Source: Ruegeria sp. AD91A (GTDB lineage: Bacteria > Pseudomonadota > Alphaproteobacteria > Rhodobacterales > Rhodobacteraceae). Taken from it: a stretch of DNA of 64,000 nt. Numbering within the stretch: position 1 is the first letter of the stretch; each line of letters begins with the position of its first letter. Of the stretch, positions 1 to 64,000 are shown in pieces. Made by a program: the position numbers and the translations under genes. Location: contig NZ_CP031946.1 of NCBI RefSeq assembly GCF_003443535.1, positions 2,917,001 through 2,981,000 of the forward strand, written 5' to 3'. The notes beneath the pieces are model-generated. The model ran no database searches. It was not told the DNA's origin and was given only the letters and a program-made list of their open reading frames with translations.

Positions 1-2
1 GG

Positions 3-593
3 CGGGCGGGCAAAGATGATCTGCACCTGCGGCAGGCACCGCTTTCGACAGTGGTGAACGAAGCTGCCGAACCACATGTCGGCCGAGGCAAGGCGGTTCA
101 TTTTTCCGAAGGCCCGGCGCAGGACGGGGATGTGCAGCAGCCCTCGATCCTGCGAAAACCCGAGATCATTCACGGATTGCGCAACCTGATTCAGAATGCC
201 GTGGATTTTGCCCGCGCAAATGTCTGGGTCGAGGCCGAATGGACCGACGGCCGGATCACCGTCAGCATCATGGATGACGGGCGGGGATACCCGCCCCACA
301 TGATCGGACGCATTGGCGATCCCTTTATGCGCCGCCGACGGGTGGAATCCGATCAGAGAACACGCCCGGAATACGAAGGCATGGGCCTGGGATTGTTCAT
401 CGCCAAAACCCTGCTGGAACGCAGCGGCGCCGAGCTGGAATTCGCAAATGGTTCTGACCCTTACCAGCATCTGACTGACAACCCGGATCGGCGTGGGGCC
501 ATCGTCAAGGTGACTTGGCCTCGCAAATTGATTGACGCCCAAAAAGGCGACACGCCCGTCCCTTCCGGTTCCAACACGCGCTTTCAGGTGTGA
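3..593 (+). CDS. regB: Sensor histidine kinase RegB/PrrB/ActS family, C-terminal part (5' truncated by window)
   Basis: The reading frame is open to the left window edge, so only the last ~196 residues are present. They form a GHKL ATPase domain: an N-box (GLRNLIQNAVDFA), a G1 box (DDGRGYP), a phosphate-contact stretch (IGDPFM) and a G2 box (GMGLGLFIAKTLLERSG). The wording of these boxes and the AAEPH..RGK segment before them match the RegB/PrrB redox kinases, which phosphorylate the regulator RegA/PrrA and control photosynthesis, respiration and nitrogen genes. The phospho-His box, the redox cysteine and the six membrane segments lie outside the window. Known family members sit near senC and regA, so those genes may lie to the left. 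The family assignment rests only on the catalytic half. Confidence 0.82.
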   Translation, partial: RAGKDDLHLRQAPLSTVVNEAAEPHVGRGKAVHFSEGPAQDGDVQQPSILRKPEIIHGLRNLIQNAVDFARANVWVEAEWTDGRITVSIMDDGRGYPPHMIGRIGDPFMRRRRVESDQRTRPEYEGMGLGLFIAKTLLERSGAELEFANGSDPYQHLTDNPDRRGAIVKVTWPRKLIDAQKGDTPVPSGSNTRFQV

Positions 594-659
594 GTTAAGA
601 GACCGTTAACCAATAGCGCGCATAGTCAGCCCGGGTTTTGTTCAGGCTTGGGGGATTTG

Positions 660-2168
660 ATGGCCGATTGGATCATTCTGGCCACAATCAGTCTTGTTTC
701 GTGCTGTTTCGCCGTTCTGTGGCTGCTGCCGCGCCGGGCACAGCGCGACAAATCTTTTGGTTTATTTTCAAATACATCTCTGTTTGACGCCGTATTTCTT
801 TTTGATGGTGACCAACTGATCAGCCATTCTGATTTCGCGCTGGCCGGGTTAGAACATGTTGGAAACTGGCAGGACTTGCGGCGCCTGTTGCAAAGGGATT
901 TCCCCACTTTCCCCGAAACTCCTGACAAAGTGCGCGATCGGGGCAATCTTGTGGTATCTGCCATTGACTGCACGATCGAACGAGAAGTCGTGTGTGAGTG
1001 GATTGAAGGTGTCGTCCGCGTTCGACTTTGCGAAAGCGCAAAGGCCCCCTCAGCAGGATCGGCCACCCCAAGTGAACCGACCCGTCTGGCAATGGATCTG
1101 GCCCCTTATCCGGTATGGTTGGTCGGCAACGACAATCGGGTGCAGTGGTGCAATGCCGCCTATGTCACACTTGTTCAAAAGGCACGTGATCAGGACGCTG
1201 ATCTGACTGCGCCGCTTTTTGCAAGCCCGGAGGATGCGGCAAGACCTACCGGAAAAAAGCGCGTGTCGGTGGATGTGGCGGACACTGATCGCAAGCTTTG
1301 GTTCGATTTGACTCGGATCGAACACGAGAACAGTCATCTGTGTTACGCTGTTGACGTCAACGCGATTGTCGAGGCGGAAACCGCCCAGCGCAAATTCGTG
1401 CAGACCATGACCAAGACCTTTGCCCAATTGTCCATTGGTCTCGCCATTTTTGACCGCAATCGGCAACTGGCCCTGTTCAACCCGGCCCTGATCGACCTGA
1501 CCACATTGCCGCCTGATTTCCTCAGTTGCCGCCCCAGCCTCAGCAGTTTTTTCGACCGTTTGCGGGATCAACACATGATGCCGGAGCCCAAAAACTACCG
1601 CAGCTGGCGCCGTCAGATGAACGACCTTCTCGAAGCAGCAGAAGATGGAAACTATCACGAGACGTGGTCGCTGCCATCCGGGTCGGTCTATTCCGTCAGC
1701 GGGCGCCCTCACCCGGATGGTGCAGTGGCCTTTCTGTTCGAGGATATCACCGCGGAAATCACACTGACGCGGCGTTTTCGATCGGAAATGGATCTGATGC
1801 AGTCCATTCTGGACAAACTGGCGGACGCAATTGCTGTCTTTGCAGATGACGGCACGCTGGCCTTTACCAACTATGCGTATCAGAAGCTGTGGGGAGACGC
1901 GCAAGAGATCGGCTTCCAAAGCGAAACGGTCACCGATGTCACGCGACGCTGGCAAGACCTCTGTGTCGCGACGCCGGTTTTGGGTGAGGTCCGGGATTTT
2001 GTCGAAATGCGGGAAAACCGCGCCGAATGGACAGCCGAAATCCAGATGAGGTCCGGCATAATCGTGGATTGTACCGTCACACCGGTTTATAACGGCGCGA
2101 CAATCGTCCGGTTTACCCGATCCGAGTTTCCCTCGAAATCCACCGAGATGGAACAGATCAGCGCCTGA
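660..2168 (+). CDS. Membrane-anchored PAS-domain protein without a visible output domain
   Basis: A 502-residue protein. One N-terminal transmembrane segment (about residues 3-22) is followed by an arginine-rich stop-transfer (LPRRAQR). Then come at least three PAS-like repeats: around residues 140-190 with PVWLVGNDNRVQWCN, around 255-360 with LSIGLAIFDRNRQLALFN, and around 380-450 with LADAIAVFADDGTLAFTN. This resembles the PAS_7-type domains of alphaproteobacterial sensors. No HisKA, HATPase, GGDEF or methyl-accepting domain follows before the stop, so it is an input module without recognisable output. I chose the ATG at 660, which has a G-rich ribosome site a few bases upstream; an in-frame TTG at 648 is possible. 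It follows regB by 66 bp and could act with that kinase, which is inference. Confidence 0.75.
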   Translation: MADWIILATISLVSCCFAVLWLLPRRAQRDKSFGLFSNTSLFDAVFLFDGDQLISHSDFALAGLEHVGNWQDLRRLLQRDFPTFPETPDKVRDRGNLVVSAIDCTIEREVVCEWIEGVVRVRLCESAKAPSAGSATPSEPTRLAMDLAPYPVWLVGNDNRVQWCNAAYVTLVQKARDQDADLTAPLFASPEDAARPTGKKRVSVDVADTDRKLWFDLTRIEHENSHLCYAVDVNAIVEAETAQRKFVQTMTKTFAQLSIGLAIFDRNRQLALFNPALIDLTTLPPDFLSCRPSLSSFFDRLRDQHMMPEPKNYRSWRRQMNDLLEAAEDGNYHETWSLPSGSVYSVSGRPHPDGAVAFLFEDITAEITLTRRFRSEMDLMQSILDKLADAIAVFADDGTLAFTNYAYQKLWGDAQEIGFQSETVTDVTRRWQDLCVATPVLGEVRDFVEMRENRAEWTAEIQMRSGIIVDCTVTPVYNGATIVRFTRSEFPSKSTEMEQISA

Positions 2169-2209
2169 ACCGGGTTGCAGCCGGTCAGGCGCAAGGCCAT
2201 TGTGGCGGC

Positions 2210-2683
2210 ATGACACAGACCGCCCGATCTCTGACTTTCAAATCGCCCGAAGAAACCGCCGTTTTCGCAGCGCGAATGGGAATGTCACTGTGCCCGGGCG
2301 ATGTCGTTCTGCTGGAAGGCTCGATCGGCAGCGGCAAAACACATTTCGCGCGCAACCTCATTCAGTCATTGATGGCTGAGCCCGAAGATGTGCCCTCGCC
2401 AACTTTCACTTTGGTCCAGGCTTACGACACGCCATCAGGTGAAATATGGCATTGCGACCTGTATCGTCTGAGCGCGGCGGAAGAAGTTGACGAACTGGGC
2501 CTGACGGAAGCTTTTGATACAGCAATTTGCCTTGTGGAATGGCCGGACAAGCTGGGAGCTTTGGCACCCGAGACTGCGTTGAAGCTGACGTTTGAAACAG
2601 ACCCTAACAATACCGAATTCCGCCGTGTGACCCTGTCTTGGACTGCTCCGAAATGGGCGGAAAAACTGGAGAGAACTGCATGA
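2210..2683 (+). CDS. tsaE: tRNA threonylcarbamoyladenosine biosynthesis ATPase TsaE
   Basis: A 157-residue P-loop protein of the TsaE (YjeE) family. TsaE binds TsaB-TsaD and uses ATP to drive synthesis of the t6A modification at position 37 of ANN-decoding tRNAs. Walker A (GSIGSGKT) is at residues 37-44, the family hallmark PSPTFTLVQAYD follows near residue 63, and a Walker-B-like HCDLYRL lies near residue 83. Length is typical. The stop overlaps the start of the next gene by 4 bp (ATGA), so it heads a translationally coupled string tsaE-amgK-murU-addB-addA. Confidence 0.93.
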   Translation: MTQTARSLTFKSPEETAVFAARMGMSLCPGDVVLLEGSIGSGKTHFARNLIQSLMAEPEDVPSPTFTLVQAYDTPSGEIWHCDLYRLSAAEEVDELGLTEAFDTAICLVEWPDKLGALAPETALKLTFETDPNNTEFRRVTLSWTAPKWAEKLERTA

Positions 2684-3684
2684 CGAACAGGACGGTCCTG
2701 GCCGAAGCCCTGATTGCACAAACCCCCTGGGCCGGGGCAAAACGTACGCCGCTGGCAGGCGATGCCTCGAACCGGAGATACGAACGGCTGATCGATCCGC
2801 CCGGCGGGCGCACTGCGGTTTTGATGGACGCGCCACCCGAAAAAAGTGACGATGTTGAACCCTTCGTGCGGGTTGCCGAATACCTCCGATCGGTTGGTTT
2901 GAGCGCGCCGGAAGTCTACGCAGAAGATACCCGGTACGGTTTTCTGTTGCTGGAAGATCTGGGTGATGATCTTTTTGCGCGTGTCCTGAAAAAAGACCCG
3001 GGCAAGGAGCGCAAATTGTACCGGGCCGCCACCGACGTGTTGCTCCACCTGCATCAGGCGCCTTCTCTTTCCTTGCCGTCTTATGATCCGTCCCTCATGA
3101 CGGAACTGGCTTCATTGGCCTTCACAAAATATGCGGCCGGTATCCTGGGAACATTTGACGAAGACGCCCTGGACCGGTTCGAGCACAGGTTCGCGGACAT
3201 CCTGCATCGTGAAACATCCGGTGCGAAGGTGGTCATTCTCAGGGATTATCACGCGGAAAACCTGTTGTGGCTGCCGCAGCGCGAAGGTGTGAAACGCGTC
3301 GGGCTGCTGGACTTTCAGTTGGCCATGCTGGGGCACCCGGCCTACGATCTGGTGTCTCTGCTACAGGATGTACGCCGAGATGTCTCGGCCGGGATCGAAA
3401 TGCAGATGATCAACCACTACATCTCTGCGTCAGGTATGGACGACCATGATTTCCGCACGGCCTACAGTGTATTGGGGGCCCAGAGAAACCTGCGTATCCT
3501 TGGCGTCTTCGCACGTCTGGCGACGGAATATGGCAAGCCTCACTACGTGGACATGATCCCGGCCGTCTGGGCACATCTGATGCGCGATCTGGATCACCCT
3601 GCCCTTGTTTCGGTGGCGCCCCTGCTGCACGAAGCTTTGCCCAGACCCACTCCGGAAAACCTGGCCAGGTTGAGAACGCAATGA
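2680..3684 (+). CDS. amgK: AmgK-type sugar kinase (aminoglycoside phosphotransferase fold)
   Basis: A 334-residue member of the APH/choline kinase fold. The catalytic loop RDYHAENLLWL begins near residue 188 and the Mg-binding LLDFQ follows near residue 211, as in aminoglycoside phosphotransferases. Together with the next gene, and next to tsaE, this matches AmgK, the anomeric kinase that phosphorylates N-acetylmuramate and N-acetylglucosamine at C1 during peptidoglycan recycling. The start at 2680 overlaps the tsaE stop by 4 bp, and the gene ends by overlapping murU by 4 bp. A start further upstream inside tsaE (2638) is possible but would create a long overlap. The substrate is inferred from family and context. 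Confidence 0.85.
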   Translation: MTNRTVLAEALIAQTPWAGAKRTPLAGDASNRRYERLIDPPGGRTAVLMDAPPEKSDDVEPFVRVAEYLRSVGLSAPEVYAEDTRYGFLLLEDLGDDLFARVLKKDPGKERKLYRAATDVLLHLHQAPSLSLPSYDPSLMTELASLAFTKYAAGILGTFDEDALDRFEHRFADILHRETSGAKVVILRDYHAENLLWLPQREGVKRVGLLDFQLAMLGHPAYDLVSLLQDVRRDVSAGIEMQMINHYISASGMDDHDFRTAYSVLGAQRNLRILGVFARLATEYGKPHYVDMIPAVWAHLMRDLDHPALVSVAPLLHEALPRPTPENLARLRTQ

Positions 3685-4367
3685 CCGGATCGCCATTTGC
3701 CGTAATGCTGTTCGCAGCCGGGTTCGGCACCCGCATGGGCGCGTTGACCAAAGACCGACCCAAGCCATTGATCGAAGTGTCGGGCCGACCACTGATTGAT
3801 CATGCGCTTGGCCTTGTCGAAGATCTTGACCCTGTCCGTACTGTCGCCAACCTGCATTATCACGCTGATCAGCTCGCAGCGCATCTCCGTCCCAAGGGTG
3901 TTCTGCTGTCTCGGGAAGACTCTGAAATCTTGGAAACAGGCGGCGGATTGCGGGCAGCTTTGCCAATGTTGGGCACCGACCCCGTATTCACGTTGAACAC
4001 CGACGCGATCTGGTCCGGGCCAAACCCTTTGACCCTTTTGCAGAAAGCTTGGGACCCGAGCCGTATGGACGCGCTACTGATGTGCGTTCCTGTTGGGCGA
4101 ACTGTTGGTCATATTGGATCAGGTGATTTCACGGCCGAAAAAGGCGGACGGATCACGCGTGGTCCCGGTTTGGTTTATGGTGGGGCACAGATCCTCAAGA
4201 CCGATGGATTGCATTCGTTCTCGCAAACTACATTTTCGCTCAACCTGCTTTGGAACCAGATGCATGATCGGGGTCGACTTTTTGCGGTCGAATACCCCGG
4301 ACGCTGGTGTGATGTAGGCCGCCCCGAAGGCATCGCTCTGGCCGAGGGTTTGCTGGCTGATGTTTGA
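3681..4367 (+). CDS. murU: MurU-type nucleotidyltransferase (MurNAc-1-P uridylyltransferase)
   Basis: A 228-residue sugar-1-phosphate nucleotidyltransferase. The signature LFAAGFGTRMGALTKDRPKPL lies at residues 10-30, and NTDAIW carries the metal-binding Asp. Being small and directly behind amgK, it fits MurU, which converts MurNAc-1-phosphate and UTP to UDP-MurNAc. In Pseudomonas the AmgK-MurU route bypasses MurA and lowers fosfomycin sensitivity. It overlaps amgK by 4 bp and addB by 8 bp. A GlmU-like or mannose-1-phosphate enzyme is a less likely alternative given the neighbour. Confidence 0.85.
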   Translation: MTGSPFAVMLFAAGFGTRMGALTKDRPKPLIEVSGRPLIDHALGLVEDLDPVRTVANLHYHADQLAAHLRPKGVLLSREDSEILETGGGLRAALPMLGTDPVFTLNTDAIWSGPNPLTLLQKAWDPSRMDALLMCVPVGRTVGHIGSGDFTAEKGGRITRGPGLVYGGAQILKTDGLHSFSQTTFSLNLLWNQMHDRGRLFAVEYPGRWCDVGRPEGIALAEGLLADV

Positions 4368-7284
4368 GTCTGGTACCCTGCCCCGAGTTTTTGCCGTGCC
4401 CCCCGGTACGGATTTCCCAAAGGCATTGGTCGATGGCCTGCGGCAACGCTGTTCTGGCCCGCCCGAAGCTTTGGCGCGGGTAGAGTTGGTTCTGAATACA
4501 AGACGCATGGAGCGGCGCGTCCGCGAACTGTTCAATCAGGGGCCGCCGTGCCTTCTGCCCCGTCTCTCGTTGGTGACGGACCTGGGCGAAAGCGTTGATC
4601 TGGCGCAAATTCCACCAGCCATCCCACCCCTGCGGCGGCGTCTTGAATTGACTCAGCTGGTATCCAAGCTGCTGGAACAACAGCCGGATCTGGCCGCCCG
4701 ATCCTCGGTCTTCGACCTGTCCGACAGTCTGGCCGCACTGATTGACGAAATGCAGGGCGAGGGCGTGTCGCCCGAGGCGATCCGGCAGCTGGATGTCAGC
4801 GACATGTCCGGTCACTGGGCGCGGGCACAGGCTTTTATCGGCATCGCGGATCATTTCATCGACACCGAGGAGCAGACGATGGATGCACAGGCCCGCCAAC
4901 GCCGCGTGGTCGAAAGCCTGATCGCACGATGGCAGATTGCCCCCCCGCAACACCCAGTCATTCTGGCGGGCTCTACCGGGTCCCGTGGCACCACCCTGAC
5001 GTTGATGGAAGCCATCGCGCGCCTGCCACAAGGGGCACTGGTGCTGCCTGGGTTTGATTTCGATCAACCGGATCACGTTTGGCAGGGTTTGGATGATGCG
5101 TTGACGTCTGAAGATCACCCACAATACCGTTTCCGCAAGTTGATGCGCGCGCTGGAACTTGCACCGGGTCAGATCACCCCATGGACGGATTTTTCGGCCC
5201 CCTCACCCGCTCGTAACCGACTGGTATCCCTGGCTTTACGTCCGGCACCCATCACCGACGCCTGGATGATCGAAGGCCCCAAACTGGCCGATTTGGAAGG
5301 CGCGTCCAAAGACCTGACGCTGGTCGAGGCGCAATCACCCCGCGCCGAGGCATTGGCCATCGCCCTGCGACTGCGGCTAGCTGCGGAAAAAGGACAGACC
5401 GCTGCTCTGATCACGCCGGATCGCATGTTGACCCGCCAGGTCAGCGCCGCGCTGGATCGGTGGAACATAGTGCCGGACGACAGTGCGGGCCTGCCGCTGC
5501 AACTTTCCCCGCCGGGTCGTTTTCTTCGTCATGTGGCCAACCTGTTCACGCGCCGTCTGGAGGGTGAGACGCTGCTGACCCTTTTGAAGCACCCGCTTTG
5601 TCATGACAGCGGTGAACGCGGAAACCATTTGCTGCTTACGCGTGATCTGGAGCTTGACCTGCGCCGCCACGGCCCGCCCTTTCCTGACAGCGCAAGCCTC
5701 ACTGCTTTTGCAGTGCGTAAAGAAGCCCCGGAAAGCTGGGTCAAATGGGTCGTGTATCACTTCTGCGACCAGCAGATCACCAATGAACTGCACCTCGCAG
5801 ACTGGGTGGAGCGTTTGATGGAACTGGCCGAGGCGATCTCGGCTGGCAGCACGGGTGAAACAAGTACTCTGTGGGAAAAAAACGCAGGCAAAAAGGCGCT
5901 GGAGGTAGTGAATTCACTCAGGGCAGAGGCGGAGCATGGCGGCCTGATGACGGCCCATGATTTTTCCGATCTGCTGGGCGCTTTGCTTGCGGGTGAAGAG
6001 GTTCGTGACCGGGATGCGCCGCACCCGCACATCATGATCTGGGGCACGCTCGAGGCGCGGGTGCAGGGTGCTGACCTGCTGATCCTTGGTGGGTTGAATG
6101 AAGGAAGCTGGCCAGAGGCGCCAACACCTGATCCCTGGCTGAACCGGCAGATGCGTGACAAAGCGGGTTTGTTGCTGCCCGAGCGCCGGATCGGCCTGTC
6201 TGCGCATGACTTCCAGCAGGCCATCGGCGCACCAGAAGTGTGGTTGACCCGCGCGACCCGCTCGGATGATGCCGAGACGGTTCCGTCACGTTGGCTGAAC
6301 CGGCTGACCAACCTGTTGCAGGGTTTGCCGGGTCAGGGTGGCCCCGAAGCTCTGGCCAAAATGCGCGCTCAGGGCGAAAAATGGCTGAACTGGTCCGAGG
6401 CTCTGGAAGATGCGCCGCCTGTCGACCCCGCACCGCGCCCATCTCCGCGTCCACCGGTCGCCGCACGTCCGCGCCGTCTGTCTGTGACGGAGATAAAAAA
6501 GCTGATCCGTGACCCATACGCGATATACGCCAAACATGTGCTTCGTCTGAAACCGCTTGATCCGCTTGTGCAGGCCCCCGATGCCTTGCTGAGAGGGATT
6601 GTGATTCACGAAATCCTTGAGCACTTCATCAAGGACAGTGTCCTCGACAGCGCTTTGCTGACGCGGGAAAACTTCCTGAAACGGGCGCACACCCTGTTGG
6701 ATCAGCATGTCGCCTGGCCGACCGCCAGAAAACTGTGGCTGGCCCGTTTGGAACGGATCGCGGAGGACTTCCTCGGTGCGGAGCTCGCGCGCCGGACTGA
6801 TGGCGGGCCGGTGGCGTTTGAGGCGGCGATGAAGCAGGTGCTGAACCCTCTGGATTTCACCATTGTCGGGCGCGCGGACAGGATCGATTTCAACCGCCGG
6901 GGCGCGTTGCGGATCATCGACTATAAAACCGGCGCACCACCGACGGAAAGCCAGCAATCCAAATTTGACAAGCAGTTGCTGATCGAGGCGGCGATGGCCG
7001 AGCAGGGCGGGATTGAGGGCCTTGACCCGACAGGCGTGGCCGAAGCCATCTTCATCGGTATGGGTGGTAGTTACAAGGAGGTTACCGCGCCCTTGGAAAA
7101 AGAACCGACCGACAAGGTTCTTGCCGAGCTGAAAGAGTTGATTTCAGCTTATTTAGAGCCTGTTCAGGGGTTCTCGTCCCGTCGTATGCTGCACAAGGAT
7201 TCAGATATCGGCGATTATGATCACCTCGCTCGGTTCGGCGAATGGGACCGTACAGCCGAAACATGCCATGAGGACCTGACATGA
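4360..7284 (+). CDS. addB: Double-strand break repair protein AddB (helicase-like/nuclease subunit)
   Basis: A 974-residue alphaproteobacterial AddB, partner of AddA in the RecBCD-equivalent nuclease that resects double-strand breaks and prepares ends for RecA. The N-terminal half is the degenerate helicase-like region typical of this subgroup, including LILGGLNEGSWPEAP in the middle. The C-terminal third is a PD-(D/E)XK nuclease: GIVIHEILEHFI around residues 747-758, then GRADRIDFN and RIIDYKTG around residues 835-860. The start overlaps murU by 8 bp and the stop overlaps addA by 4 bp. Its order before addA is conserved in this group. Confidence 0.93.
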   Translation: MFESGTLPRVFAVPPGTDFPKALVDGLRQRCSGPPEALARVELVLNTRRMERRVRELFNQGPPCLLPRLSLVTDLGESVDLAQIPPAIPPLRRRLELTQLVSKLLEQQPDLAARSSVFDLSDSLAALIDEMQGEGVSPEAIRQLDVSDMSGHWARAQAFIGIADHFIDTEEQTMDAQARQRRVVESLIARWQIAPPQHPVILAGSTGSRGTTLTLMEAIARLPQGALVLPGFDFDQPDHVWQGLDDALTSEDHPQYRFRKLMRALELAPGQITPWTDFSAPSPARNRLVSLALRPAPITDAWMIEGPKLADLEGASKDLTLVEAQSPRAEALAIALRLRLAAEKGQTAALITPDRMLTRQVSAALDRWNIVPDDSAGLPLQLSPPGRFLRHVANLFTRRLEGETLLTLLKHPLCHDSGERGNHLLLTRDLELDLRRHGPPFPDSASLTAFAVRKEAPESWVKWVVYHFCDQQITNELHLADWVERLMELAEAISAGSTGETSTLWEKNAGKKALEVVNSLRAEAEHGGLMTAHDFSDLLGALLAGEEVRDRDAPHPHIMIWGTLEARVQGADLLILGGLNEGSWPEAPTPDPWLNRQMRDKAGLLLPERRIGLSAHDFQQAIGAPEVWLTRATRSDDAETVPSRWLNRLTNLLQGLPGQGGPEALAKMRAQGEKWLNWSEALEDAPPVDPAPRPSPRPPVAARPRRLSVTEIKKLIRDPYAIYAKHVLRLKPLDPLVQAPDALLRGIVIHEILEHFIKDSVLDSALLTRENFLKRAHTLLDQHVAWPTARKLWLARLERIAEDFLGAELARRTDGGPVAFEAAMKQVLNPLDFTIVGRADRIDFNRRGALRIIDYKTGAPPTESQQSKFDKQLLIEAAMAEQGGIEGLDPTGVAEAIFIGMGGSYKEVTAPLEKEPTDKVLAELKELISAYLEPVQGFSSRRMLHKDSDIGDYDHLARFGEWDRTAETCHEDLT

Positions 7285-10200
7285 GCCCGCGCAACGATGC
7301 AACTGAACGGCAAGTGCAGGCCGCGCGCCCCGATGCCTCGACCTGGCTGGCGGCCAATGCCGGATCGGGCAAGACACGGGTTTTGACGGACCGGGTGGCG
7401 CGTTTGCTGCTGGACGGAGTCCAGCCTCAGCACATCCTGTGCCTGACTTACACCAAAGCCGCCGCCAGCGAGATGCAGAACAGGTTGTTCAAGCGCCTTG
7501 GTGAGTGGGCAATGCTGGATAACAGCTCTCTGCTGGAACAGCTGACCGACCTCGGTGTACCCGGTGAAATCAGCTCGGACAAGCTGGCGCAAGCACGCAC
7601 CCTGTTTGCCCGCGCCATCGAGACGCCAGGTGGTCTGAAAATCCAGACCATCCACTCGTTCTGCGCCTCGTTGCTGCGAAGATTCCCGCTCGAGGCTGGT
7701 GTCAGTCCGCAATTTTCCGAGATGGAAGACCGCGCAGCAACCTTGTTGCGAGAGGAGATTGTCGAGGATTTCGCCGAAGGCCCTCAGGCCGGATTGATTG
7801 AAGATGTGGCCCGGTTTGTCACGGATACGGGTTTTGACAAACTGACTGCTGCAATCACGCAAAAGCGCAATTTGTTTGCACAGCGACTGGAGTGGTCCGA
7901 CCTGCTGCACCGCTTCGGTTTGCCCGCCGGGTTTGACGAAACAAGTCTGCTTGAGCGGATTTTTCTTGGTGGCGAAGTCGAGCTGATCCGATCCATGCTG
8001 CCCGCTTTGACCGAAAGCGGCGGCAACAACGCCAAGGCCGCCGTGAAGCTGGCTGGGTTCAACGAAGTGCGGTTGGCACATCTACCCATGTTGGAAAGCG
8101 TGTTTCTGACGGGGAAGGGCGCAAAGGAACCCTTCACGGCCAAACTCAACGCTTTTCCGACCAAACCCCTGCGCGAAGGTGTGCTGGCCGACCGGATGCC
8201 GCAGCTCGAGGCCTTCATGCTGCGGATCGAAGCCGCACGAGAACAACGTCTGGCACTGGTCGCGTCTCAGAAAACTGCTGTATTGCAACGCTTTGCCGCT
8301 GCATTCCTGCCGGAATACGAACGGCGCAAGCAACTGCGCGGCTGGCTGGATTTCGACGACTTGATCCTGCGCGCACGGCAGGTGTTGAACGATCCGGCAG
8401 TGGCCGAATGGGTGCTGTACCGACTGGACGGGGGCATCGATCATATTCTTGTGGACGAAGCGCAAGACACCAGCCCCGATCAATGGGACGTGATAGAGAA
8501 ACTGGCACAGGAATTCACCAGCGGGGAAGGGGCCCGATCCGGTGTTGAGCGCACGATCTTCGTCGTCGGCGACAAGAAACAATCGATCTATTCCTTTCAG
8601 GGTGCCGATCCACAGGCCTTTGACAGAATGCAGGAAGAGTTTGGCCGGAAACTCGCTGAATCAGGCTCTAAACTGTGGGATTCGACGTTGGAATACTCGT
8701 TCCGATCCTCCAGCGCGATCCTGACTCTGGTCGATATCCTGTTTGAAAACCGCTCTGATGCGGGGTTTCGCAAGGACAGTCAACACCGTGCTTTCAAGGC
8801 CGATCTGCCAGGTCGTGTTGATCTTTGGCCCGTTGTCGAAAAAGTTGCAGATGCCGAAGACGGGGATTGGACCGATCCGGTTGATCGTCCCGGCGCACGG
8901 CATCACACCGTCATTCTGGCCGAGAAGGTTGCACAGTCGATCAAAAACATGATCGAACGGGGTGAGACAATCCCGGAAGATGGCAAACCCGGCCAATTCG
9001 TTCGTCGAAAAGTGCAGCCAGGGGATTTTTTGATCCTTGTGCAACGCCGCTCGGACCTGTTTGCCGAGATCATCCGGGCCTGCAAGGCGCTGCACCTGCC
9101 CATCGCCGGAGCAGATCGGCTGAAAGTGGGCGCTGAACTGGCGGTCAAGGATCTTGCGGCATTGCTCAGCTTTCTGGCCACGCCCGAAGACAGCCTGTCC
9201 CTGGCAACGGTTCTCAAGTCCCCCTTGTTCGGATGGTCCGAGCAGCGGCTTTTCGACCTGGCGCATCGACGACAAGAGAAGTTCCTTTGGGCCGCACTGC
9301 GTAACCGAGCGGAGGAGTTCCCCAAAACACTGTCCGTGCTGAATGATCTGCGCAGCCAGATCGACTTTCTGCGCCCCTATGATCTGATCGAACGTATTTT
9401 GACCCGCCACGACGGACGGCGCAAATTACTGGGCCGCTTGGGGGCAGAAGCCGAAGACGGCATCAATGCGCTGTTGTCCCAGGCACTGGCCTATGAGCGA
9501 ACGGATATCCCCAGCCTGACGGGGTTTCTGGTCTGGATGCAGACCGACGATCTGGAAATCAAAAGACAGATGAGCGGTGTCGGCAAAATGATCCGCGTGA
9601 TGACTGTGCACGGATCCAAAGGGCTGGAAGCTCCGATTGTCATCTTGCCCGATACGGGCAGGCGCCAGCCGCCACGTGATTCCGAGATCATGGTGGCCGG
9701 AGGAACTCCGCTATGGAAAGTTTCGGCAGATGTTTCGCCAAGCCTGATCAATCAGGCCCGGGACGAGGCGCGCAACCGCGAGGAAAATGAACGGCTACGG
9801 CTTCTATATGTGGCTCTAACACGAGCCGAAAAATGGCTGATTGTGGCGGCTGCTGGCGAGTTGGGGAAAGACGGCAACAGCTGGTATCAGATGGTCGAGG
9901 CGGCCATGGATCAGGCCGGGGCCGCGCAGGTACCAGGTACCGATATCCGCCGCCTGTCCCACGGAGATTGGGAGGCGGCGCCTTTGATCGATCAGCCGAA
10001 CGCTGACGTTGGGCCAGTCGGTTTGCCGGACATGTTTCACCATCCGGCTCCGGACCCGGTTGCGCCTGCAAGCGCGCTCAGCCCCTCGGACTTGGGCGGC
10101 CCAAAGGCATTACCCGGTGATGCCGGCCTGGATGAAGTGGCGGCCAAACTGCGTGGAACCTACCTCCACCTTCTGCTGGAACACCTTCCCGTGGCAGAGA

Positions 10201-10637
10201 AAGACGTTTGGCCAAAGCTTTGCGCCCGGTTGCTACCCGATATGCAGGAAACGGACCGGCAAGAGATTTTGAACGAAGCTGCATGTGTACTGACAGCGGA
10301 AAACCTACAGCCCGTATTCGCACCTGACACGCTCGCCGAAGTGCCCATAACTTCCGATCTGAACGGGCAGCGGATGCATGGGGTTGTCGATCGTCTGATC
10401 GTATCGGATTCCGAAGTGCATGTGATTGATTTCAAATCAAATACCATCGTTCCGAACCTCGCGGACGAATGCCCCGACGGGCTGTTGCGACAGATGGGGG
10501 CATATGCTTATGCGCTGGCTCAGATCTATCCGGACCGCAGCATTCGAACCGCCATTTTGTGGACACGCACGGCAAGCCTGATGTGGTTGCCACACGATCT
10601 TGTGACAGATGCACTGGCCCGCACCCAGATATCTTGA
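7281..10637 (+). CDS. addA: Double-strand break repair helicase AddA
   Basis: A 1118-residue UvrD-family helicase-nuclease. Walker A (NAGSGKTR) is at residues 26-33, motif Ia (LTYTKAAASEMQ) follows, and motif II (VDEAQDTSPDQW) is near residue 390. A VGDKKQSIYSFQGADP motif comes next. Motif V (TVHGSKGLEAP) is near residue 777 and motif VI (LLYVALTRAEKWL) near residue 840. The C-terminal nuclease domain carries GTYLHLLLEHL, then GVVDRL and VIDFKSN at about residues 1034-1053. It begins inside the addB stop (ATGA). Length and motif order are standard for alphaproteobacterial AddA. Confidence 0.95.
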   Translation: MSPRNDATERQVQAARPDASTWLAANAGSGKTRVLTDRVARLLLDGVQPQHILCLTYTKAAASEMQNRLFKRLGEWAMLDNSSLLEQLTDLGVPGEISSDKLAQARTLFARAIETPGGLKIQTIHSFCASLLRRFPLEAGVSPQFSEMEDRAATLLREEIVEDFAEGPQAGLIEDVARFVTDTGFDKLTAAITQKRNLFAQRLEWSDLLHRFGLPAGFDETSLLERIFLGGEVELIRSMLPALTESGGNNAKAAVKLAGFNEVRLAHLPMLESVFLTGKGAKEPFTAKLNAFPTKPLREGVLADRMPQLEAFMLRIEAAREQRLALVASQKTAVLQRFAAAFLPEYERRKQLRGWLDFDDLILRARQVLNDPAVAEWVLYRLDGGIDHILVDEAQDTSPDQWDVIEKLAQEFTSGEGARSGVERTIFVVGDKKQSIYSFQGADPQAFDRMQEEFGRKLAESGSKLWDSTLEYSFRSSSAILTLVDILFENRSDAGFRKDSQHRAFKADLPGRVDLWPVVEKVADAEDGDWTDPVDRPGARHHTVILAEKVAQSIKNMIERGETIPEDGKPGQFVRRKVQPGDFLILVQRRSDLFAEIIRACKALHLPIAGADRLKVGAELAVKDLAALLSFLATPEDSLSLATVLKSPLFGWSEQRLFDLAHRRQEKFLWAALRNRAEEFPKTLSVLNDLRSQIDFLRPYDLIERILTRHDGRRKLLGRLGAEAEDGINALLSQALAYERTDIPSLTGFLVWMQTDDLEIKRQMSGVGKMIRVMTVHGSKGLEAPIVILPDTGRRQPPRDSEIMVAGGTPLWKVSADVSPSLINQARDEARNREENERLRLLYVALTRAEKWLIVAAAGELGKDGNSWYQMVEAAMDQAGAAQVPGTDIRRLSHGDWEAAPLIDQPNADVGPVGLPDMFHHPAPDPVAPASALSPSDLGGPKALPGDAGLDEVAAKLRGTYLHLLLEHLPVAEKDVWPKLCARLLPDMQETDRQEILNEAACVLTAENLQPVFAPDTLAEVPITSDLNGQRMHGVVDRLIVSDSEVHVIDFKSNTIVPNLADECPDGLLRQMGAYAYALAQIYPDRSIRTAILWTRTASLMWLPHDLVTDALARTQIS

Positions 10638-10697
10638 CCTTACCCGAAGCGGCACCTACGTTCTGTTCCCAAGTTTACCCCATTCAGGAGACAGAAT

Positions 10698-11018
10698 ATG
10701 TCGACCGTAGCCGTTACCGACGACACCTTTGACGCCGAAGTCAAGAATTCGACCGTTCCCGTGGTCGTGGATTTCTGGGCCGAATGGTGTGGCCCCTGCA
10801 AGCAAATTGGCCCCGCGCTGGAAGAACTGGCAGCCGAGTATGGCGACAAGGTAAAGATCGCCAAGGTCGATGTGGACAGCAACCCAAACGCGGCGGCCGC
10901 TATGGGCGTGCGCGGCATTCCGGCACTGTTCATCTTCAAGGACGGTCAGGTTGTTTCGAACCGCGCGGGCGCGGCCCCCAAAGCCGCCCTGCAAAGCTGG
11001 ATCGACGAATCCATCTGA
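10698..11018 (+). CDS. trxA: Thioredoxin 1
   Basis: A 106-residue thioredoxin with the active site WCGPCK at residues 31-36 and the cis-Pro region GIPALFIF, i.e. the cytoplasmic disulfide reductase fed by TrxB. A good ribosome site (AGGAG) lies about 7 bases before the ATG. It is 60 bp behind addA, and a strong intrinsic terminator follows, so it probably forms its own unit or the end of the addAB transcript. Confidence 0.96.
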
Positions 11019-11041
11019 TCTGGTCCTAACAGATTTTCTCG

Positions 11042-11070
11042 AAGGCGCCTCAGATCGGGGCGCCTTTTTT
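11042..11070 (+). terminator. Intrinsic terminator after trxA
   Basis: An 8-bp perfect stem (AAGGCGCC / GGCGCCTT) with a 9-base loop runs straight into a T tract, 24 bp after the trxA stop. This is a textbook Rho-independent terminator. Confidence 0.88.
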
Positions 11071-11092
11071 ATTGAAGACATCGGAGACACCA

Positions 11093-11443
11093 ATGGCTAA
11101 AACGCGGGTCCTTGTAGAATTCGGGATGGGCACATCCCTGCGCCGGATGGACTATACCCAGGCGTCACTGCGGGCGATCAAGGATGCGCTTTGGCACAAC
11201 TCGGTCAACATGGCGGAACTGTTCGGGTTCCCGAAAGAGGCGATGATCATTGATGCCGAAATTGGGGTTCAGCAACCGGATCAGGTGGACATCGACGCGC
11301 TGAAGGCTGTCTTCCCCTACGGTCAGCCGAACATAACAATCACAAAAGGGGGATTGGACATCGCAAAGCCCCACAGTGACGGGCACACGGTCATTGCCAA
11401 CGCCGCCCTGATCGTTTCCTTCGACATGGAGCCCGCACAATGA
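11093..11443 (+). CDS. Lin0512-family conserved hypothetical protein, first of a tandem pair
   Basis: A 116-residue protein of the Lin0512 family (TIGR02058), for which I know no established function. It contains the family pattern VEFGMGTSLRRMDYTQASLRAIKDAL near the N-terminus, an IGVQQPDQVD strand in the middle and a GGLDI..P segment near the end. I chose the ATG at 11093 because a GGAG ribosome site sits 6 bases upstream; a start at 11072 would lie inside the trxA terminator trail. It overlaps its paralogue by 4 bp (ATGA), which suggests the two products are made together and may form a hetero-oligomer (inference). Confidence 0.8.
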   Translation: MAKTRVLVEFGMGTSLRRMDYTQASLRAIKDALWHNSVNMAELFGFPKEAMIIDAEIGVQQPDQVDIDALKAVFPYGQPNITITKGGLDIAKPHSDGHTVIANAALIVSFDMEPAQ

Positions 11444-11802
11444 GTGAAAAACGCATCATTCTGGAGATGGGAGCGGGAAATGACCTGTACGGCCAGGACT
11501 ATACCAAGGCAGCCCGCCGCGCGGTGCAGGATGCCTTGCACCATTCCTCCATCACGTTGTTTTCGAAACTGGGGATTGATCATTCCGAAATGCGTGTCAG
11601 CGTCACGATCGGCGTGCAGGATCCTGAACAGGTGGATTGCGGCCTGGTAGCTTCTGACCTGCCGCGGGGCAGGGCCGAGGTTCGCGCAGTCAAAGGTGGG
11701 CTTGACGTTGTCGATGAAGAAGCGGGTACGCGGCACGTGGTTGCTACCGCGGCGATCGAGGCTTTTCTGCCTGATCTTTCCGGAAAATACGTTCGAAGCT
11801 GA
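11440..11802 (+). CDS. Lin0512-family conserved hypothetical protein, second of a tandem pair
   Basis: A 120-residue paralogue of the preceding gene. The same landmarks line up: EMGAGNDLYGQDYTKAARRAVQDAL, IGVQDPEQVD and KGGLDVVD. It is translationally coupled to its neighbour through ATGA. The function of this family is not known to me; the size suggests a small soluble oligomeric enzyme or binding protein. The stop is followed by a hairpin that probably ends transcription in both directions. Confidence 0.8.
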   Translation: MSEKRIILEMGAGNDLYGQDYTKAARRAVQDALHHSSITLFSKLGIDHSEMRVSVTIGVQDPEQVDCGLVASDLPRGRAEVRAVKGGLDVVDEEAGTRHVVATAAIEAFLPDLSGKYVRS

Positions 11803-11804
11803 AC

Positions 11805-11836
11805 AAAGAAAAAGCCGCTCGGAAAACCGGGCGGCT
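11805..11836 (-). terminator. Intrinsic terminator serving the DUF1127 gene (possibly bidirectional)
   Basis: The inverted repeat AGCCGCTCGG / CCGGGCGGCT has a 4-base A loop. Read on the minus strand it is followed by a TTTTTCTTT tract, so it terminates the leftward DUF1127 gene. On the plus strand it lies 10 bp after the second Lin0512 stop, but its T tract is weak there. Confidence 0.75.
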
Positions 11837-11864
11837 GTCTCGAATGGACGGTCTGTTGGAACGA

Positions 11865-12059
11865 TCAGATATCGGCGATATCTGCGCGGCTCAGACCGAT
11901 ATCGTCCAACTGAGCGTCGCTGAGTTCCGACAGGAGTTTGCGGGTTTTGCGGGATTCTTTCCATTCAACAACGGTGTTGAAGACATTGGTGAACGTGTCC
12001 ACTACGTGCAGGATGGTAGCTGCTCCGAGCGGCGCATGAATGTTAGCTGTGGTTGCCAT
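11865..12059 (-). CDS. DUF1127 (YjiS-like) small protein
   Basis: A 64-residue protein. The C-terminal DUF1127 motif (TRKLLSELSDAQLDDIGLSRADI) follows a short hydrophobic or amphipathic stretch. Small arginine-rich DUF1127 proteins in alphaproteobacteria have been linked to phosphate and carbon metabolism and RNA turnover, but this one has no assigned role. I chose the start at 12059 because AAAGGA precedes it by about 8 bases; a longer frame to 12227 has no sign of coding. It is a single-gene unit, ended by the hairpin on its 3' side. Confidence 0.82.
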   Translation of the reverse strand: MATTANIHAPLGAATILHVVDTFTNVFNTVVEWKESRKTRKLLSELSDAQLDDIGLSRADIADI

Positions 12060-12199
12060 GTGCGCAGTCCTTTGTGATGAAACAGCCGACCCGTTGTCGG
12101 TTGTGAGCCTCATGTAGTCCCGCGCGCCCGGACTCACAATTGCTGGTCCGGTAACCCCGGATTGCGTTTTTTGCATATCTTTTGGGCAAATGAAGAACG

Positions 12200-12231
12200 G
12201 GTTGCGCCAACCTCTGGCCCGGCCCATATAT
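12200..12231 (+). promoter_or_regulatory. Possible heat-shock (sigma-32-type) promoter of hslV
   Basis: A GGTTGCG element and a CCCATATAT element are separated by about 17 bases, ending ~26 bp before the hslV ATG. The right-hand box matches the CCCATNT -10 of RpoH promoters well; the left box matches CTTGAA only partly. This is a visual match only. Confidence 0.35.
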
Positions 12232-12256
12232 ACCGCCAGCGAAAACGGAGACGATC

Positions 12257-12814
12257 ATGGCAGACAACGACTTTCCCGGTTGGCACGGCACGACGATCAT
12301 TGGCGTCAAGAAGGGCGGTCAGATCGTCATAGCCGGTGATGGGCAGGTCAGCCTGGGTCAGACCGTGATCAAGGGCACGGCGCGCAAAGTGCGCCGCCTG
12401 TCCCCCGGAGGGTCCGAAGTTGTCGCTGGCTTTGCCGGTTCGACGGCCGATGCCTTCACGTTGCTGGAGCGGCTGGAGGCCAAGCTTGAGGCAACACCAG
12501 GCCAGCTTGCCCGCGCTTCGGTGGAATTGGCGAAGGACTGGCGCACTGACAAGTACCTGCAAAAGCTTGAAGCAATGCTGATCGTCACGGACGGTAAAGA
12601 TCTTTTCGTGATCACCGGCGCCGGTGACGTGCTGGAACCTGAACACAACGTGGCCGCCATCGGGTCCGGGGGAAATTTTGCTCTGGCCGCTGCGCGCGCG
12701 CTGATGGATAGTGACAAGTCGGCGGAAGAGGTCGCGCGTCAGGCAATGGCCATCGCGGCCGACATCTGCGTCTATACCAACGGCAAACTGACGGTTGAGA
12801 CAATCTCAGGCTAG
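12257..12814 (+). CDS. hslV: ATP-dependent protease proteolytic subunit HslV
   Basis: A 185-residue threonine peptidase subunit, which forms a double hexamer and degrades unfolded proteins with HslU. The catalytic Thr is T12 (TTIIGVKK aligns with the mature N-terminus of E. coli HslV), so there is an 11-residue propeptide to be removed. [14 protein letters not shown] and the substrate-pocket residues follow as expected. AGAAC-type sequence is weak, but GGAG precedes the ATG. The gene ends by overlapping, tail to tail, an MFS transporter that separates it from hslU. Confidence 0.95.
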
Positions 12815-14047
12815 CAGCGCCGAGATTTCCTTGCCTTTCCAGCGGCGATGCATGCCGATCAGGCCAATAATCGCTGCGACGATCACGATGTAATAGGGCA
12901 CGCGGATATCGATGCTCATCAATCCGCCCCCTATCAACGACATGATCCCGCCCGCAAGGCAGAACACCGCAGTGGTCACGCCCATGACCCAGCCCTGATC
13001 CGCTTCGCTGACGCTGGAAGAGAAAAGCCCAAGCACGGTAGGGTAAGCGATTCCGAACAAGAAATAGAAGAAAAAGACCGGCACATAACTGAACATGCCA
13101 CTTGGGCTGAAGGCGAAAGCGAATCCGCAAATCACCATGACGATGAGTGACGTGTAGATTATCGCATACTTGCTGAACTTCTCCTGGGCGGGTCTCACCA
13201 GTAACGTGCTGGAAAAGGCCAGCGCGACGCCGATGACGACCATCGCCATACTGCCACCGATGACTCCGTATCCGAAGGCACTTGTCAGGAAATTGTCGAC
13301 AAACACGTAGAAGGTGACGTTGGCGATCATGAAGAACGAATAGACAGGCAGGATCTTCAATACCATCGGGTGACCGCGCACTGCTATCAGGCTGTCAGTT
13401 ATGTCACGGGGACGGAATACAAAGGGTGCACGATCCGCTCGGGTATCCTGGAAGAAAAACAGGACTAGAAAGATTGCTATCATCACAAGGACAAAAGCGC
13501 CATAAAATGGCGTTCTCAGCGTGGCGAAGCCGCCCAGCAGGGCGGCGTCTGATAAGACCGCGCCGATGATCGGCCCACCCACGAGGCCAAAGCTGACGCC
13601 CGTCACGATATAGCCCATGTTCCGATCCCGGTCTGTCGCGTCGGTGCTTCCGTCGATCATCGCCGCTTGCGCAATGGGTTGGTTGCCCGCAGTAAACCCG
13701 GTGATCGAACGCCCGACGATCAGCAGAAGAAGGCTGTTGAGGTAAAGCGCGGCAATGGTCAGGGCATATCCGGCCAGCGCGCCACCGAGGCACACAAGCA
13801 AAGCGTTCTTGCGCCCGATCGAGTCCGATACTTTCGAGACATAGACAACGCCCAGAAACCATGACAGGAAAAAGCATCCGATCACGAGGCCATAGTAAAA
13901 ATGCCTGCGCCCCTCGGGTGTGTTTTCGGGCAGAAACCCTGATTTCGTTTCCATGATCAGCGAGTTGATGATGGGAAAGACCAGCCCCTGTCCGATCAGA
14001 TCCACAAATACCACAAACAAAAGGGTAATCTTGGCGATATTTGTCAT
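12806..14047 (-). CDS. MFS transporter, TetA/tetracycline-efflux-like subfamily
   Basis: A 413-residue major facilitator with about 12 membrane segments. The first helix carries [11 protein letters not shown], as in TetA-type drug/H+ antiporters, and the loop 2-3 motif appears as [14 protein letters not shown]. The motif-C-like [18 protein letters not shown] near residue 150 is typical of exporters. It lies in reverse orientation between hslV and hslU, overlapping the hslV end by 9 bp. The substrate is unknown; the family suggests efflux of a small molecule or drug. Confidence 0.85.
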
Positions 14048-14238
14048 GTCTCACGCTCCTGGCCTTCAAACCCTCGATATACCGTAGCAGACGGATCCCA
14101 CATTCCCCAAGCAAAGCATTTGCAAACCTGAGCCTGCATTGCTAACCAACGCGGCCATGAATACTGGCTTGGTTGTTTTCGCCCGTACCGTGATTACCTA
14201 AGCCGCATGACTCAAATGCCGACCGAAAGGACTGCCCT

Positions 14239-15546
14239 TTGACCGACCTGACCCCGCGCGAGATCGTCTCGGAACTGGATCGCTTCATCATCGGGCAGAA
14301 GGATGCCAAGCGTGCCGTGGCCGTCGCCCTGCGCAACCGCTGGCGCCGCAAGCAATTGCCGGACGACATCCGGGAAGAGGTCTATCCCAAGAACATCCTG
14401 ATGATCGGCCCCACCGGCGTCGGCAAGACCGAAATCAGCCGACGTCTGGCGAAACTGGCCCGCGCGCCGTTTATCAAGGTCGAGGCCACCAAGTTCACCG
14501 AGGTTGGATATGTCGGTCGCGATGTGGAGCAGATTGTGCGCGATCTGGCAGACGCAGCCATCCTGCAAACCCGCGAGTTCATGCGTGAAGACGTCAAGGC
14601 CAAAGCGCATCAGGCTGCCGAAGACCGCGTGATCGAAGCAATTGCAGGCGCGGATGCGCGCGAAGGCACGCGCGAGATGTTCCGCAAGAAGCTGAAATCG
14701 GGCGAGCTGGACGACACGGTGATCGAACTGGAACTGTCCGACACCTCAAGCCCGATGCCGATGTTTGACATTCCGGGGCAGCCGGGCGGTCAGATGGGCA
14801 TGATGAATCTGGGCGACATTTTCGGCAAGGCCTTTGGCGGACGCACCGTCAAGAAACGCCTGACCGTCGCAGAAAGCTATGATTTGCTGATCGGGGAAGA
14901 GGCCGACAAGCTGCTGGATGACGAAACCGTAACCCGCACCGCGCTGGAATCAGTCGAACAGAACGGCATTGTGTTTCTGGATGAGATCGACAAGGTCTGC
15001 GCCCGTTCCGACGCACGCGGCGGCGATGTCAGCCGGGAAGGGGTACAGCGCGACCTTCTGCCGTTGATCGAAGGGACAACCGTCTCGACCAAGCATGGTC
15101 CGGTCAAAACGGACCATATCCTGTTCATTGCATCGGGTGCGTTTCACATCGCCAAACCTTCGGATCTGTTGCCGGAATTACAGGGGCGTCTGCCGATCCG
15201 GGTCGAACTGCGCGCTCTGACCGAAGAAGACTTCGTGCGCATCCTGACCGAAACCGACAACGCGCTGACCCTGCAATATACTGCTTTGATGGCCACCGAG
15301 GAGGTAACAGTCAGCTTTACCGAGGACGGCATCGCGGCACTGGCGAAGATTGCTGCTGACGTGAACCAGAGCATCGAAAACATCGGCGCCCGGCGGCTCT
15401 ACACTGTCATGGAGCGGGTTTTTGAAGAACTGTCCTTCGCGGCGCCAGATCAAGCCGGTACGGAAATCACTGTTAACGCGCAATTCGTTAGTGACAATCT
15501 TGGAGAATTGACCAAGTCTTCTGATCTGAGCCGTTACGTTCTGTAA
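14239..15546 (+). CDS. hslU: ATP-dependent protease ATPase subunit HslU
   Basis: A 435-residue AAA+ unfoldase that feeds HslV. Walker A (GPTGVGKTE) is at about residues 56-64, Walker B (VFLDEIDK) near residue 248, the intermediate I-domain lies between, and the C-terminal tail [12 protein letters not shown] inserts into HslV. The start codon is TTG, preceded by GAAAGGA about 8 bases upstream. No in-frame ATG lies near this point, and the product begins with the conserved [16 protein letters not shown]. Confidence 0.96.
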
Positions 15547-15547
15547 C

Positions 15548-15564
15548 ACGGCCAGCCGTTTTTT
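15548..15564 (+). terminator. Weak intrinsic terminator after hslU
   Basis: A short ACGG / CCGT stem with a 4-base loop and a following T tract lies 2 bp after the hslU stop. The stem is short, so support is modest. Confidence 0.35.
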
Positions 15565-15644
15565 GCCGTTGTTCTCGACTTGCCATGCTGGACGTTAGGC
15601 AAGAATAGGATAGCGTGTCCACGATTCACCCCGAGGTCTGGCCC

Positions 15645-16745
15645 GTGCTGCGCTATTTCATCATTCTGTTCGCATCCCTTTCGCTCTGCGCCTGCGTCGA
15701 CCGGACGGTGTCCGAGGTCGTGCCCGATGCCGTGAACATCGGGACACCTGAAACCATCTTCGCAAGTACGACCCGCGCGCGTGAGGCCGATGGATCCTTT
15801 GGATTCCGACGCGGTGAAACACTCAAATTTCTCGAAACTACGGTTTCGATCCCACCAACGCATACTCCGGGTACGCTCCGTTTTTCCTACGCAAACCCAA
15901 ATCCGCAGAAAGAGTTCGTTCTGGCAGATGTCACCGAGTTGGATGGGCCTGGTGGATTACGCAAACATCTGCGGGGTAAGGATGACGTCACGATCTTTGT
16001 GCACGGCTACAACTCGACCCAGACCGAAACGATCTTTCGCGCAGCTCAGCTGACGCATGACATCGGCCTCCCCGGGTCAACGCTGGTGTATTCGTGGCCA
16101 AGCCGTGCGACGGGTTATGGGTATGCCTACGATTTGGACAGCATGTTGTTTGCCCGCGACGGTTTGGAACAGACTATCCGCGAGCTGAAAGCAATGGGTG
16201 TCAAACGCGTTATTCTGGTGGCGCATTCCATGGGCGGTGCGTTGGCGATGGAAATGATGCGACAAACCGAACTACAAGAACCCGGATGGGCCAACCGAAA
16301 CATCGATGGGGTCGTGCTGATCTCGCCCGATCTGGATCTCGATCTGTTTCGCTCGCAGATGAAACGTATCGAAAACCCGCCCGATCCTTTCCTGGTAATG
16401 GTGTCCCAAAAGGACAAGATCCTGAACATCTCGGGCCGTTTGCGTGGCACTGATGAAGGTAAGCGGTTGGGTAATATCAGCTCGATTGACTCTCTCGAAG
16501 AATTCCCGATCAGCGTGATCGACACGACGGCATTCAGCAGTGACGCGGCATCCTCGCATTTCGTTGCTGCAACCTCACCGGCCTTGTTGTCGATCCTCAA
16601 CTCGTTACGGCGTGTCAACAATACCTTCGGGCGGGAAGACCGACCGGCAATTGATATTCTGGTGCCACCCAGCGAGCGAAATCCCGACGGTGCCACTGAA
16701 ATTGTTCTGACAGATACCGGACAGGCACAGGTCAGCTCTCCGTGA
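15645..16745 (+). CDS. Lipoprotein alpha/beta hydrolase (DUF900 family)
   Basis: About 366 residues. A lipoprotein-type signal (LRYFIILFASLSLCAC, lipid Cys near residue 16) is followed by a DUF900 alpha/beta hydrolase domain. The nucleophile elbow VAHSMGGALA places the catalytic Ser at about residue 195, and FVHGYNSTQTE is the oxyanion-side motif typical of DUF900. The GTG at 15645 starts directly with the signal peptide, while the alternative GTG at 15615 adds ten polar residues. It probably acts in the periplasm on an unknown ester. Its stop overlaps the next start (GTGA). Confidence 0.8.
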   Translation: MLRYFIILFASLSLCACVDRTVSEVVPDAVNIGTPETIFASTTRAREADGSFGFRRGETLKFLETTVSIPPTHTPGTLRFSYANPNPQKEFVLADVTELDGPGGLRKHLRGKDDVTIFVHGYNSTQTETIFRAAQLTHDIGLPGSTLVYSWPSRATGYGYAYDLDSMLFARDGLEQTIRELKAMGVKRVILVAHSMGGALAMEMMRQTELQEPGWANRNIDGVVLISPDLDLDLFRSQMKRIENPPDPFLVMVSQKDKILNISGRLRGTDEGKRLGNISSIDSLEEFPISVIDTTAFSSDAASSHFVAATSPALLSILNSLRRVNNTFGREDRPAIDILVPPSERNPDGATEIVLTDTGQAQVSSP

Positions 16746-17962
16746 CGCGGTTTAAGCTGCGTCGGTATCTTCTGGACAATGCCACCTGGCTTGGCGGAGG
16801 CGTTCTCCTGACGTTTTTATCCAGCTTTGGGCAGACATTCTTCATCTCGATCTTTGCCGGTGATATCCGCGCGGAATTCGGTCTCGGCCACGGTGCCTGG
16901 GGTGGGCTATACACATTGGGCACAACCCTGTCGGCCATCGTGATGATCTGGGCCGGAGGGCTAACGGACATCTTTCGCGTCCGGGTGCTGGGTCCGGCGG
17001 TTTTGGCCGGTTTGACCCTGGCCGCCCTTGCCATGGCGCTGAATACCTGGCTGCTGCTGTTGCCAGTGGTGATTTTTTTGCTGCGTCTTCTCGGTCAGGG
17101 GATGAGCACGCATCTGGCCGCAGTCGCCATGGCGCGGTGGTTCACGGTCACGCGGGGCAAAGCACTTTCCATTGCATCCATCGGCTATGCCATCGGTGAG
17201 GCCTTGCTGCCCCTGATCTTTGTTGCGGCCATGGCTTACCTGGACTGGCGTTGGCTGTGGGTCATCGCGGCGGCGGTGACCGCCTTGGGTATTCCCGTGT
17301 TGATGCGGCTATTACGCGAGGAACGAACACCGCAAAGCCTTGCCAGCGAATCCTCTGCCATTGGCATGCAGGGTCGCCATTGGAGCCGTCGCGACGCGCT
17401 GTTTAACCCCTTGTTCTGGTTCATGGTGCCCGCCGTGCTTGCGCCTTCTGCATTCATTACCGCGTTTTTCTTCCATCAGATCTATCTGGCTGACGTCAAA
17501 GGCTGGCAGCATATTCAACTGGTCGCTCTGTTTCCGATCTTTACCGGAATATCACTGCTATCGATGTTTTCTGCGGGCTGGGCATTGGACAAATGGGGCA
17601 CTGCGCGCATCATGCCATACTATCAGCTTCCGATGGCGGTTGGGTTTGTGGTTCTGGGCATGACTGAATCAATCAGCGGCGCGACGATTGGGTTGGTTTT
17701 TCTTGGCCTGACGGTCGGCGCAAACAGTACTTTGCCCAGTGCGTTCTGGGCAGAATTCTATGGGACCCAGCATATCGGGGCCATCAAAGCGATGGCTGCG
17801 GCTGTCATGGTGCTGGGGTCAGCCATCGGACCTGGGTTGACCGGCGTTCTGATTGACCTTGGTATTTCTCTGAACACTCAGTTTTTCTGGATTGGAATGT
17901 TCTTCGTGCTGGTATGCGTGCTGATTTGGGTCGGTATTTCCCACGCCCGTCGTGACCTTTAG
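16742..17962 (+). CDS. MFS transporter (monocarboxylate/OFA-like)
   Basis: A 406-residue major facilitator with about 12 helices. It has GDIRAEFGLGHGAWGGLYTLGT in the first periplasmic loop and helix 2, a cytoplasmic ARWFTVTRGKALSIASIGYAIGEALLP segment, and LDWRWLWV before helix 6, all typical of the CynX/monocarboxylate-porter-like branch. It begins with GTG overlapping the upstream hydrolase stop, so the two are co-translated. The hydrolase may act on the transported compound (inference). Its end overlaps the convergent smr gene by 4 bp. Confidence 0.82.
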   Translation: MTRFKLRRYLLDNATWLGGGVLLTFLSSFGQTFFISIFAGDIRAEFGLGHGAWGGLYTLGTTLSAIVMIWAGGLTDIFRVRVLGPAVLAGLTLAALAMALNTWLLLLPVVIFLLRLLGQGMSTHLAAVAMARWFTVTRGKALSIASIGYAIGEALLPLIFVAAMAYLDWRWLWVIAAAVTALGIPVLMRLLREERTPQSLASESSAIGMQGRHWSRRDALFNPLFWFMVPAVLAPSAFITAFFFHQIYLADVKGWQHIQLVALFPIFTGISLLSMFSAGWALDKWGTARIMPYYQLPMAVGFVVLGMTESISGATIGLVFLGLTVGANSTLPSAFWAEFYGTQHIGAIKAMAAAVMVLGSAIGPGLTGVLIDLGISLNTQFFWIGMFFVLVCVLIWVGISHARRDL

Positions 17963-18546
17963 CGCACGCGCCTGAGATATACGTAATAAGCCCCATCTCC
18001 GCCGTGGCTTATATGAGCAGGTGTGACCTGCATCACCGCCTGGGCCAGCGGTGGGATAGACAACCAGTGAGGAACCTGATTTCGCAGAACACCGCGCGGC
18101 GTCGGAATCGGACCGGGCTCGTCCCGATCCTTGCCTTTGCCGGTCACGACCAAAACCAGACGCTTACCCTGTGCCTGCGCGCTCAGGACAAATCGGATCA
18201 GCGCCGGATGGGCCGAAGCGACCCGCATACCGTGCAGATCCAGCTTGCCTTCGGGTTTCAGCTTGCCGCGCTTCATCCGGCCAAAGGCCTTATTGTCCAT
18301 CTGAACCGGTGCTTTCCGCAGCGCATCCGTCACCGAAGGCTTCAGATCATTCGGTTTCGGCTTCACTTGATGGGCCTGTCCAAGTTCGAATGATTCAAGC
18401 CGGGGTTTCGGCGTTTTCTTGGGCTTGGGTTTCGGTAGGGAAGTCGGATGGACCGTCTGCGGGATTTCCGGATGCAGCCGCTCGGCCTGTTTGGCGACCT
18501 TCCGCCACAGCTCGATCTCTTCGCCGGTTAGTTTGCGCCGGGTCAT
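17959..18546 (-). CDS. Smr-domain protein (putative DNA/RNA nicking endonuclease)
   Basis: A 195-residue protein. The N-terminal basic linker is rich in Lys and Pro, and the C-terminal Smr domain carries the signature LDLHGMRVASAHPALIRFV and the VVTGKGKD motif (TGxG) used in nuclease activity. Stand-alone Smr proteins are related to the C-terminal end of MutS2 and to ribosome-rescue nucleases such as SmrB. It overlaps the mltA stop, so it is co-transcribed with mltA and the Tim44-like gene. Confidence 0.88.
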   Translation of the reverse strand: MTRRKLTGEEIELWRKVAKQAERLHPEIPQTVHPTSLPKPKPKKTPKPRLESFELGQAHQVKPKPNDLKPSVTDALRKAPVQMDNKAFGRMKRGKLKPEGKLDLHGMRVASAHPALIRFVLSAQAQGKRLVLVVTGKGKDRDEPGPIPTPRGVLRNQVPHWLSIPPLAQAVMQVTPAHISHGGDGAYYVYLRRVR

Positions 18547-19586
18547 CAGAATTCATCCGGTAGCAGGGCATAGGCACGCTGGATGGGCAGCAACACCACC
18601 ATCCGGCCCGGATCTTTCAGCTTGCCCGCAGCCTGCCCGGCCTCGTCCCCTGTTCCGAAAAAGATATCGGCCCGTTGTGCGCCCTTGATGGCAGAACCAG
18701 TATCCTGCGCAATCATCAGGCGGCGAATCGGTTCGTTGCCGTCCTTTTCCACCCAAACCGGCGCGCCCAGCGGCGTATAGGCCGGGTCGGCAGCAATGCT
18801 GCGCATGGTCGTTACGGATCGGTTCATGGCACCCAGCGGCCCAAGCTCGGGCGCGACGCGTGAAACTTCGCGGAAAAACACGTATGATGGATTGTGGAGC
18901 AGCAATTCCGTACCGGCCTCGGGATACTTGCGCACCCAGGCGCGGATCATCTGCGCGCTGACCTCATGCGCGCCGAGAATGCCGCGCCGCACCAGTTCCA
19001 CACCAATTGACCTATAGGGGTGACCATTCGCGCCGCCATATCCGACGCGCAAGGCGCCGCCATCCGGCAATCGAACGCGGCCCGAACCCTGGATTTGCAG
19101 AAAAAACAACTCCACGGGGTCATCGACCCAGGCAATCTCAAGCCCGCGGCCTTGCATCACATCACTGGTCAGAATTTCTCGCCGGCTCAGCCAGGACCCC
19201 TCAGCGCGAGCCTCGGGCGGCATCTTGTAGATGGGGTACCTGAAACGATCCGTCCGGGTACGCGCACCATCAAGCTCGGGTTCGAAATACCCTGTGAACA
19301 AGGCTTCCGCGCCATCTTCAACCAGAACAGGGCGAAAGAAGAGTTCAAAAAACGCCCTTGCCGCTTCCGCATCATAGGTTCTTGCCACACCGCACAGGGC
19401 CCGCCAATCGGGATCTTTCAGATCCCCGCAGGTGTTCAGAAAAACCGAAAGGGCTGCACCGTGGTCATCCTCGGCCCAACCACGCAGATCATCGAACGAC
19501 AGAATGGATCGCGTTGCCTCGGCCCCGGCAGCGCTGGCAGTGGTCATTGCACCGACCAGTAAGAGCGACCGGAGCGTGGCAATCAT
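18546..19586 (-). CDS. mltA: Membrane-bound lytic murein transglycosylase A
   Basis: A 346-residue MltA with an N-terminal signal (MIATLRSLLLVGAMTTASAAGA), the MltA barrel (LFTGYFEPELDGART) and a C-terminal 3D domain with the Asp triad (MIAQDTGSAIKGAQRADIFFG). It cleaves peptidoglycan strands to 1,6-anhydro-muropeptides, which could feed a recycling pathway such as AmgK-MurU upstream. I chose the start at 19586, which overlaps the preceding stop by 4 bp (ATGA) and puts the signal peptide at the N-terminus. There is no lipobox Cys, unlike E. coli MltA. Confidence 0.92.
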   Translation of the reverse strand: MIATLRSLLLVGAMTTASAAGAEATRSILSFDDLRGWAEDDHGAALSVFLNTCGDLKDPDWRALCGVARTYDAEAARAFFELFFRPVLVEDGAEALFTGYFEPELDGARTRTDRFRYPIYKMPPEARAEGSWLSRREILTSDVMQGRGLEIAWVDDPVELFFLQIQGSGRVRLPDGGALRVGYGGANGHPYRSIGVELVRRGILGAHEVSAQMIRAWVRKYPEAGTELLLHNPSYVFFREVSRVAPELGPLGAMNRSVTTMRSIAADPAYTPLGAPVWVEKDGNEPIRRLMIAQDTGSAIKGAQRADIFFGTGDEAGQAAGKLKDPGRMVVLLPIQRAYALLPDEF

Positions 19587-20242
19587 GCGTCCGTGGCAAC
19601 AAGCAGCCAGTTTGGATCGTCCTTGCCCATCACTCGGGCAAAGGTCCAACTGTCCTTTTGGCGTTTCACGGTATTGGGGCTGCCTTCTACGATATCGCCA
19701 CCGCGATCCCGCACGACCGAAGTCAGCTCACCCACGAATTTCATGGTGATCTCGGCCTGATTGGTATCCTTGTCGAATTTGACATCCGTCAGGGCTGTTT
19801 CTCGGACACCGATAAACTCAGCCTCGATCGTCAGGCCCTGATCTTCTCGTGCAGAGACACCCGCAACGAAGGACTCAAAAACTTCCTCTGACAGGAATGG
19901 TTGGATCTCGTCCAGATTTCCCTTTTCATACCCCATCAGGATCATTTCATAGGCACCGCGCGCACCCTGAACAAACTCGCTGACGGAAAAACTGGGTTCA
20001 ACGCGTTTCATCGCTGCCAGTGTTTGCGCCTGCTCGCTGTCTTCCGGGACATGGTCGGTGATGTCATGATCCGGGCCGCCTTCGATCACTTCGAAATCGC
20101 GGCGCGATTTATGCGCTTCGGGTTGCTGCTGCACGGGCGGTTTTTCAAAACCTTCACGCGTGCCCAATACGCTCTTGAGGCGCAGGATCAGGAAAACGGC
20201 AATTCCGGCCAGGACCAGCAACTGGATCATGGGTTCGTTCAT
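19583..20242 (-). CDS. Tim44/TimA-family putative membrane-associated adaptor
   Basis: A 219-residue protein. One N-terminal transmembrane helix (IQLLVLAGIAVFLILRL) is followed by a linker and a C-terminal Tim44-like domain (EFVQGARGAYEMILMGYEKGNLDEIQPFL). In alphaproteobacteria these are called TimA and resemble the mitochondrial import motor subunit Tim44; their bacterial role is unsettled. It leads the smr-mltA operon, and secB lies divergently nearby. A link to protein translocation is a guess from family and context. Confidence 0.87.
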   Translation of the reverse strand: MNEPMIQLLVLAGIAVFLILRLKSVLGTREGFEKPPVQQQPEAHKSRRDFEVIEGGPDHDITDHVPEDSEQAQTLAAMKRVEPSFSVSEFVQGARGAYEMILMGYEKGNLDEIQPFLSEEVFESFVAGVSAREDQGLTIEAEFIGVRETALTDVKFDKDTNQAEITMKFVGELTSVVRDRGGDIVEGSPNTVKRQKDSWTFARVMGKDDPNWLLVATDA

Positions 20243-20350
20243 TTCATCCTCTTTTCAGGACCGCGGCTTTGTATACGCGGCCTCATGCCACTATGTAGGT
20301 GACCGTAGGTGGCAAGTCCACAGCCCGGCCTAAGGGAAAGGATAACGCAA

Positions 20351-20851
20351 ATGTATCTGTTCTTGGCATTTTTGTTGGTGCCCATCATCGAGATCGCGCT
20401 GTTTATTCAGGTCGGCGGGTTGATCGGCTTGTGGCCAACCCTTGCCATCGTAGTACTGACAGCGGTTTTGGGCACGGTTTTGGTGCGGACACAAGGTCGC
20501 ATGGCGTTGGGAAACCTGCAACGGTCGTTTGCCGAACTTGACGACCCGACCGAACCGCTGGCGCATGGTGCAATGATCCTCTTGTCGGGCGCTTTGTTGC
20601 TTACGCCGGGATTCTTCACTGATGCCATTGGATTTGCGTTGCTTGTTCCGGGCGTGCGGGTCGCGGTTTTCAGGTACCTGAGATCGAAAGTCACCGTTTC
20701 CCAGTTTCAGATGGGTCAAGGCCCCGGTTTTCAGTCACGGGGAAATCCGTTCGATCAGGGTGACATCATAGACGGCGACTTCACCGAAGTTCGCCCGAAA
20801 AATGATTCGTCAAAACCGTCTAAATGGGTCGAGGGGCCCCACCGGCATTGA
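20351..20851 (+). CDS. fxsA: FxsA family membrane protein
   Basis: A 166-residue FxsA-type protein. It opens with MYLFLAFLLVPIIEIALFI and has helices around residues 3-20, 24-45 and 75-100, with GTVLVRTQGRMAL between them. FxsA overproduction alleviates F-exclusion of phage T7 in E. coli; its normal role is unknown. I chose the ATG at 20351 because the conserved membrane segment begins there; 14 extra residues from 20309 look non-conserved. It is divergent from the Tim44-like gene and 54 bp before secB. Confidence 0.85.
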   Translation: MYLFLAFLLVPIIEIALFIQVGGLIGLWPTLAIVVLTAVLGTVLVRTQGRMALGNLQRSFAELDDPTEPLAHGAMILLSGALLLTPGFFTDAIGFALLVPGVRVAVFRYLRSKVTVSQFQMGQGPGFQSRGNPFDQGDIIDGDFTEVRPKNDSSKPSKWVEGPHRH

Positions 20852-20905
20852 GGTGCCGCCCCCAACTTGATAAGCAGTGGCGAATTTCATTTTTGGAGTA
20901 GATCC

Positions 20906-21406
20906 ATGGCCGAAGAAAACGCTGCAGAAAACACTGCGGCCAAAGCCGCCCCGCAAGTTCAGATGCGTGTTCTGGGGCAGTTCATCCGCGACATGTCCTT
21001 TGAGAACGTGATGGCCCAGAAGGGTGTTTCCGGTGACGTACAGCCCGAAATCGCGGTTCAGGTGAATCTGGACGCAAAGAAACGCCCGGCAGACCACCAG
21101 TTCGAAGTGTCCGTCAAGCTGAACCTGACATCCAAAGCCAAAGGCCTGGAAGACGTTCTGTTCCTGTGTGAGCTGGACTATTGCGGCCTGTTCCACGTGG
21201 AAGGTGTGCCGGAAGACCAGTTGCACCCGTTCCTGATGATCGAATGCCCGCGGATGCTGTTCCCGTTCCTACGCCGCATTGTCAGCGACATCACCCGTGA
21301 CGGCGGTTTCCCACCGGTAAATCTGGACAATATCGATTTCGTCGCCCTGTATCGCAACGAAGTGATGCGTCGTCAGGCCGAACAGTCCCAGAAGACAGAC
21401 GCCTGA
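20906..21406 (+). CDS. secB: Protein-export chaperone SecB
   Basis: A 166-residue SecB, the tetrameric cytoplasmic chaperone that keeps preproteins unfolded for SecA. The core GVSGDVQPEIAVQVNLDAKK, LCELDYCGLF and CPRMLFPFLRRIVSDITRDGGFPPVNLDNIDF are all present. A TTGGAG ribosome site lies 7 bases before the ATG at 20906; a longer upstream frame from 20867 is not supported. Its position beside dnaQ and coaE is conserved around alphaproteobacterial origins. Confidence 0.96.
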   Translation: MAEENAAENTAAKAAPQVQMRVLGQFIRDMSFENVMAQKGVSGDVQPEIAVQVNLDAKKRPADHQFEVSVKLNLTSKAKGLEDVLFLCELDYCGLFHVEGVPEDQLHPFLMIECPRMLFPFLRRIVSDITRDGGFPPVNLDNIDFVALYRNEVMRRQAEQSQKTDA

Positions 21407-21430
21407 GGTTTTGGCCCGTGCCTGACCGGA

Positions 21431-22153
21431 TCAGGCGCGGGTCCACAGGGCGCTGTCGCCCAGTTTTTCCACGAAAGCTTCATGTGCTGCGCGCTCATCC
21501 TCGGTAATTCGGGATGGCAGCGGTATGGCACGTGGTGTCGGTCGCCAATCATCGCTGCCGCCTGCCGCAGAGGATGCAGATGTCGACAGGCCAAAATCGG
21601 GCTGTCGTCCTCCGATCAGTTCAAGATAAACCTCTGCCAGGATTTCAGAGTCGAGCAACGCGCCGTGCAGAACACGGTTCGAGTTGTCGATATTGAAGCG
21701 GCGGCAAAGCGCGTCCAGTGAGGCCGGAGAGCCGGGAAATCGTTTGCGCGCTATCGCCAGCGTATCCAGCGCCTGTTCCATCAGGATGAGCGGGGCACCC
21801 ATCCATTTCAGCTCGGCATTCAGGAACTTCATGTCGAAAGATGCATTGTGGATCACCAACTGAGCATCGCCAACGAATTCGCGAAAATCGTGACCAATCT
21901 TGGCAAAAACCGGTTTGTCTTTCAGCGTCACTTCACCCTTTTCCGGCGGACGCGGGTTTTCCAACAGGTCCGGGCCGATGCCATGCACACCAAATGCCTC
22001 TTCCGGCATCGAGCGTTCAGGGTTGATGTAAACGTGATACGTCTCACCCGTTGCGACGTGGTTCCACAGTTCAACCGCGCCGATTTCCACGATCCGATCA
22101 CCGCTTTCGGGATCGAATCCAGTGGTTTCTGTATCGAGTACAATTTCACGCAT
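21431..22153 (-). CDS. dnaQ: DNA polymerase III epsilon subunit (3'-5' proofreading exonuclease)
   Basis: A 240-residue DEDDh exonuclease. ExoI is VLDTETTGFDP at residues 4-14, ExoII is VIHNASFDMKFLNAEL near residue 96, and ExoIII is HGALLDSEILAEVYLELIGG near residue 159. The short C-terminal tail would hold the alpha- and beta-clamp-binding segment. I chose the start at 22153, giving MREIVLDTE as in the family; a longer frame to 22186 overlaps coaE heavily. The gene is the last of maf-aroE-coaE-dnaQ. Confidence 0.95.
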   Translation of the reverse strand: MREIVLDTETTGFDPESGDRIVEIGAVELWNHVATGETYHVYINPERSMPEEAFGVHGIGPDLLENPRPPEKGEVTLKDKPVFAKIGHDFREFVGDAQLVIHNASFDMKFLNAELKWMGAPLILMEQALDTLAIARKRFPGSPASLDALCRRFNIDNSNRVLHGALLDSEILAEVYLELIGGRQPDFGLSTSASSAAGGSDDWRPTPRAIPLPSRITEDERAAHEAFVEKLGDSALWTRA

Positions 22154-22739
22154 TTGCCATCCCCGCCCGTATCTGCCTGACCACATCCTGCACCTGCGCG
22201 CGAGCGTGGTCCAGAGTGTCAGTCACGATCACGTAATCCGACCGCGCGCATTTCTCGTCATTCGGCATCTGTTTCTCACGGATTTGCTCGAACTGCGTCT
22301 CAGTCATTGTACCCCGTTCCATGACGCGCCGCTTTTGCTCGCTGGCCGGGATCGAAACACACGCCACCGCGTCCATTGCCGCGTCACCGCCCGTTTCAAA
22401 CAGAAGCGGAATATCGAACACCAAAATGTCGTTTGTCGCGGCTTCACGAAATGCTGCGCGGTCAGCAGCGACCAGAGGGTGGACGATAGCTTCGATGGTT
22501 TTCAGCGCAGCAGGATCAGCGGCAATAATCCGTTTCAACGCATCCCGGTTGACCGCACCTTCCAGAATGGACGACGAAAACGTTCGTTCCATGGGGCCAA
22601 CGGCCGCGCCACCCTTGGAGTACAGGCGATGCACCGCCGCATCCGCATCCCACAAGGCACAGCCTTCTTCGACGAACATCTGCGCCGTTGTGCTTTTGCC
22701 CATGCCGATGGAACCGGTCAGGCCAAGCGCGAAACTCAT
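22146..22739 (-). CDS. coaE: Dephospho-CoA kinase
   Basis: A 197-residue P-loop kinase that carries out the last step of coenzyme A synthesis. Walker A is GLTGSIGMGKST (residues 7-18), with DADAAVHRLY and VFDIPLLFETGGD in the usual places. It overlaps aroE by 4 bp and dnaQ by 8 bp. Confidence 0.95.
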   Translation of the reverse strand: MSFALGLTGSIGMGKSTTAQMFVEEGCALWDADAAVHRLYSKGGAAVGPMERTFSSSILEGAVNRDALKRIIAADPAALKTIEAIVHPLVAADRAAFREAATNDILVFDIPLLFETGGDAAMDAVACVSIPASEQKRRVMERGTMTETQFEQIREKQMPNDEKCARSDYVIVTDTLDHARAQVQDVVRQIRAGMANA

Positions 22740-23569
22740 GCCATCGCCGCCGCACGCGCATCAGCATCAACTTCAGGGCGCACGCCGAACCAGCGTTCGA
22801 AACCGGGTACTGCCTGGTGCAACAACATGCCCAGCCCATCGACTGCGGTGCACCCTGCCTGTTCTGCGGTTTGCAACAGGCGGGTTTTCAAAGGCACATA
22901 AACCAGATCTGTCACCACGGCACCGGGCTGCAACCCATCGAGCGGAACCCGCAATTCCGGTTGGCCCTGCATTCCCAACGAGGTCGTGTTTACCACGAGC
23001 TCTGCGTTTTCGATGACATTTCCGGCCTGAACCCAATCCACCACGCGGATGCGTTGACCGAATTCCTCTTTCAAATGATCCGCACGGGCGCGGGTTCGGT
23101 TGGTCAGCAGGATTTCCGGCACACCAGCGTCAGACAGCGCTTGCAGAACGGCGCGAGCGGCCCCGCCGGCCCCGAACACAACAGCCGGCCCGTCCTTTGC
23201 ATTCCAGTCCGGTGCACCATTGCGAAGATTCTCCATGAACCCGTACCCGTCTGTGTTGTCTGCATGGATTGAGCCATCTTCACGAAACACCAGAGTGTTC
23301 GCAGCACCTATCACCGTTGCGCGGTCAGACGCATGATCGGCGATCTTCAAGGCGGCTTCTTTGTGGGGGACAGTGACATTGGCGCCGACGAAACCCGCCT
23401 TGGGCAGGGTGCGTAGCACAGCTTCCAGATCGACGGGTGCCACATCCATCGGAATGTAATGACCGGCAAGACCATATGTTTTCAGCCAATGACCATGCAG
23501 TTTGGGGGAACGTGAGTGACCAATGGGATGTCCAATAACTCCGGCCAATGGAACCCGATAGTCCGTCAT
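22736..23569 (-). CDS. aroE: Shikimate dehydrogenase (NADP+)
   Basis: A 277-residue AroE, which reduces 3-dehydroshikimate in aromatic amino acid synthesis. Substrate motifs are IGHSRSPKLH (residues 15-24) and NVTVPHKE with the catalytic Lys near residue 69. The NADP site is FGAGGAARAVLQAL near residue 132, and GLGMLLHQA lies at the C-terminus. It overlaps both maf and coaE by 4 bp. Confidence 0.95.
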   Translation of the reverse strand: MTDYRVPLAGVIGHPIGHSRSPKLHGHWLKTYGLAGHYIPMDVAPVDLEAVLRTLPKAGFVGANVTVPHKEAALKIADHASDRATVIGAANTLVFREDGSIHADNTDGYGFMENLRNGAPDWNAKDGPAVVFGAGGAARAVLQALSDAGVPEILLTNRTRARADHLKEEFGQRIRVVDWVQAGNVIENAELVVNTTSLGMQGQPELRVPLDGLQPGAVVTDLVYVPLKTRLLQTAEQAGCTAVDGLGMLLHQAVPGFERWFGVRPEVDADARAAAMA

Positions 23570-24165
23570 TGATCAATTACCCCTTTGACAGCCAGAAAGT
23601 TGAGCAGCTCCAACAGGGGCATACCCAAAACGTTAAAATAGTCGCCGTCAATGGTGGCGAACAGGCGGACACCTTCTTCTTCCAGCTTATAGGCTCCGAC
23701 AGCATGTCGGATACTGTCCCAGTTTCGCGCAACATAGTCTAACAGATAGGCGTCGGAACTGGCCCGCATCCGCAACCGCACCTGTCCCACATGCCGCCAG
23801 ATCGGCTCACCATTCTGATAGATCACGGCTGCGGACAAAAGCATGTGCCGCTTGCCTCGCATGGCTTTCAGCTGGTCCAGCGCCTGTTCGGGGGATTCCG
23901 GTTTCGACAGCAACTGGCCGTCAAAATCCAGAACCTGATCGCACCCCAGAACCATAGCTCCGGGATTTTTGTCACTGACCTTCCGCGCTTTCATTTCAGC
24001 GAGCGTGTCGGCAATATCCCGTGGTGTTGCGTTTTCAGCCAGCAAGGCGCGTTTGGCCGTCTCTTCATCCACGCGCGCGGTTTGTACCACGAACGGTACA
24101 CCTGCATTTTCAAGCAGCTGCGCGCGAATAGCGGACCCGGAAGCAAGAAGAATGGGGACAGACAT
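23566..24165 (-). CDS. Maf/YceF-family nucleotide pyrophosphatase
   Basis: A 199-residue Maf-fold house-cleaning pyrophosphatase with LLASGSAIRAQLLENAG at residues 6-22, CDQVLDFDGQLLSKP near residue 75, and a Lys/Asp-rich active site. Members hydrolyse dTTP/UTP or m7GTP. The sequence resembles the YceF-like group common next to aroE in alphaproteobacteria, but the exact substrate cannot be told here. It is the first gene of the leftward operon, and its start borders the proposed origin. Confidence 0.9.
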   Translation of the reverse strand: MSVPILLASGSAIRAQLLENAGVPFVVQTARVDEETAKRALLAENATPRDIADTLAEMKARKVSDKNPGAMVLGCDQVLDFDGQLLSKPESPEQALDQLKAMRGKRHMLLSAAVIYQNGEPIWRHVGQVRLRMRASSDAYLLDYVARNWDSIRHAVGAYKLEEEGVRLFATIDGDYFNVLGMPLLELLNFLAVKGVIDQ

Positions 24166-24554
24166 GTGGAAAACCCCGTGCGCAAATCATTGAGAGTTCA
24201 GGGGTGCTTTGTATGGTTTTCCGGTTGACACGCAACCCCGGGGATTTCGCGACAGAGATCCCCGAGTCGCTCAAATCCCATCCAGTCCGGACAAGGATAA
24301 GTCAGTTTCTCTGGAAAACCTCGATATCCCAAATTCTCCTACCAGTTATCCCCAAGTGGAATAAGGAGCGCCGTTATTAACATGTTGATTTTAATCCATA
24401 AAAACATAAATCAACAGAATCGACCGAAAAATGCCGTGTTCTGTCCACTTGGGGAAAACACATGTGTAAAAAAGTAATCCACGGATTTTGCTCACTCTAC
24501 AAAACCATCATCCTTTTTCTTTTCATATTTTTTTATTAGGGAGGGTTCCGAGCA
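24166..24554. other. Proposed chromosomal replication origin (oriC)
   Basis: This 389-bp gap is the longest non-coding stretch in the window. DnaA-box-like 9-mers seen by eye: 24165-24173 (minus, TTTTCCACA, one mismatch to TTATCCACA), 24346-24354 (plus, TTATCCCCA, one mismatch), 24463-24471 (minus, TTTTACACA, fits TTWTNCACA), 24450-24458 (minus, TTTTCCCCA, two mismatches) and 24475-24483 (plus, TAATCCACG, two mismatches). Two AT-rich tracts, 24374-24420 and 24500-24538, could serve as unwinding elements. Genes point away on both sides (maf left, hemJ-rho-mnmE right), and parAB with parS sites lies 3-8 kb away. Origins in this class often lie near maf, hem genes and rho. The function is inferred. 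Confidence 0.7.
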
Positions 24555-25019
24555 ATGCCTGGAGCCAATATGACCGATCTTCTTTTCACGCTGTATCCGT
24601 GGGTGAAGTCACTCCATATCATGGCCGTGATCTCGTGGATGGCAGGCCTGTTCTATCTGCCCAGATTGTTTGTCTATCACGTTGAGAAAGCTCAGGCCGT
24701 CGATGGCGCACAGGAAATTTTCTTTGAAATGGAAGAAAAGCTGCTGCGTGTGATCATGAGCCCGGCGATGATCGTTGCGTGGGTCTGTGGCTTGTTCATG
24801 GTGTTTACGCCGGGCATCGTGGGATGGGATTGGTCCTGGCCCTGGGTCAAGGGCGCTGCCGTGATCGGCATGACATGGTTTCATCACTGGTTGATGGCGC
24901 GACGCAAGGATTTCCTGGAAGGGCGAAACAAGCTCACTGGGCGGCAGTTTCGCATGATGAACGAGGTCCCGACCGTTTTGATGGTTGCCATCGTTCTGGC
25001 GGTCGTTCTGAAGTTCTGA
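24555..25019 (+). CDS. hemJ: Protoporphyrinogen IX oxidase HemJ
   Basis: A 154-residue integral membrane protein with about four helices. It carries the HemJ landmarks HIMAVISWMAGLFYLPRLFVYH near residues 22-43, EEKLLRVIMSPAM, and GRQFRMMNEVPTVLMV near the end. HemJ replaces HemG/HemY in most alphaproteobacteria for oxidising protoporphyrinogen to protoporphyrin. GGGAGG lies about 10 bases before the ATG at 24555, which favours it over the in-frame ATG at 24570. hemE and hemC, often nearby, are not in this window. Confidence 0.92.
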   Translation: MPGANMTDLLFTLYPWVKSLHIMAVISWMAGLFYLPRLFVYHVEKAQAVDGAQEIFFEMEEKLLRVIMSPAMIVAWVCGLFMVFTPGIVGWDWSWPWVKGAAVIGMTWFHHWLMARRKDFLEGRNKLTGRQFRMMNEVPTVLMVAIVLAVVLKF

Positions 25020-25141
25020 GGGCCTGTTTGACTCCGCGCAGCGCTGAGCTTATGTAGGGATCAACACGCCCGTCCGGGCGGCGTATCTTCCGTTCTGAAA
25101 TTCCACTTCGTGCCGCAGTCTCAGCGGCGAAGGTTTGTATA

Positions 25142-26413
25142 ATGACAACTGAATCTCTGAATCTGGCCGATCTCAAGGCCAAAAGCCCAAAAGATCTTCT
25201 GGCGATGGCCGAAGAACTGGAAATCGAAAACGCCTCGACCATGCGAAAAGGCGAGATGATGTTCCAGATCCTGCGCGAACGCGCGGATGAGGGCTGGACC
25301 GTTGGTGGCGATGGCGTGCTTGAGGTTCTTCAGGACGGCTTCGGTTTCCTGCGCTCGCCCGAGGCGAACTATCTGCCGGGTCCGGATGACATCTATGTTT
25401 CGCCTGAAATGATCCGCCTGCACTCGCTGCGGACCGGAGATACGGTTGAAGGTGATATCAAGGCACCTGATGAGAACGAACGTTACTTTGCGCTGACCAA
25501 AGTTACCAAGATCAATTTTGAAGAACCGGAAAAAGCCAAGCACAAGATTGCTTTTGACAACCTGACGCCGCTGTATCCGGACGAGCGTTTGAAGATGGAG
25601 ATCGAGGATCCCACCATCAAGGATAAATCGGCCCGTGTTATTGATCTGGTCTCGCCGATCGGTAAAGGCCAGCGTTCTCTGATCGTGGCACCGCCGAGGA
25701 CCGGTAAAACGGTGATCCTGCAGAACATCGCGCATTCGATCGAACAGAACCACCCAGAGTGCTATCTGATCGTCCTGCTGATCGACGAACGCCCGGAAGA
25801 GGTGACGGACATGCAGCGTTCGGTGAAGGGTGAGGTTGTGTCTTCGACCTTTGATGAACCCGCGACCCGCCACGTGGCCGTGTCGGAAATGGTCATCGAA
25901 AAAGCCAAGCGTTTGGTTGAGCATAAACGAGATGTTGTCATTCTTCTCGATTCGATCACAAGACTTGGTAGGGCGTTTAACACCGTGGTGCCATCCTCGG
26001 GTAAAGTTCTGACCGGTGGTGTGGATGCGAATGCTCTGCAACGGCCCAAGCGGTTCTTTGGTGCTGCGCGGAATATCGAAGAAGGTGGCTCACTGACCAT
26101 CATCGCCACCGCGCTGATCGACACCGGCAGTCGGATGGACGAGGTCATCTTCGAAGAATTCAAAGGTACAGGTAACTCGGAAATCGTTCTTGATCGCAAG
26201 ATTGCGGACAAACGCGTGTTCCCGGCGATCGACATCCTCAAATCCGGCACGCGGAAAGAGGAACTGCTGGTCGACAAAGGCGATCTGGCCAAGACCTTCG
26301 TTCTGCGCCGTATCCTCAACCCGATGGGCACGACTGACGCGATCGAGTTCCTGTTGTCCAAGTTGAAGCAGACCAAGACCAACAGTGAGTTCTTCGATTC
26401 GATGAACACCTGA
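25142..26413 (+). CDS. rho: Transcription termination factor Rho
   Basis: A 423-residue hexameric RNA-dependent ATPase. The N-terminal region has the Rho_N helix bundle ([21 protein letters not shown]) and the OSB fold ([23 protein letters not shown]). Walker A (PPRTGKT) is near residues 183-189, Walker B ([16 protein letters not shown]) near residue 260, and the Q-loop and R-loop regions ([16 protein letters not shown]) are present. It stands 122 bp behind hemJ; an inverted repeat (CGCCC/GGGCG at 25069-25082) lies in that gap. Rho next to the origin is typical here. Confidence 0.96.
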
Positions 26414-26444
26414 CACAGGTCTTAAACTCTAGCGAGGCCTTCGA

Positions 26445-27731
26445 ATGGATACGATATTCGCCTTGGCCAGCGCGCAGGGCAAAGCTGGGGTGGCGGTCAT
26501 CCGCCTCTCAGGTCCAGATTCGCATTCAGCAGCGGCGCGCCTGACTGGTGGTGCGTTGCCAAGGCGTGGCATGGTCCTGCGCACTCTGATGGATCATGGC
26601 GGAGCACGTTTGGACGACGGATTGGTCTTGACGTTCCAGGCCCCGGCTAGCTTTACCGGTGAGGAAGTGGCTGAGCTTCAGATTCATGGAAGCACAGCCT
26701 CTGTCAACGCAGTGCTGCGCTGCCTGTCTGATACGGAAGGGTTGCGCATCGCTGAACCGGGTGAGTTTACACGCCGGGCACTGGAAAATGGCAAGATGGA
26801 CCTGACTCAGGTTGAAGGTCTGGCCGATCTAATCGATGCAGAAACGGAAGCACAACGTAAGCAAGCTCAGACCATTTTGGCGGGCGAGCTGGGCACCTTG
26901 GCAGAACGGTGGCGCAGGGATTTGATACGGGCTGCGTCCCTGTTGGAAGCTGTCATCGATTTTGCTGATGAAGAAGTTCCTACTGATGTGACGCCGGAAG
27001 TGCGCGCCCTGATCCAAGGTGTCTTGTCAGATCTTCACCGTGAGGCAGACGGCGTCAAAATTGCCGAGCGAATACGTACAGGGTTCGAGGTTGCGATCGT
27101 CGGCCTTCCAAATGCGGGAAAATCCACTCTTTTAAATGCATTGGCAGGCCGTGAGGCGGCTATTACTTCGGAATACGCCGGAACCACGCGCGATGTGATC
27201 GAAGTTCGAATGGATCTGGCTGGTTTACCAGTGACCTTGCTGGATACGGCGGGGCTGCGACAGACTGAAGATCATGTCGAAAACCTGGGCATCGAGCTTG
27301 CGCGTAGCAGAGCGGAGGCCGCTGACCTTCGCGTTTTCTTGTCTGAAACACCGGAAATCTTGGGTGTGGAGATGCAAGATGGTGATATTCATGTTCTGCC
27401 CAAAGCGGACCTTCGGGGTATAGACGGGCAGGGTGTATCTGGGAAAACAGGCCAGGGAATAGACGCACTTGTAAACCAGATTTCGTGTGTACTGAGTAAG
27501 AGAACTACTAGCCATGGTATTGCAACACGGGAACGCCATCGCGTTGCAATCAAAAGTGCATTGGACTCACTCATATCTGCAATCTCGGTTCTGGAATCAG
27601 GTCCGGACATGTATGATATCGCTGCAGAGGAGTTGAGAACTGCAATTCGTGCCCTTGAATCTCTGGTGGGCAGAATAGATGTCGAAACTTTGTTGGATGA
27701 AATCTTCTCCAGCTTCTGTTTGGGAAAGTAA
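26445..27731 (+). CDS. mnmE: tRNA uridine-34 modification GTPase MnmE
   Basis: A 428-residue three-domain enzyme. The N-terminal THF-binding domain begins [24 protein letters not shown]. The central G domain starts near residue 219 ([14 protein letters not shown]), with G2 [11 protein letters not shown] and G3 [13 protein letters not shown]. The C-terminal FCLGK supplies the catalytic Cys of the CxGK motif. With MnmG it makes cmnm5U34 in tRNAs. The stop is 3 bp before the listed mnmG start, so the pair is co-transcribed. It looks less GC-rich by eye than genes further from the origin. Confidence 0.96.
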
Positions 27732-27734
27732 GGA

Positions 27735-29612
27735 GTGTTTCACGTGAAACATTCGAAGTTTGATGTCATCATCATTGGCGCAGGCCATGCCGGAACTGAG
27801 GCCGCTCATGCATCAGCAAGGATGGGCGCAACAACTGCACTGGTGACGTTGTCTGCAACAGACATCGGCGTTATGTCCTGCAATCCGGCGATTGGAGGTT
27901 TGGGAAAGGGCCATCTTGTGCGTGAGATTGACGCCTTGGATGGCGTCATGGGTCGTGTGGCGGATCAGGCGGGCATACAGTTTCGTTTGTTGAACCGTCG
28001 AAAAGGGCCCGCCGTACAGGGGCCGAGAACGCAGGAAGATCGCGCCCTGTATCGGCTTGCTATGCAACAGGAAACAGAGAAACAGGATAACCTGTCCGTT
28101 GTTGTCGGAGAGGTTGTCGATTTTCTAATGATCGGTGAGAAGGTTGCAGGTGTTGCTCTTTCTGATGGATCAGAACTTTCTGCGCGCGCCGTTATCCTGA
28201 CCTCCGGTACATTTCTAAGGGGTGTCATTCACATAGGTGACGTGTCTCGTCCCGGTGGGAGAATGGGGGATCGACCTTCCGTCAAACTGGCTGAACGGTT
28301 GGAAAGATACAATCTTCCCATGGGACGATTGAAAACCGGGACACCGCCGCGCCTGGATGGTCGGAGCATTGATTGGTCGGATCTTGAAAGGCAGGACGGC
28401 GACGATGAGCCAACCCTGTTTTCTTTTATGTCTCAATCCGTTGTCGCGCCCCAGATTTCCTGCGGAATTACACACACAAATGCGCGAACACATGAGATCA
28501 TCGCTGCGAATCTTTCGAAATCCGCGATGTATGGCGGTCGCATTGATGGAGTAGGCCCGCGCTATTGTCCATCGATTGAAGACAAGATCGTACGATTCGC
28601 GGATAAGGAATCGCATCAAATCTTCCTTGAGCCCGAAGGGGTCAATGATCACACGATCTATCCGAACGGTATCTCGACGTCATTGCCGCAAGACGTTCAA
28701 CTGGACTATGTGCGATCGATTAAGGGATTGGAGAATGCAGATATTCTGCAACCAGGATATGCAATCGAATACGACTATGTTGATCCGCGCGTCCTGAGCG
28801 CTTCTTTATCCTTGCCAACTGTTCCCGGACTATATCTAGCGGGCCAGATAAATGGGACCACAGGATATGAGGAAGCCGCAGCTCAGGGCATGGTGGCCGG
28901 CCTCAATGCGGCGTTGGAGACCCAAGGGCGAGAACCCATCCATTTTACGCGATCCGACAGTTATATTGGCGTAATGATCGATGATTTGACAACTCGAGGA
29001 GTTGCCGAACCCTACCGCATGTTCACGTCGCGTGCGGAATTCCGGCTATCTCTGCGCGCCGACAATGCTGATCAACGGCTGACACCGCTTGGTTTGGAAT
29101 TGGGGTGCGTCGGACAAGAGCGCAAAGTTCAGTTCGAAGATAAAATGCACCAACTTGAAAGCGTGAAGTCAAAGCTGACGGAACGGACTTATACACCCAA
29201 GGAAGTTCTCGCCGCCGGTATAAACGTTAATCAGGATGGAAACCGTAGGAATGGGATGGCAATTCTCGCATTCCCCGACACCTCGTTTGAAGATTTGCTG
29301 CCTCTTGTTCCTGATTTGCAGGATGTTGACTTAAAAATCAGGCTCCAGATCGAGCGGGACGCCTTGTATGCCAACTACATTGCCAGGCAAAAGCGGGACG
29401 TTGAAGCAATGAAGCGGGATGAATCCTATGTCATCCCGCATGAGTTCGACTATTTTGCTTTGGACGGCCTGTCTTCGGAGATGAAACAGAAGCTGTCGCA
29501 AGCAAAGCCTGCAAATATCGCTCAGGCAAGCCGTGTCGAGGGGGTCACGCCGGCAGCGCTGACGCTCGTTCTGGCAAAACTGCGCCGGGATCAAAGAGCT
29601 CGCCAAGCATGA
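27735..29612 (+). CDS. mnmG: tRNA uridine-34 5-carboxymethylaminomethyl modification enzyme MnmG
   Basis: A ~625-residue FAD protein, partner of MnmE. The FAD motif [10 protein letters not shown] is at residues 14-23, then [23 protein letters not shown], and the C-terminal helical MnmE-binding domain ends in [14 protein letters not shown]. The listed GTG at 27735 overlaps its own AAGGAG ribosome site, so the in-frame GTG at 27744 (spacing 8) is perhaps the real start. Both starts lie on a perfect parS palindrome, which encodes the first residues FHVKH. The stop overlaps rsmG by 4 bp. Confidence 0.96.
27736..27751. promoter_or_regulatory. parS: parS centromere site 1 (ParB binding)
   Basis: A perfect 16-bp palindrome, TGTTTCACGTGAAACA, the canonical chromosomal parS. 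It overlaps the mnmG start region about 3.3 kb from parB and 3.2 kb from the proposed oriC. Confidence 0.95.
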
Positions 29613-30229
29613 TGGTTGACTATTCGAAGTTTGAAGACCTGAATGTTTCACGTGAAACATTCGAACGCCTCACGACTTATGTTGAACTGGTGAAACATTG
29701 GAACCCAAGGATCAACCTCGTGTCGCGGAACAGCCTGGAGCATATCTGGGACCGGCATATTCTGGATTCCGTGCAAGTCTATCGGTGCGCTGACAGTTTT
29801 GACACCTGGGCGGATCTGGGAAGTGGAGGCGGGTTCCCGGGTATGGTTTGTGCTATCCTCGCCGCGGAAGAAAATCCAAGCGCCTCATTTAATATGATAG
29901 AAAGTGATCAGCGAAAATCAGCTTTCTTGCGCAACGTTGCCCGGGAATGCGGAATAAGATGCGCAGTGACTTCAAAAAGGATTGAGATGGTTGATCCTTT
30001 GGCGGTAAACATCATTTCAGCGCGTGCATTGGCTGACTTGCGTACATTATTATCCTTTTGTGACAGACATTTACACACCAACGGGACAGCATTGTTGCCC
30101 AAAGGCGCAAATTGGAAAAAAGAGATGGAAGACGCACGTGAGGAATGGAAATTCGAGGCAGAGGCGATTACAAGTTTAACTGAACCTCAAGCCGTTATCC
30201 TTAAGATATATGGAGTATCACGTGGGTGA
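29609..30229 (+). CDS. rsmG: 16S rRNA (guanine-527-N7)-methyltransferase RsmG
   Basis: A 206-residue Rossmann methyltransferase. [25 protein letters not shown] at about residues 31-55 is the family block, and the SAM motif [12 protein letters not shown] follows near residue 69. It methylates G527 of 16S rRNA; loss gives low-level streptomycin resistance in other bacteria. The start overlaps the mnmG stop (ATGATGG; the ATG at 29612 is also possible). Codons 12-18 (NVSRETF) are written by a perfect parS. The end overlaps the parA start. Confidence 0.95.
29644..29659. promoter_or_regulatory. parS: parS centromere site 2 (ParB binding), inside rsmG
   Basis: A perfect 16-bp parS (TGTTTCACGTGAAACA). 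The dyad symmetry extends to 22 bp, 29641-29662 (GAA...TTC flanks). It is coding DNA, so selection for ParB binding constrains RsmG residues NVSRETF. Confidence 0.95.
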
Positions 30230-31025
30230 TTTATCTCGACCTTCAGGGCCTCGGATAGTTGCTGTTGCCAATCAGAAGGGTGGGGTCGGGAAAACAACCA
30301 CAGCTATCAATCTTGCTGCTGGATTGGCCGAGGCCGGTTGCAGAGTTCTGGTGATTGATCTCGATCCACAAGGGAACGCTTCAACTGGTTTGGGTGTTGA
30401 AGATCGGGACTGGACAACTTATGACCTGATCCTCGACGAGGCGCCACTAGAGGCAGTGGTTCAGGAGACTGAAATTGAAGGCCTTTTCGTAGTCCCGGCC
30501 ACCGTCGATTTGAGTTCCGCCGATATTGAACTGATCTCAAACGAAAAACGCAGTTACCTTTTACATGATGCGCTGCGGCAGACAGCCATAGATGCATTTG
30601 AGTTTGATTTTGTTCTAATCGATTGCCCACCGTCCCTAAACTTGCTGACTGTAAATGCAATGGTTGCTGCACACTCGGTACTTGTGCCGTTGCAGAGTGA
30701 GTTCTTTGCCCTTGAAGGACTGTCGCAATTGATGCTGACGATTCGAGAGGTTCGCCAAACGGCGAATCCAGATCTGAGAATCGAAGGTGTTGTGTTGACC
30801 ATGTATGATAACCGCAACAACTTGTCCCGCCAGGTCGAAAAGGACGCACGTGACAATCTGGGTGAGATGGTTTTTAAAACCAAGATACCCAGAAATGTGC
30901 GGGTCAGCGAAGCGCCGTCATATGCGTTGCCGGTCTTGCAATATGACTCGGGATCGCTTGGAGCAATGGCGTATCGACATCTTGCTCGCGAGATCATGCA
31001 CAAGAACAACAAAACCGCAGCCTGA
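30222..31025 (+). CDS. parA: Chromosome partitioning ATPase ParA
   Basis: About 267 residues; the deviant Walker A KGGVGKTT is at about residues 19-26, DLDPQGNAS and VLIDCPPSLNLLTVNA (Walker B) follow, and the C-terminus is the ParA/Soj type. With ParB-parS it segregates newly replicated origins. I chose GTG 30222, which has GGAG 6 bases upstream and begins just before the conserved RIVAVANQKGG; an ATG at 30210 would add four residues. It overlaps the rsmG stop by 8 bp, giving coupling to the upstream genes. Confidence 0.95.
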   Translation: MGDLSRPSGPRIVAVANQKGGVGKTTTAINLAAGLAEAGCRVLVIDLDPQGNASTGLGVEDRDWTTYDLILDEAPLEAVVQETEIEGLFVVPATVDLSSADIELISNEKRSYLLHDALRQTAIDAFEFDFVLIDCPPSLNLLTVNAMVAAHSVLVPLQSEFFALEGLSQLMLTIREVRQTANPDLRIEGVVLTMYDNRNNLSRQVEKDARDNLGEMVFKTKIPRNVRVSEAPSYALPVLQYDSGSLGAMAYRHLAREIMHKNNKTAA

Positions 31026-31045
31026 GCGGGAATGAGGAGGGCGAC

Positions 31046-31942
31046 ATGAGCGCCAAGAAAGCAAAATCCAGAGGGTTGGGGCGGGGCCTGTCTGCCCTTA
31101 TGGCAGATGTAAATCCTGAAGCAGAAGGTCGGGCCTCAGTGGATGCGCGCAGGCCTGATCTGAAAGTCCCGATTGAAAAGCTGAAAGCCAACCCAAACCA
31201 GCCGCGCCGCACATTCATTCCTGAGCAGCTAGACGAGCTGGCGGCATCGGTAAAGGAAAAAGGCATCATTCAGCCCCTGATCGTTCGAGCGACAGGTTCA
31301 GGAGAATATGAGATTGTCGCAGGCGAACGTCGTTGGCGCGCGGCGCAGATGGCGCAGCTGCACGATGTTCCGGTCATTGTGCGTGAATTCGATGACACGG
31401 AAGTGTTGGAAGTAGCGATTATCGAAAACATTCAACGTGCAGATCTGAACGCGGTGGAAGAGGCCGCTGGCTATAAGCAGTTGATGGATCGATTTGGGCA
31501 CACGCAGGAAAAGCTCGCTGAGGCCCTGGGCAAGAGCCGCAGCCACATTGCGAACCTTTTGCGGCTTCTGTCCTTGCCGATGGATTTGCAAGCCCTTGTT
31601 ATTGAAGGAAAATTATCTGCGGGGCACGCCAGGGCGCTGATTACGGCCGAAAATCCGTCGGAACTCGCGAAACAGATCGTCAAGGATGGCTTATCGGTGC
31701 GCGCAACCGAGGCTTTGGTCAAAAAACAGCAGCAAGGCGGCGTTGAACGATCTGCACCTCGCGCCCGAAATCTGGATGCTGGAAAGGATGCAGACACACG
31801 TGCGTTGGAAAAGGACCTGTCCGCGATCCTGGCGATGAAAGTGTCGATCAATCACAAGGCCGGAACGGAAACAGGACAAGTCGTTCTGACCTACGAGAAC
31901 CTGGATCAGCTGGACGATTTGTGCGCTAAGCTCAGCCGTTAG
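31046..31942 (+). CDS. parB: Chromosome partitioning protein ParB
   Basis: A 298-residue ParB/Spo0J CTP-dependent DNA clamp. The N-terminal basic RGLGRGLSALMAD is the ParA-contact peptide. The CTP domain contains GERRWRAAQMA at about residues 93-103, a helix-turn-helix (KLAEALGKSRSHIANLLRLL) covers about 155-175, and the C-terminal dimerisation domain ends in LDDLCAKLSR. A good AGGAGGG ribosome site precedes it. Its targets, two perfect parS sites, lie just upstream in the same gene string. Its last 11 bp overlap a convergent DUF454 gene. Confidence 0.96.
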   Translation: MSAKKAKSRGLGRGLSALMADVNPEAEGRASVDARRPDLKVPIEKLKANPNQPRRTFIPEQLDELAASVKEKGIIQPLIVRATGSGEYEIVAGERRWRAAQMAQLHDVPVIVREFDDTEVLEVAIIENIQRADLNAVEEAAGYKQLMDRFGHTQEKLAEALGKSRSHIANLLRLLSLPMDLQALVIEGKLSAGHARALITAENPSELAKQIVKDGLSVRATEALVKKQQQGGVERSAPRARNLDAGKDADTRALEKDLSAILAMKVSINHKAGTETGQVVLTYENLDQLDDLCAKLSR

Positions 31943-32285
31943 GCCGTGACCAGATAAAGATCATGACGCCGCCCAGCACAACGGCCTGAATGATCAACAC
32001 AAAAGGCGGTGCGGACAGCATAACAGAGATTCCGAAAACGGCGGCGATCGAGACGGTTGCCGCCCTTTTTGCGACCGGTCGAATGGCACCGGAACTTTGC
32101 CAATCAAGAATCAATGGCCCAAAAAGCTGATGACTCACAAGCCAATTGTGCAGCCGCGAGGATGAGCGGGCGAAGAAAAACGCGGCAAGCAGAAGAAATG
32201 GCACTGTTGGAAGAAGGGGTAGAACAACCCCAACAACCGCCATCGCAACGCAAAGCAATCCCAGTCCGGCCCAAAGATACTGCAT
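31932..32285 (-). CDS. DUF454 (YbaN-like) inner membrane protein
   Basis: A 117-residue hydrophobic protein with about three helices. It shows the DUF454 pattern: GVVLPLLPTVPFLLLAAFFFARSS near the N-terminus and LILDWQSSGAIRPVAKRAA in the middle loop. The function is unknown. It is 2 bp downstream of hemW on the same strand, so it is probably the last gene of rph-rdgB-hemW, and it overlaps the end of parB tail to tail. Confidence 0.85.
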   Translation of the reverse strand: MQYLWAGLGLLCVAMAVVGVVLPLLPTVPFLLLAAFFFARSSSRLHNWLVSHQLFGPLILDWQSSGAIRPVAKRAATVSIAAVFGISVMLSAPPFVLIIQAVVLGGVMIFIWSRPNG

Positions 32286-32287
32286 AC

Positions 32288-33442
32288 TCAGTCCAACAGC
32301 TCCCGGATGACTGCGTTCAATACGGCGCGCCCGTCTGATGTGGCTATCAGGCGTCCGTTCCTGCGCTGAACCATGTTGATGTCAGTCAAATGATCCATGA
32401 TTTCGGAGGGAAGAGAGCGACCAGAAAGGGCTTGCCACCTGTCTATATCTAGGCCTTCAGTAACCCGCATACCCATCATAAGGTGTTCATTCGCCTGATC
32501 TTCAAGTGACAATACGCTGCGGTCCTTTTCTCCGTTACCTTTTTTGGCGGTATCAAGCCAGCGCTGGGGGTTCAGATAGGTTTCGGTCGCGTATTTCTGA
32601 CCATTCAGGGTAATCCTCCCATGGGCGCCGGGCCCAATGCCGACATAGTCGCCATACCGCCAGTAAATAAGGTTGTGCTGCGATTCCGCGCCGGGGCGGG
32701 CGTGGTTGGAAACTTCGTAGGCCGGCAAGCCATGTGCCTCGCATATTTCCTGTGTCGCCAGATACATATCAGCGGCACTGTCATCTTCTGGCAGGCCGCG
32801 TAATCTACCCACCGCATACCGATCCCCAAAGGCCGTCCCGTCTTCGATCGTCAATTGATATAGTGACAGGTGGTCTATAGCCATCGACAGCGCTTCGGTC
32901 AGTTCTGTACGCCAGGCTTCCAGCGTTTGGTGTTGGCGCGCATAGATCAGGTCAAAGCTGACACGCTCAAAGCAATTTCGGGCTGTATCAAAGGCGGCCC
33001 GGGCCTCGGCCACCGTATGGATCCGCCCCAGCCGCCTCAGATCTTCATCATTCAGGGCCTGAATGCCCATCGATATCCGATTAACCCCAGCATCGCGGTA
33101 AGCCGAAAACCGACCGGCTTCAACCGAGCCGGGATTGGCTTCGAGCGTGATTTCCATGTCATTGGCCGGGTGCCAGAGCGCACGCGCCCCATCGATCACA
33201 GCTGCAACGGTTTCCGGGTCCATCAGAGAAGGCGTGCCGCCACCAAAAAAGATCGTGTTCAGCACCCGATCCGGCGTTTCAGAGGCGGAACGGCGAAGTT
33301 CGCTCAGATAGGCATCAACCCATTGTTTTTGATCAATATTTCTGGAAACATGGCTGTTGAAATCGCAATAGGGGCACTTGGCCTCGCAAAAGGGCCAGTG
33401 CACATACAGGCCAAAGCCCCCGTTGCGCCAATCATCCGCCAA
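32288..33442 (-). CDS. hemW: HemW-type radical SAM heme chaperone
   Basis: A 384-residue radical SAM protein. The cluster motif CEAKCPYCDF (CxxxCxxC) lies at about residues 19-28, after YVHWPFC, and FFGGGTPSLMDP follows near residue 66. HemW inserts or carries heme and was long annotated as an oxygen-independent coproporphyrinogen oxidase. True HemN carries extra N-terminal residues and a different motif, so HemW is preferred. It overlaps rdgB by 11 bp. Confidence 0.92.
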   Translation of the reverse strand: MADDWRNGGFGLYVHWPFCEAKCPYCDFNSHVSRNIDQKQWVDAYLSELRRSASETPDRVLNTIFFGGGTPSLMDPETVAAVIDGARALWHPANDMEITLEANPGSVEAGRFSAYRDAGVNRISMGIQALNDEDLRRLGRIHTVAEARAAFDTARNCFERVSFDLIYARQHQTLEAWRTELTEALSMAIDHLSLYQLTIEDGTAFGDRYAVGRLRGLPEDDSAADMYLATQEICEAHGLPAYEVSNHARPGAESQHNLIYWRYGDYVGIGPGAHGRITLNGQKYATETYLNPQRWLDTAKKGNGEKDRSVLSLEDQANEHLMMGMRVTEGLDIDRWQALSGRSLPSEIMDHLTDINMVQRRNGRLIATSDGRAVLNAVIRELLD

Positions 33443-34046
33443 AGCAGCCTTTCACGAACATCGCCACCGCGCGGCCGCGATGGCTGATCTTGTTCTTTTC
33501 CCAGCGATCCATTTCAGCAAAGGTAATGTCGTACCCGTCGGGGACAAACATTGGGTCATAGCCAAACCCACCTTCGCCGCGGATCGGCCAGACCAGATGA
33601 CCGGGTGCAACGCCTTCGAACACTTCGTCGTGCCCGTCGGGCCAGGCCAGAACCAGTGTACTGCGGAATTGAGCGGTGCGGGGGTGAGGTGCGTTTTTCG
33701 CTTCGAGCTCATCATGGGCGCGGGTCATGGCCATCAGAAAATCACGGCCATTGTCGGTTTCGGCCCAATCGGCGGTGTAAACACCAGGTGCGCCGTTCAG
33801 CGCATCGATAGTGATCCCGGAATCGTCCGACAGAGCAGGCAGGCCGGTGGCTTTGGCGGCCGCATGGGCCTTGATCCGCGCATTACCGACAAAGGTGTCC
33901 TCGGTCTCTTCGGGTTCCGGCAGGTTCAGTTCGCCGGCACCAACAACTGTCACGCCGAAGGGCTCAAGAAGATGCGCCATCTCCTCGAGCTTACCCTTGT
34001 TATGGGTGGCGACCAGTAACCTGTCCCCGTCGAATTTGCGGGTCAT
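33432..34046 (-). CDS. rdgB: Non-canonical purine NTP pyrophosphatase RdgB
   Basis: A 204-residue Ham1/RdgB enzyme that removes dITP, ITP and [17 protein letters not shown] at residues 10-23, [24 protein letters not shown] near residue 72 and the C-terminal [11 protein letters not shown] are all present. It overlaps rph by 4 bp and hemW by 11 bp. Confidence 0.95.
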
Positions 34047-34756
34047 GCGGTGGCGGCTTTCTGCGCGGCAGCCAGTTCAGAGACGCCTTTTTCCGCCAGA
34101 TCCATCAGTTGATCCATTTGCGCACGGCTGAAAACAGAGCCTTCAGCGGACATCTGTACTTCGATCAGTTTGCCGGATCCGGTCATGATGAAGTTACCAT
34201 CTACGCCCGCTTCGCTGTCTTCGGGGTAATCAAGGTCCAGTACCGGCTGACCCGCATAGATGCCGCAAGACACGGCAGCGACTGGATCAACCAGCGGGTC
34301 CGAGATCACATCGCCGGTTTTCATCAGCTTGTTCACAGCCAGCCGCAGCGCGACCCAGCCGCCAGTGATCGAGGCGCAGCGGGTGCCACCATCAGCCTGG
34401 ATCACGTCGCAGTCTACGGTGATCTGACGCTCTCCCAGAGCAACCCGGTCGACACCGGCGCGCAGGGCGCGGCCGATCAGGCGCTGGATTTCGACCGTAC
34501 GGCCCCCCTGTTTGCCCGAAGCCGCCTCGCGCCGCATTCGTGTATTGGTGGCGCGGGGCAGCATTCCGTATTCGGCTGTGACCCACCCAAGGCCCGATCC
34601 CTTGATAAACGGCGGCACGCGATCTTCGATCGTTGCCGTGCACAAAACGTGTGTGTCGCCCATTTTGATCAGGCAGGAACCTTCGGCATGTTTTGTGAAC
34701 CCCGTCTCGATTGAAACGGCGCGCATTTCGCTTAAATCTCTTCCAGAGGGTCGCAT
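34043..34756 (-). CDS. rph: Ribonuclease PH
   Basis: A 237-residue phosphorolytic exoribonuclease that trims tRNA 3' ends. [29 protein letters not shown] opens the protein, with [32 protein letters not shown] near residue 70 and the phosphate-binding [15 protein letters not shown] near residue 110. It is the first gene of a leftward string with rdgB and hemW, divergent from hrcA. Confidence 0.95.
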
Positions 34757-34817
34757 CGGAATTCCTTTGTTTGCTGGGTTGGGGATAACGCCCCGCAGCG
34801 TTACGATGCAACCCCGA

Positions 34818-34845
34818 TTGACCTTTCATTTGCCTGCTATTTAAT
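34818..34845 (+). promoter_or_regulatory. Candidate housekeeping promoter of hrcA-grpE
   Basis: TTGACC and TTTAAT hexamers spaced 16 bp apart, ending 24 bp before the hrcA ATG. The match to TTGACA/TATAAT is fair. No CIRCE inverted repeat was seen in the rph-hrcA gap. Confidence 0.45.
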
Positions 34846-34868
34846 GACAAGCGAGCAGGGGAACACGC

Positions 34869-35933
34869 ATGAGCGAAGCGAGCAAGATTCTGGACGAGAT
34901 GAACGACCGGTCACGTGAAGTGTTCCGGCTGATTGTCGAGAGCTATCTGGAAAGCGGAGAGCCCGTTGGCAGTCGTACTTTGGCACGTACGTTGTCCGAA
35001 AAAGTCAGCGCCGCAACTGTCCGAAATGTGATGCAGGATCTGGAGTTTCTGGGCCTTTTGGACAGCCCCCATGTCAGCGCTGGTCGAATCCCGACGCAGC
35101 AAGGTCTGCGAATGTTTGTGGACGGATTGCTTGAAGTCGGAGACCTGGGCGCCGATGACAGGCAGAAACTGGAACAGACACTAGGCTCTAACACGGGTGA
35201 TGTTGGCGGAATGCTGGACCGTGTCGGTTCTGCCTTGTCACACGTGACACAAGGGGCCTCACTGGTTTTGACGCCCAAGCATGAATCAGAAATCAAACAT
35301 ATCGAGTTTGTTTCTCTGGGCCATGATCGGGCTTTGGTGGTTCTGGTTTTCTCGGACGGTCATGTGGAAAACCGTTTGTTCACACCGCCACCGGGGCAAA
35401 CACCCAGTTCAATGCGTGAGGCCGCGAACTTCCTGAACGCGCTCATCGAGGGGCGGACACTCAGCGAAGTGCGGCGGCAGATGCAGACGCAGATCGACGC
35501 GCGTAAGCAGGAAATCGACATTTTGGCGCGTGAGATGGTTGAAGGCGGGATGGCCGTTTGGGACGGAGACGGAAGCGACTCGGCGCGTTTGATCGTGCGC
35601 GGGCGCGCGAATCTTCTCAACGAACCCGGTCAGGCCGAGGAACTTGACCGCATTCGCACCCTGTTTGACGATCTGGAACGCAAGCGAGACATCGCCGAAT
35701 TCCTTGAATTGACTGAAGACGGTGAGGGTGTGCGCATTTTTATCGGCTCTGAGAACAAACTTTTCTCACTTTCGGGTTCCTCTTTGGTGGTGTCTCCTTA
35801 TATGAACGCTGATCGAAAGATAATCGGTGCGGTCGGGGTCATCGGGCCCACACGCCTGAATTATGGGCGGATCGTACCGATCGTGGATTATACGGCGCAA
35901 CTGGTCGGCAAGCTGATATCCGACCGGAGCTAG
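34869..35933 (+). CDS. hrcA: Heat-inducible transcription repressor HrcA
   Basis: A 354-residue HrcA with the N-terminal winged helix (SRTLARTLSEKVSAATVRNVMQDLEFLGLL, about residues 36-65), PHVSAGRIPTQQGLRMFVD after it and a GAF-like C-terminal region ending in GVIGPTRLNYGRIVPIVDYTA. HrcA represses groESL and other chaperone operons through CIRCE elements. None is visible upstream of this gene itself. It stands directly before grpE, as is common in alphaproteobacteria. Confidence 0.94.
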   Translation: MSEASKILDEMNDRSREVFRLIVESYLESGEPVGSRTLARTLSEKVSAATVRNVMQDLEFLGLLDSPHVSAGRIPTQQGLRMFVDGLLEVGDLGADDRQKLEQTLGSNTGDVGGMLDRVGSALSHVTQGASLVLTPKHESEIKHIEFVSLGHDRALVVLVFSDGHVENRLFTPPPGQTPSSMREAANFLNALIEGRTLSEVRRQMQTQIDARKQEIDILAREMVEGGMAVWDGDGSDSARLIVRGRANLLNEPGQAEELDRIRTLFDDLERKRDIAEFLELTEDGEGVRIFIGSENKLFSLSGSSLVVSPYMNADRKIIGAVGVIGPTRLNYGRIVPIVDYTAQLVGKLISDRS

Positions 35934-35943
35934 AGGGTAAGAG

Positions 35944-36507
35944 ATGGCAGAGCCCAAGAACGAAGATTTTCTGGACGATATCGCAACCGCCGAGGCGGAA
36001 GAACTGGCCGAAGAGCTGATGGACTTCAGCGAAGAGGAACTGGAGCTGGACGCGCTGCGAGCCGAACGGGACGACTACAAAGACAAGTTCATGCGGGCAT
36101 TGGCGGATGCCGAAAACATGCGCAAGCGGAGTGACAAGGCACGCCGCGATGCTGAACAGTATGGCGGGTCCAAGCTGGCCCGCGATATGCTGCCCGTATA
36201 CGACAACATGAAACGCGCCCTTGAAGCCGCGACGGATGAGCAGAAAGAAGTCGCTGCTGGTTTGCTGGAAGGTGTCGAACTGACCATGCGTGCATTGAAG
36301 GACGTGTTCCACAAGCATGGTATCGAAGTGATCACGCCCGAAGTGGGCGACCGGTTTGATCCGAACGTGCACGAGGCCATGTTCGAGGCACCGGTTCCCG
36401 GAACCAAGGCAGGAGACATCATTCAGGTGTCCGCAGAAGGATTTATGTTGCACGATCGCCTGCTGCGTCCGGCGCAGGTGGGCGTTTCTTCCATGCCTGC
36501 AAGCTGA
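35944..36507 (+). CDS. grpE: Nucleotide exchange factor GrpE
   Basis: A 187-residue GrpE, the DnaK co-chaperone. A long acidic N-terminal region and coiled coil (ELEEL..ERDDYKDKFMRALADAENMRKRSDK) is followed by the beta domain containing FDPNVHEAMFEAP and GDIIQVSAEGFMLHDRLLRPAQVGVS. An AGAGGGTAAGAG ribosome region precedes the ATG. dnaK/dnaJ are not adjacent. It is co-transcribed with hrcA (10 bp gap). Confidence 0.95.
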   Translation: MAEPKNEDFLDDIATAEAEELAEELMDFSEEELELDALRAERDDYKDKFMRALADAENMRKRSDKARRDAEQYGGSKLARDMLPVYDNMKRALEAATDEQKEVAAGLLEGVELTMRALKDVFHKHGIEVITPEVGDRFDPNVHEAMFEAPVPGTKAGDIIQVSAEGFMLHDRLLRPAQVGVSSMPAS

Positions 36508-36558
36508 TCGGCTTCGAAAAAGCCAAGCCTTCGGCGCAAGAGCTTTTGAAGGTGCAGG

Positions 36559-36583
36559 GGCGGTCAGAATCTGGCCGCCTCTT
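36559..36583 (+). terminator. Possible terminator of hrcA-grpE, overlapping the mutS end
   Basis: A 9-bp stem (GGCGGTCAG / CTGGCCGCC, one G-U pair) with a 3-base loop, followed by TCTTTC. It lies 51 bp after grpE and overlaps the last codons of convergent mutS. The U tract is weak. Confidence 0.4.
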
Positions 36584-39197
36584 TCAATTTGTAGATCAGG
36601 TCAAGTGCCTCTCGTGGCGTAAGCTCGTCCGGCAGGATGTCGTTCAGCATATCGTTGACCGCAGATGCCTTGGGTGCGGGCGGCGGTGGTGGTGGTGCAG
36701 CAGAAAACAGTGGCAGATCGTCGATCAGCGCCTTTTGCTTTCCACCTTCGCGCTCTGTTTTCTCCAGTTGGTTCAGCACAATGCGGGCGCGTTCCACCAC
36801 GGATGCGGGGAGCCCGGCCAGTTGCGCAACCTGCACGCCGTATGACCGGTCGGCAGCACCCTTGTGGACTTCGTGCAGGAAGATCACTTCGCCTTCCCAT
36901 TCCTTCACCGCGACCGTGGCATTCTCGACACCTTCCAGCGTCCCGGCCAGCGCTGTGAGCTCGTGATAATGCGTGGCAAACAAGGCACGACATTTGTTGG
37001 CTGCGTGCAGATGCTCCAGAGTCGCCCAGGCAATGGAGAGCCCGTCATAGGTTGCCGTTCCACGCCCGATTTCATCGAGGATCACAAGCGCCCGTTCGTC
37101 GGCCTGGTTTAGAATCGCGGCGGTTTCCACCATCTCGACCATGAAAGTCGAGCGGCCCCGCGCCAGATCGTCAGAGGCTCCCACGCGGCTGAACAACTGG
37201 CTGACCACACCGATATGGGCCTGCTCGGCCGGGACGAAGCTGCCCATTTGGGCCAGCAGGGCGATCAACGCGCTCTGACGCAGGAAAGTCGATTTACCGG
37301 CCATGTTTGGGCCTGTCAGCAACCAGATGGCTGCACCGTCATCGGCACTAAGATCGCAGTCATTGGCGACGAAGGCATCGCCGCTTTGTTGGCGCAGTGC
37401 GTGTTCGACAACCGGATGCCGACCGCCCTGTATGTTGAACGCGCGGGACGCGTCCACCTGTGGTCTGCACCAGTTTTCCCCGCGCGCCAGATCGGCGAGG
37501 GCAGTGGTCAGGTCCAGTTCAGCCAACCCGCGGGCAGCTTGATTCAGTCGTGCTGCGAGGGACAAAATCTCGTCAGATAGCCTTTGATAGAGCCGTTTTT
37601 CGATCTCAAGAGCCAGATTCCCGGCATTCAGGATACGGGTTTCGATCTCGCTGAGTTCAACAGTGGTGAACCGCACTTGGTTGGCGGTGGTCTGGCGGTG
37701 GATATAGGTCTCGCTGAAGGGCGGGTTCAGCATCTTTTCGGCATGGGTCGCTGTCGTCTCGATGAAATATCCCAGCACGTTGTTGTGTTTGATCTTCAAC
37801 GACGTGATGCCGGTATGCTCGGAATATTTTTTCTGGAATCCAGCGATAACGGACCGACCCTCGTCCCGCAGGGTGCGGGCCTCGTCCAGTTCGGCGTCAA
37901 AGCTCGGAGCGATGAAACCACCATCACGTGCAAGAAGCGGTGGTTCGGCGACCAGGGCTTCATCCAGTAAATTCAACAGGTCGTCGAAGCCAACAAGGTT
38001 TTGAAGCGCGGTTGATAGCAGAATCGGCACATCCTGATCTGCGCAAATCTGGGCAATGGCTGCCGATTGAGTCAGGCCGTTTCGGACGGCTGCAAGATCC
38101 CGAGGCCCGCCGCGCTCCAGCGACAAGCGGGACAGGGCGCGGTCCAGATCTGGCGTCTTCCGCAAAGCTTCACGCAGGTCTGACGCGATAAGACTATCTT
38201 CGGCCGCAAAGCTCACCGCGTCCAGTCGGGCGTGAATGATTTCCAGATTGCGTGAGGGGCTGGACAGACGTTGCTCAAGCAAACGGGCACCGCCCGGGGT
38301 CACGGTTCGGTCGACTACCGAAAGCAGTGAACCGGCACGTCCGCCAGACAAGGACCGGGTCAGCTCCAGATTGCGGCGCGTTGCAGCGTCGATCTGTACA
38401 ACGCGGTCTTCGGATTCCTTCAGTGGCGTTTGCAACAGGGGCAGTTTGCCCTTCTGTGTAATCTCCAGATAGTCGATCAGCGCACCCATCGCGGACACTT
38501 CGGCGCGTCCAAAGCTTCCGAATGCATCCAGCGCACCCACGTGAAATAAACCGCAGATGCGTTTTTCAGCCGCCGTGCTGTCAAAACTGGCGCGCCCGAC
38601 AGGGGTGATGGAAATACCCAAGTCACGAACCGGCTCATTCAGTTTGTCTTGCACGCCATCGGCGACGATCAGTTCCGACGGTGCCAGTCGTGCGAGTTCG
38701 GGGCTGAGGCGCACCGGTGTCAAAGGCATCACGTGAAACGCCCCGGTCGAGATGTCGGCCCAGGCCAGCGCGGCCTCATCCCGGACTTCGGCATAGGCAG
38801 CCAGAAAGTTGTGGCGACGGGCCTCAAGCAGGGCATCTTCGGTCAGTGTTCCGGGCGTCACCAAGCGTACAACATCACGCTTTACGACTGATTTAGAGCC
38901 TCTTTTCTTGGCTTCAGCCGGGCTTTCCATCTGCTCGCAGACAGCCACGCGAAAGCCTTTTCGGATCAGTGTCAGCAAATATCCTTCTGCCGAATGCACC
39001 GGTACACCGCACATCGGAATGTCTTCGCCATTGTGTTTGCCGCGTTTTGTCAGGGCGATGTCCAACGCCTCGGCTGCGTTGACGGCGTCCTCAAAAAACA
39101 TCTCATAGAAATCGCCCATGCGATAAAACAGCAGAGCGTCGGCATGAGCCTCTTTGATTTCGAGGTATTGCGCCATCATCGGCGTGACTGTGGACAA
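36564..39197 (-). CDS. mutS: DNA mismatch repair protein MutS
   Basis: An 877-residue MutS. The mismatch-reading N-terminal domain has MMAQYLEIKEAHADALLFYRMGDFYEMF, with the Phe-x-Glu wedge as DFYEMF. The ATPase domain has Walker A TGPNMAGKSTFLRQ near residue 626, then ASDDLARGRSTFMVEM and DEIGRGTATYDGLSIAWA. The C-terminal helix-turn-helix and a proline-rich linker (PPPPPPAPKA) precede a clamp-binding tail. Convergent with grpE and divergent from the malic enzyme gene. Confidence 0.96.
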   Translation of the reverse strand: MSTVTPMMAQYLEIKEAHADALLFYRMGDFYEMFFEDAVNAAEALDIALTKRGKHNGEDIPMCGVPVHSAEGYLLTLIRKGFRVAVCEQMESPAEAKKRGSKSVVKRDVVRLVTPGTLTEDALLEARRHNFLAAYAEVRDEAALAWADISTGAFHVMPLTPVRLSPELARLAPSELIVADGVQDKLNEPVRDLGISITPVGRASFDSTAAEKRICGLFHVGALDAFGSFGRAEVSAMGALIDYLEITQKGKLPLLQTPLKESEDRVVQIDAATRRNLELTRSLSGGRAGSLLSVVDRTVTPGGARLLEQRLSSPSRNLEIIHARLDAVSFAAEDSLIASDLREALRKTPDLDRALSRLSLERGGPRDLAAVRNGLTQSAAIAQICADQDVPILLSTALQNLVGFDDLLNLLDEALVAEPPLLARDGGFIAPSFDAELDEARTLRDEGRSVIAGFQKKYSEHTGITSLKIKHNNVLGYFIETTATHAEKMLNPPFSETYIHRQTTANQVRFTTVELSEIETRILNAGNLALEIEKRLYQRLSDEILSLAARLNQAARGLAELDLTTALADLARGENWCRPQVDASRAFNIQGGRHPVVEHALRQQSGDAFVANDCDLSADDGAAIWLLTGPNMAGKSTFLRQSALIALLAQMGSFVPAEQAHIGVVSQLFSRVGASDDLARGRSTFMVEMVETAAILNQADERALVILDEIGRGTATYDGLSIAWATLEHLHAANKCRALFATHYHELTALAGTLEGVENATVAVKEWEGEVIFLHEVHKGAADRSYGVQVAQLAGLPASVVERARIVLNQLEKTEREGGKQKALIDDLPLFSAAPPPPPPAPKASAVNDMLNDILPDELTPREALDLIYKLKEAARF

Positions 39198-39341
39198 AGC
39201 GGCCCCCTTCTGGCGTATTCCGGGCGCGACCTTACAAACCCGGTCCCTGCGACGAAAGGTGAAAACGTATTGTCGTTGAGGCGCGCCTTAGCCTGCGCTA
39301 TGAGGCAAAAGCCCAACAGATGTAAAGAAACGACATTTCCG

Positions 39342-41597
39342 ATGCCCAAAGCGAAGATCACCAAAGAAGAGGCGCTGGCCTTTCACCTCGACCCCACCCC
39401 CGGCAAGTGGGAGGTGCAGGCCACTGTCCCGATGACCACGCAGCGCGATCTTTCGCTTGCCTACAGCCCGGGTGTGGCCGTTCCATGTGAAGCAATCGCC
39501 GAGAACCCAGAGACCGCCTATGACTATACTAACAAGGGCAACCTGGTGGCCGTAGTCTCGAACGGGACGGCGGTTCTGGGGCTTGGGAATCTTGGCGCTC
39601 TGGGCTCGAAACCGGTGATGGAGGGGAAATCCGTCCTGTTCAAAAGGTTTGCGGATGTGAACTCGATTGATATCGAGCTGGATACCGAAGACCCGGATGA
39701 GTTCTGCCGCGCGGTGCGTCTGATGGGGCCGACCTTCGGCGGTATCAACCTGGAAGACATCAAGGCGCCCGAGTGTTTCATCATCGAGCAGCGCCTGAAG
39801 GAAGAGATGGACATCCCCGTCTTTCACGACGACCAGCACGGCACGGCGGTGATCTGCGCGGCGGGGCTGATCAACGCGTTGCATATCTCGGGCAAGAAGA
39901 TCGAGGATGTGAAGATCGTTCTCAACGGAGCCGGGGCGGCAGGGATTGCCTGTATTGAACTACTCAAATCCATGGGCGCGCGGCACGATAACTGTATCGT
40001 CTGTGATACCAAGGGTGTGATCTACCAAGGCCGGACCGAGGGTATGAACCAGTGGAAGTCGGCCCATGCGATCACCACGGATCTGCGCACTCTGGAAGAG
40101 GCTATGAAGGGTGCGGACGTCTTTCTTGGTGTTTCGGTCAAGGGCGCGGTTACGCAGGAGATGGTCGCAAGCATGGCCGATAATCCGGTGATCTTTGCAA
40201 TGGCCAACCCCGATCCGGAAATCACCCCGGAAGAGGCGCACGAGGTCCGCGTGGATGCCATCGTGGCGACCGGGCGCAGCGACTATCCGAACCAGGTCAA
40301 CAACGTTTTGGGCTTTCCCTATTTGTTCCGCGGCGCGCTGGACATCCACGCGCGTGCCATCAATGACGAGATGAAGATCGCCTGTGCCCATGCACTGGCC
40401 AATCTGGCGCGAGAGGATGTGCCGGATGAGGTCGCGATGGCTTATGGCAAGTCGCTGACCTTCGGACGGGATTATATCATTCCTACGCCGTTTGATCCGC
40501 GCTTGATCCACCGCATCCCACCAGCGGTAGCAAGGGCAGGGATGGACACCGGTGCGGCCCGCCGTCCGATCATCGACATGGAGGTTTACGAGCTGAGCCT
40601 GAAGTCCCGGATGGACCCGACCGCCAGCATTCTACGCGGGCTGAACGCCCGGGCGCGACAGGCGCAAAGCCGCATGATTTTTGCCGAGGGCGATGATCCC
40701 CGCGTGCTGCGCGCCGCCGTCATGTACCAGCGTTCCGGCTTTGGTAAGGCGCTCGTGGTCGGTCGGGCGGATGATGTCAAAGAAAAACTTGAAGCCACCG
40801 GTCTTGGCGATGCAGTGCGGGAGATCGAGGTTGTGAATGCTGCAAACACCACCCACCTCGAGACCTATTCGAATTTCCTCTATGAGCGTTTGCAGCGTAA
40901 AGGCTTTGACCGCAAGGATATTCACCGTCTGGCCGCGCGGGACCGCCACGTGTTCTCTTCACTGATGCTGGCCCACGGACACGGAGACGGGCTGGTTAGC
41001 GGAGCAACACGAAAATCGGCCCATGTAATCGATCGTATCAATCATGTATTTGATGCCGATGCCGCCCATGGCGCCGCCGGCGTGACAGCACTTCTGCATA
41101 AAGGCCGGATTGTCCTGATCGGTGATACACTGGTGCATGAATGGCCGGATGAAAACGATCTGGCCAACATTGCCGAGCGGTCGGCCGCAGTGGCCCGGCA
41201 CATGGGTCTGGAACCTCGGGTTGCCTTTGTCAGTTTCTCGACTTTTGGCTACCCGATTTCGGAACGTGCCGAGAAAATGCATCGTGCCCCGACCGTTCTG
41301 GACCAGCGTGGCGTTGACTTCGAGTATGAAGGCGAGATGACTGTGGATGTGGCGCTGAACGTGGATCAGCAGGCGGCTTATCCATTTTCACGCCTGACCG
41401 GCCCCGCGAACATCCTGATCGTTCCCGCGCGGCACTCAGCGTCGATCTCGACCAAGCTCATGCAGGAAATGGGCGGCGCTACAGTAATCGGGCCGATCTT
41501 GGCGGGTGTCGACAAGCCGATTCAGATTTGCTCGACCGTCTCGACAGCGAACGATATCCTGAACATGGCCATTCTGGCCTCGTGCGACATCGGATAA
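39342..41597 (+). CDS. maeB: NADP-dependent malic enzyme, hybrid with phosphotransacetylase-like domain
   Basis: A 751-residue hybrid malic enzyme, converting malate to pyruvate and CO2 with NADP+. The first ~430 residues are the catalytic part: SLAYSPGVAVPCEAIA, FHDDQHGTAVICAAGLINAL and the nucleotide site VLNGAGAAGIACIELL. The last ~320 residues are a PTA-like domain, usually catalytically silent and thought to bind acetyl-CoA or other effectors. The ATG at 39342 begins MPKAKITKEEALAFH, as in the family; the open frame runs further upstream over the mutS antisense but is not conserved. The ribosome site is weak. Confidence 0.94.
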   Translation: MPKAKITKEEALAFHLDPTPGKWEVQATVPMTTQRDLSLAYSPGVAVPCEAIAENPETAYDYTNKGNLVAVVSNGTAVLGLGNLGALGSKPVMEGKSVLFKRFADVNSIDIELDTEDPDEFCRAVRLMGPTFGGINLEDIKAPECFIIEQRLKEEMDIPVFHDDQHGTAVICAAGLINALHISGKKIEDVKIVLNGAGAAGIACIELLKSMGARHDNCIVCDTKGVIYQGRTEGMNQWKSAHAITTDLRTLEEAMKGADVFLGVSVKGAVTQEMVASMADNPVIFAMANPDPEITPEEAHEVRVDAIVATGRSDYPNQVNNVLGFPYLFRGALDIHARAINDEMKIACAHALANLAREDVPDEVAMAYGKSLTFGRDYIIPTPFDPRLIHRIPPAVARAGMDTGAARRPIIDMEVYELSLKSRMDPTASILRGLNARARQAQSRMIFAEGDDPRVLRAAVMYQRSGFGKALVVGRADDVKEKLEATGLGDAVREIEVVNAANTTHLETYSNFLYERLQRKGFDRKDIHRLAARDRHVFSSLMLAHGHGDGLVSGATRKSAHVIDRINHVFDADAAHGAAGVTALLHKGRIVLIGDTLVHEWPDENDLANIAERSAAVARHMGLEPRVAFVSFSTFGYPISERAEKMHRAPTVLDQRGVDFEYEGEMTVDVALNVDQQAAYPFSRLTGPANILIVPARHSASISTKLMQEMGGATVIGPILAGVDKPIQICSTVSTANDILNMAILASCDIG

Positions 41598-41600
41598 ACC

Positions 41601-42473
41601 ATGACGATCTGGAACCTTGGCTCGATCAACGCGGATATGGTATACGACCTGCCGCATCTGCCTGCGCCAGGGGAAACTCTGGCCGCCCGCGGGCTGGACC
41701 GGTTCCTTGGCGGAAAAGGTGCCAATATGTCAGTGGCGGCTGCGCGGGCCGGATCGCGCGTCAGCCATATCGGTGCCGTCGGGCATGATGGGCGCTGGGC
41801 GAAGGATCGACTGACGGAATATGGCGTTGACACACGCTATATCTCGGAGGCGGACCTGCCGACGGGGCACGCAATCATTGCGGTGGATGCCGAGGGTGAG
41901 AATCTGATCATCCTCTATCCGGGGGCCAACCACGCCTTGGATATCAGTCATCTGGGGCAGGCTCTGTCATCTGCAAACACCGGTGATCTGCTGATCCTGC
42001 AGAATGAAACCAACGCACAGGTTGAAGCTGCGCAGTTGGGGCGCAAACTTGGACTGACCGTTTGTTACGCCGCCGCGCCGTTTCAGGCACAGGCGGTTCA
42101 GGCGGTTCTGCCCTATCTGGATTTCCTGATCCTGAACGAGGTCGAGGCCGAACAATTGCGGCAAGAGACCGGGATGGGTGCGGCTGACCTTCCCGTTCGG
42201 CATGTCATTGTCACGCTGGGTTCAAAAGGCGCTCGGTATTTGCAGCAGGGCAATGACCCGGTGGAATTTGCGGCCCACAAGGTGCAGGCCGTGGATACCA
42301 CTGGGGCAGGTGATACCTTCACTGGCTACGTACTGGCTGGAATGGATCGCGGAATGCCAATGGAACAGGCCATTCTGCAAGCGAACCGCGCCGCTGCCCT
42401 GATGGTCACGCGGCACGGCACGGCCGATGTCATTCCGGATCTGAGAGAAGTGCGCGACGCGTCCTTCGATTAA
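41601..42473 (+). CDS. PfkB-family carbohydrate kinase (ribokinase-like)
   Basis: A 290-residue PfkB-fold kinase. The N-terminal substrate motif is GSINADMVYDLPHLPAPGET, the first signature is GGKGANMSVAAARAG near residue 37, and the second is DTTGAGDTFTGYVLAGM near residue 232 with the catalytic Asp. The closest family resemblance is ribokinase. It starts 3 bp after maeB and is probably co-transcribed, though no pathway link is evident. It ends 4 bp inside convergent msrA. Confidence 0.88.
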   Translation: MTIWNLGSINADMVYDLPHLPAPGETLAARGLDRFLGGKGANMSVAAARAGSRVSHIGAVGHDGRWAKDRLTEYGVDTRYISEADLPTGHAIIAVDAEGENLIILYPGANHALDISHLGQALSSANTGDLLILQNETNAQVEAAQLGRKLGLTVCYAAAPFQAQAVQAVLPYLDFLILNEVEAEQLRQETGMGAADLPVRHVIVTLGSKGARYLQQGNDPVEFAAHKVQAVDTTGAGDTFTGYVLAGMDRGMPMEQAILQANRAAALMVTRHGTADVIPDLREVRDASFD

Positions 42474-43141
42474 GACCCGGCAAAAGGCGCATCTGAACCC
42501 CAGAGCTGTTTGACGCGCGCGTCACGGCCGCAGGCTTTGCGATATGCCTTATAGGCGCTGTGCTGACGCTTGGGTCCAAAGCGGGTGAAGATCAGCTTGT
42601 TCCCGTTGTAGTAATCCTGATGATAGGCCTCGGCTGGATAAAACGAGCCTGCGTTCAGAATCGGGGTGACAACATTCTGACCCAGTGCTCGTTGTGCTTC
42701 TTTCTTGGCTTGTTCAGCCAACGCTTTTTCGCCTTTGTTAGAGACGAAAATCGCAGTTCGATAGCTGTCGCCCCGGTCGCAGAACTGACCTCCGGCGTCC
42801 GTCGGATCAACCGAGCGGAAGAACATGTTCAGCAGTGTTTCACGTGAGACGCGGGCCGGGTCAAAAGTAATCTGCACTGCTTCATAATGACCGGTGCCAC
42901 CTTTGGAGACCTGATCATAGGTGGGGTTGGCGGATTTGCCGCCGGTATAGCCCGACACGGCCCCGACAACACCCGGTACAGATTCAAAATCGGACTCGAC
43001 ACACCAGAAACATCCTCCAGCAACCGTCAGCGTTTCGGCACCTGCTGCGGGGGCAGGCAGGGCGCGCAGGATCATCGCAAGTGTGATCAGGGTGAACAGA
43101 ATGGCTGTTTTGAAGGCATCCAGATAAGCGGTCCGTGACAT
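42470..43141 (-). CDS. msrA: Peptide methionine sulfoxide reductase MsrA, exported form
   Basis: A 223-residue MsrA, which reduces the S-epimer of methionine sulfoxide. The active site GCFWCVESDFE is near residue 42, GTGHYEAVQITFDPARVS near residue 82 and a distal resolving-Cys region (CGRDARVKQLWG) near the end. An N-terminal hydrophobic stretch (FTLITLAMILRALPAPAAGA) looks like a signal peptide, so it probably works in the periplasm. The codons for VSRET carry a one-mismatch parS (42836-42850). Confidence 0.93.
   Translation of the reverse strand: MSRTAYLDAFKTAILFTLITLAMILRALPAPAAGAETLTVAGGCFWCVESDFESVPGVVGAVSGYTGGKSANPTYDQVSKGGTGHYEAVQITFDPARVSRETLLNMFFRSVDPTDAGGQFCDRGDSYRTAIFVSNKGEKALAEQAKKEAQRALGQNVVTPILNAGSFYPAEAYHQDYYNGNKLIFTRFGPKRQHSAYKAYRKACGRDARVKQLWGSDAPFAGS
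42836..42850. promoter_or_regulatory. Near-parS site inside msrA
   Basis: TGTTTCACGTGAGAC has one mismatch to the parS 14-mer core (GTTTCACGTGAAAC). It is 13 kb from the rsmG parS and 18 kb from the proposed origin. Binding is not shown. Confidence 0.45.
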
Positions 43142-43333
43142 GTCGGGTCTCCTTTCGGCTCCATGGTGATCCGAACCCGAATGACATTCAATTGCCTGAC
43201 ATCTGATGTCACGGGCTGGTGAGACGAGTTTATCGGCGGCGGACGTCGGTGGAATACCTTACACCGGGCCGTCTTGGCGGTGGGATATGGGCGTCCCGGC
43301 GAGGGGGAGGTCCGCGATGAACCTGCCTTCGGC

Positions 43334-43615
43334 TTAACCCAGCAACTGCCCCAGTTTCATCGCAACACCCATATTGCCCGAGATTTTAAGCTTGCCTAAA
43401 GCGACACCTGTCATCGGGTTCAGTTTTCCGGTCAGAAGCTTGGTCAGGTTGTCCTGCGAGATGCGGATCGTGCAATCCGTTTCCTGGTCCTGAGTCGATG
43501 CCTGGCTGTCCGCCAGAACAATAACGCCGTCCTCACCACAATCGAATTTCAACGAGCCGTCAAAGGTTTTGCCGTTCAGACCTTTTTGAATTTCGTCGGC
43601 GATGTCCTGAAGCAT
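43334..43615 (-). CDS. SCP2 sterol-binding domain protein
   Basis: A 93-residue single-domain SCP2 protein: IADEIQKGLNGKTFDGSLKFDCGEDGVIVL, then TIRISQDNLTKLLTGKLNPMTGVALGKLKISGNMGVAMKLGQLL. Such small bacterial SCP2 proteins bind lipids or acyl-CoA; the ligand here is unknown. It stands alone between msrA and the DUF1810 gene, with about 190 bp of unassigned sequence before msrA. Confidence 0.9.
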   Translation of the reverse strand: MLQDIADEIQKGLNGKTFDGSLKFDCGEDGVIVLADSQASTQDQETDCTIRISQDNLTKLLTGKLNPMTGVALGKLKISGNMGVAMKLGQLLG

Positions 43616-43694
43616 CCGGGTTCCTTTCGCAGTTTCCGAATGCGTAAAGCGTCAGGTATCGAACAGGCAAGGCTGACCCGACTGGAACTTCCCA

Positions 43695-44135
43695 TCACGA
43701 CGCGCTGAGGCTCTGAACTGTCCGAGCGCAGGGCGCGCCATCATAAAAAGCGTCAAGAACAGCCTGAAACTCGGCCGGAGCATTCGCCACCGAGGAAAAC
43801 AATGTCATCGAAGAACGAAGCTTTTTTGCATCAACCCCGCCCAGAATATCGCTGGCGTCGCGCCCCTGATGCTGCAGTAACAGCGAGGCCGCATGTGTCA
43901 GACGGCGTCGCAGTTCAGGGTGGTTCAGATAGCGTGTCGCTTCATCCAGATCTTCGATGCCGTAAAGCTGCGCCATATGGGACTGGCCCAGCTCGGCCAG
44001 TTGCGGAAACACGAACCACATCCAGTGACTGGTTTTCTGCCCCTGTTCCAGTTCACGCAGGACATCGGCCCAAACCGTGTCCTGCGCCTCGATGAACATA
44101 TCGAGTTCGTCGTCGTTGTCGTCTTCGTCAATCAC
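43695..44135 (-). CDS. DUF1810 family protein
   Basis: A 146-residue DUF1810 (COG5579) protein. It has the family core [38 protein letters not shown], then [25 protein letters not shown]. The function is unknown; related modules have been discussed near NADAR-type ADP-ribosylation proteins. The highly acidic start ([10 protein letters not shown]) is unusual. It overlaps the argG stop by 4 bp and is therefore coupled to argG. Confidence 0.85.
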
Positions 44136-45358
44136 TTGGACAAACGCTTGTCACGTGCGGCCAGCAATTTCAGGCGCAGGGCATTCAACTGGATAAAGCC
44201 TGCCGCGTCGGTCTGATCATAGGCTCCGGCGTCTTCCTCGAAGGTCACATGTGCCTCGGAATACAGCGAGTGATCCGACCAGCGGCCCACGGTCGAGGCC
44301 AGACCCTTATACAGTTTCACGCGAACGGTGCCGGTGACATGTTCCTGCGATTTGTCGATGGCGGCTTGCAGCATTTCACGCTCGGGCGAGTACCAGAAAC
44401 CGTTATAGATCAGTTCCGCATATTGCGGCATTAGCTGATCCTTCAGGTGCATCGCGCCACGGTCCATGGTGATGGATTCGATGCCACGGTGTGCTTCCAA
44501 CAGGATGGTGCCGCCGGGTGTTTCATAGATACCGCGCGATTTCATCCCGACGAACCGGCCTTCGACCAGGTCCAGACGGCCAATGCCGTGCTTGCCGCCA
44601 TATTCGTTCAGCTTGGTCAGCAGGGTTGCCGGGCTCATCGCCTCGCCATTGATGCTGACCGCGTCGCCTTTTTCAAAGCCGATTTCGATGAACTCCGGCT
44701 CGTTCGGGGCATCTTCGGGGTGGACGGTACGCTGGTACACATAATCAGGCGCCATATCCGCAGGGTCTTCCAGAACCTTTCCTTCGGACGAGGTGTGCAG
44801 CAGGTTGGCATCGACCGAGAAGGGCGCCTCACCACGCTTGTCCTTGGCGATCGGAATCTGGTTCTGTTCGGCAAACTCCAGCAGCTTGGTGCGGCTGGTC
44901 AGATCCCATTCGCGCCATGGTGCGATCACCTTGATGTCGGGGTTCAGCGCATAGGCCGCCAGTTCGAACCGTACCTGGTCATTGCCCTTGCCGGTTGCAC
45001 CGTGGGCGACCGCATCGGCACCCGTCGCTTCGGCGATCTCAACCAGACGCTTCGAGATCAGCGGCCGCGCAATCGAGGTGCCCAGCAGGTACAGCCCCTC
45101 GTACTGCGCATTGGCGCGGAACATCGGGAAGACGAAGTCGCGAACGAACTCCTCACGGATGTCCTCGATATAGATGTTCTCGGGCTTGATCCCCAGCAGT
45201 TCGGCCTTCTGGCGTGCGGGCTCCAACTCCTCACCCTGACCCAGATCAGCGGTGAAGGTCACGACCTCACACCCATACTCGGTTTGCAGCCATTTCAGAA
45301 TGATCGAGGTATCAAGGCCACCGGAATAGGCCAGAACAACTTTCTTGGGCGCGGACAT
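44132..45358 (-). CDS. argG: Argininosuccinate synthase
   Basis: A 408-residue ArgG, joining citrulline and aspartate with ATP. The PP-loop [15 protein letters not shown] is at residues 9-23, [18 protein letters not shown] follows, and the substrate-binding [12 protein letters not shown] and [17 protein letters not shown] segments are near residues 92 and 118. Length is standard. It is the first gene of a two-gene unit with the DUF1810 gene. Confidence 0.97.
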
Positions 45359-45499
45359 CTGACTTCCCTTTATGCGTAGAACGATTGGCCCCTAGCGGGT
45401 TTTACGCGCGGGGGCAAGTTGTGAGGATTGACGCAGTGACTGAATTGGGGTGAAACGGAGGCAGAGAATAACAAGCATTGGTTGAGAGGGCGGTTTCAT

Positions 45500-46267
45500 A
45501 TGTTGGGATGGCAAATATTTGTGCATTCGGTGCGGATGGTTTTTGGGAACCTGAAGCAGGTCCTGCAGATCACGGCTGGCCCTGCTCTGATTGGGACTAT
45601 CGTTATCGTGGGCGTGTTCTTGGCGCTTGGTATTCCGCTTGAAGCGCTTGATGAAAACGCAGTCGATCTGCCACCGGGTGTAACCGCAGGATCAGTCTTT
45701 GTCTTAGTGTTCGTTTTGCTGGCGGCAATGTTCGTCACCATGTTCTGGATCGCGGTGTCATGGCACCGCTTCATCCTGATGGAAGAGTACCCCACGGGAA
45801 TACTCCCGACATTCCGTTTCGACAGGATCCTTGCCTATTTCGGTCGCTTCCTGATGTTGGGGATTTTGATGATGATCGCGTATATCCCCATGGGTCTGCT
45901 CGCTGCAGCACTTGGCGAAAGCCTTGCGGGGCTTTCGATCATTCTGATGATTGCATACACCGTTTTTCTGGTCGTATGTTTCTATCGCCTGTCAATTATC
46001 CTGCCGGCAGCGGCGATTGGTGATCCCATCTCGCTCAGCGATGCATGGACCAAAACTGCGGGGGTCAGCGGTGCAATTTTGTTGCTTCTCGTCGTTGCAT
46101 TCCTGTTCCAGGTGTTGGTGCAGCTGGCTTTCACTGTCCTGGCAATAATTCCGGTTTTGGGCGTTTTGCTGACCGTGTTCTTTGGCACGCTCATCCTTCC
46201 GATGATCAACATCAGTATCTTTACCACAATGTACGGTGTCTTCATCGAAAAGCGCGAGCTGTCGTAA
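45500..46267 (+). CDS. Hypothetical multi-pass membrane protein
   Basis: A 255-residue protein I cannot place in a named family with confidence. It has about six hydrophobic helices (roughly residues 20-45, 70-95, 115-140, 145-170, 190-220 and 225-248). A polar loop WHRFILMEEYPTG resembles the loop in bacterial YciC/DUF-type membrane proteins related to the GDPD membrane domain. I chose the ATG at 45500; a TTG at 45482 is the longer option. It is unrelated by strand to argG and 57 bp before ilvA. Confidence 0.7.
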   Translation: MLGWQIFVHSVRMVFGNLKQVLQITAGPALIGTIVIVGVFLALGIPLEALDENAVDLPPGVTAGSVFVLVFVLLAAMFVTMFWIAVSWHRFILMEEYPTGILPTFRFDRILAYFGRFLMLGILMMIAYIPMGLLAAALGESLAGLSIILMIAYTVFLVVCFYRLSIILPAAAIGDPISLSDAWTKTAGVSGAILLLLVVAFLFQVLVQLAFTVLAIIPVLGVLLTVFFGTLILPMINISIFTTMYGVFIEKRELS

Positions 46268-46324
46268 GCCCGTACACATATGTATTCCTTGCCCTTATCG
46301 CGATGATGGGGCAGGGAAACGGAC

Positions 46325-47551
46325 ATGACTGATTTCGTGACCCGCGCCCGCGCCGCCGAACAGGCGATGCGCTCTGTGTTTCCAGCGACGCCGTTGCAGC
46401 GCAATGCTCATCTGTCCGAACGCTACGGAGCCGATATCTGGCTCAAGCGGGAAGACCTCAGCCCGGTGCGGTCGTACAAAATCCGCGGTGCGTTCAACGC
46501 GATGCGAAAACAGCAGGGGCAGGACCTGTTCGTCTGTGCCAGCGCGGGCAACCACGCGCAGGGCGTGGCCTTCATGTGCAAGCATCTGGGTGTCAAAGGC
46601 GTGATCTTCATGCCGGTGACCACACCGCACCAGAAAATTCAAAAGACCAGAATCTTCGGCGGCGACAATATCGAGATCCACCTGACTGGCGACTATTTCG
46701 ATGACACTCTGGCCGCCGCGCAATCATGGTGCGCGCAGCAGGGCGGGTATTTTCTGTCGCCGTTTGACGACGTGGATGTAATCGAAGGTCAAGCCTCGCT
46801 TGCGGTCGAGATCGAAGAGCAAATGGGTGGTGTACCGGATCACGTTGTTTTGCCCGTTGGCGGTGGCGGCATGTCTTCGGGCGTGGCCACATGGTTCGGG
46901 GATCGCAGCCATTGTCTGTTTGTCGAACCAGCTGGAGGTGCTTGTCTTCGTGCTGCATTGGCTGCGGGGCATCCTGTGTCGCTGGATCATGTGGATACCT
47001 TCGTCGATGGCGCTGCGGTTGGACGGATCGGTGAGAAACCGTTTGAACTGTTGAAATCACGCCATCTGTCGGATGTGCTGGTCCTTTCCGAGGACCGAAT
47101 CTGCACCACCATGATCGAGATGCTGAATGTCGAAGGCATTGTTCTGGAGCCCGCCGGCGCCCTGGCGATCGAAGCGGTGGGCGATATCCAAAGCTTTGTA
47201 CGGGGCAAAACCGTGGTCTGCGTAACATCGGGCGGTAATTTCGATTTTGAGCGCTTGCCTGAGGTCAAGGAACGCGCCCAACGCTATTCCGGGGTGAAGA
47301 AGTATTTTATCCTTCGCCTGCCGCAGCGCCCGGGCGCATTGAAAGAGTTTCTGGGCATCCTGGGCCCCGAGGATGACATTGCCCGCTTTGAATACATGAA
47401 AAAATCAGCCCGCAATTTCGGTTCGGTCCTGATCGGGATCGAAACCCGCAAGCCTGAAAACTTCATGCGTCTGTTTGCGCATCTGGATGAGGCAGGGTTC
47501 ACCTACACCGACATAACCGAAGACGAAACGCTGGCGCAGTTCGTGATTTAA
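46325..47551 (+). CDS. ilvA: Threonine ammonia-lyase (threonine dehydratase) IlvA
   Basis: A 408-residue PLP enzyme that makes 2-oxobutyrate for isoleucine. SYKIRGAF carries the PLP Lys near residue 52, SAGNHAQGVA follows, and the glycine loop VGGGGMSSG binds phosphate. The C-terminal ~80 residues (FILRLPQRPGALKEFLGIL) form a single ACT-like/TILR regulatory domain, so it is the short form rather than the 514-residue double-domain E. coli type. It overlaps the convergent hpt by 4 bp. Confidence 0.92.
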   Translation: MTDFVTRARAAEQAMRSVFPATPLQRNAHLSERYGADIWLKREDLSPVRSYKIRGAFNAMRKQQGQDLFVCASAGNHAQGVAFMCKHLGVKGVIFMPVTTPHQKIQKTRIFGGDNIEIHLTGDYFDDTLAAAQSWCAQQGGYFLSPFDDVDVIEGQASLAVEIEEQMGGVPDHVVLPVGGGGMSSGVATWFGDRSHCLFVEPAGGACLRAALAAGHPVSLDHVDTFVDGAAVGRIGEKPFELLKSRHLSDVLVLSEDRICTTMIEMLNVEGIVLEPAGALAIEAVGDIQSFVRGKTVVCVTSGGNFDFERLPEVKERAQRYSGVKKYFILRLPQRPGALKEFLGILGPEDDIARFEYMKKSARNFGSVLIGIETRKPENFMRLFAHLDEAGFTYTDITEDETLAQFVI

Positions 47552-47877
47552 TCCAGGTTCTGGCGCAGCTCAGCCTCGAATATCTGTTTCGAGCTGTCAA
47601 ATTCGACCAGAATAGCGGGCAGATCGACATCCCCGCCCTGACCTGCGGCCGCCTGCCGTTCGCCGTCCTGACAGAGTTTCGAGAACTGGTCGAATCCAAG
47701 ACTGAGCGCGCTGCCCTTCAGGAAATGCAGATTCTGTTCCAGTTCGGACCGGCTTGTATCCTGATGCAGGCGGGCGATGACCTCCTGTACTTCTTCCAGA
47801 AAGATGTCGACCACTTCATCAAACTCATCCGGGCCAACTTCGTCCCGCAATTGCCTGACTCTGCCCCAGTGGATCAT
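47548..47877 (-). CDS. Hpt-domain phosphotransfer protein
   Basis: A 109-residue stand-alone histidine phosphotransfer domain. The phosphorylatable His is H51 in HFLKGSALSLGF, the canonical HxxKGxxxxxG motif, flanked by helices such as FDEVVDIFLEEVQEVIARL. It lies head to head with the receiver-phosphatase gene that starts 164 bp away, which is the obvious candidate to exchange phosphate with it. The kinase that feeds it is not in the window. Confidence 0.88.
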   Translation of the reverse strand: MIHWGRVRQLRDEVGPDEFDEVVDIFLEEVQEVIARLHQDTSRSELEQNLHFLKGSALSLGFDQFSKLCQDGERQAAAGQGGDVDLPAILVEFDSSKQIFEAELRQNLD

Positions 47878-48040
47878 ACTGCGTCACCTGCCGTTGAACA
47901 TGCGTTTTCAGGAATAGGCAACACCAGTAAACACCAGGTTAAACGCCAAGCGGGATTGCAGCCTTCGGTCTTCACCGGATGTTAAAACCGTCGCCACTAG
48001 GATCGCCGTGTGTGAATGAACGCATCAGATCAGAGGGTAA

Positions 48041-49315
48041 ATGGTGCCAAGGACGAGTCTTGAGGAAACCAGATCAGATCTGGATTTCGGCGCGATCCGT
48101 AAGGTGCTGGTGGTGGATGACAGCCGTCTGCAGCGGCGCATCCTGGTCGCATCGCTCAGAAAATGGGGCTTTGAGGTGGTCGAGGCCGAGACGGGCGATG
48201 CGGCTTTGGCGCATTGTCTGGATGATCCACCCGACCTTGTTCTCAGCGATTGGGTCATGCCGGGGATGAGCGGGCTTGAGTTTTGCAATGCGTTTCGCGC
48301 TCTGGATACCGATCAATACTGTTATTTCATCCTGCTGACTTCAAAAAGCGAAAAGCAGGAGGTTGCACGCGGGCTGGATGCCGGGGCAGACGATTTTCTG
48401 ATCAAACCCCTTGAGGCGGATGAGTTGCGGGCACGCATATCCGCAGGCGCGCGCATTCTGGACATGCAGCGCGAGCTTTCGCAGAAAAACCGCCTGATTG
48501 AGTCCGCGCTGGAGGAACTCAGGCTGGCTCATGACGCGATCGACAAGGACCTCATACAGGCCCGTAAAATCCAGGAATCGCTGGTTCCGGAATTTACGCG
48601 GAGCTTTGGAAGATCCCGGGTCAGCCTGTTGTTGAAACCCTGTGGCCATATTGGTGGAGACCTTGTTGGCATGTTCTCGCCCGGGGTCAATCGGCTGGGG
48701 TTCTACAGCATCGATGTATCCGGACATGGCATCACCTCGGCCATGATGACGGCGCGTCTGGGCGGTTATCTTTCAAGCAAACACTTTGATCAAAATGTCG
48801 CAATGGAAAAGAGGTTCAACAAATTCTACGCACTGCTGCCTCCGGAAGACGTCGCCAGTATGCTCAATTCCCGATTGATGGCGGATGAAGGGATCGAAGA
48901 ATACTTCACGATGGTCTACGCCATTGTGGATCTTCGAAACGGGCATCTCAAAATGGTACAGGCCGGGCATCCGCATCCGCTCCTGCTGCGGCAGGATGGC
49001 AGTACTGAATATCTGGGTGATGGCGGGTTGCCGATCGGGTTGATCGAAGACGCGGGCTTTCAGCAGATCGAGACTCACATGAAACCCGGCGACAAGCTGT
49101 TGGTGTACTCGGACGGGTTTACCGAATGTCAGCTCGCTGAAGGTGGTTTGCTGGAAGAAGACGGTTTGCGAGAGATGGCCCAGCAGTGCATTTCTGCAAA
49201 GGGCGGGTCGGAGTTTCTGGACGACATGTTCTGGCGATTGACGCAAGAGATTTCGCCCAAAGATAGCATTGGGGATGACGTATCCGCCGTTTTCTTCGAA
49301 TATAACGGGCCTTAA
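48041..49315 (+). CDS. Response regulator with PP2C (SpoIIE/RsbU-type) serine phosphatase output
   Basis: A 424-residue two-domain protein. Receiver domain, residues ~19-135: VLVVDDSRLQRRIL, phospho-acceptor D70 in LVLSDWVMPGMSG, and LLTSKSEKQE with the conserved Lys in IKPLEADEL. A coiled linker (residues ~145-185) leads to a PP2C_SpoIIE domain: GGDLVGMFSPG, YSIDVSGHGITSAMM and VYSDGFTE with metal-binding Asp residues. Such proteins dephosphorylate a STAS anti-anti-sigma factor in partner switching. The build resembles RbaY of Rhodobacter capsulatus, which affects gene transfer agent production. The cognate RbaV/RbaW-type partners are not visible here. The ATG at 48041 has AGAGGG upstream. 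Confidence 0.88.
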   Translation: MVPRTSLEETRSDLDFGAIRKVLVVDDSRLQRRILVASLRKWGFEVVEAETGDAALAHCLDDPPDLVLSDWVMPGMSGLEFCNAFRALDTDQYCYFILLTSKSEKQEVARGLDAGADDFLIKPLEADELRARISAGARILDMQRELSQKNRLIESALEELRLAHDAIDKDLIQARKIQESLVPEFTRSFGRSRVSLLLKPCGHIGGDLVGMFSPGVNRLGFYSIDVSGHGITSAMMTARLGGYLSSKHFDQNVAMEKRFNKFYALLPPEDVASMLNSRLMADEGIEEYFTMVYAIVDLRNGHLKMVQAGHPHPLLLRQDGSTEYLGDGGLPIGLIEDAGFQQIETHMKPGDKLLVYSDGFTECQLAEGGLLEEDGLREMAQQCISAKGGSEFLDDMFWRLTQEISPKDSIGDDVSAVFFEYNGP

Positions 49316-49755
49316 AGCGAACTGAGATGCATTTCCGCAAAGTGCCGGTCACCGTCATTGCCCAGCAATCCAACGGCATCGGTGGCTTCCATCCACAAAG
49401 CTTCGTGGAACGCTTCGCTCGGAGGGCCTTTGCGGCGTACGGGACGGGCGCGGTAGATCAGGCAGACTTTTTCAGCCCACAGATCGTATTCGGGCATATA
49501 GGTGAACCGACGAAAAGCTCCGACACGACGCGGATTGGCGACGTGCCACCCAGTTTCTTCATAGACTTCGCGATGCAAGGCTGAAATCGGTGATTCGCCT
49601 GGATCGATGCCTCCACCCGGCAATTGCAGATCCGGGCCCGGCACTGTCTGACAGGTCAACAGCAATTGCCCGCCACGTGGCAAAAGGGCATAGACGCCAA
49701 CCCTCCGGGTATATTTCCGCCCCGTCTCGGGGGTTTCACCGAACCGCCTGATCAT
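49312..49755 (-). CDS. NUDIX hydrolase
   Basis: A 147-residue NUDIX protein. The box GGGIDPGESPISALHREVYEE is near residue 49, completed by TGW, and fits Gx5Ex7REUxEExGU. The substrate is unknown. I chose the ATG at 49755 (MIRRFGETP); a longer frame to 49833 would collide with the divergent hslO promoter region. It ends 4 bp inside the PP2C gene. Confidence 0.85.
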   Translation of the reverse strand: MIRRFGETPETGRKYTRRVGVYALLPRGGQLLLTCQTVPGPDLQLPGGGIDPGESPISALHREVYEETGWHVANPRRVGAFRRFTYMPEYDLWAEKVCLIYRARPVRRKGPPSEAFHEALWMEATDAVGLLGNDGDRHFAEMHLSSL

Positions 49756-49831
49756 GTATGGCCCCTTACAACCCAATCTGTACGACCTATATGGTGCCGG
49801 TATGCCAACCCGTGGCGTGTAAGGAAACCCC

Positions 49832-50818
49832 ATGTCTCTTGGAACAAAAATCGCGTGGGACGATACCGTCCTGCCCTTTCAACTTGATGCATCCGACATG
49901 CGCGGCCGCGTGGCCCGTCTGGATGGCGTGCTGGATGGTATCCTGAAACAGCATGACTATCCCAAGCAGGTCGAGGCGCTGGTGGCCGAGATGGCCTTGC
50001 TGACCGCGTTGATCGGCCAGACAGTTGCGCTGCGCTGGAAATTGTCGTTGCAAGTGCAGTCCAAAGGGGCGGTCCGCATGATCGCCACCGACTATTATGC
50101 GCCGCAGGAAGAGGGTCAGTCCGCTCAGATTCGGGCTTATGCCAGCTTTGACCGGGACCGGTTGACCAATTCCGCGCCTTTCGATCAGGTGGGCGAAGGG
50201 TATTTTGCCATCATGATCGATCAGGGTGAGGGCACACAGCCGTACCAGGGCATCACTCCGCTGTCCGGTGGATCGCTGAGTGAATGTGCCGAGGCTTATT
50301 TTGCGCAGTCCGAACAGCTGCCGACGCGGTTTTCGCTGAGCTTCGGCAGATCGACCGAGCCGGGCGTGGGCGAGCATTGGCGCGCAGGCGGCATCATGCT
50401 GCAGCACATGCCCAAAGCGTCGCCCTTTGCAGCGTCGGGTGAAGGAACGGGTGAAATCCTGACCGCTACCGATCTGGTCGACGGCGAAGAAGGTGAAAAC
50501 TGGGGTCGCGTCAACATCCTGCTGGATACTGTCGAGGATTTGGAAATGATCGGCCCCTCTGTTGCGCCGACCGATCTTCTGGTTCGTCTGTTTCACGAGG
50601 AACAGCCGCGTGTTTATGATGCGCAGTCTGTGCAATTTGGCTGCACCTGTTCCGAGGATCGTGTGCGACAGAGCCTGTCAATCTATTCGGCCAAGGATAT
50701 CGAAAAGATGACCACACCCGAGGGCGAGGTCACTGCGGATTGTCAGTTCTGCGGGGCTCATTATGTGTTGGACCCGGCAACTGTCGGGTTCGATGCCGAA
50801 GACACCAAAGGTGAATGA
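49832..50818 (+). CDS. hslO: Redox-regulated chaperone Hsp33
   Basis: A 328-residue Hsp33, a holdase activated when its zinc cysteines oxidise. The zinc site is complete: C271 and C273 (GCTCSED) plus C304 and C307 (CQFCGAHY). The N-terminal substrate-binding core includes LKQHDYPKQVEALVAEMALLTALIGQ. The conserved GGIMLQHMP is near residue 187. It leads a long rightward string with two downstream genes that overlap. Confidence 0.94.
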   Translation: MSLGTKIAWDDTVLPFQLDASDMRGRVARLDGVLDGILKQHDYPKQVEALVAEMALLTALIGQTVALRWKLSLQVQSKGAVRMIATDYYAPQEEGQSAQIRAYASFDRDRLTNSAPFDQVGEGYFAIMIDQGEGTQPYQGITPLSGGSLSECAEAYFAQSEQLPTRFSLSFGRSTEPGVGEHWRAGGIMLQHMPKASPFAASGEGTGEILTATDLVDGEEGENWGRVNILLDTVEDLEMIGPSVAPTDLLVRLFHEEQPRVYDAQSVQFGCTCSEDRVRQSLSIYSAKDIEKMTTPEGEVTADCQFCGAHYVLDPATVGFDAEDTKGE

Positions 50819-51407
50819 CCCAGTTGAAAAGATCCGGGCGGCCCTGCGCCGCCCAGGTCACGGGTCCAGCGATTTTGACCTGAACCCGGATACCGTTCTG
50901 CCGCCCGGGCGCCGGTTACGGCCCGCCGGTGTTCTGGTGGCAATTTCTCTGGCTGAAGATACACCGCAGGTCATCCTGACCAAGCGCTCATCCGCGCTGA
51001 AGCATCACCCGGGCCAGATCGCCTTTCCCGGTGGCAAACAGGACGAAGCCGATGCTGATGTTACAGCAGCGGCTTTGCGGGAAGCTCAGGAAGAGATCGG
51101 CCTGCCCCCGGAAATGCCAGAGATCCTCGGGTTTCTGCCGACGCATGAAACAGTGACCTCGTTCACCGTAACACCTGTGGTCGCTGTATTGCGGGACAGG
51201 TTCCAACCCGTGCCTGAGCCCGGCGAAGTGGACGAAGTTTTCTCGACCCCCCTTGCGCATCTTTTGAATCCTGAGAATTATCTGGTTGAGTCGCGCCGAT
51301 GGCGCGGCCAGAGACGCAGATACTACGCAGTTCCGTACGGCCCGTATTACATTTGGGGCGCGACCGCCCGCATATTGCGCGGGCTTGCAGCACGGGTGAA
51401 TGAATGA
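50811..51407 (+). CDS. NUDIX hydrolase, coenzyme A pyrophosphatase type
   Basis: About 198 residues. The NuCoA-type motif LTKRSSALKHHPGQIAFPGG precedes the NUDIX box GGKQDEADADVTAAALREAQEE, as in YeaB/NudL enzymes that hydrolyse CoA derivatives. I prefer the GTG at 50811, which gives MNDPVEKIRAAL and an 8-bp overlap with the hslO stop; an ATG at 50793 would lie deeper inside hslO. It overlaps the next gene by 4 bp (ATGA). Confidence 0.85.
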   Translation: MNDPVEKIRAALRRPGHGSSDFDLNPDTVLPPGRRLRPAGVLVAISLAEDTPQVILTKRSSALKHHPGQIAFPGGKQDEADADVTAAALREAQEEIGLPPEMPEILGFLPTHETVTSFTVTPVVAVLRDRFQPVPEPGEVDEVFSTPLAHLLNPENYLVESRRWRGQRRRYYAVPYGPYYIWGATARILRGLAARVNE

Positions 51408-52558
51408 TGCAGATTGACGAGCCCTGGATCAGTGAGCCAGCGACCCAAAAAGTCTGTTCGGCCCTGACCTCATCCGGGGCTCAGGCGCTTTTTGTGGGTG
51501 GCTGCGTGCGCAACGCGCTGCTTGGCGCGCCGGTTTCGGATATCGACATCGCCACCGACGCAAAACCCGAGCGGGTCATCGAAATGGCGCAGGCTTCCGG
51601 GCTCAAGGCCATTCCAACCGGCATCGAGCATGGTACGATCACAGTGGTCAGCGCAAGTATCCCGCACGAGGTCACGACCTTCCGCCGTGACGTGGAAACC
51701 GACGGTCGTCGCGCTGTCGTGGCATTTTCCGATCACGTCGAAGAAGACGCGGCGCGACGTGATTTCACAATGAACGCGATTTACGCACAGCCCGATGGCA
51801 CTGTTTTAGACCCGCTTGGGGGCCTTCCCGACCTTGAGGCCCGGTTGGTGCGGTTTATCGGAACAGCCGAGAATCGTATACGTGAAGACTATCTCCGCTC
51901 GCTTCGTTACTTTCGTTTTCACGCCTGGTATGGGGATCCGGATGCCGGTTTTGATCCCGATGCGCTGGCCGCCATTGGTGCCAATCTTGACGGGCTGGAA
52001 TCGCTGTCGCGCGAGAGGGTCGGGGCAGAACTGCTGAAATTGCTGGCATCGCCTGATCCAGCCCCCGCCGTTGCGACCATGCGCAGTACAGGTGTTTTGG
52101 CCCGGGTGTTACCGGGTGCGGACGATCGGTCTTTGGCCCCTTTGATCGCGCTGGAACGGGCGGCTGGTGCCGATCCCGATCCGGTGCGTCGCCTGGCTGC
52201 GATTGCTACGCCCGATAATGCCGCCACATTGCGGTTGAGCCGTTCGCAGTTGCAACGCCTGATCAGGATGCGCGAAGAGGCACAGGCCGCAACCAGTATT
52301 GCTGAACTGGGATATCGCTATGGCGACGAAGGTGGTTTGCACGAGACGCTTTTGCGCTGCGCTTTTCTGGAACAACCCTGGTCCGAAGATTTGCGGCGCG
52401 ATCTGCACGCCGGGGCAGCAGCGCGTTTCCCCGTCCAGGCCAGGGATCTGATCCCCAACTTCACCGGCCCGGCGCTGGGCAAGAAGCTGGCCGAGCTGGA
52501 AAAACGCTGGATCGCATCCGGTTTTGCGCTGTCTCGCGAAGAGTTGCTGGCACACTAG
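51404..52558 (+). CDS. CCA tRNA nucleotidyltransferase / poly(A) polymerase family
   Basis: A 384-residue class II nucleotidyltransferase. The NTP site is FVGGCVRNALLGAPVSDIDIA (residues ~31-51) with the DxD metal pair, followed by TGIEHGTITVV, the RRDFTMNAIYAQPDG motif and the nucleotide-reading ENRIREDYLRSLRYFRFHAWY. In alphaproteobacteria this family adds or repairs the tRNA CCA end. A poly(A) polymerase role cannot be excluded from sequence alone. Starts at ATGATG, overlapping the NUDIX stop. Confidence 0.9.
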   Translation: MMQIDEPWISEPATQKVCSALTSSGAQALFVGGCVRNALLGAPVSDIDIATDAKPERVIEMAQASGLKAIPTGIEHGTITVVSASIPHEVTTFRRDVETDGRRAVVAFSDHVEEDAARRDFTMNAIYAQPDGTVLDPLGGLPDLEARLVRFIGTAENRIREDYLRSLRYFRFHAWYGDPDAGFDPDALAAIGANLDGLESLSRERVGAELLKLLASPDPAPAVATMRSTGVLARVLPGADDRSLAPLIALERAAGADPDPVRRLAAIATPDNAATLRLSRSQLQRLIRMREEAQAATSIAELGYRYGDEGGLHETLLRCAFLEQPWSEDLRRDLHAGAAARFPVQARDLIPNFTGPALGKKLAELEKRWIASGFALSREELLAH

Positions 52559-52640
52559 TACGAAGTCTCAAAAAGGGATGACAACATTGATCCTTTGTGT
52601 TTAGGTGCGCCAGTCACATGGATGGAGGAATGCGAATGTA

Positions 52641-52684
52641 TTACGGGATCTGGTTCGGCTAAAGCCGGGACACTTGCCCCGTAA
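52641..52684 (+). promoter_or_regulatory. Structured 5' leader of the ABC transporter pair
   Basis: In the 192-bp gap before the first ABC gene, TTACGGG (52641-52647) pairs perfectly with CCCGTAA (52678-52684) and encloses a CGGCT/AGCCG hairpin (52656-52667) with a 2-base loop. The RNA starts far enough upstream to be a leader element. I could not match it to a known riboswitch class. Confidence 0.4.
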
Positions 52685-52750
52685 AGGGTGGTGTTCAGGC
52701 GCCATCTTTCTTCGCACGTCTTTAGTTTCTGCTCAATCGGAGCACTCTCC

Positions 52751-54589
52751 ATGTTTCGCTATTTCGAAAACCTTGTTGACCCTTTTGTTGCCTACCGCGA
52801 GGCTGATATACCGCCGACGCGCTTGTGGCCCTTCATGCTGGACTATTCGCGACCGTTCTTTCGGGTATTTTTCTGGGCGGCGCTGATTTCCATTGTCGTC
52901 GCGGGCGTTGAAATCGGACTGATCTATTACATGGGTCGCGTTGTGGATATGTTGGGCGGTACGCCGCCAGAGGTCTGGCAAAACCACGGAACGGAATTGC
53001 TTTTGATGGCGGCCTTTGTGTTGCTATTTCGACCGCTTCTGCATCTGGTCGATGTACTTATTCTGAACAATACGATCTTGCCAAACTTTGGCACATTGAT
53101 CCGCTGGCGTGCGCACAAACATGTTTTGCGTCAATCAGTTGGCTGGTTCGAAAACGACTTTGCCGGGCGGATTGCAAACCGGATCATGCAAACACCGCCT
53201 GCGGCCGGTGAAGTGGTCTTTCAGGTTTTTGACGCGATTTCCTTTTCGTTGGCCTATTTGATCGGTGCGGCGTTCCTGCTGTATGCGGCGGATCCGCGAT
53301 TATTGATCCCGCTGTTGATCTGGTTTGCGCTCTATGCGGCACTGGTGCGATGGACTGTTCAGCGTGTCGGTCCGGCGTCAAAGGCGGCATCGGACGCGCG
53401 TTCGACGGTCACGGGACGGGTCGTGGACAGCTATACGAACATCCATTCGGTCAAAATGTTTGCCCATGGCCCGCAAGAGCTGGACTATGCCCGTGAAGCG
53501 ATCGAGGAAACCCGCCGGACATTTCAGATCGAAATGCGAATATTCACTATCATGGATGCCGTTCTGGTCGCATTGAACGGCATGCTGATCGTGGGCGTTG
53601 TGGGCTGGGCGATCGCGTTGTGGATGCAGGGCAGCGCTTCGGTCGGAGTTGTTGCAGCGGCCACGGCGCTGACCCTGCGCCTGAACGCCATGACCGGATG
53701 GATCATGTGGGCCCTGACCAGCTTTTTCCGCCAACTTGGTATCGTGGCCGAGGGGATGGAGACCATTGCCCAGCCCATCGATTTGATCGATGCACCTGAT
53801 GCAAAACCCTTGCGGCTCGGCAAGGGAGAGATCCAGATCCGTGACCTCTCGCATCACTATGGTCGCGAGGCCGGCGGCTTGGACCATATCAATCTGACCA
53901 TTCAACCGGGTGAAAAGATTGGCCTGATCGGTCGCTCCGGCGCTGGCAAATCGACCTTGGTAAAGTTGCTGCTGCGGTTCTACGACGTTGAGCGCGGTGC
54001 GATTTTAATTGATGGTCAGAACATTGCGAACGTCACCCAGGGCAGCCTGCGCAGTCATATCGGTATGGTTCAACAAGACAGCGCCTTGCTGCACCGCTCT
54101 GTACGCGACAACATCCTTTATGGCCGGCCGGATGCGTCCGAGGCGCAGATGATCGCCGCCGCCAAGCAGGCCGAAGCGCATGAGTTTATCCTCGACTTGC
54201 AAGATCCGCAGGGTCGGACCGGGTACGACGCACATGTCGGCGAACGGGGGGTGAAGCTCAGCGGTGGACAGCGGCAGCGCGTGACGCTGGCGCGGGTGAT
54301 CCTGAAGGATGCGCCGATCTTGTTGTTGGATGAGGCGACATCCGCGCTAGATTCCGAGGTCGAAGCGTCAATCCAGGAAACCCTCTACGGCATGATGCAA
54401 GGAAAGACCGTGATCGCCATCGCCCACCGGCTCAGTACCATCGCGCAGATGGATCGGATTCTGGTTATGGATGCTGGCCGTATCGTTGAGGAAGGCACGC
54501 ATTCCGACCTTCTGGCGCAGGGTGGCCTTTACGCCCAATTCTGGGCGCGGCAATCTGGTGGTTTCATGAACCCGGAGGCCGTTGAATGA
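52751..54589 (+). CDS. ABC exporter half-transporter 1 (permease-ATPase fusion)
   Basis: About 612 residues. Six membrane helices lie within the first ~300 residues. The ATPase domain has Walker A LIGRSGAGKST near residue 395, signature LSGGQRQR near residue 502 and Walker B ILLLDEATSALD near residue 523. I chose the ATG at 52751 because GGAG lies 8 bases upstream and MFRYFENLVDPF is the usual opening of this family; an upstream frame is non-conserved. It shares near-identical segments (YGRPDASEAQMIAAAKQAEAH) with the next gene and overlaps it by 4 bp, suggesting a heterodimer. The substrate is unknown. Confidence 0.9.
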   Translation: MFRYFENLVDPFVAYREADIPPTRLWPFMLDYSRPFFRVFFWAALISIVVAGVEIGLIYYMGRVVDMLGGTPPEVWQNHGTELLLMAAFVLLFRPLLHLVDVLILNNTILPNFGTLIRWRAHKHVLRQSVGWFENDFAGRIANRIMQTPPAAGEVVFQVFDAISFSLAYLIGAAFLLYAADPRLLIPLLIWFALYAALVRWTVQRVGPASKAASDARSTVTGRVVDSYTNIHSVKMFAHGPQELDYAREAIEETRRTFQIEMRIFTIMDAVLVALNGMLIVGVVGWAIALWMQGSASVGVVAAATALTLRLNAMTGWIMWALTSFFRQLGIVAEGMETIAQPIDLIDAPDAKPLRLGKGEIQIRDLSHHYGREAGGLDHINLTIQPGEKIGLIGRSGAGKSTLVKLLLRFYDVERGAILIDGQNIANVTQGSLRSHIGMVQQDSALLHRSVRDNILYGRPDASEAQMIAAAKQAEAHEFILDLQDPQGRTGYDAHVGERGVKLSGGQRQRVTLARVILKDAPILLLDEATSALDSEVEASIQETLYGMMQGKTVIAIAHRLSTIAQMDRILVMDAGRIVEEGTHSDLLAQGGLYAQFWARQSGGFMNPEAVE

Positions 54590-56418
54590 GGGTTGCCGAC
54601 CTCATCTATCCGTTCAGGAACATCGAAACGCCCCCGCCGCAGACTTTGGGGGCGTTCATTCGCTGGAGCCTGTCCGGCGCGTGGCCGATGTTGTTTGTTG
54701 CGGCAATCTTCTCGGCCACTGCAGGTGCGATGGAGGCGGGGACAGCGTGGATTCTGGGCCGTGTGATTGATGTGGCGATATCAAGCGGGCCCGAGAATTT
54801 TCTGACCCCGGCGAATATGTGGATGATCTTCGGTGCGGTCGCCTTCTTTATGTTGCTTCGCCCGATCCTGTTTGGCCTGTCATCGTTGTCGAACAATTAC
54901 ATTGTCATGCCAAACATCACACCTTTGGTGCTGGCCAAGCTGAACCGTTGGACGCTGGGCCAATCGGTGACGTATTTCGATGACGACTTTGCCGGCCGGA
55001 TCGCTCAGAAACAGATGCAGACATCGAACGCCATGGCGTCGGTCGTGTCGGAAACCATCAGCGCGATTGTGTTTGCCCTGGCGTCTCTGGTGGGGTCTTT
55101 GCTTTTGTTAGGGTCTATACATCCTTTGGTGATGTTGCCCTTTGCCGCGTGGCTGGTGATCTACTTCCTGCTTGTGCGCTGGTATTTGCCGCGCATCCGA
55201 GTGCGGTCGGCGGCGCGGGCCGGGGCGCGGGCGATGGTGTCCGGGCAGGTGGTTGATACGATCACCAACATCAAGACTGTAAAGCTTTTCGCCCATTCCG
55301 CTTTTGAAGATCAGGCCGCGCGTGAATCGATGGTGGATCTGCGTGAAAAATCTCTGGATTTTGGCAAGTTGTCGGCCAGTTTCCGGTTCATCCTCATGAC
55401 GCTGGCTGGAGTCCTGCCCGTCTTGCTGCTGGGCGCAACCTTGTGGCTGTGGCAGGGCGACATGGCGACCGCCGGGGATATCGTGGCTGCCGGGGCCGTT
55501 TCGATCCGTATAGCTCAGATGACCGGTTGGGTCAGTTTCACGTTGATGGGGCTGTATGCCAATGTCGGTGAAATCGAAAACGGGATGAAAACGCTGGCCA
55601 AGCGTGACCGGGTTGAAGATTTGCGCGGCGCGAAGGACCTTGATGTGACCGAAGGATCGATTTCTTTCGAAGGCGTCAGCTTTGCCTATGGTCGCGATAT
55701 CGGTGGGGTCATGGATTTGACCCTGACCATCGATCCGAGTGAAAAATTGGGCATCGTCGGTGCCTCGGGGGCGGGGAAATCCACGCTCGTTTCGCTGTTG
55801 CTCAGGCTCTATGACAAGGAAAATGGCGCTATTCTTATCGATGGCCAGGACGTATCGCAGGTGACGCAAGACAGTCTGCGCCGGCAGATCGGTATGGTCA
55901 CGCAGGAAACGGCGATGTTCAACCGATCCGCTCGTGAGAATATTTTGTATGGTCGGCCGGACGCGTCAGAGGCCGAGATGATCGAGGCCGCAAAGAAGGC
56001 CGAAGCGCATGACTTCATCCTGAGTCTTGAAGATGCTTATGGTCGTAAGGGTTATGATGCTCATCTGGGGGAGCGTGGCGTAAAGCTCAGTGGCGGACAG
56101 CGGCAACGGATCGCTCTGGCGCGGGCCATTCTGAAAGATGCCCCAATTCTGGTTCTCGACGAAGCGACATCGGCGCTGGACTCCGAGGTTGAAGCTTCGA
56201 TTCAGACTGCGCTGCATCGGGTGATGCAGGGTAAAACCGTGCTGGCCATAGCGCATCGTCTGTCCACGCTCAGCGAAATGGACCGCATCGTTGTTCTTGA
56301 TCAGGGACGGATAGTAGAAACCGGAACCCATGAGGCGTTGCTGGACCTGGGCGGGCTGTATGCACGGTTCTGGCAACGGCAGTCGGGCGGCTTCATTCAG
56401 GCAGAAGCTGCGGAATAA
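54586..56418 (+). CDS. ABC exporter half-transporter 2 (permease-ATPase fusion)
   Basis: A 610-residue paralogue of the preceding gene. The N-terminal transmembrane domain has FDDDFAGRIAQKQMQTSNAM in the intracellular loop. Walker A is IVGASGAGKST near residue 391, the signature LSGGQRQR near residue 500 and Walker B ILVLDEATSALD near residue 521. Both nucleotide-binding domains in the pair keep canonical catalytic Glu after Walker B, so neither subunit looks degenerate. It begins inside the stop of its partner (ATGA). Lipid or drug export is the family-level guess. Confidence 0.9.
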   Translation: MRVADLIYPFRNIETPPPQTLGAFIRWSLSGAWPMLFVAAIFSATAGAMEAGTAWILGRVIDVAISSGPENFLTPANMWMIFGAVAFFMLLRPILFGLSSLSNNYIVMPNITPLVLAKLNRWTLGQSVTYFDDDFAGRIAQKQMQTSNAMASVVSETISAIVFALASLVGSLLLLGSIHPLVMLPFAAWLVIYFLLVRWYLPRIRVRSAARAGARAMVSGQVVDTITNIKTVKLFAHSAFEDQAARESMVDLREKSLDFGKLSASFRFILMTLAGVLPVLLLGATLWLWQGDMATAGDIVAAGAVSIRIAQMTGWVSFTLMGLYANVGEIENGMKTLAKRDRVEDLRGAKDLDVTEGSISFEGVSFAYGRDIGGVMDLTLTIDPSEKLGIVGASGAGKSTLVSLLLRLYDKENGAILIDGQDVSQVTQDSLRRQIGMVTQETAMFNRSARENILYGRPDASEAEMIEAAKKAEAHDFILSLEDAYGRKGYDAHLGERGVKLSGGQRQRIALARAILKDAPILVLDEATSALDSEVEASIQTALHRVMQGKTVLAIAHRLSTLSEMDRIVVLDQGRIVETGTHEALLDLGGLYARFWQRQSGGFIQAEAAE

Positions 56419-56457
56419 GGGTTTTGTTGCTGTGAAAGCCCGGCTATCAGGCCTCCC

Positions 56458-57687
56458 ATGACGCAGCGATTCAAAATCACACGGCTTGGACATCAGGGCG
56501 ACGGCATTGCCGATGGCCCCATCTACGCCCCACGCACCCTTCCGGGCGAAATCGTCAGCGGCACCCTTGTTGGCCAGCGATTGACCGATATCCGGGTCGA
56601 CACACCGTCCGAACATCGTGTCAAAGCTCCTTGCCGCCACTACAAAGCGTGCGGTGGCTGCCAGCTGCAGCACGCATCTGATGCATTTGTGACCGATTGG
56701 AAGCTGCAAATCGTCAACAACGCGCTGACGGCGCAAGGTCTCAAAGCGCCACTGCGCCCAATACACACATCGCCCGAACAGTCGCGGCGGCGCGCTACGA
56801 TTGCCGTAAGGCGCACGAAGAAGGGCACGTTGGCGGGGTTTCACGGTCGTGCATCGGGCACGATCACAGAGATACCCGACTGCCGGTTGCTTGAGCCGGA
56901 ATTGATCGCGGCTATTCCGGTGGCCGAGGCGCTGGCTGTTCTGGGAGGAAGCCGCAAGGGCGCTTTGGCCGTCACGCTCACATTGTCCGAAGGTGGCCTG
57001 GACGTGGCCGTCAAAGGCGGCAAACCTCTGGACGGCCCCTTGGAACTGGCGTTGGCGCAGGCGACTGAGAAGCATGGTCTGGCCCGGCTCAGCTGGGATG
57101 GTGAGGTTATTGCCATGCGGCATGCGCCGGTTCAGCGTTTTGGGACAGCCAGCGTCACGCCGCCTCCCGGAGGTTTTTTGCAGGCAACAAAGGATGGCGA
57201 ACAGGCTCTATTACAGGCGGTTTTCGAAGCAACACAAGGTGCGAAGCGTATCGTTGACCTGTTTTCGGGCAGCGGAACGTTCTCACTGCCATTGGCGGAA
57301 AACGCCGAAGTTCACGCGGTTGAAGGCGAAGCTGCCATGATTCAGGCACTCGATCAGGGCTGGCGCCGGACGCAAGGGTTGAAACGTGTAACGACCGAGG
57401 TCCGCGACCTGTTCCGCCGCCCGCTGATGCCGGACGAGATGAAATCTTTCGACGCGATAGTGCTGGACCCGCCCCGCGCCGGTGCCGAAGCGCAGGTAGA
57501 TGAGATTGCACAGTCGCAACGCCCGGTGATTGCCTATGTATCGTGCAGTCCTGTCACCTTCGCGCGCGATGCGAAAACGCTGGTTAACGCGGGTTACACC
57601 CTTGAATGGGTACAGGTCGTTGACCAATTTCGATGGTCTTCACATACGGAACTCGCTGCGCGGTTTGTCCTGAGCGCCGCAACTTGA
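56458..57687 (+). CDS. Class I SAM-dependent RNA methyltransferase, TrmA/RumA (m5U) family
   Basis: A 409-residue enzyme. An N-terminal TRAM-like region (FKITRLGHQGDGIAD) is followed by a 4Fe-4S cysteine motif, CRHYKACGGCQLQHA near residue 59. The SAM motif is VDLFSGSGTFSLPLA near residue 266. The catalytic Cys sits in YVSCSPVTFARD near residue 362. This architecture methylates uridine C5 in rRNA, as RlmD/RlmC do; the exact target base cannot be told from here. It is 40 bp after the ABC pair. Confidence 0.9.
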   Translation: MTQRFKITRLGHQGDGIADGPIYAPRTLPGEIVSGTLVGQRLTDIRVDTPSEHRVKAPCRHYKACGGCQLQHASDAFVTDWKLQIVNNALTAQGLKAPLRPIHTSPEQSRRRATIAVRRTKKGTLAGFHGRASGTITEIPDCRLLEPELIAAIPVAEALAVLGGSRKGALAVTLTLSEGGLDVAVKGGKPLDGPLELALAQATEKHGLARLSWDGEVIAMRHAPVQRFGTASVTPPPGGFLQATKDGEQALLQAVFEATQGAKRIVDLFSGSGTFSLPLAENAEVHAVEGEAAMIQALDQGWRRTQGLKRVTTEVRDLFRRPLMPDEMKSFDAIVLDPPRAGAEAQVDEIAQSQRPVIAYVSCSPVTFARDAKTLVNAGYTLEWVQVVDQFRWSSHTELAARFVLSAAT

Positions 57688-57708
57688 TCAGGCAGGGGAA
57701 TGCGACTC

Positions 57709-58494
57709 ATGGGGTTTAAACAGCGTTTGCTGAACATTATCGAAGCGCCGGTATTCGGTCGCTTCATTACTGCTGTCATAATCTTTAATGCCATTCTTTT
57801 GGGGATGGAGACATCGCCAACCCTGATGGAGTTAGCAGGTCCGCTGATCGTCGCGCTGGATAGACTTTGCCTGACGATCTTCGTGGTCGAAATTACCATG
57901 AAGCTGATCGCCACCGGGCGCAGGTTCTTTACCAATGGCTGGAACATTTTCGATTTTCTGATCGTAGGCATCGCCCTGGTTCCCAGCGCCGGAGGTCTGT
58001 CGGTGTTGCGTGCCTTGCGAATTTTGCGGGTGTTGCGCGTGATTTCCGTCGCGCCTCGCCTGCGTCGCGTGGTCGAGGGGTTCATCTCTGCCCTTCCCGG
58101 AATGGCCAGCGTGTTTCTGCTGATGGCAATTCTGTTCTATATCGGGGCGGTTATCTCGACCAAGTTGTTCTCGACATCGTTCCCGGGTTGGTTCGGCGAT
58201 CTGGGCCTGTCTGCTTATACGCTATTCCAGATCATGACATTGGAAAGCTGGTCGATGGGCATCGTGCGCCCGGTGATGGAGATCTATCCCTATGCCTGGG
58301 TCTTCTTTGTTCCATTCATCATGGTCACCACATTTGCCGTGGTGAACCTCTTGGTGGGTCTGATCGTAAATTCGATGCAGGATGCCCACCACGCCGAGGA
58401 TGAAGTTAAAACCGACGCCTATCGAGATGAGGTTCTGGAACGGCTGGAAAGCATTGAACGTCGACTGGCCGAGCAGTCGAACATCAAAAAGTGA
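57709..58494 (+). CDS. Bacterial voltage-gated sodium channel (BacNav, NaChBac/NavAb family)
   Basis: A 261-residue single-domain six-helix channel that assembles as a tetramer. S4 carries arginines every third position (R101, R104, R107, R110) in LRALRILRVLRV. The pore loop reads FQIMTLESWSM with the filter T177-L178-E179-S180-W181; TLESW is the Na+ selectivity signature and TLESWSM matches NavAb. S6 is FAVVNLLVGLIVNSM, and a C-terminal coiled coil (ERLESIERRLAEQ) fits the tetramer bundle. I chose the ATG at 57709, with AGGGGAA 8 bases upstream. Confidence 0.93.
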   Translation: MGFKQRLLNIIEAPVFGRFITAVIIFNAILLGMETSPTLMELAGPLIVALDRLCLTIFVVEITMKLIATGRRFFTNGWNIFDFLIVGIALVPSAGGLSVLRALRILRVLRVISVAPRLRRVVEGFISALPGMASVFLLMAILFYIGAVISTKLFSTSFPGWFGDLGLSAYTLFQIMTLESWSMGIVRPVMEIYPYAWVFFVPFIMVTTFAVVNLLVGLIVNSMQDAHHAEDEVKTDAYRDEVLERLESIERRLAEQSNIKK

Positions 58495-58553
58495 TTTCAG
58501 TTTTTTCCTTTTTTGGCATAATGATCAAAAAAAAGCAGAGCAGGCAGTGAAAC

Positions 58554-59072
58554 ATGGATCGTCGAGTATTCGGATTGGGGGCGTTGGCAACGCTGAGCCT
58601 TTCGGCTTGTGCCTCTGGCAGCCCAAGATTTCTGACTTATAGCGGACCCGAGGTGACATCTTTGGTGGTCAACAAGAGCACGCGTAAGCTTTACTTGTTG
58701 CACCACGAAAGAATCCTCAAGGAATATGATGTCGAATTGGGGTTTGCGCCGAATGGAACAAAGAACCAGCGCGGCGACGGCCGGACGCCCGAGGGCACCT
58801 ATCTGATCGACCGTCGCAACCCCAGAAGCCGATATCATCTGTCCATAGGCATATCCTATCCCAACTCGCAGGATGTCGCCAAAGCCAAGGCCGCGGGCGT
58901 TGATCCGGGTGGAGATATATTCATCCACGGAGAACCCAATCTGCGCTCAGAGCGGAAACGCGCAAAAAAGACGCGGGATTGGACGGCAGGATGCATCGCG
59001 GTCAAGAATGACGAAATCGAAGAGATCTATTCGATGGTTAACAAAGGCACGCTGATCACCCTGCGTCCTTAG
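58554..59072 (+). CDS. L,D-transpeptidase (YkuD) lipoprotein
   Basis: A 172-residue protein. A short lipoprotein signal ends in LSAC, giving lipid Cys C19, followed by a YkuD domain. The catalytic His and Cys are seen as H125 in FIHGEP and C147 in TAGCIAVKNDEIEEI, and DGRTPEGTY is the upstream family motif. Such enzymes cross-link peptidoglycan at position 3 or attach proteins to it. The Cys motif lacks the usual SHGC residues (TAGC instead), as seen in the ErfK/DUF-type lipoprotein subgroup. It overlaps the convergent sulfotransferase by 4 bp. Confidence 0.88.
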   Translation: MDRRVFGLGALATLSLSACASGSPRFLTYSGPEVTSLVVNKSTRKLYLLHHERILKEYDVELGFAPNGTKNQRGDGRTPEGTYLIDRRNPRSRYHLSIGISYPNSQDVAKAKAAGVDPGGDIFIHGEPNLRSERKRAKKTRDWTAGCIAVKNDEIEEIYSMVNKGTLITLRP

Positions 59073-60508
59073 GCTGTTTTCGGCACCCAGTCACTGAACC
59101 CGAAGGTTTCATAGTCGCGCTGGTACGCTGCAACTGCCTGCGCCTCGAGGTTTTCGTCGTAGATCTGGTCCAGAGCGTATGGTTCATCCGGCGCGCAGTG
59201 ACCTGGTGGAGGCGGATCTGAATGCCCTAGGTTGCGTGCCAGATCCGGCAAAGCCGTCATCAGGTCCTCTTCTCTCAGAATCAGATCCGGCATGGTGAAG
59301 GATGCGATTCCCTCCAGTGTTCTGGACTGGCTGCACCACGTACCGTCTACGCGGATCGGCGTCTGCCCGTTCAGGTTGAGGCGCAAAAAGCCCAGAAAAC
59401 CCGAAAATGCTTCACGGTGTTGTTCGACAGAATAATTGGTGTCCCGTACTTGCCCCGGGATTGGCAGTTTGAGCCGGTTACGAAGATAGTTCCGCACCAT
59501 CTTGTAGCTGCCTGGCCCCGTACTCAGAATGTGTTGACAAAACACCGTATGTGCCCTGGCCAGAGGGTGCCGCAGAGCCGTGAATTGCCGATGACCGGGA
59601 TGGTTCTGCTTCCAGGAACGGACCTGTTTGCGGTTCTGGTCCGTGATCAGCTTGTCCTTCGGGCATCCGTCCAGATCAGCCAGCCACTGCTCAATAACAG
59701 GCTCTATTCCACCGCGAATAGGCAAATACATCAATGGAGACCGGGCGGCGGCAACGTAAAGCGGCACAGCCGCCCCGCGCTGCGGTTCAAAGCTTGTTGA
59801 CCGATGCAATCCGAACCGATCCTGGTCGCACAGGGCTTGCTTCATCTCTTCAGGATTGGTGACCTTGGACAAAGCCGGTGACGGGTTTTGTGGCTTCAGG
59901 GAATCATCCAGCCTGGTCAGCCGCGCCTCGACGCCCAACCATGCAGCCAGCCCGTTTATGACCTCCAGCTCGGTCAGGTCGTCGTAGTTAATGAAGAACC
60001 CTGTTTGGCCTGTTTTTTGCAAGTGCCGTTGCACCATAAGCCGATGGCCTTGCACCTGGTTCAGATAATCCGAAAACTCGTCGGCGTCGAAGACAACCTG
60101 CGCGTCGACGCGACGTTTGACATTCTTCAGCAGCCACTGCTGCGTTTTCCGCGCGATTTTCAGCGACAGATAGCTGTCCAATGGATTGCGGGTCAGAAGG
60201 ATCTTGGCACAGCACGGGTCGTTCAGCATGGGTTTCAGGATACGTGGGTTATGGTCTTCGAAATATCGAAAGCCATTGATGTCGCCCGGCGCTGATCGGA
60301 TGGCTTTGAGCATTCGCATCGGATCCGCATCCCGGTCTTCCAGCGACAGGCCGAGCAGGTGGTCGGATTTCAGGCTGCCGACGAAATGCGGGTTGAATGC
60401 CTCTCCGTGACAGGTAATCCCATCCATCGCATTCAGGTTGGCTTCGAGCAGGTTCGAACCTGTTCGCATGGCGGCCAAAATCACGAAGTAGTCAAAACTG
60501 GCTGACAT
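59069..60508 (-). CDS. Two-domain sulfotransferase-like protein (Stf0/NodH-like)
   Basis: About 479 residues. The N-terminal ~250 residues resemble a Stf0/NodH-type PAPS-dependent sulfotransferase: VILAAMRTGSNLLEANLN is the 5'-phosphosulfate loop and LLTRNPLDSYLSLKIA the 3'-phosphate motif. The C-terminal ~225 residues look like a second, Sulfotransfer_2-like domain: FTALRHPLARAHTVFCQHIL and VDGTWCSQSRTLEG, but I see no intact P-loop before it, so it may be inactive or structural. I chose the ATG at 60508; a TTG at 60514 is adjacent to the upstream stop. It is the last gene of the glycosyltransferase string, which suggests sulfation of a glycan. Confidence 0.75.
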   Translation of the reverse strand: MSASFDYFVILAAMRTGSNLLEANLNAMDGITCHGEAFNPHFVGSLKSDHLLGLSLEDRDADPMRMLKAIRSAPGDINGFRYFEDHNPRILKPMLNDPCCAKILLTRNPLDSYLSLKIARKTQQWLLKNVKRRVDAQVVFDADEFSDYLNQVQGHRLMVQRHLQKTGQTGFFINYDDLTELEVINGLAAWLGVEARLTRLDDSLKPQNPSPALSKVTNPEEMKQALCDQDRFGLHRSTSFEPQRGAAVPLYVAAARSPLMYLPIRGGIEPVIEQWLADLDGCPKDKLITDQNRKQVRSWKQNHPGHRQFTALRHPLARAHTVFCQHILSTGPGSYKMVRNYLRNRLKLPIPGQVRDTNYSVEQHREAFSGFLGFLRLNLNGQTPIRVDGTWCSQSRTLEGIASFTMPDLILREEDLMTALPDLARNLGHSDPPPPGHCAPDEPYALDQIYDENLEAQAVAAYQRDYETFGFSDWVPKTA

Positions 60509-60514
60509 GGGCAA

Positions 60515-62215
60515 TCACTGCACCAGATATGGTTTTCGGTAGGGTTTTGCCTGACGGCCGAATACGTCGTCCGCCGGGAAGTCGCCCATCAGATAAGGGT
60601 GCATTCCCTGATTCTTGAGGTTTTGCAGGAACTTCCCGAATCCGGACAGATCGACCATGGTTGGCACTTCGGTCAGGTGGCTGGTCGGTTGCATGCCTAT
60701 TTCTTCAAGCACTGCCTGCAATGCATCCATCGGAGATTCAATGAAATCTGCCAACGTCCAACTGCGCATCCGCGCCTTAGTCCAGACCGATGTCAGCACC
60801 TCAAGCTGCTTGGTTTCAATTCGTTGCAGGCGCGCCGCCTCACACCGAATTTCCGAGAAGTTCATATTGGATCGGAACAGTGGAATTGCCCACGCGCCAG
60901 TGATGACCGAAATCTGAGCGTTTTTGTCCCGCGCCAGAAACCAGTTGATCTCCTGGGTGTCCCGCGGGCTGAACTGGAAACACTGGCGCTCGCCCCGCGT
61001 ATTCCAGATCAGGTTCGACAAAAAGGCGGTTGGGTTGTAGTCCCGCAGCTCTGCACTGTCGCTGAGAGCCCCATTTGTTATGGCTTCCCCTTGCGAAAAA
61101 CCGACGCGCCCCGGCCCGAAAAGATGCCCGTGGACTCTGGTTCCCGTGGTCGCGGCCAGCCATGGTTCAAAATCCTCGAACAGTTCTGAAAAGCCTTGAA
61201 ATACGGAATACTGTGACGATGTCAGACCGTTTTCACTGCCATGCCGGGGAAACCGGCTTTGCATGTACAGCCCGTCGCGTCCACGAGTTCGCCGCTCCAC
61301 AGCTTTGGAGAATACACGGTCGATCTTGCCCGGATTGGGTTCCGCCGGTTTCATTGCTCCGGTCTGATCTGTCAGGAATGCCTGGTACAACCGTTCCGCG
61401 CGAGGCCAGATTTTTCGGGCCACAAAACAATCTGATCGGCGCAGCAATTGCAGATGATCGTCATAGAAGATGTGTGGACGTCCCTGATAATCGAATTTGG
61501 ACAGGGTCAGAGACCGGCTTTCTATATGCGTGGAATACAACCGCGCCAACGTCTGAAAATAGCTTTCATCCGGAATCCAGACATGGCGGAAGTACTTGTC
61601 ATATAGCTTGCGTCTGGGGTCCTGAAGGATTGCGGACAGCGTTTGACGGGTCAGGCACCACCACTGACTGCCCATATGCGGAACCAGGCCGTCGGGGATT
61701 TGCCTGCGAAATCCTACGGCGCGCTGAAGTTTTACATATGCGTCGAATAATTTGCGATGCTTGCGCCAGGAAAACGGAAACCGCAGGGTGAACCGTTCAT
61801 GATCCAGCCCGCCGATGGTCCAGCTGACATCAGACGTGGTCGCGCTTTCGATGAAATCGACGCGCGGCCTGTCTGACAGGTAATCGATCAGTTCCTCGAC
61901 CGGTCGCAAGGGCAAGCAGGCCCCCGAGGCCAGAAACACATGGCGAACTTCAGGGAATTGCTCCAACATCAACTCGGAGGCGCTTTGCGAGGCGGCAACA
62001 ATGCCCCAGCCACCCCAGTCACACCGATGTCGATCTGAAAACACGATCGCGGGATTGTTGGAACAGGACGCTACAAATCGGGAATAGACATCGTCTGACA
62101 CCTTGCGATCCACGTGGATGACCACCGGGCATCCTGCTGCCGTCCAGTGGCGTGCGACCTGTTCGGCACGGTCCAGCGAGGTATGAACCAACATGACAAT
62201 ACCCAGACCGCTCAT
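60515..62215 (-). CDS. GT14-like (core-2/I-branching, Branch domain) glycosyltransferase with DUF5927-type C-terminus
   Basis: A 566-residue protein. The first ~280 residues are a Branch/GT14-like domain: GIVMLVHTSLDRAEQVARHW, VIHVDRKVSDDVY, FLASGACLPLRPVEELIDYL and GSQWWCLTRQTL. In animals this fold adds beta-1,6-GlcNAc or xylose. The remaining ~280 residues (DUF5927-like, e.g. FQGFSELFEDFEPWLAATTG) have no known function. It is fused only by position to a GT2 gene upstream, overlapping it by 4 bp (ATGA), and touches the sulfotransferase below. No membrane segments are seen. Confidence 0.8.
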   Translation of the reverse strand: MSGLGIVMLVHTSLDRAEQVARHWTAAGCPVVIHVDRKVSDDVYSRFVASCSNNPAIVFSDRHRCDWGGWGIVAASQSASELMLEQFPEVRHVFLASGACLPLRPVEELIDYLSDRPRVDFIESATTSDVSWTIGGLDHERFTLRFPFSWRKHRKLFDAYVKLQRAVGFRRQIPDGLVPHMGSQWWCLTRQTLSAILQDPRRKLYDKYFRHVWIPDESYFQTLARLYSTHIESRSLTLSKFDYQGRPHIFYDDHLQLLRRSDCFVARKIWPRAERLYQAFLTDQTGAMKPAEPNPGKIDRVFSKAVERRTRGRDGLYMQSRFPRHGSENGLTSSQYSVFQGFSELFEDFEPWLAATTGTRVHGHLFGPGRVGFSQGEAITNGALSDSAELRDYNPTAFLSNLIWNTRGERQCFQFSPRDTQEINWFLARDKNAQISVITGAWAIPLFRSNMNFSEIRCEAARLQRIETKQLEVLTSVWTKARMRSWTLADFIESPMDALQAVLEEIGMQPTSHLTEVPTMVDLSGFGKFLQNLKNQGMHPYLMGDFPADDVFGRQAKPYRKPYLVQ

Positions 62216-63282
62216 GCCCAGTTTCCTTTCGACATGAGGCCAAGGATCTCAAGCTGCCGCCAGTTGATATAGGCCTCGGACCACTCGCACCAGAAAACGG
62301 GCTTGTCCTCAAGCTGTGTCGCATAGGCCCTGTATTCGCCGGAGCCGCGGTAATGCTGGCCACGCTCCAGTTCTTCGCGGGCTTTGTCGCCAAGAATATT
62401 GATCAACTTGGCATGAAGCAGCGACCCGCTGGCCTTCTCGCCGCCCCATTCGTCATAAACCTGATTGAGCCCGCGCGGCAAAAGCGAATGGGTCGAGCTG
62501 ACATAAACATAGCGCCGGTCCCATTTTACCAGCGGAATCTTGTTCAGCGCCGGTGCCTTGGAGGGGTTGTCCCGAAAGAACACACGCGCCCGTGGACCCC
62601 CTTGTATCCAAAGATTTTTGTATTCGGGGTTCTTGGTAATCATATAGTTGCCGGGATCGAACCAGCGCGCAATTTCGAACGGGTTCTGACCTTCGGCATA
62701 AGGTTCGGCGTCCACCGCCCCCTCAGGGTACATGTCGATCAGCATCGTGCCAAAACTGCGTACGGCACTGCCATCCAGCCAGTCGGTCAAAGCACGGATC
62801 GGGCGAGTGTCGCAGAACGGATAGATGAAGAATTCATCCGGATCGACGCTCAGCACCCAATGTCCATGCGCATATTTGTGCAGCAGATAGTTTGACCAGT
62901 CCAGACCATAGCTTGCGCGTTTGTAACTGGTTGTCGTCCGCCAGACCGAAACATCGGCCTGTTCTTTCAAAAACTCAAAACTGCCATCATCGCTGTCGTT
63001 GTCGACAAACAAAAAATGATTGATGCCCAGTTTGCGATAGTATTCGAGGAAGAAGGGCAGGCGAATTTTCTCGTTCCGAACAACGCTCATCAACAGGATA
63101 TCATCACGGCGGATTGCTTGTGTGTTGTTGCTGACCGGCCTGATTTCGCGGCGACGTTTGAGGCAACGCAGAATACGGCGCTTGCGCCGCAACCTCATCT
63201 TGTAAGACTCAAACAGGCTCACGTGTCTGCCCAACCTTTTTATGACGCGAGCTTTCCCCAAACCCGTCGCGACCGTTAACAC
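62212..63282 (-). CDS. Glycosyltransferase family 2-like protein (Glyco_tranf_2_4)
   Basis: A 356-residue protein. After a basic N-terminus (RKRRILRCLKRRRE), the GT domain starts at LLMSVVRNEKIRLPFFLEYY, then INHFLFVDNDSDDGS. VDPDEFF is the DxD-type metal motif, near residue 146. The C-terminal part, with LNKIPLVKWDRRYVYVSSTH, is shared with the next upstream gene. The listed start is GTG at 63282; a start at M29 (63198) would remove the basic extension. It is co-transcribed with the GT14-like gene through a 4-bp overlap. Confidence 0.8.
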   Translation of the reverse strand: MLTVATGLGKARVIKRLGRHVSLFESYKMRLRRKRRILRCLKRRREIRPVSNNTQAIRRDDILLMSVVRNEKIRLPFFLEYYRKLGINHFLFVDNDSDDGSFEFLKEQADVSVWRTTTSYKRASYGLDWSNYLLHKYAHGHWVLSVDPDEFFIYPFCDTRPIRALTDWLDGSAVRSFGTMLIDMYPEGAVDAEPYAEGQNPFEIARWFDPGNYMITKNPEYKNLWIQGGPRARVFFRDNPSKAPALNKIPLVKWDRRYVYVSSTHSLLPRGLNQVYDEWGGEKASGSLLHAKLINILGDKAREELERGQHYRGSGEYRAYATQLEDKPVFWCEWSEAYINWRQLEILGLMSKGNWA

Positions 63283-63382
63283 GACATGGCGTTGCAGGTT
63301 TATGCCACTTTTGCATCTTCAGAGGCAACGACTTTAAAACCCGTAAATTGTAAACGTGCGGTTGATGCCCTTGTTTTCGTTT

Positions 63383-64000
63383 TCAATCCCAGCCTCCGCC
63401 ACTCATCAGACCCAACTGTTCCAGCTGGCTCCATCCGGTGAAGCGCACCGATTGCGAGGTCCACATATCCGGCTGGTTGATTATTCCATCGTAGTATGGC
63501 CCGAATTGGTCCGGATCATGAAAATGCTGGCGTCGCTGCTTTTCGGTATTGGATTTCTCGATAACGTCCGGCAGGAACTTCGTGTGCAGCAACACGCCCG
63601 ACGGGGCATCACCGCCCGGCCCATCATAGGTTTCGTTCAGATGGCGCGGCAGGGCGGAATGACAAGAGTTCACATAAGCATAGCGCCGCGACCAGCGCAT
63701 CAGCGGGATCTTGTTCAGCGTTGGGGATCTTTGCCGTGTCTGCGTAAAGAACATCCGTTCCCGCGCGCCGCCCTGCACCCAAAGATTGCCCATCGGGCTT
63801 TGCCGTTGCGTACGATACGGTCCTGAATCGAACCAGCACAGCAGATTTGTGGGGTCGGTGTCCGGGTCATAAGCATTGTCGCCCAAAGGACCCTGGGGAT
63901 AGAGGTCCAGCATCAGCGCCCCGAACCCGATCTGCCCGCGCCGGTCCAGCCAAGCTGTCAGGTCATGCAGGGACCGGGTGTCACAGTGGGCATAGACCAG
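63383..64000 (-). CDS. Glycosyltransferase family 2-like protein, partial (N-terminus beyond window)
   Basis: The frame is open to the right edge, giving the last ~205 residues of a paralogue of the preceding GT2 gene. Matching landmarks: HCDTRSLHDLTAWLDRRG, LDLYPQGPLGDNAY, NLWVQGGARERMFF, LNKIPLMRWSRRYAYVNSCHS and a C-terminal WSQLEQLGLMSGGGW. The catalytic N-terminal half with the DxD motif is outside the window. It is 100 bp upstream of the complete GT2 gene on the same strand. Confidence 0.78.
   Translation of the reverse strand: MVYAHCDTRSLHDLTAWLDRRGQIGFGALMLDLYPQGPLGDNAYDPDTDPTNLLCWFDSGPYRTQRQSPMGNLWVQGGARERMFFTQTRQRSPTLNKIPLMRWSRRYAYVNSCHSALPRHLNETYDGPGGDAPSGVLLHTKFLPDVIEKSNTEKQRRQHFHDPDQFGPYYDGIINQPDMWTSQSVRFTGWSQLEQLGLMSGGGWD

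Follow-up and report, generated by a model that had tools for sequence, protein, structure and literature searches.

A candidate chromosomal replication origin in the maf/hemJ intergenic gap of Ruegeria sp. AD91A and its DnaA-trio-like triplets

Origins related to the one considered here have been described at the level of the family as well as that of the class. The oriCs of 101 Rhodobacteraceae were predicted earlier by Ori-Finder on the basis of skew, DnaA boxes and parAB (PMC6699656), and the junction of hemE and COG1806 is the proven origin of Caulobacter (PMC1914354). The opening of the origin has been worked out in Bacillus subtilis, where Asn187 of DnaA reads the middle adenine of the DnaA-trios, Arg202 and Glu228 read the guanine, and opening suffers from a T but not from a C in the middle position (PMC10721633). 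In the survey of the B. subtilis type of origin element (BUS), 15% of origins came out without trios, and its authors suspected trios that lack the middle adenine; Alphaproteobacteria appear in a figure of that paper, and the predictions for the class are in its supplement (PMC8287927). Among the literature matches listed, none dealt with DnaA-trios in Alphaproteobacteria; we do not claim that none is in print.

The DNA analysed here, called the window, is the whole stretch of 64,000 nucleotides C1:2917001-2981000 from the main chromosome of Ruegeria sp. AD91A (C1, 3,662,296 bp; the second contig, C2, has 743,267 bp). The original prediction placed the chromosomal origin in the gap between maf and hemJ (Table 1). 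Our computations support this notion through the skew zone, parS, the box cluster, the conservation of the gap, the persistence of its right-end module and the likeness to part of the hemE loci of the class, and we consider the gap 24166-24554 to be very probably the oriC of the main chromosome, with a probability of about 0.9. The position (to a zone), the box cluster, the AT-richness, the conservation and the independence from hemJ are computed results. Start codons bound the gap on both sides (maf on the minus strand at 24165, hemJ on the plus strand at 24555), so that the flanking genes diverge as noted, and the closest relatives of HemJ are Ruegeria proteins with identity up to 95%. Rightward from hemJ the gene order is rho, mnmE, mnmG, rsmG, parA, parB, and this string was indeed found together with nearby parS sites, two of them perfect. 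The claim that no other gene-free stretch of the window exceeds 300 bp is credible, as all four other gaps that were inspected hold an ORF of a Pfam family (thioredoxin, DUF1127, Tim44 and SCP2). Searches of the window with Rfam (gathering thresholds) and for tRNAs gave no matches, and positions 24100-26000 had no match in plasmid records (near-mode search). Elsewhere in the window, at 11072-11802, a tandem pair of small-family genes was observed, both belonging to Lin0512 (PF09585).

Table 1. Coordinates of the candidate origin and of its neighbouring features in the window.
Feature	Position	Strand	Remarks
Candidate oriC	24166..24554	.	389 bp, maf/hemJ intergenic gap
maf, left flank	23566..24165	-	
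hemJ, right flank	24555..25019	+	
DnaA-box-like TTTTCCACA	24165..24173	-	conserved site; overlaps maf start; aligned GTGGAAAACC identical in 54/80 rows
DnaA-box-like TTATCCTTG, weak	24292..24300	-	conserved site; 3 mismatches, outside the 8 counted
DnaA-box-like TTTTCCAGA	24310..24318	-	further site, less conserved
Inverted repeat	24345..24459	.	16-nt arms 24345-24360 and 24444-24459; covers two boxes
DnaA-box-like TTATCCCCA	24346..24354	+	conserved site; identical in 45/80 rows; TTATCCACA in 11/80
DnaA-box-like TTATTAACA	24374..24382	+	further site, less conserved
DnaA-box-like TAATCCATA	24392..24400	+	further site, less conserved
DnaA-box-like TTTTCCCCA	24450..24458	-	conserved site; identical in 51/80 rows
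DnaA-box-like TTTTACACA	24463..24471	-	further site, less conserved
DnaA-box-like TAATCCACG	24475..24483	+	conserved site; points at triplet tract; identical in 45/80 rows
Spacer, last box to triplets	24484..24496	.	13 nt in 64/80 rows, 14 nt in 16/80
C-periodic triplets	24497..24514	-	CTA CAA AAC CAT CAT CCT on +; DnaA-trio-like 3'-GNN-5' on -
AT-rich tract	24515..24541	.	probable first strand-opening site
Perfect parS	27736..27751	+	
Perfect parS	29644..29659	+	
parA	30210-31025	+	
parB	31046-31942	+	

The gap is distinguished by a local cluster of DnaA-box-like sites. Eight sites with at most two mismatches to TTATCCACA lie in 24161-24554, against 1.42 expected after dinucleotide shuffling, and in 1000 shuffles of the gap a count of eight never came up. 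This is the highest count for a 394-bp stretch in 1,148,365 scanned bases of the genome, which include 2.860-3.001 Mb in slightly overlapping pieces; the next best stretch has six. Two boxes one mismatch from the consensus had been noted in the gap and are present (TTTTCCACA and TTATCCCCA); over the whole window such boxes occur at chance level (9 vs 7.98 expected), therefore only the local cluster is informative. The gap contains no perfect box, and perfect boxes were rejected as a genome-wide origin signal, since the 18 of them in the genome are unclustered and equal in number to the backwards-read control. The AT-richness noted there stood equally well: when the 64 kb were ranked by overlapping 100-bp windows in 10-bp steps, the eight most AT-rich ones all fell in the gap. 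The element TTGACACGCAA at 24225-24235 is near-invariant in Ruegeria gaps and poorly kept outside, and it may serve maf or the origin as a promoter element.

The arrangement is retained well beyond the genome under study. In 79 of 80 hemJ loci of relatives, all taken from named records, maf is divergent to hemJ across a gap of 344-412 bp, the remaining locus (L077) being cut by a contig end. The alignment of these gaps has 80 rows, namely the window and 79 relatives (54 rows Ruegeria-like, 26 non-Ruegeria), and five box-like sites are conserved in it, as marked in Table 1. In 109 relatives the mean number of boxes per gap is 4.7 for 53 Ruegeria-like, 6.3 for 26 other hemJ-bearing and 5.8 for 30 genomes without HemJ beside maf, whereas 1.4-1.6 are expected. 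Conservation is strongest at the right end of the gap, which consists of TAATCCACG, the 13-nt spacer, CTACAAAACCATCATCC and an AT tract ending in TTTTTATTAGG.

It is this right-end module that suggests how the origin could be opened. In the mechanism that we infer, DnaA would occupy a cluster of some five boxes, conserved but for the most part imperfect, and a DnaA-ATP filament would start at the rightmost, right-pointing box and cross the spacer onto the lower-strand triplets. The filament would open the AT tract adjoining hemJ, helicase loading and bidirectional forks would follow, and ParA/ParB would segregate the new origins via the parS sites 3-5 kb rightward. The filament step, with its order of box, spacer, triplets and AT tract, is plausible, and we give it about even odds.

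The triplets CTACAAAACCATCATC resemble DnaA-trios, but most have no middle adenine. CTA, which comes first, is a classical trio (3'-GAT-5' on the lower strand), the later ones such as CAA and CAT correspond to 3'-GTT or GTA, and, read in the C-phase, one of the six window triplets has the middle adenine. In the 26 non-Ruegeria rows C takes 81-100% at 24497, 24500, 24506, 24509 and 24512 and 38% at 24503, and no G occurs on the plus strand from 24497 to 24529 in any of the 80 rows. As an uninterrupted C-periodic run the tract of the window itself is not significant (p 0.98), so the statement on phase is drawn from the alignment. Runs scoring at least 4 were found in 19 gaps of a second set of 119, against none on the other strand; this set comprises 80 hemJ-bearing gaps, 30 without HemJ beside maf and 9 class-level gaps that partly repeat the same genomes, and among the 19 the runs of L194 and L196 lie outside the module while L180 and L181 share one run.

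A comparable picture is seen before hemE in some other families of the class. A search for hemE in 115 class genomes gave a match in 98; the best 30 loci were taken and, after removal of two from the family of the studied genome, 28 were compared. The gene upstream of hemE is divergent in 27 of them; in 26 it is related to Kinase-PPPase, and the remaining locus has maf alone. The query protein for Kinase-PPPase was assigned to PF03618, which corresponds to COG1806, and hemE to URO-D. The hemE/Kinase-PPPase junction adjoins the same maf-aroE-coaE genes in these relatives, and on the hemE side several of the gaps close with a DnaA box and C-periodic triplets after it, such as TTATCCACAGCCATCCACCACCACTACCACCACC. 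In 8 of the 27 gaps triplet runs scoring at least 4 lie on the strand that points to hemE, the opposite strand having none in any of the 27; the base after C in these runs is A in 26 and T in 12 cases, under a scoring that admits only A or T.

One could argue that the gap is the origin and yet that the triplets are not bound by DnaA, in which case opening would come from loop-back binding of the T-rich strand or from AT-richness alone and the C-periodicity would be used otherwise. This alternative, which differs from the filament reading only in the opening step, is a possible one, to which we give somewhat less than an even chance. The uninterrupted runs are clear only in the minority of gaps counted above, one possible IHF site, which matches a short consensus, lies at 24390, and the published loose trio rule, which we rejected as evidence because it does not discriminate, holds for the gap but also for 156 of 500 shuffles of it. 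However, over the 18 nt of the tract the frequency of C in the 26 non-Ruegeria rows is 79% at in-phase positions and 18% and 4% in the two other phases, and the 54 Ruegeria-like rows give 83% against 17% and 16%; moreover, one relative (L183, genome G095) has a classical CTACTACTAC run at the matching place. This run lies in its maf/rho gap, 3 nt past the box CTATCCACA, where the relatives have CAT/CAA repeats.

When the DnaA of the studied genome was aligned to 8btg, the equivalents of residues 187, 202 and 228 were Tyr, Lys and Glu. The 187 position in 44 other alphaproteobacterial DnaAs sampled is Tyr in 39, Phe in 3 and His in 2, whereas 18 DnaAs taken from other classes of the phylum, each from a different family, have Ala (5), Thr (5), Gln (3), Asn (3) or Ser (2) there; thus the residue is aromatic in 44/44 of the former and in 0/18 of the latter, and the other classes vary at this place as well. 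Glu228 is invariant in all 62, and the 202 position is Lys in 44/44 alphaproteobacterial DnaAs and in 15 of the 18 others. The sampled Alphaproteobacteria look like a case of trios without the middle adenine, accompanied by a DnaA change at the matching residue. It could be, and we put this forward tentatively from the sequences, that Alphaproteobacteria use a recoded DnaA-trio in which the guanine contacted by Glu228 is kept and the middle adenine is largely lost, in step with the replacement of Asn187 by an aromatic residue. If true, the class would open its origins by 3'-GNN-5' repeats (GAT, GTT, GTA, GTG) and not by 3'-GAT-5'. The match between residue and repeat is one class-level contrast and so correlates with a single evolutionary event and not with many; it is a lead and not a proof. 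Genome G095 combines its classical CTACTACTAC run with Tyr at 187, which argues against a strict coupling of residue and repeat. That the class has a version of the trio code of its own is an idea open to direct testing.

The relatives without HemJ beside maf allow the module to be separated from its neighbouring gene. Among 149 genomes of the order, all of which were placed in the family of the studied genome, 33 had at best a weak match to HemJ, and 30 of these were examined: hemJ was found at none of the 30 loci, and maf and rho diverge in each across 496-601 bp. When the hemJ-bearing gaps were made into a profile of the module, 28 of these 30 loci gave a match with unchanged position and strand; 14 of the matches have E<0.01, the other 14 are weak (E 0.023-8.6), and L183 and L185 gave none. 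As a control the sequences were reversed, which yielded two matches at E 6.4 and 7.7. Past the module, within 230 nt of rho, TTGAC is present in all 30 gaps and is plausibly a separate promoter. The module is kept where HemJ is absent beside maf, therefore it is not the promoter of hemJ, and this candidate role was rejected.

The same data bear on the reading in which the gap is merely a regulated divergent promoter of maf and hemJ, for example one controlled by DnaA, and the true origin lies elsewhere in 2.88-2.94 Mb. We regard this as quite unlikely. It would be in line with the absence of a sharp local skew minimum, with the promoter-like TTGACACGCAA kept in Ruegeria, with the ribosome-site-like AGGGAGG before hemJ and with the box that overlaps the start of maf. 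However, the best-conserved module persists where rho is the next gene and a separate TTGAC lies nearer to it, a similar arrangement stands before hemE in some other families, and no other 394-bp stretch in the 1.15 Mb scanned exceeds six boxes.

The origin reading of the gap also agrees with its place on the chromosome, although at a coarser scale. GC skew was sampled in 57 pieces, of which 54 were 20-kb stretches and three made up the window, and the cumulative curve was interpolated; one of the stretches of the chromosome, C1:2840001-2860000 (L122), contains 2500 bases given as N. The sampled curve has its minimum at ~2.930 Mb and its maximum at ~1.076 Mb, and at a resolution of ~60 kb the minimum is ~11 kb from the candidate gap at 2.941 Mb and the maximum about half a chromosome away. 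The expectation that the skew minimum falls at the gap thus held for the sampled curve, but locally there is no sharp minimum: the cumulative skew at fourfold sites has its lowest value, -231, near 2.880 Mb, has risen to -48 at 18 kb of the window, falls again to -92 at the gap and reaches 297 at 58 kb, and the raw cumulative skew is lower at the left edge of the window (12) than at 24500 (37). Skew therefore places the origin in a zone of ~60 kb (about 2.88-2.94 Mb) and not at the gap itself. The minima of the relatives G002 and G141 are ~231 and ~260 kb off under sparse sampling and that of G125 is 1,325 kb off in a scrambled curve, so the skew of these three was rejected as independent confirmation, its support being weak or absent. 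In G125, a single contig, the sampled skew flips sign repeatedly round the chromosome, as if heavily rearranged. As a marker of the terminus, dif was sought with two patterns, neither of which matched C1; a dif-like site was observed on the 743-kb contig C2 at 280296-280319. Perfect parS sites (TGTTTCACGTGAAACA) occur exactly twice in the genome, 3.2 and 5.1 kb from the gap, and with at most two mismatches there are five, four of them within ~26 kb of the gap, the backwards-read control giving one site.

In other bacterial lineages the origin is flanked by dnaA, and dnaA and hemE do lie outside the window, as had been stated (202 kb and ~395 kb from the gap, hemE at C1:2544731). An origin at dnaA (C1 2.738 Mb) or, by analogy with lineages where hemE flanks it (PMC1914354), at hemE (2.545 Mb) is highly improbable here, as the sampled skew still falls from both to ~2.93 Mb save for a single piece at 2.64 Mb with a small positive value, no box of at most one mismatch was found in the hemE direction within 600 bp upstream of that gene, the seven sites of at most two mismatches round the dnaA start are scattered over ~1.8 kb, and both genes are more than 200 kb from a perfect parS.

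The maf/hemJ gap is thus a concrete conserved element, with its position kept in Ruegeria and relatives, and is amenable to cloning and assay. The published Rhodobacteraceae predictions, made at the same family level, used the same criteria, namely the skew minimum, the local GC minimum and nearby parAB, and the present analysis adds to them the conserved boxes and the right-end module (PMC6699656). Like Cori of Caulobacter crescentus and the Rickettsia ori (PMC1914354), it is intergenic, ~400 bp long and AT-rich, and it bears DnaA boxes. Contrastingly, it is flanked by maf and hemJ (in relatives by maf and rho) and not by hemE and COG1806, and it lacks the CtrA site TTAA-N7-TTAA of Cori, having one TTAAC half-site. 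With the B. subtilis BUS (PMC8287927, PMC10721633) it shares the co-oriented box, the box-proximal 3'-GAT-5' and the AT tract beyond. A BUS box has at most two mismatches, is co-oriented with the trios and is separated from them by a spacer of at most 16 nt; TAATCCACG is such a box, and its spacer of 13 nt falls within the published peak of 10-13. A BUS is further expected to have at least three trios with a middle adenine. The later Ruegeria triplets differ from those of B. subtilis in that most of them are 3'-GTT or GTA and have lost the middle adenine, and Ruegeria DnaA has Tyr and not Asn at the adenine-reading place. This comparison raises the testable question of how far the origin-opening rule of Bacillus reaches.
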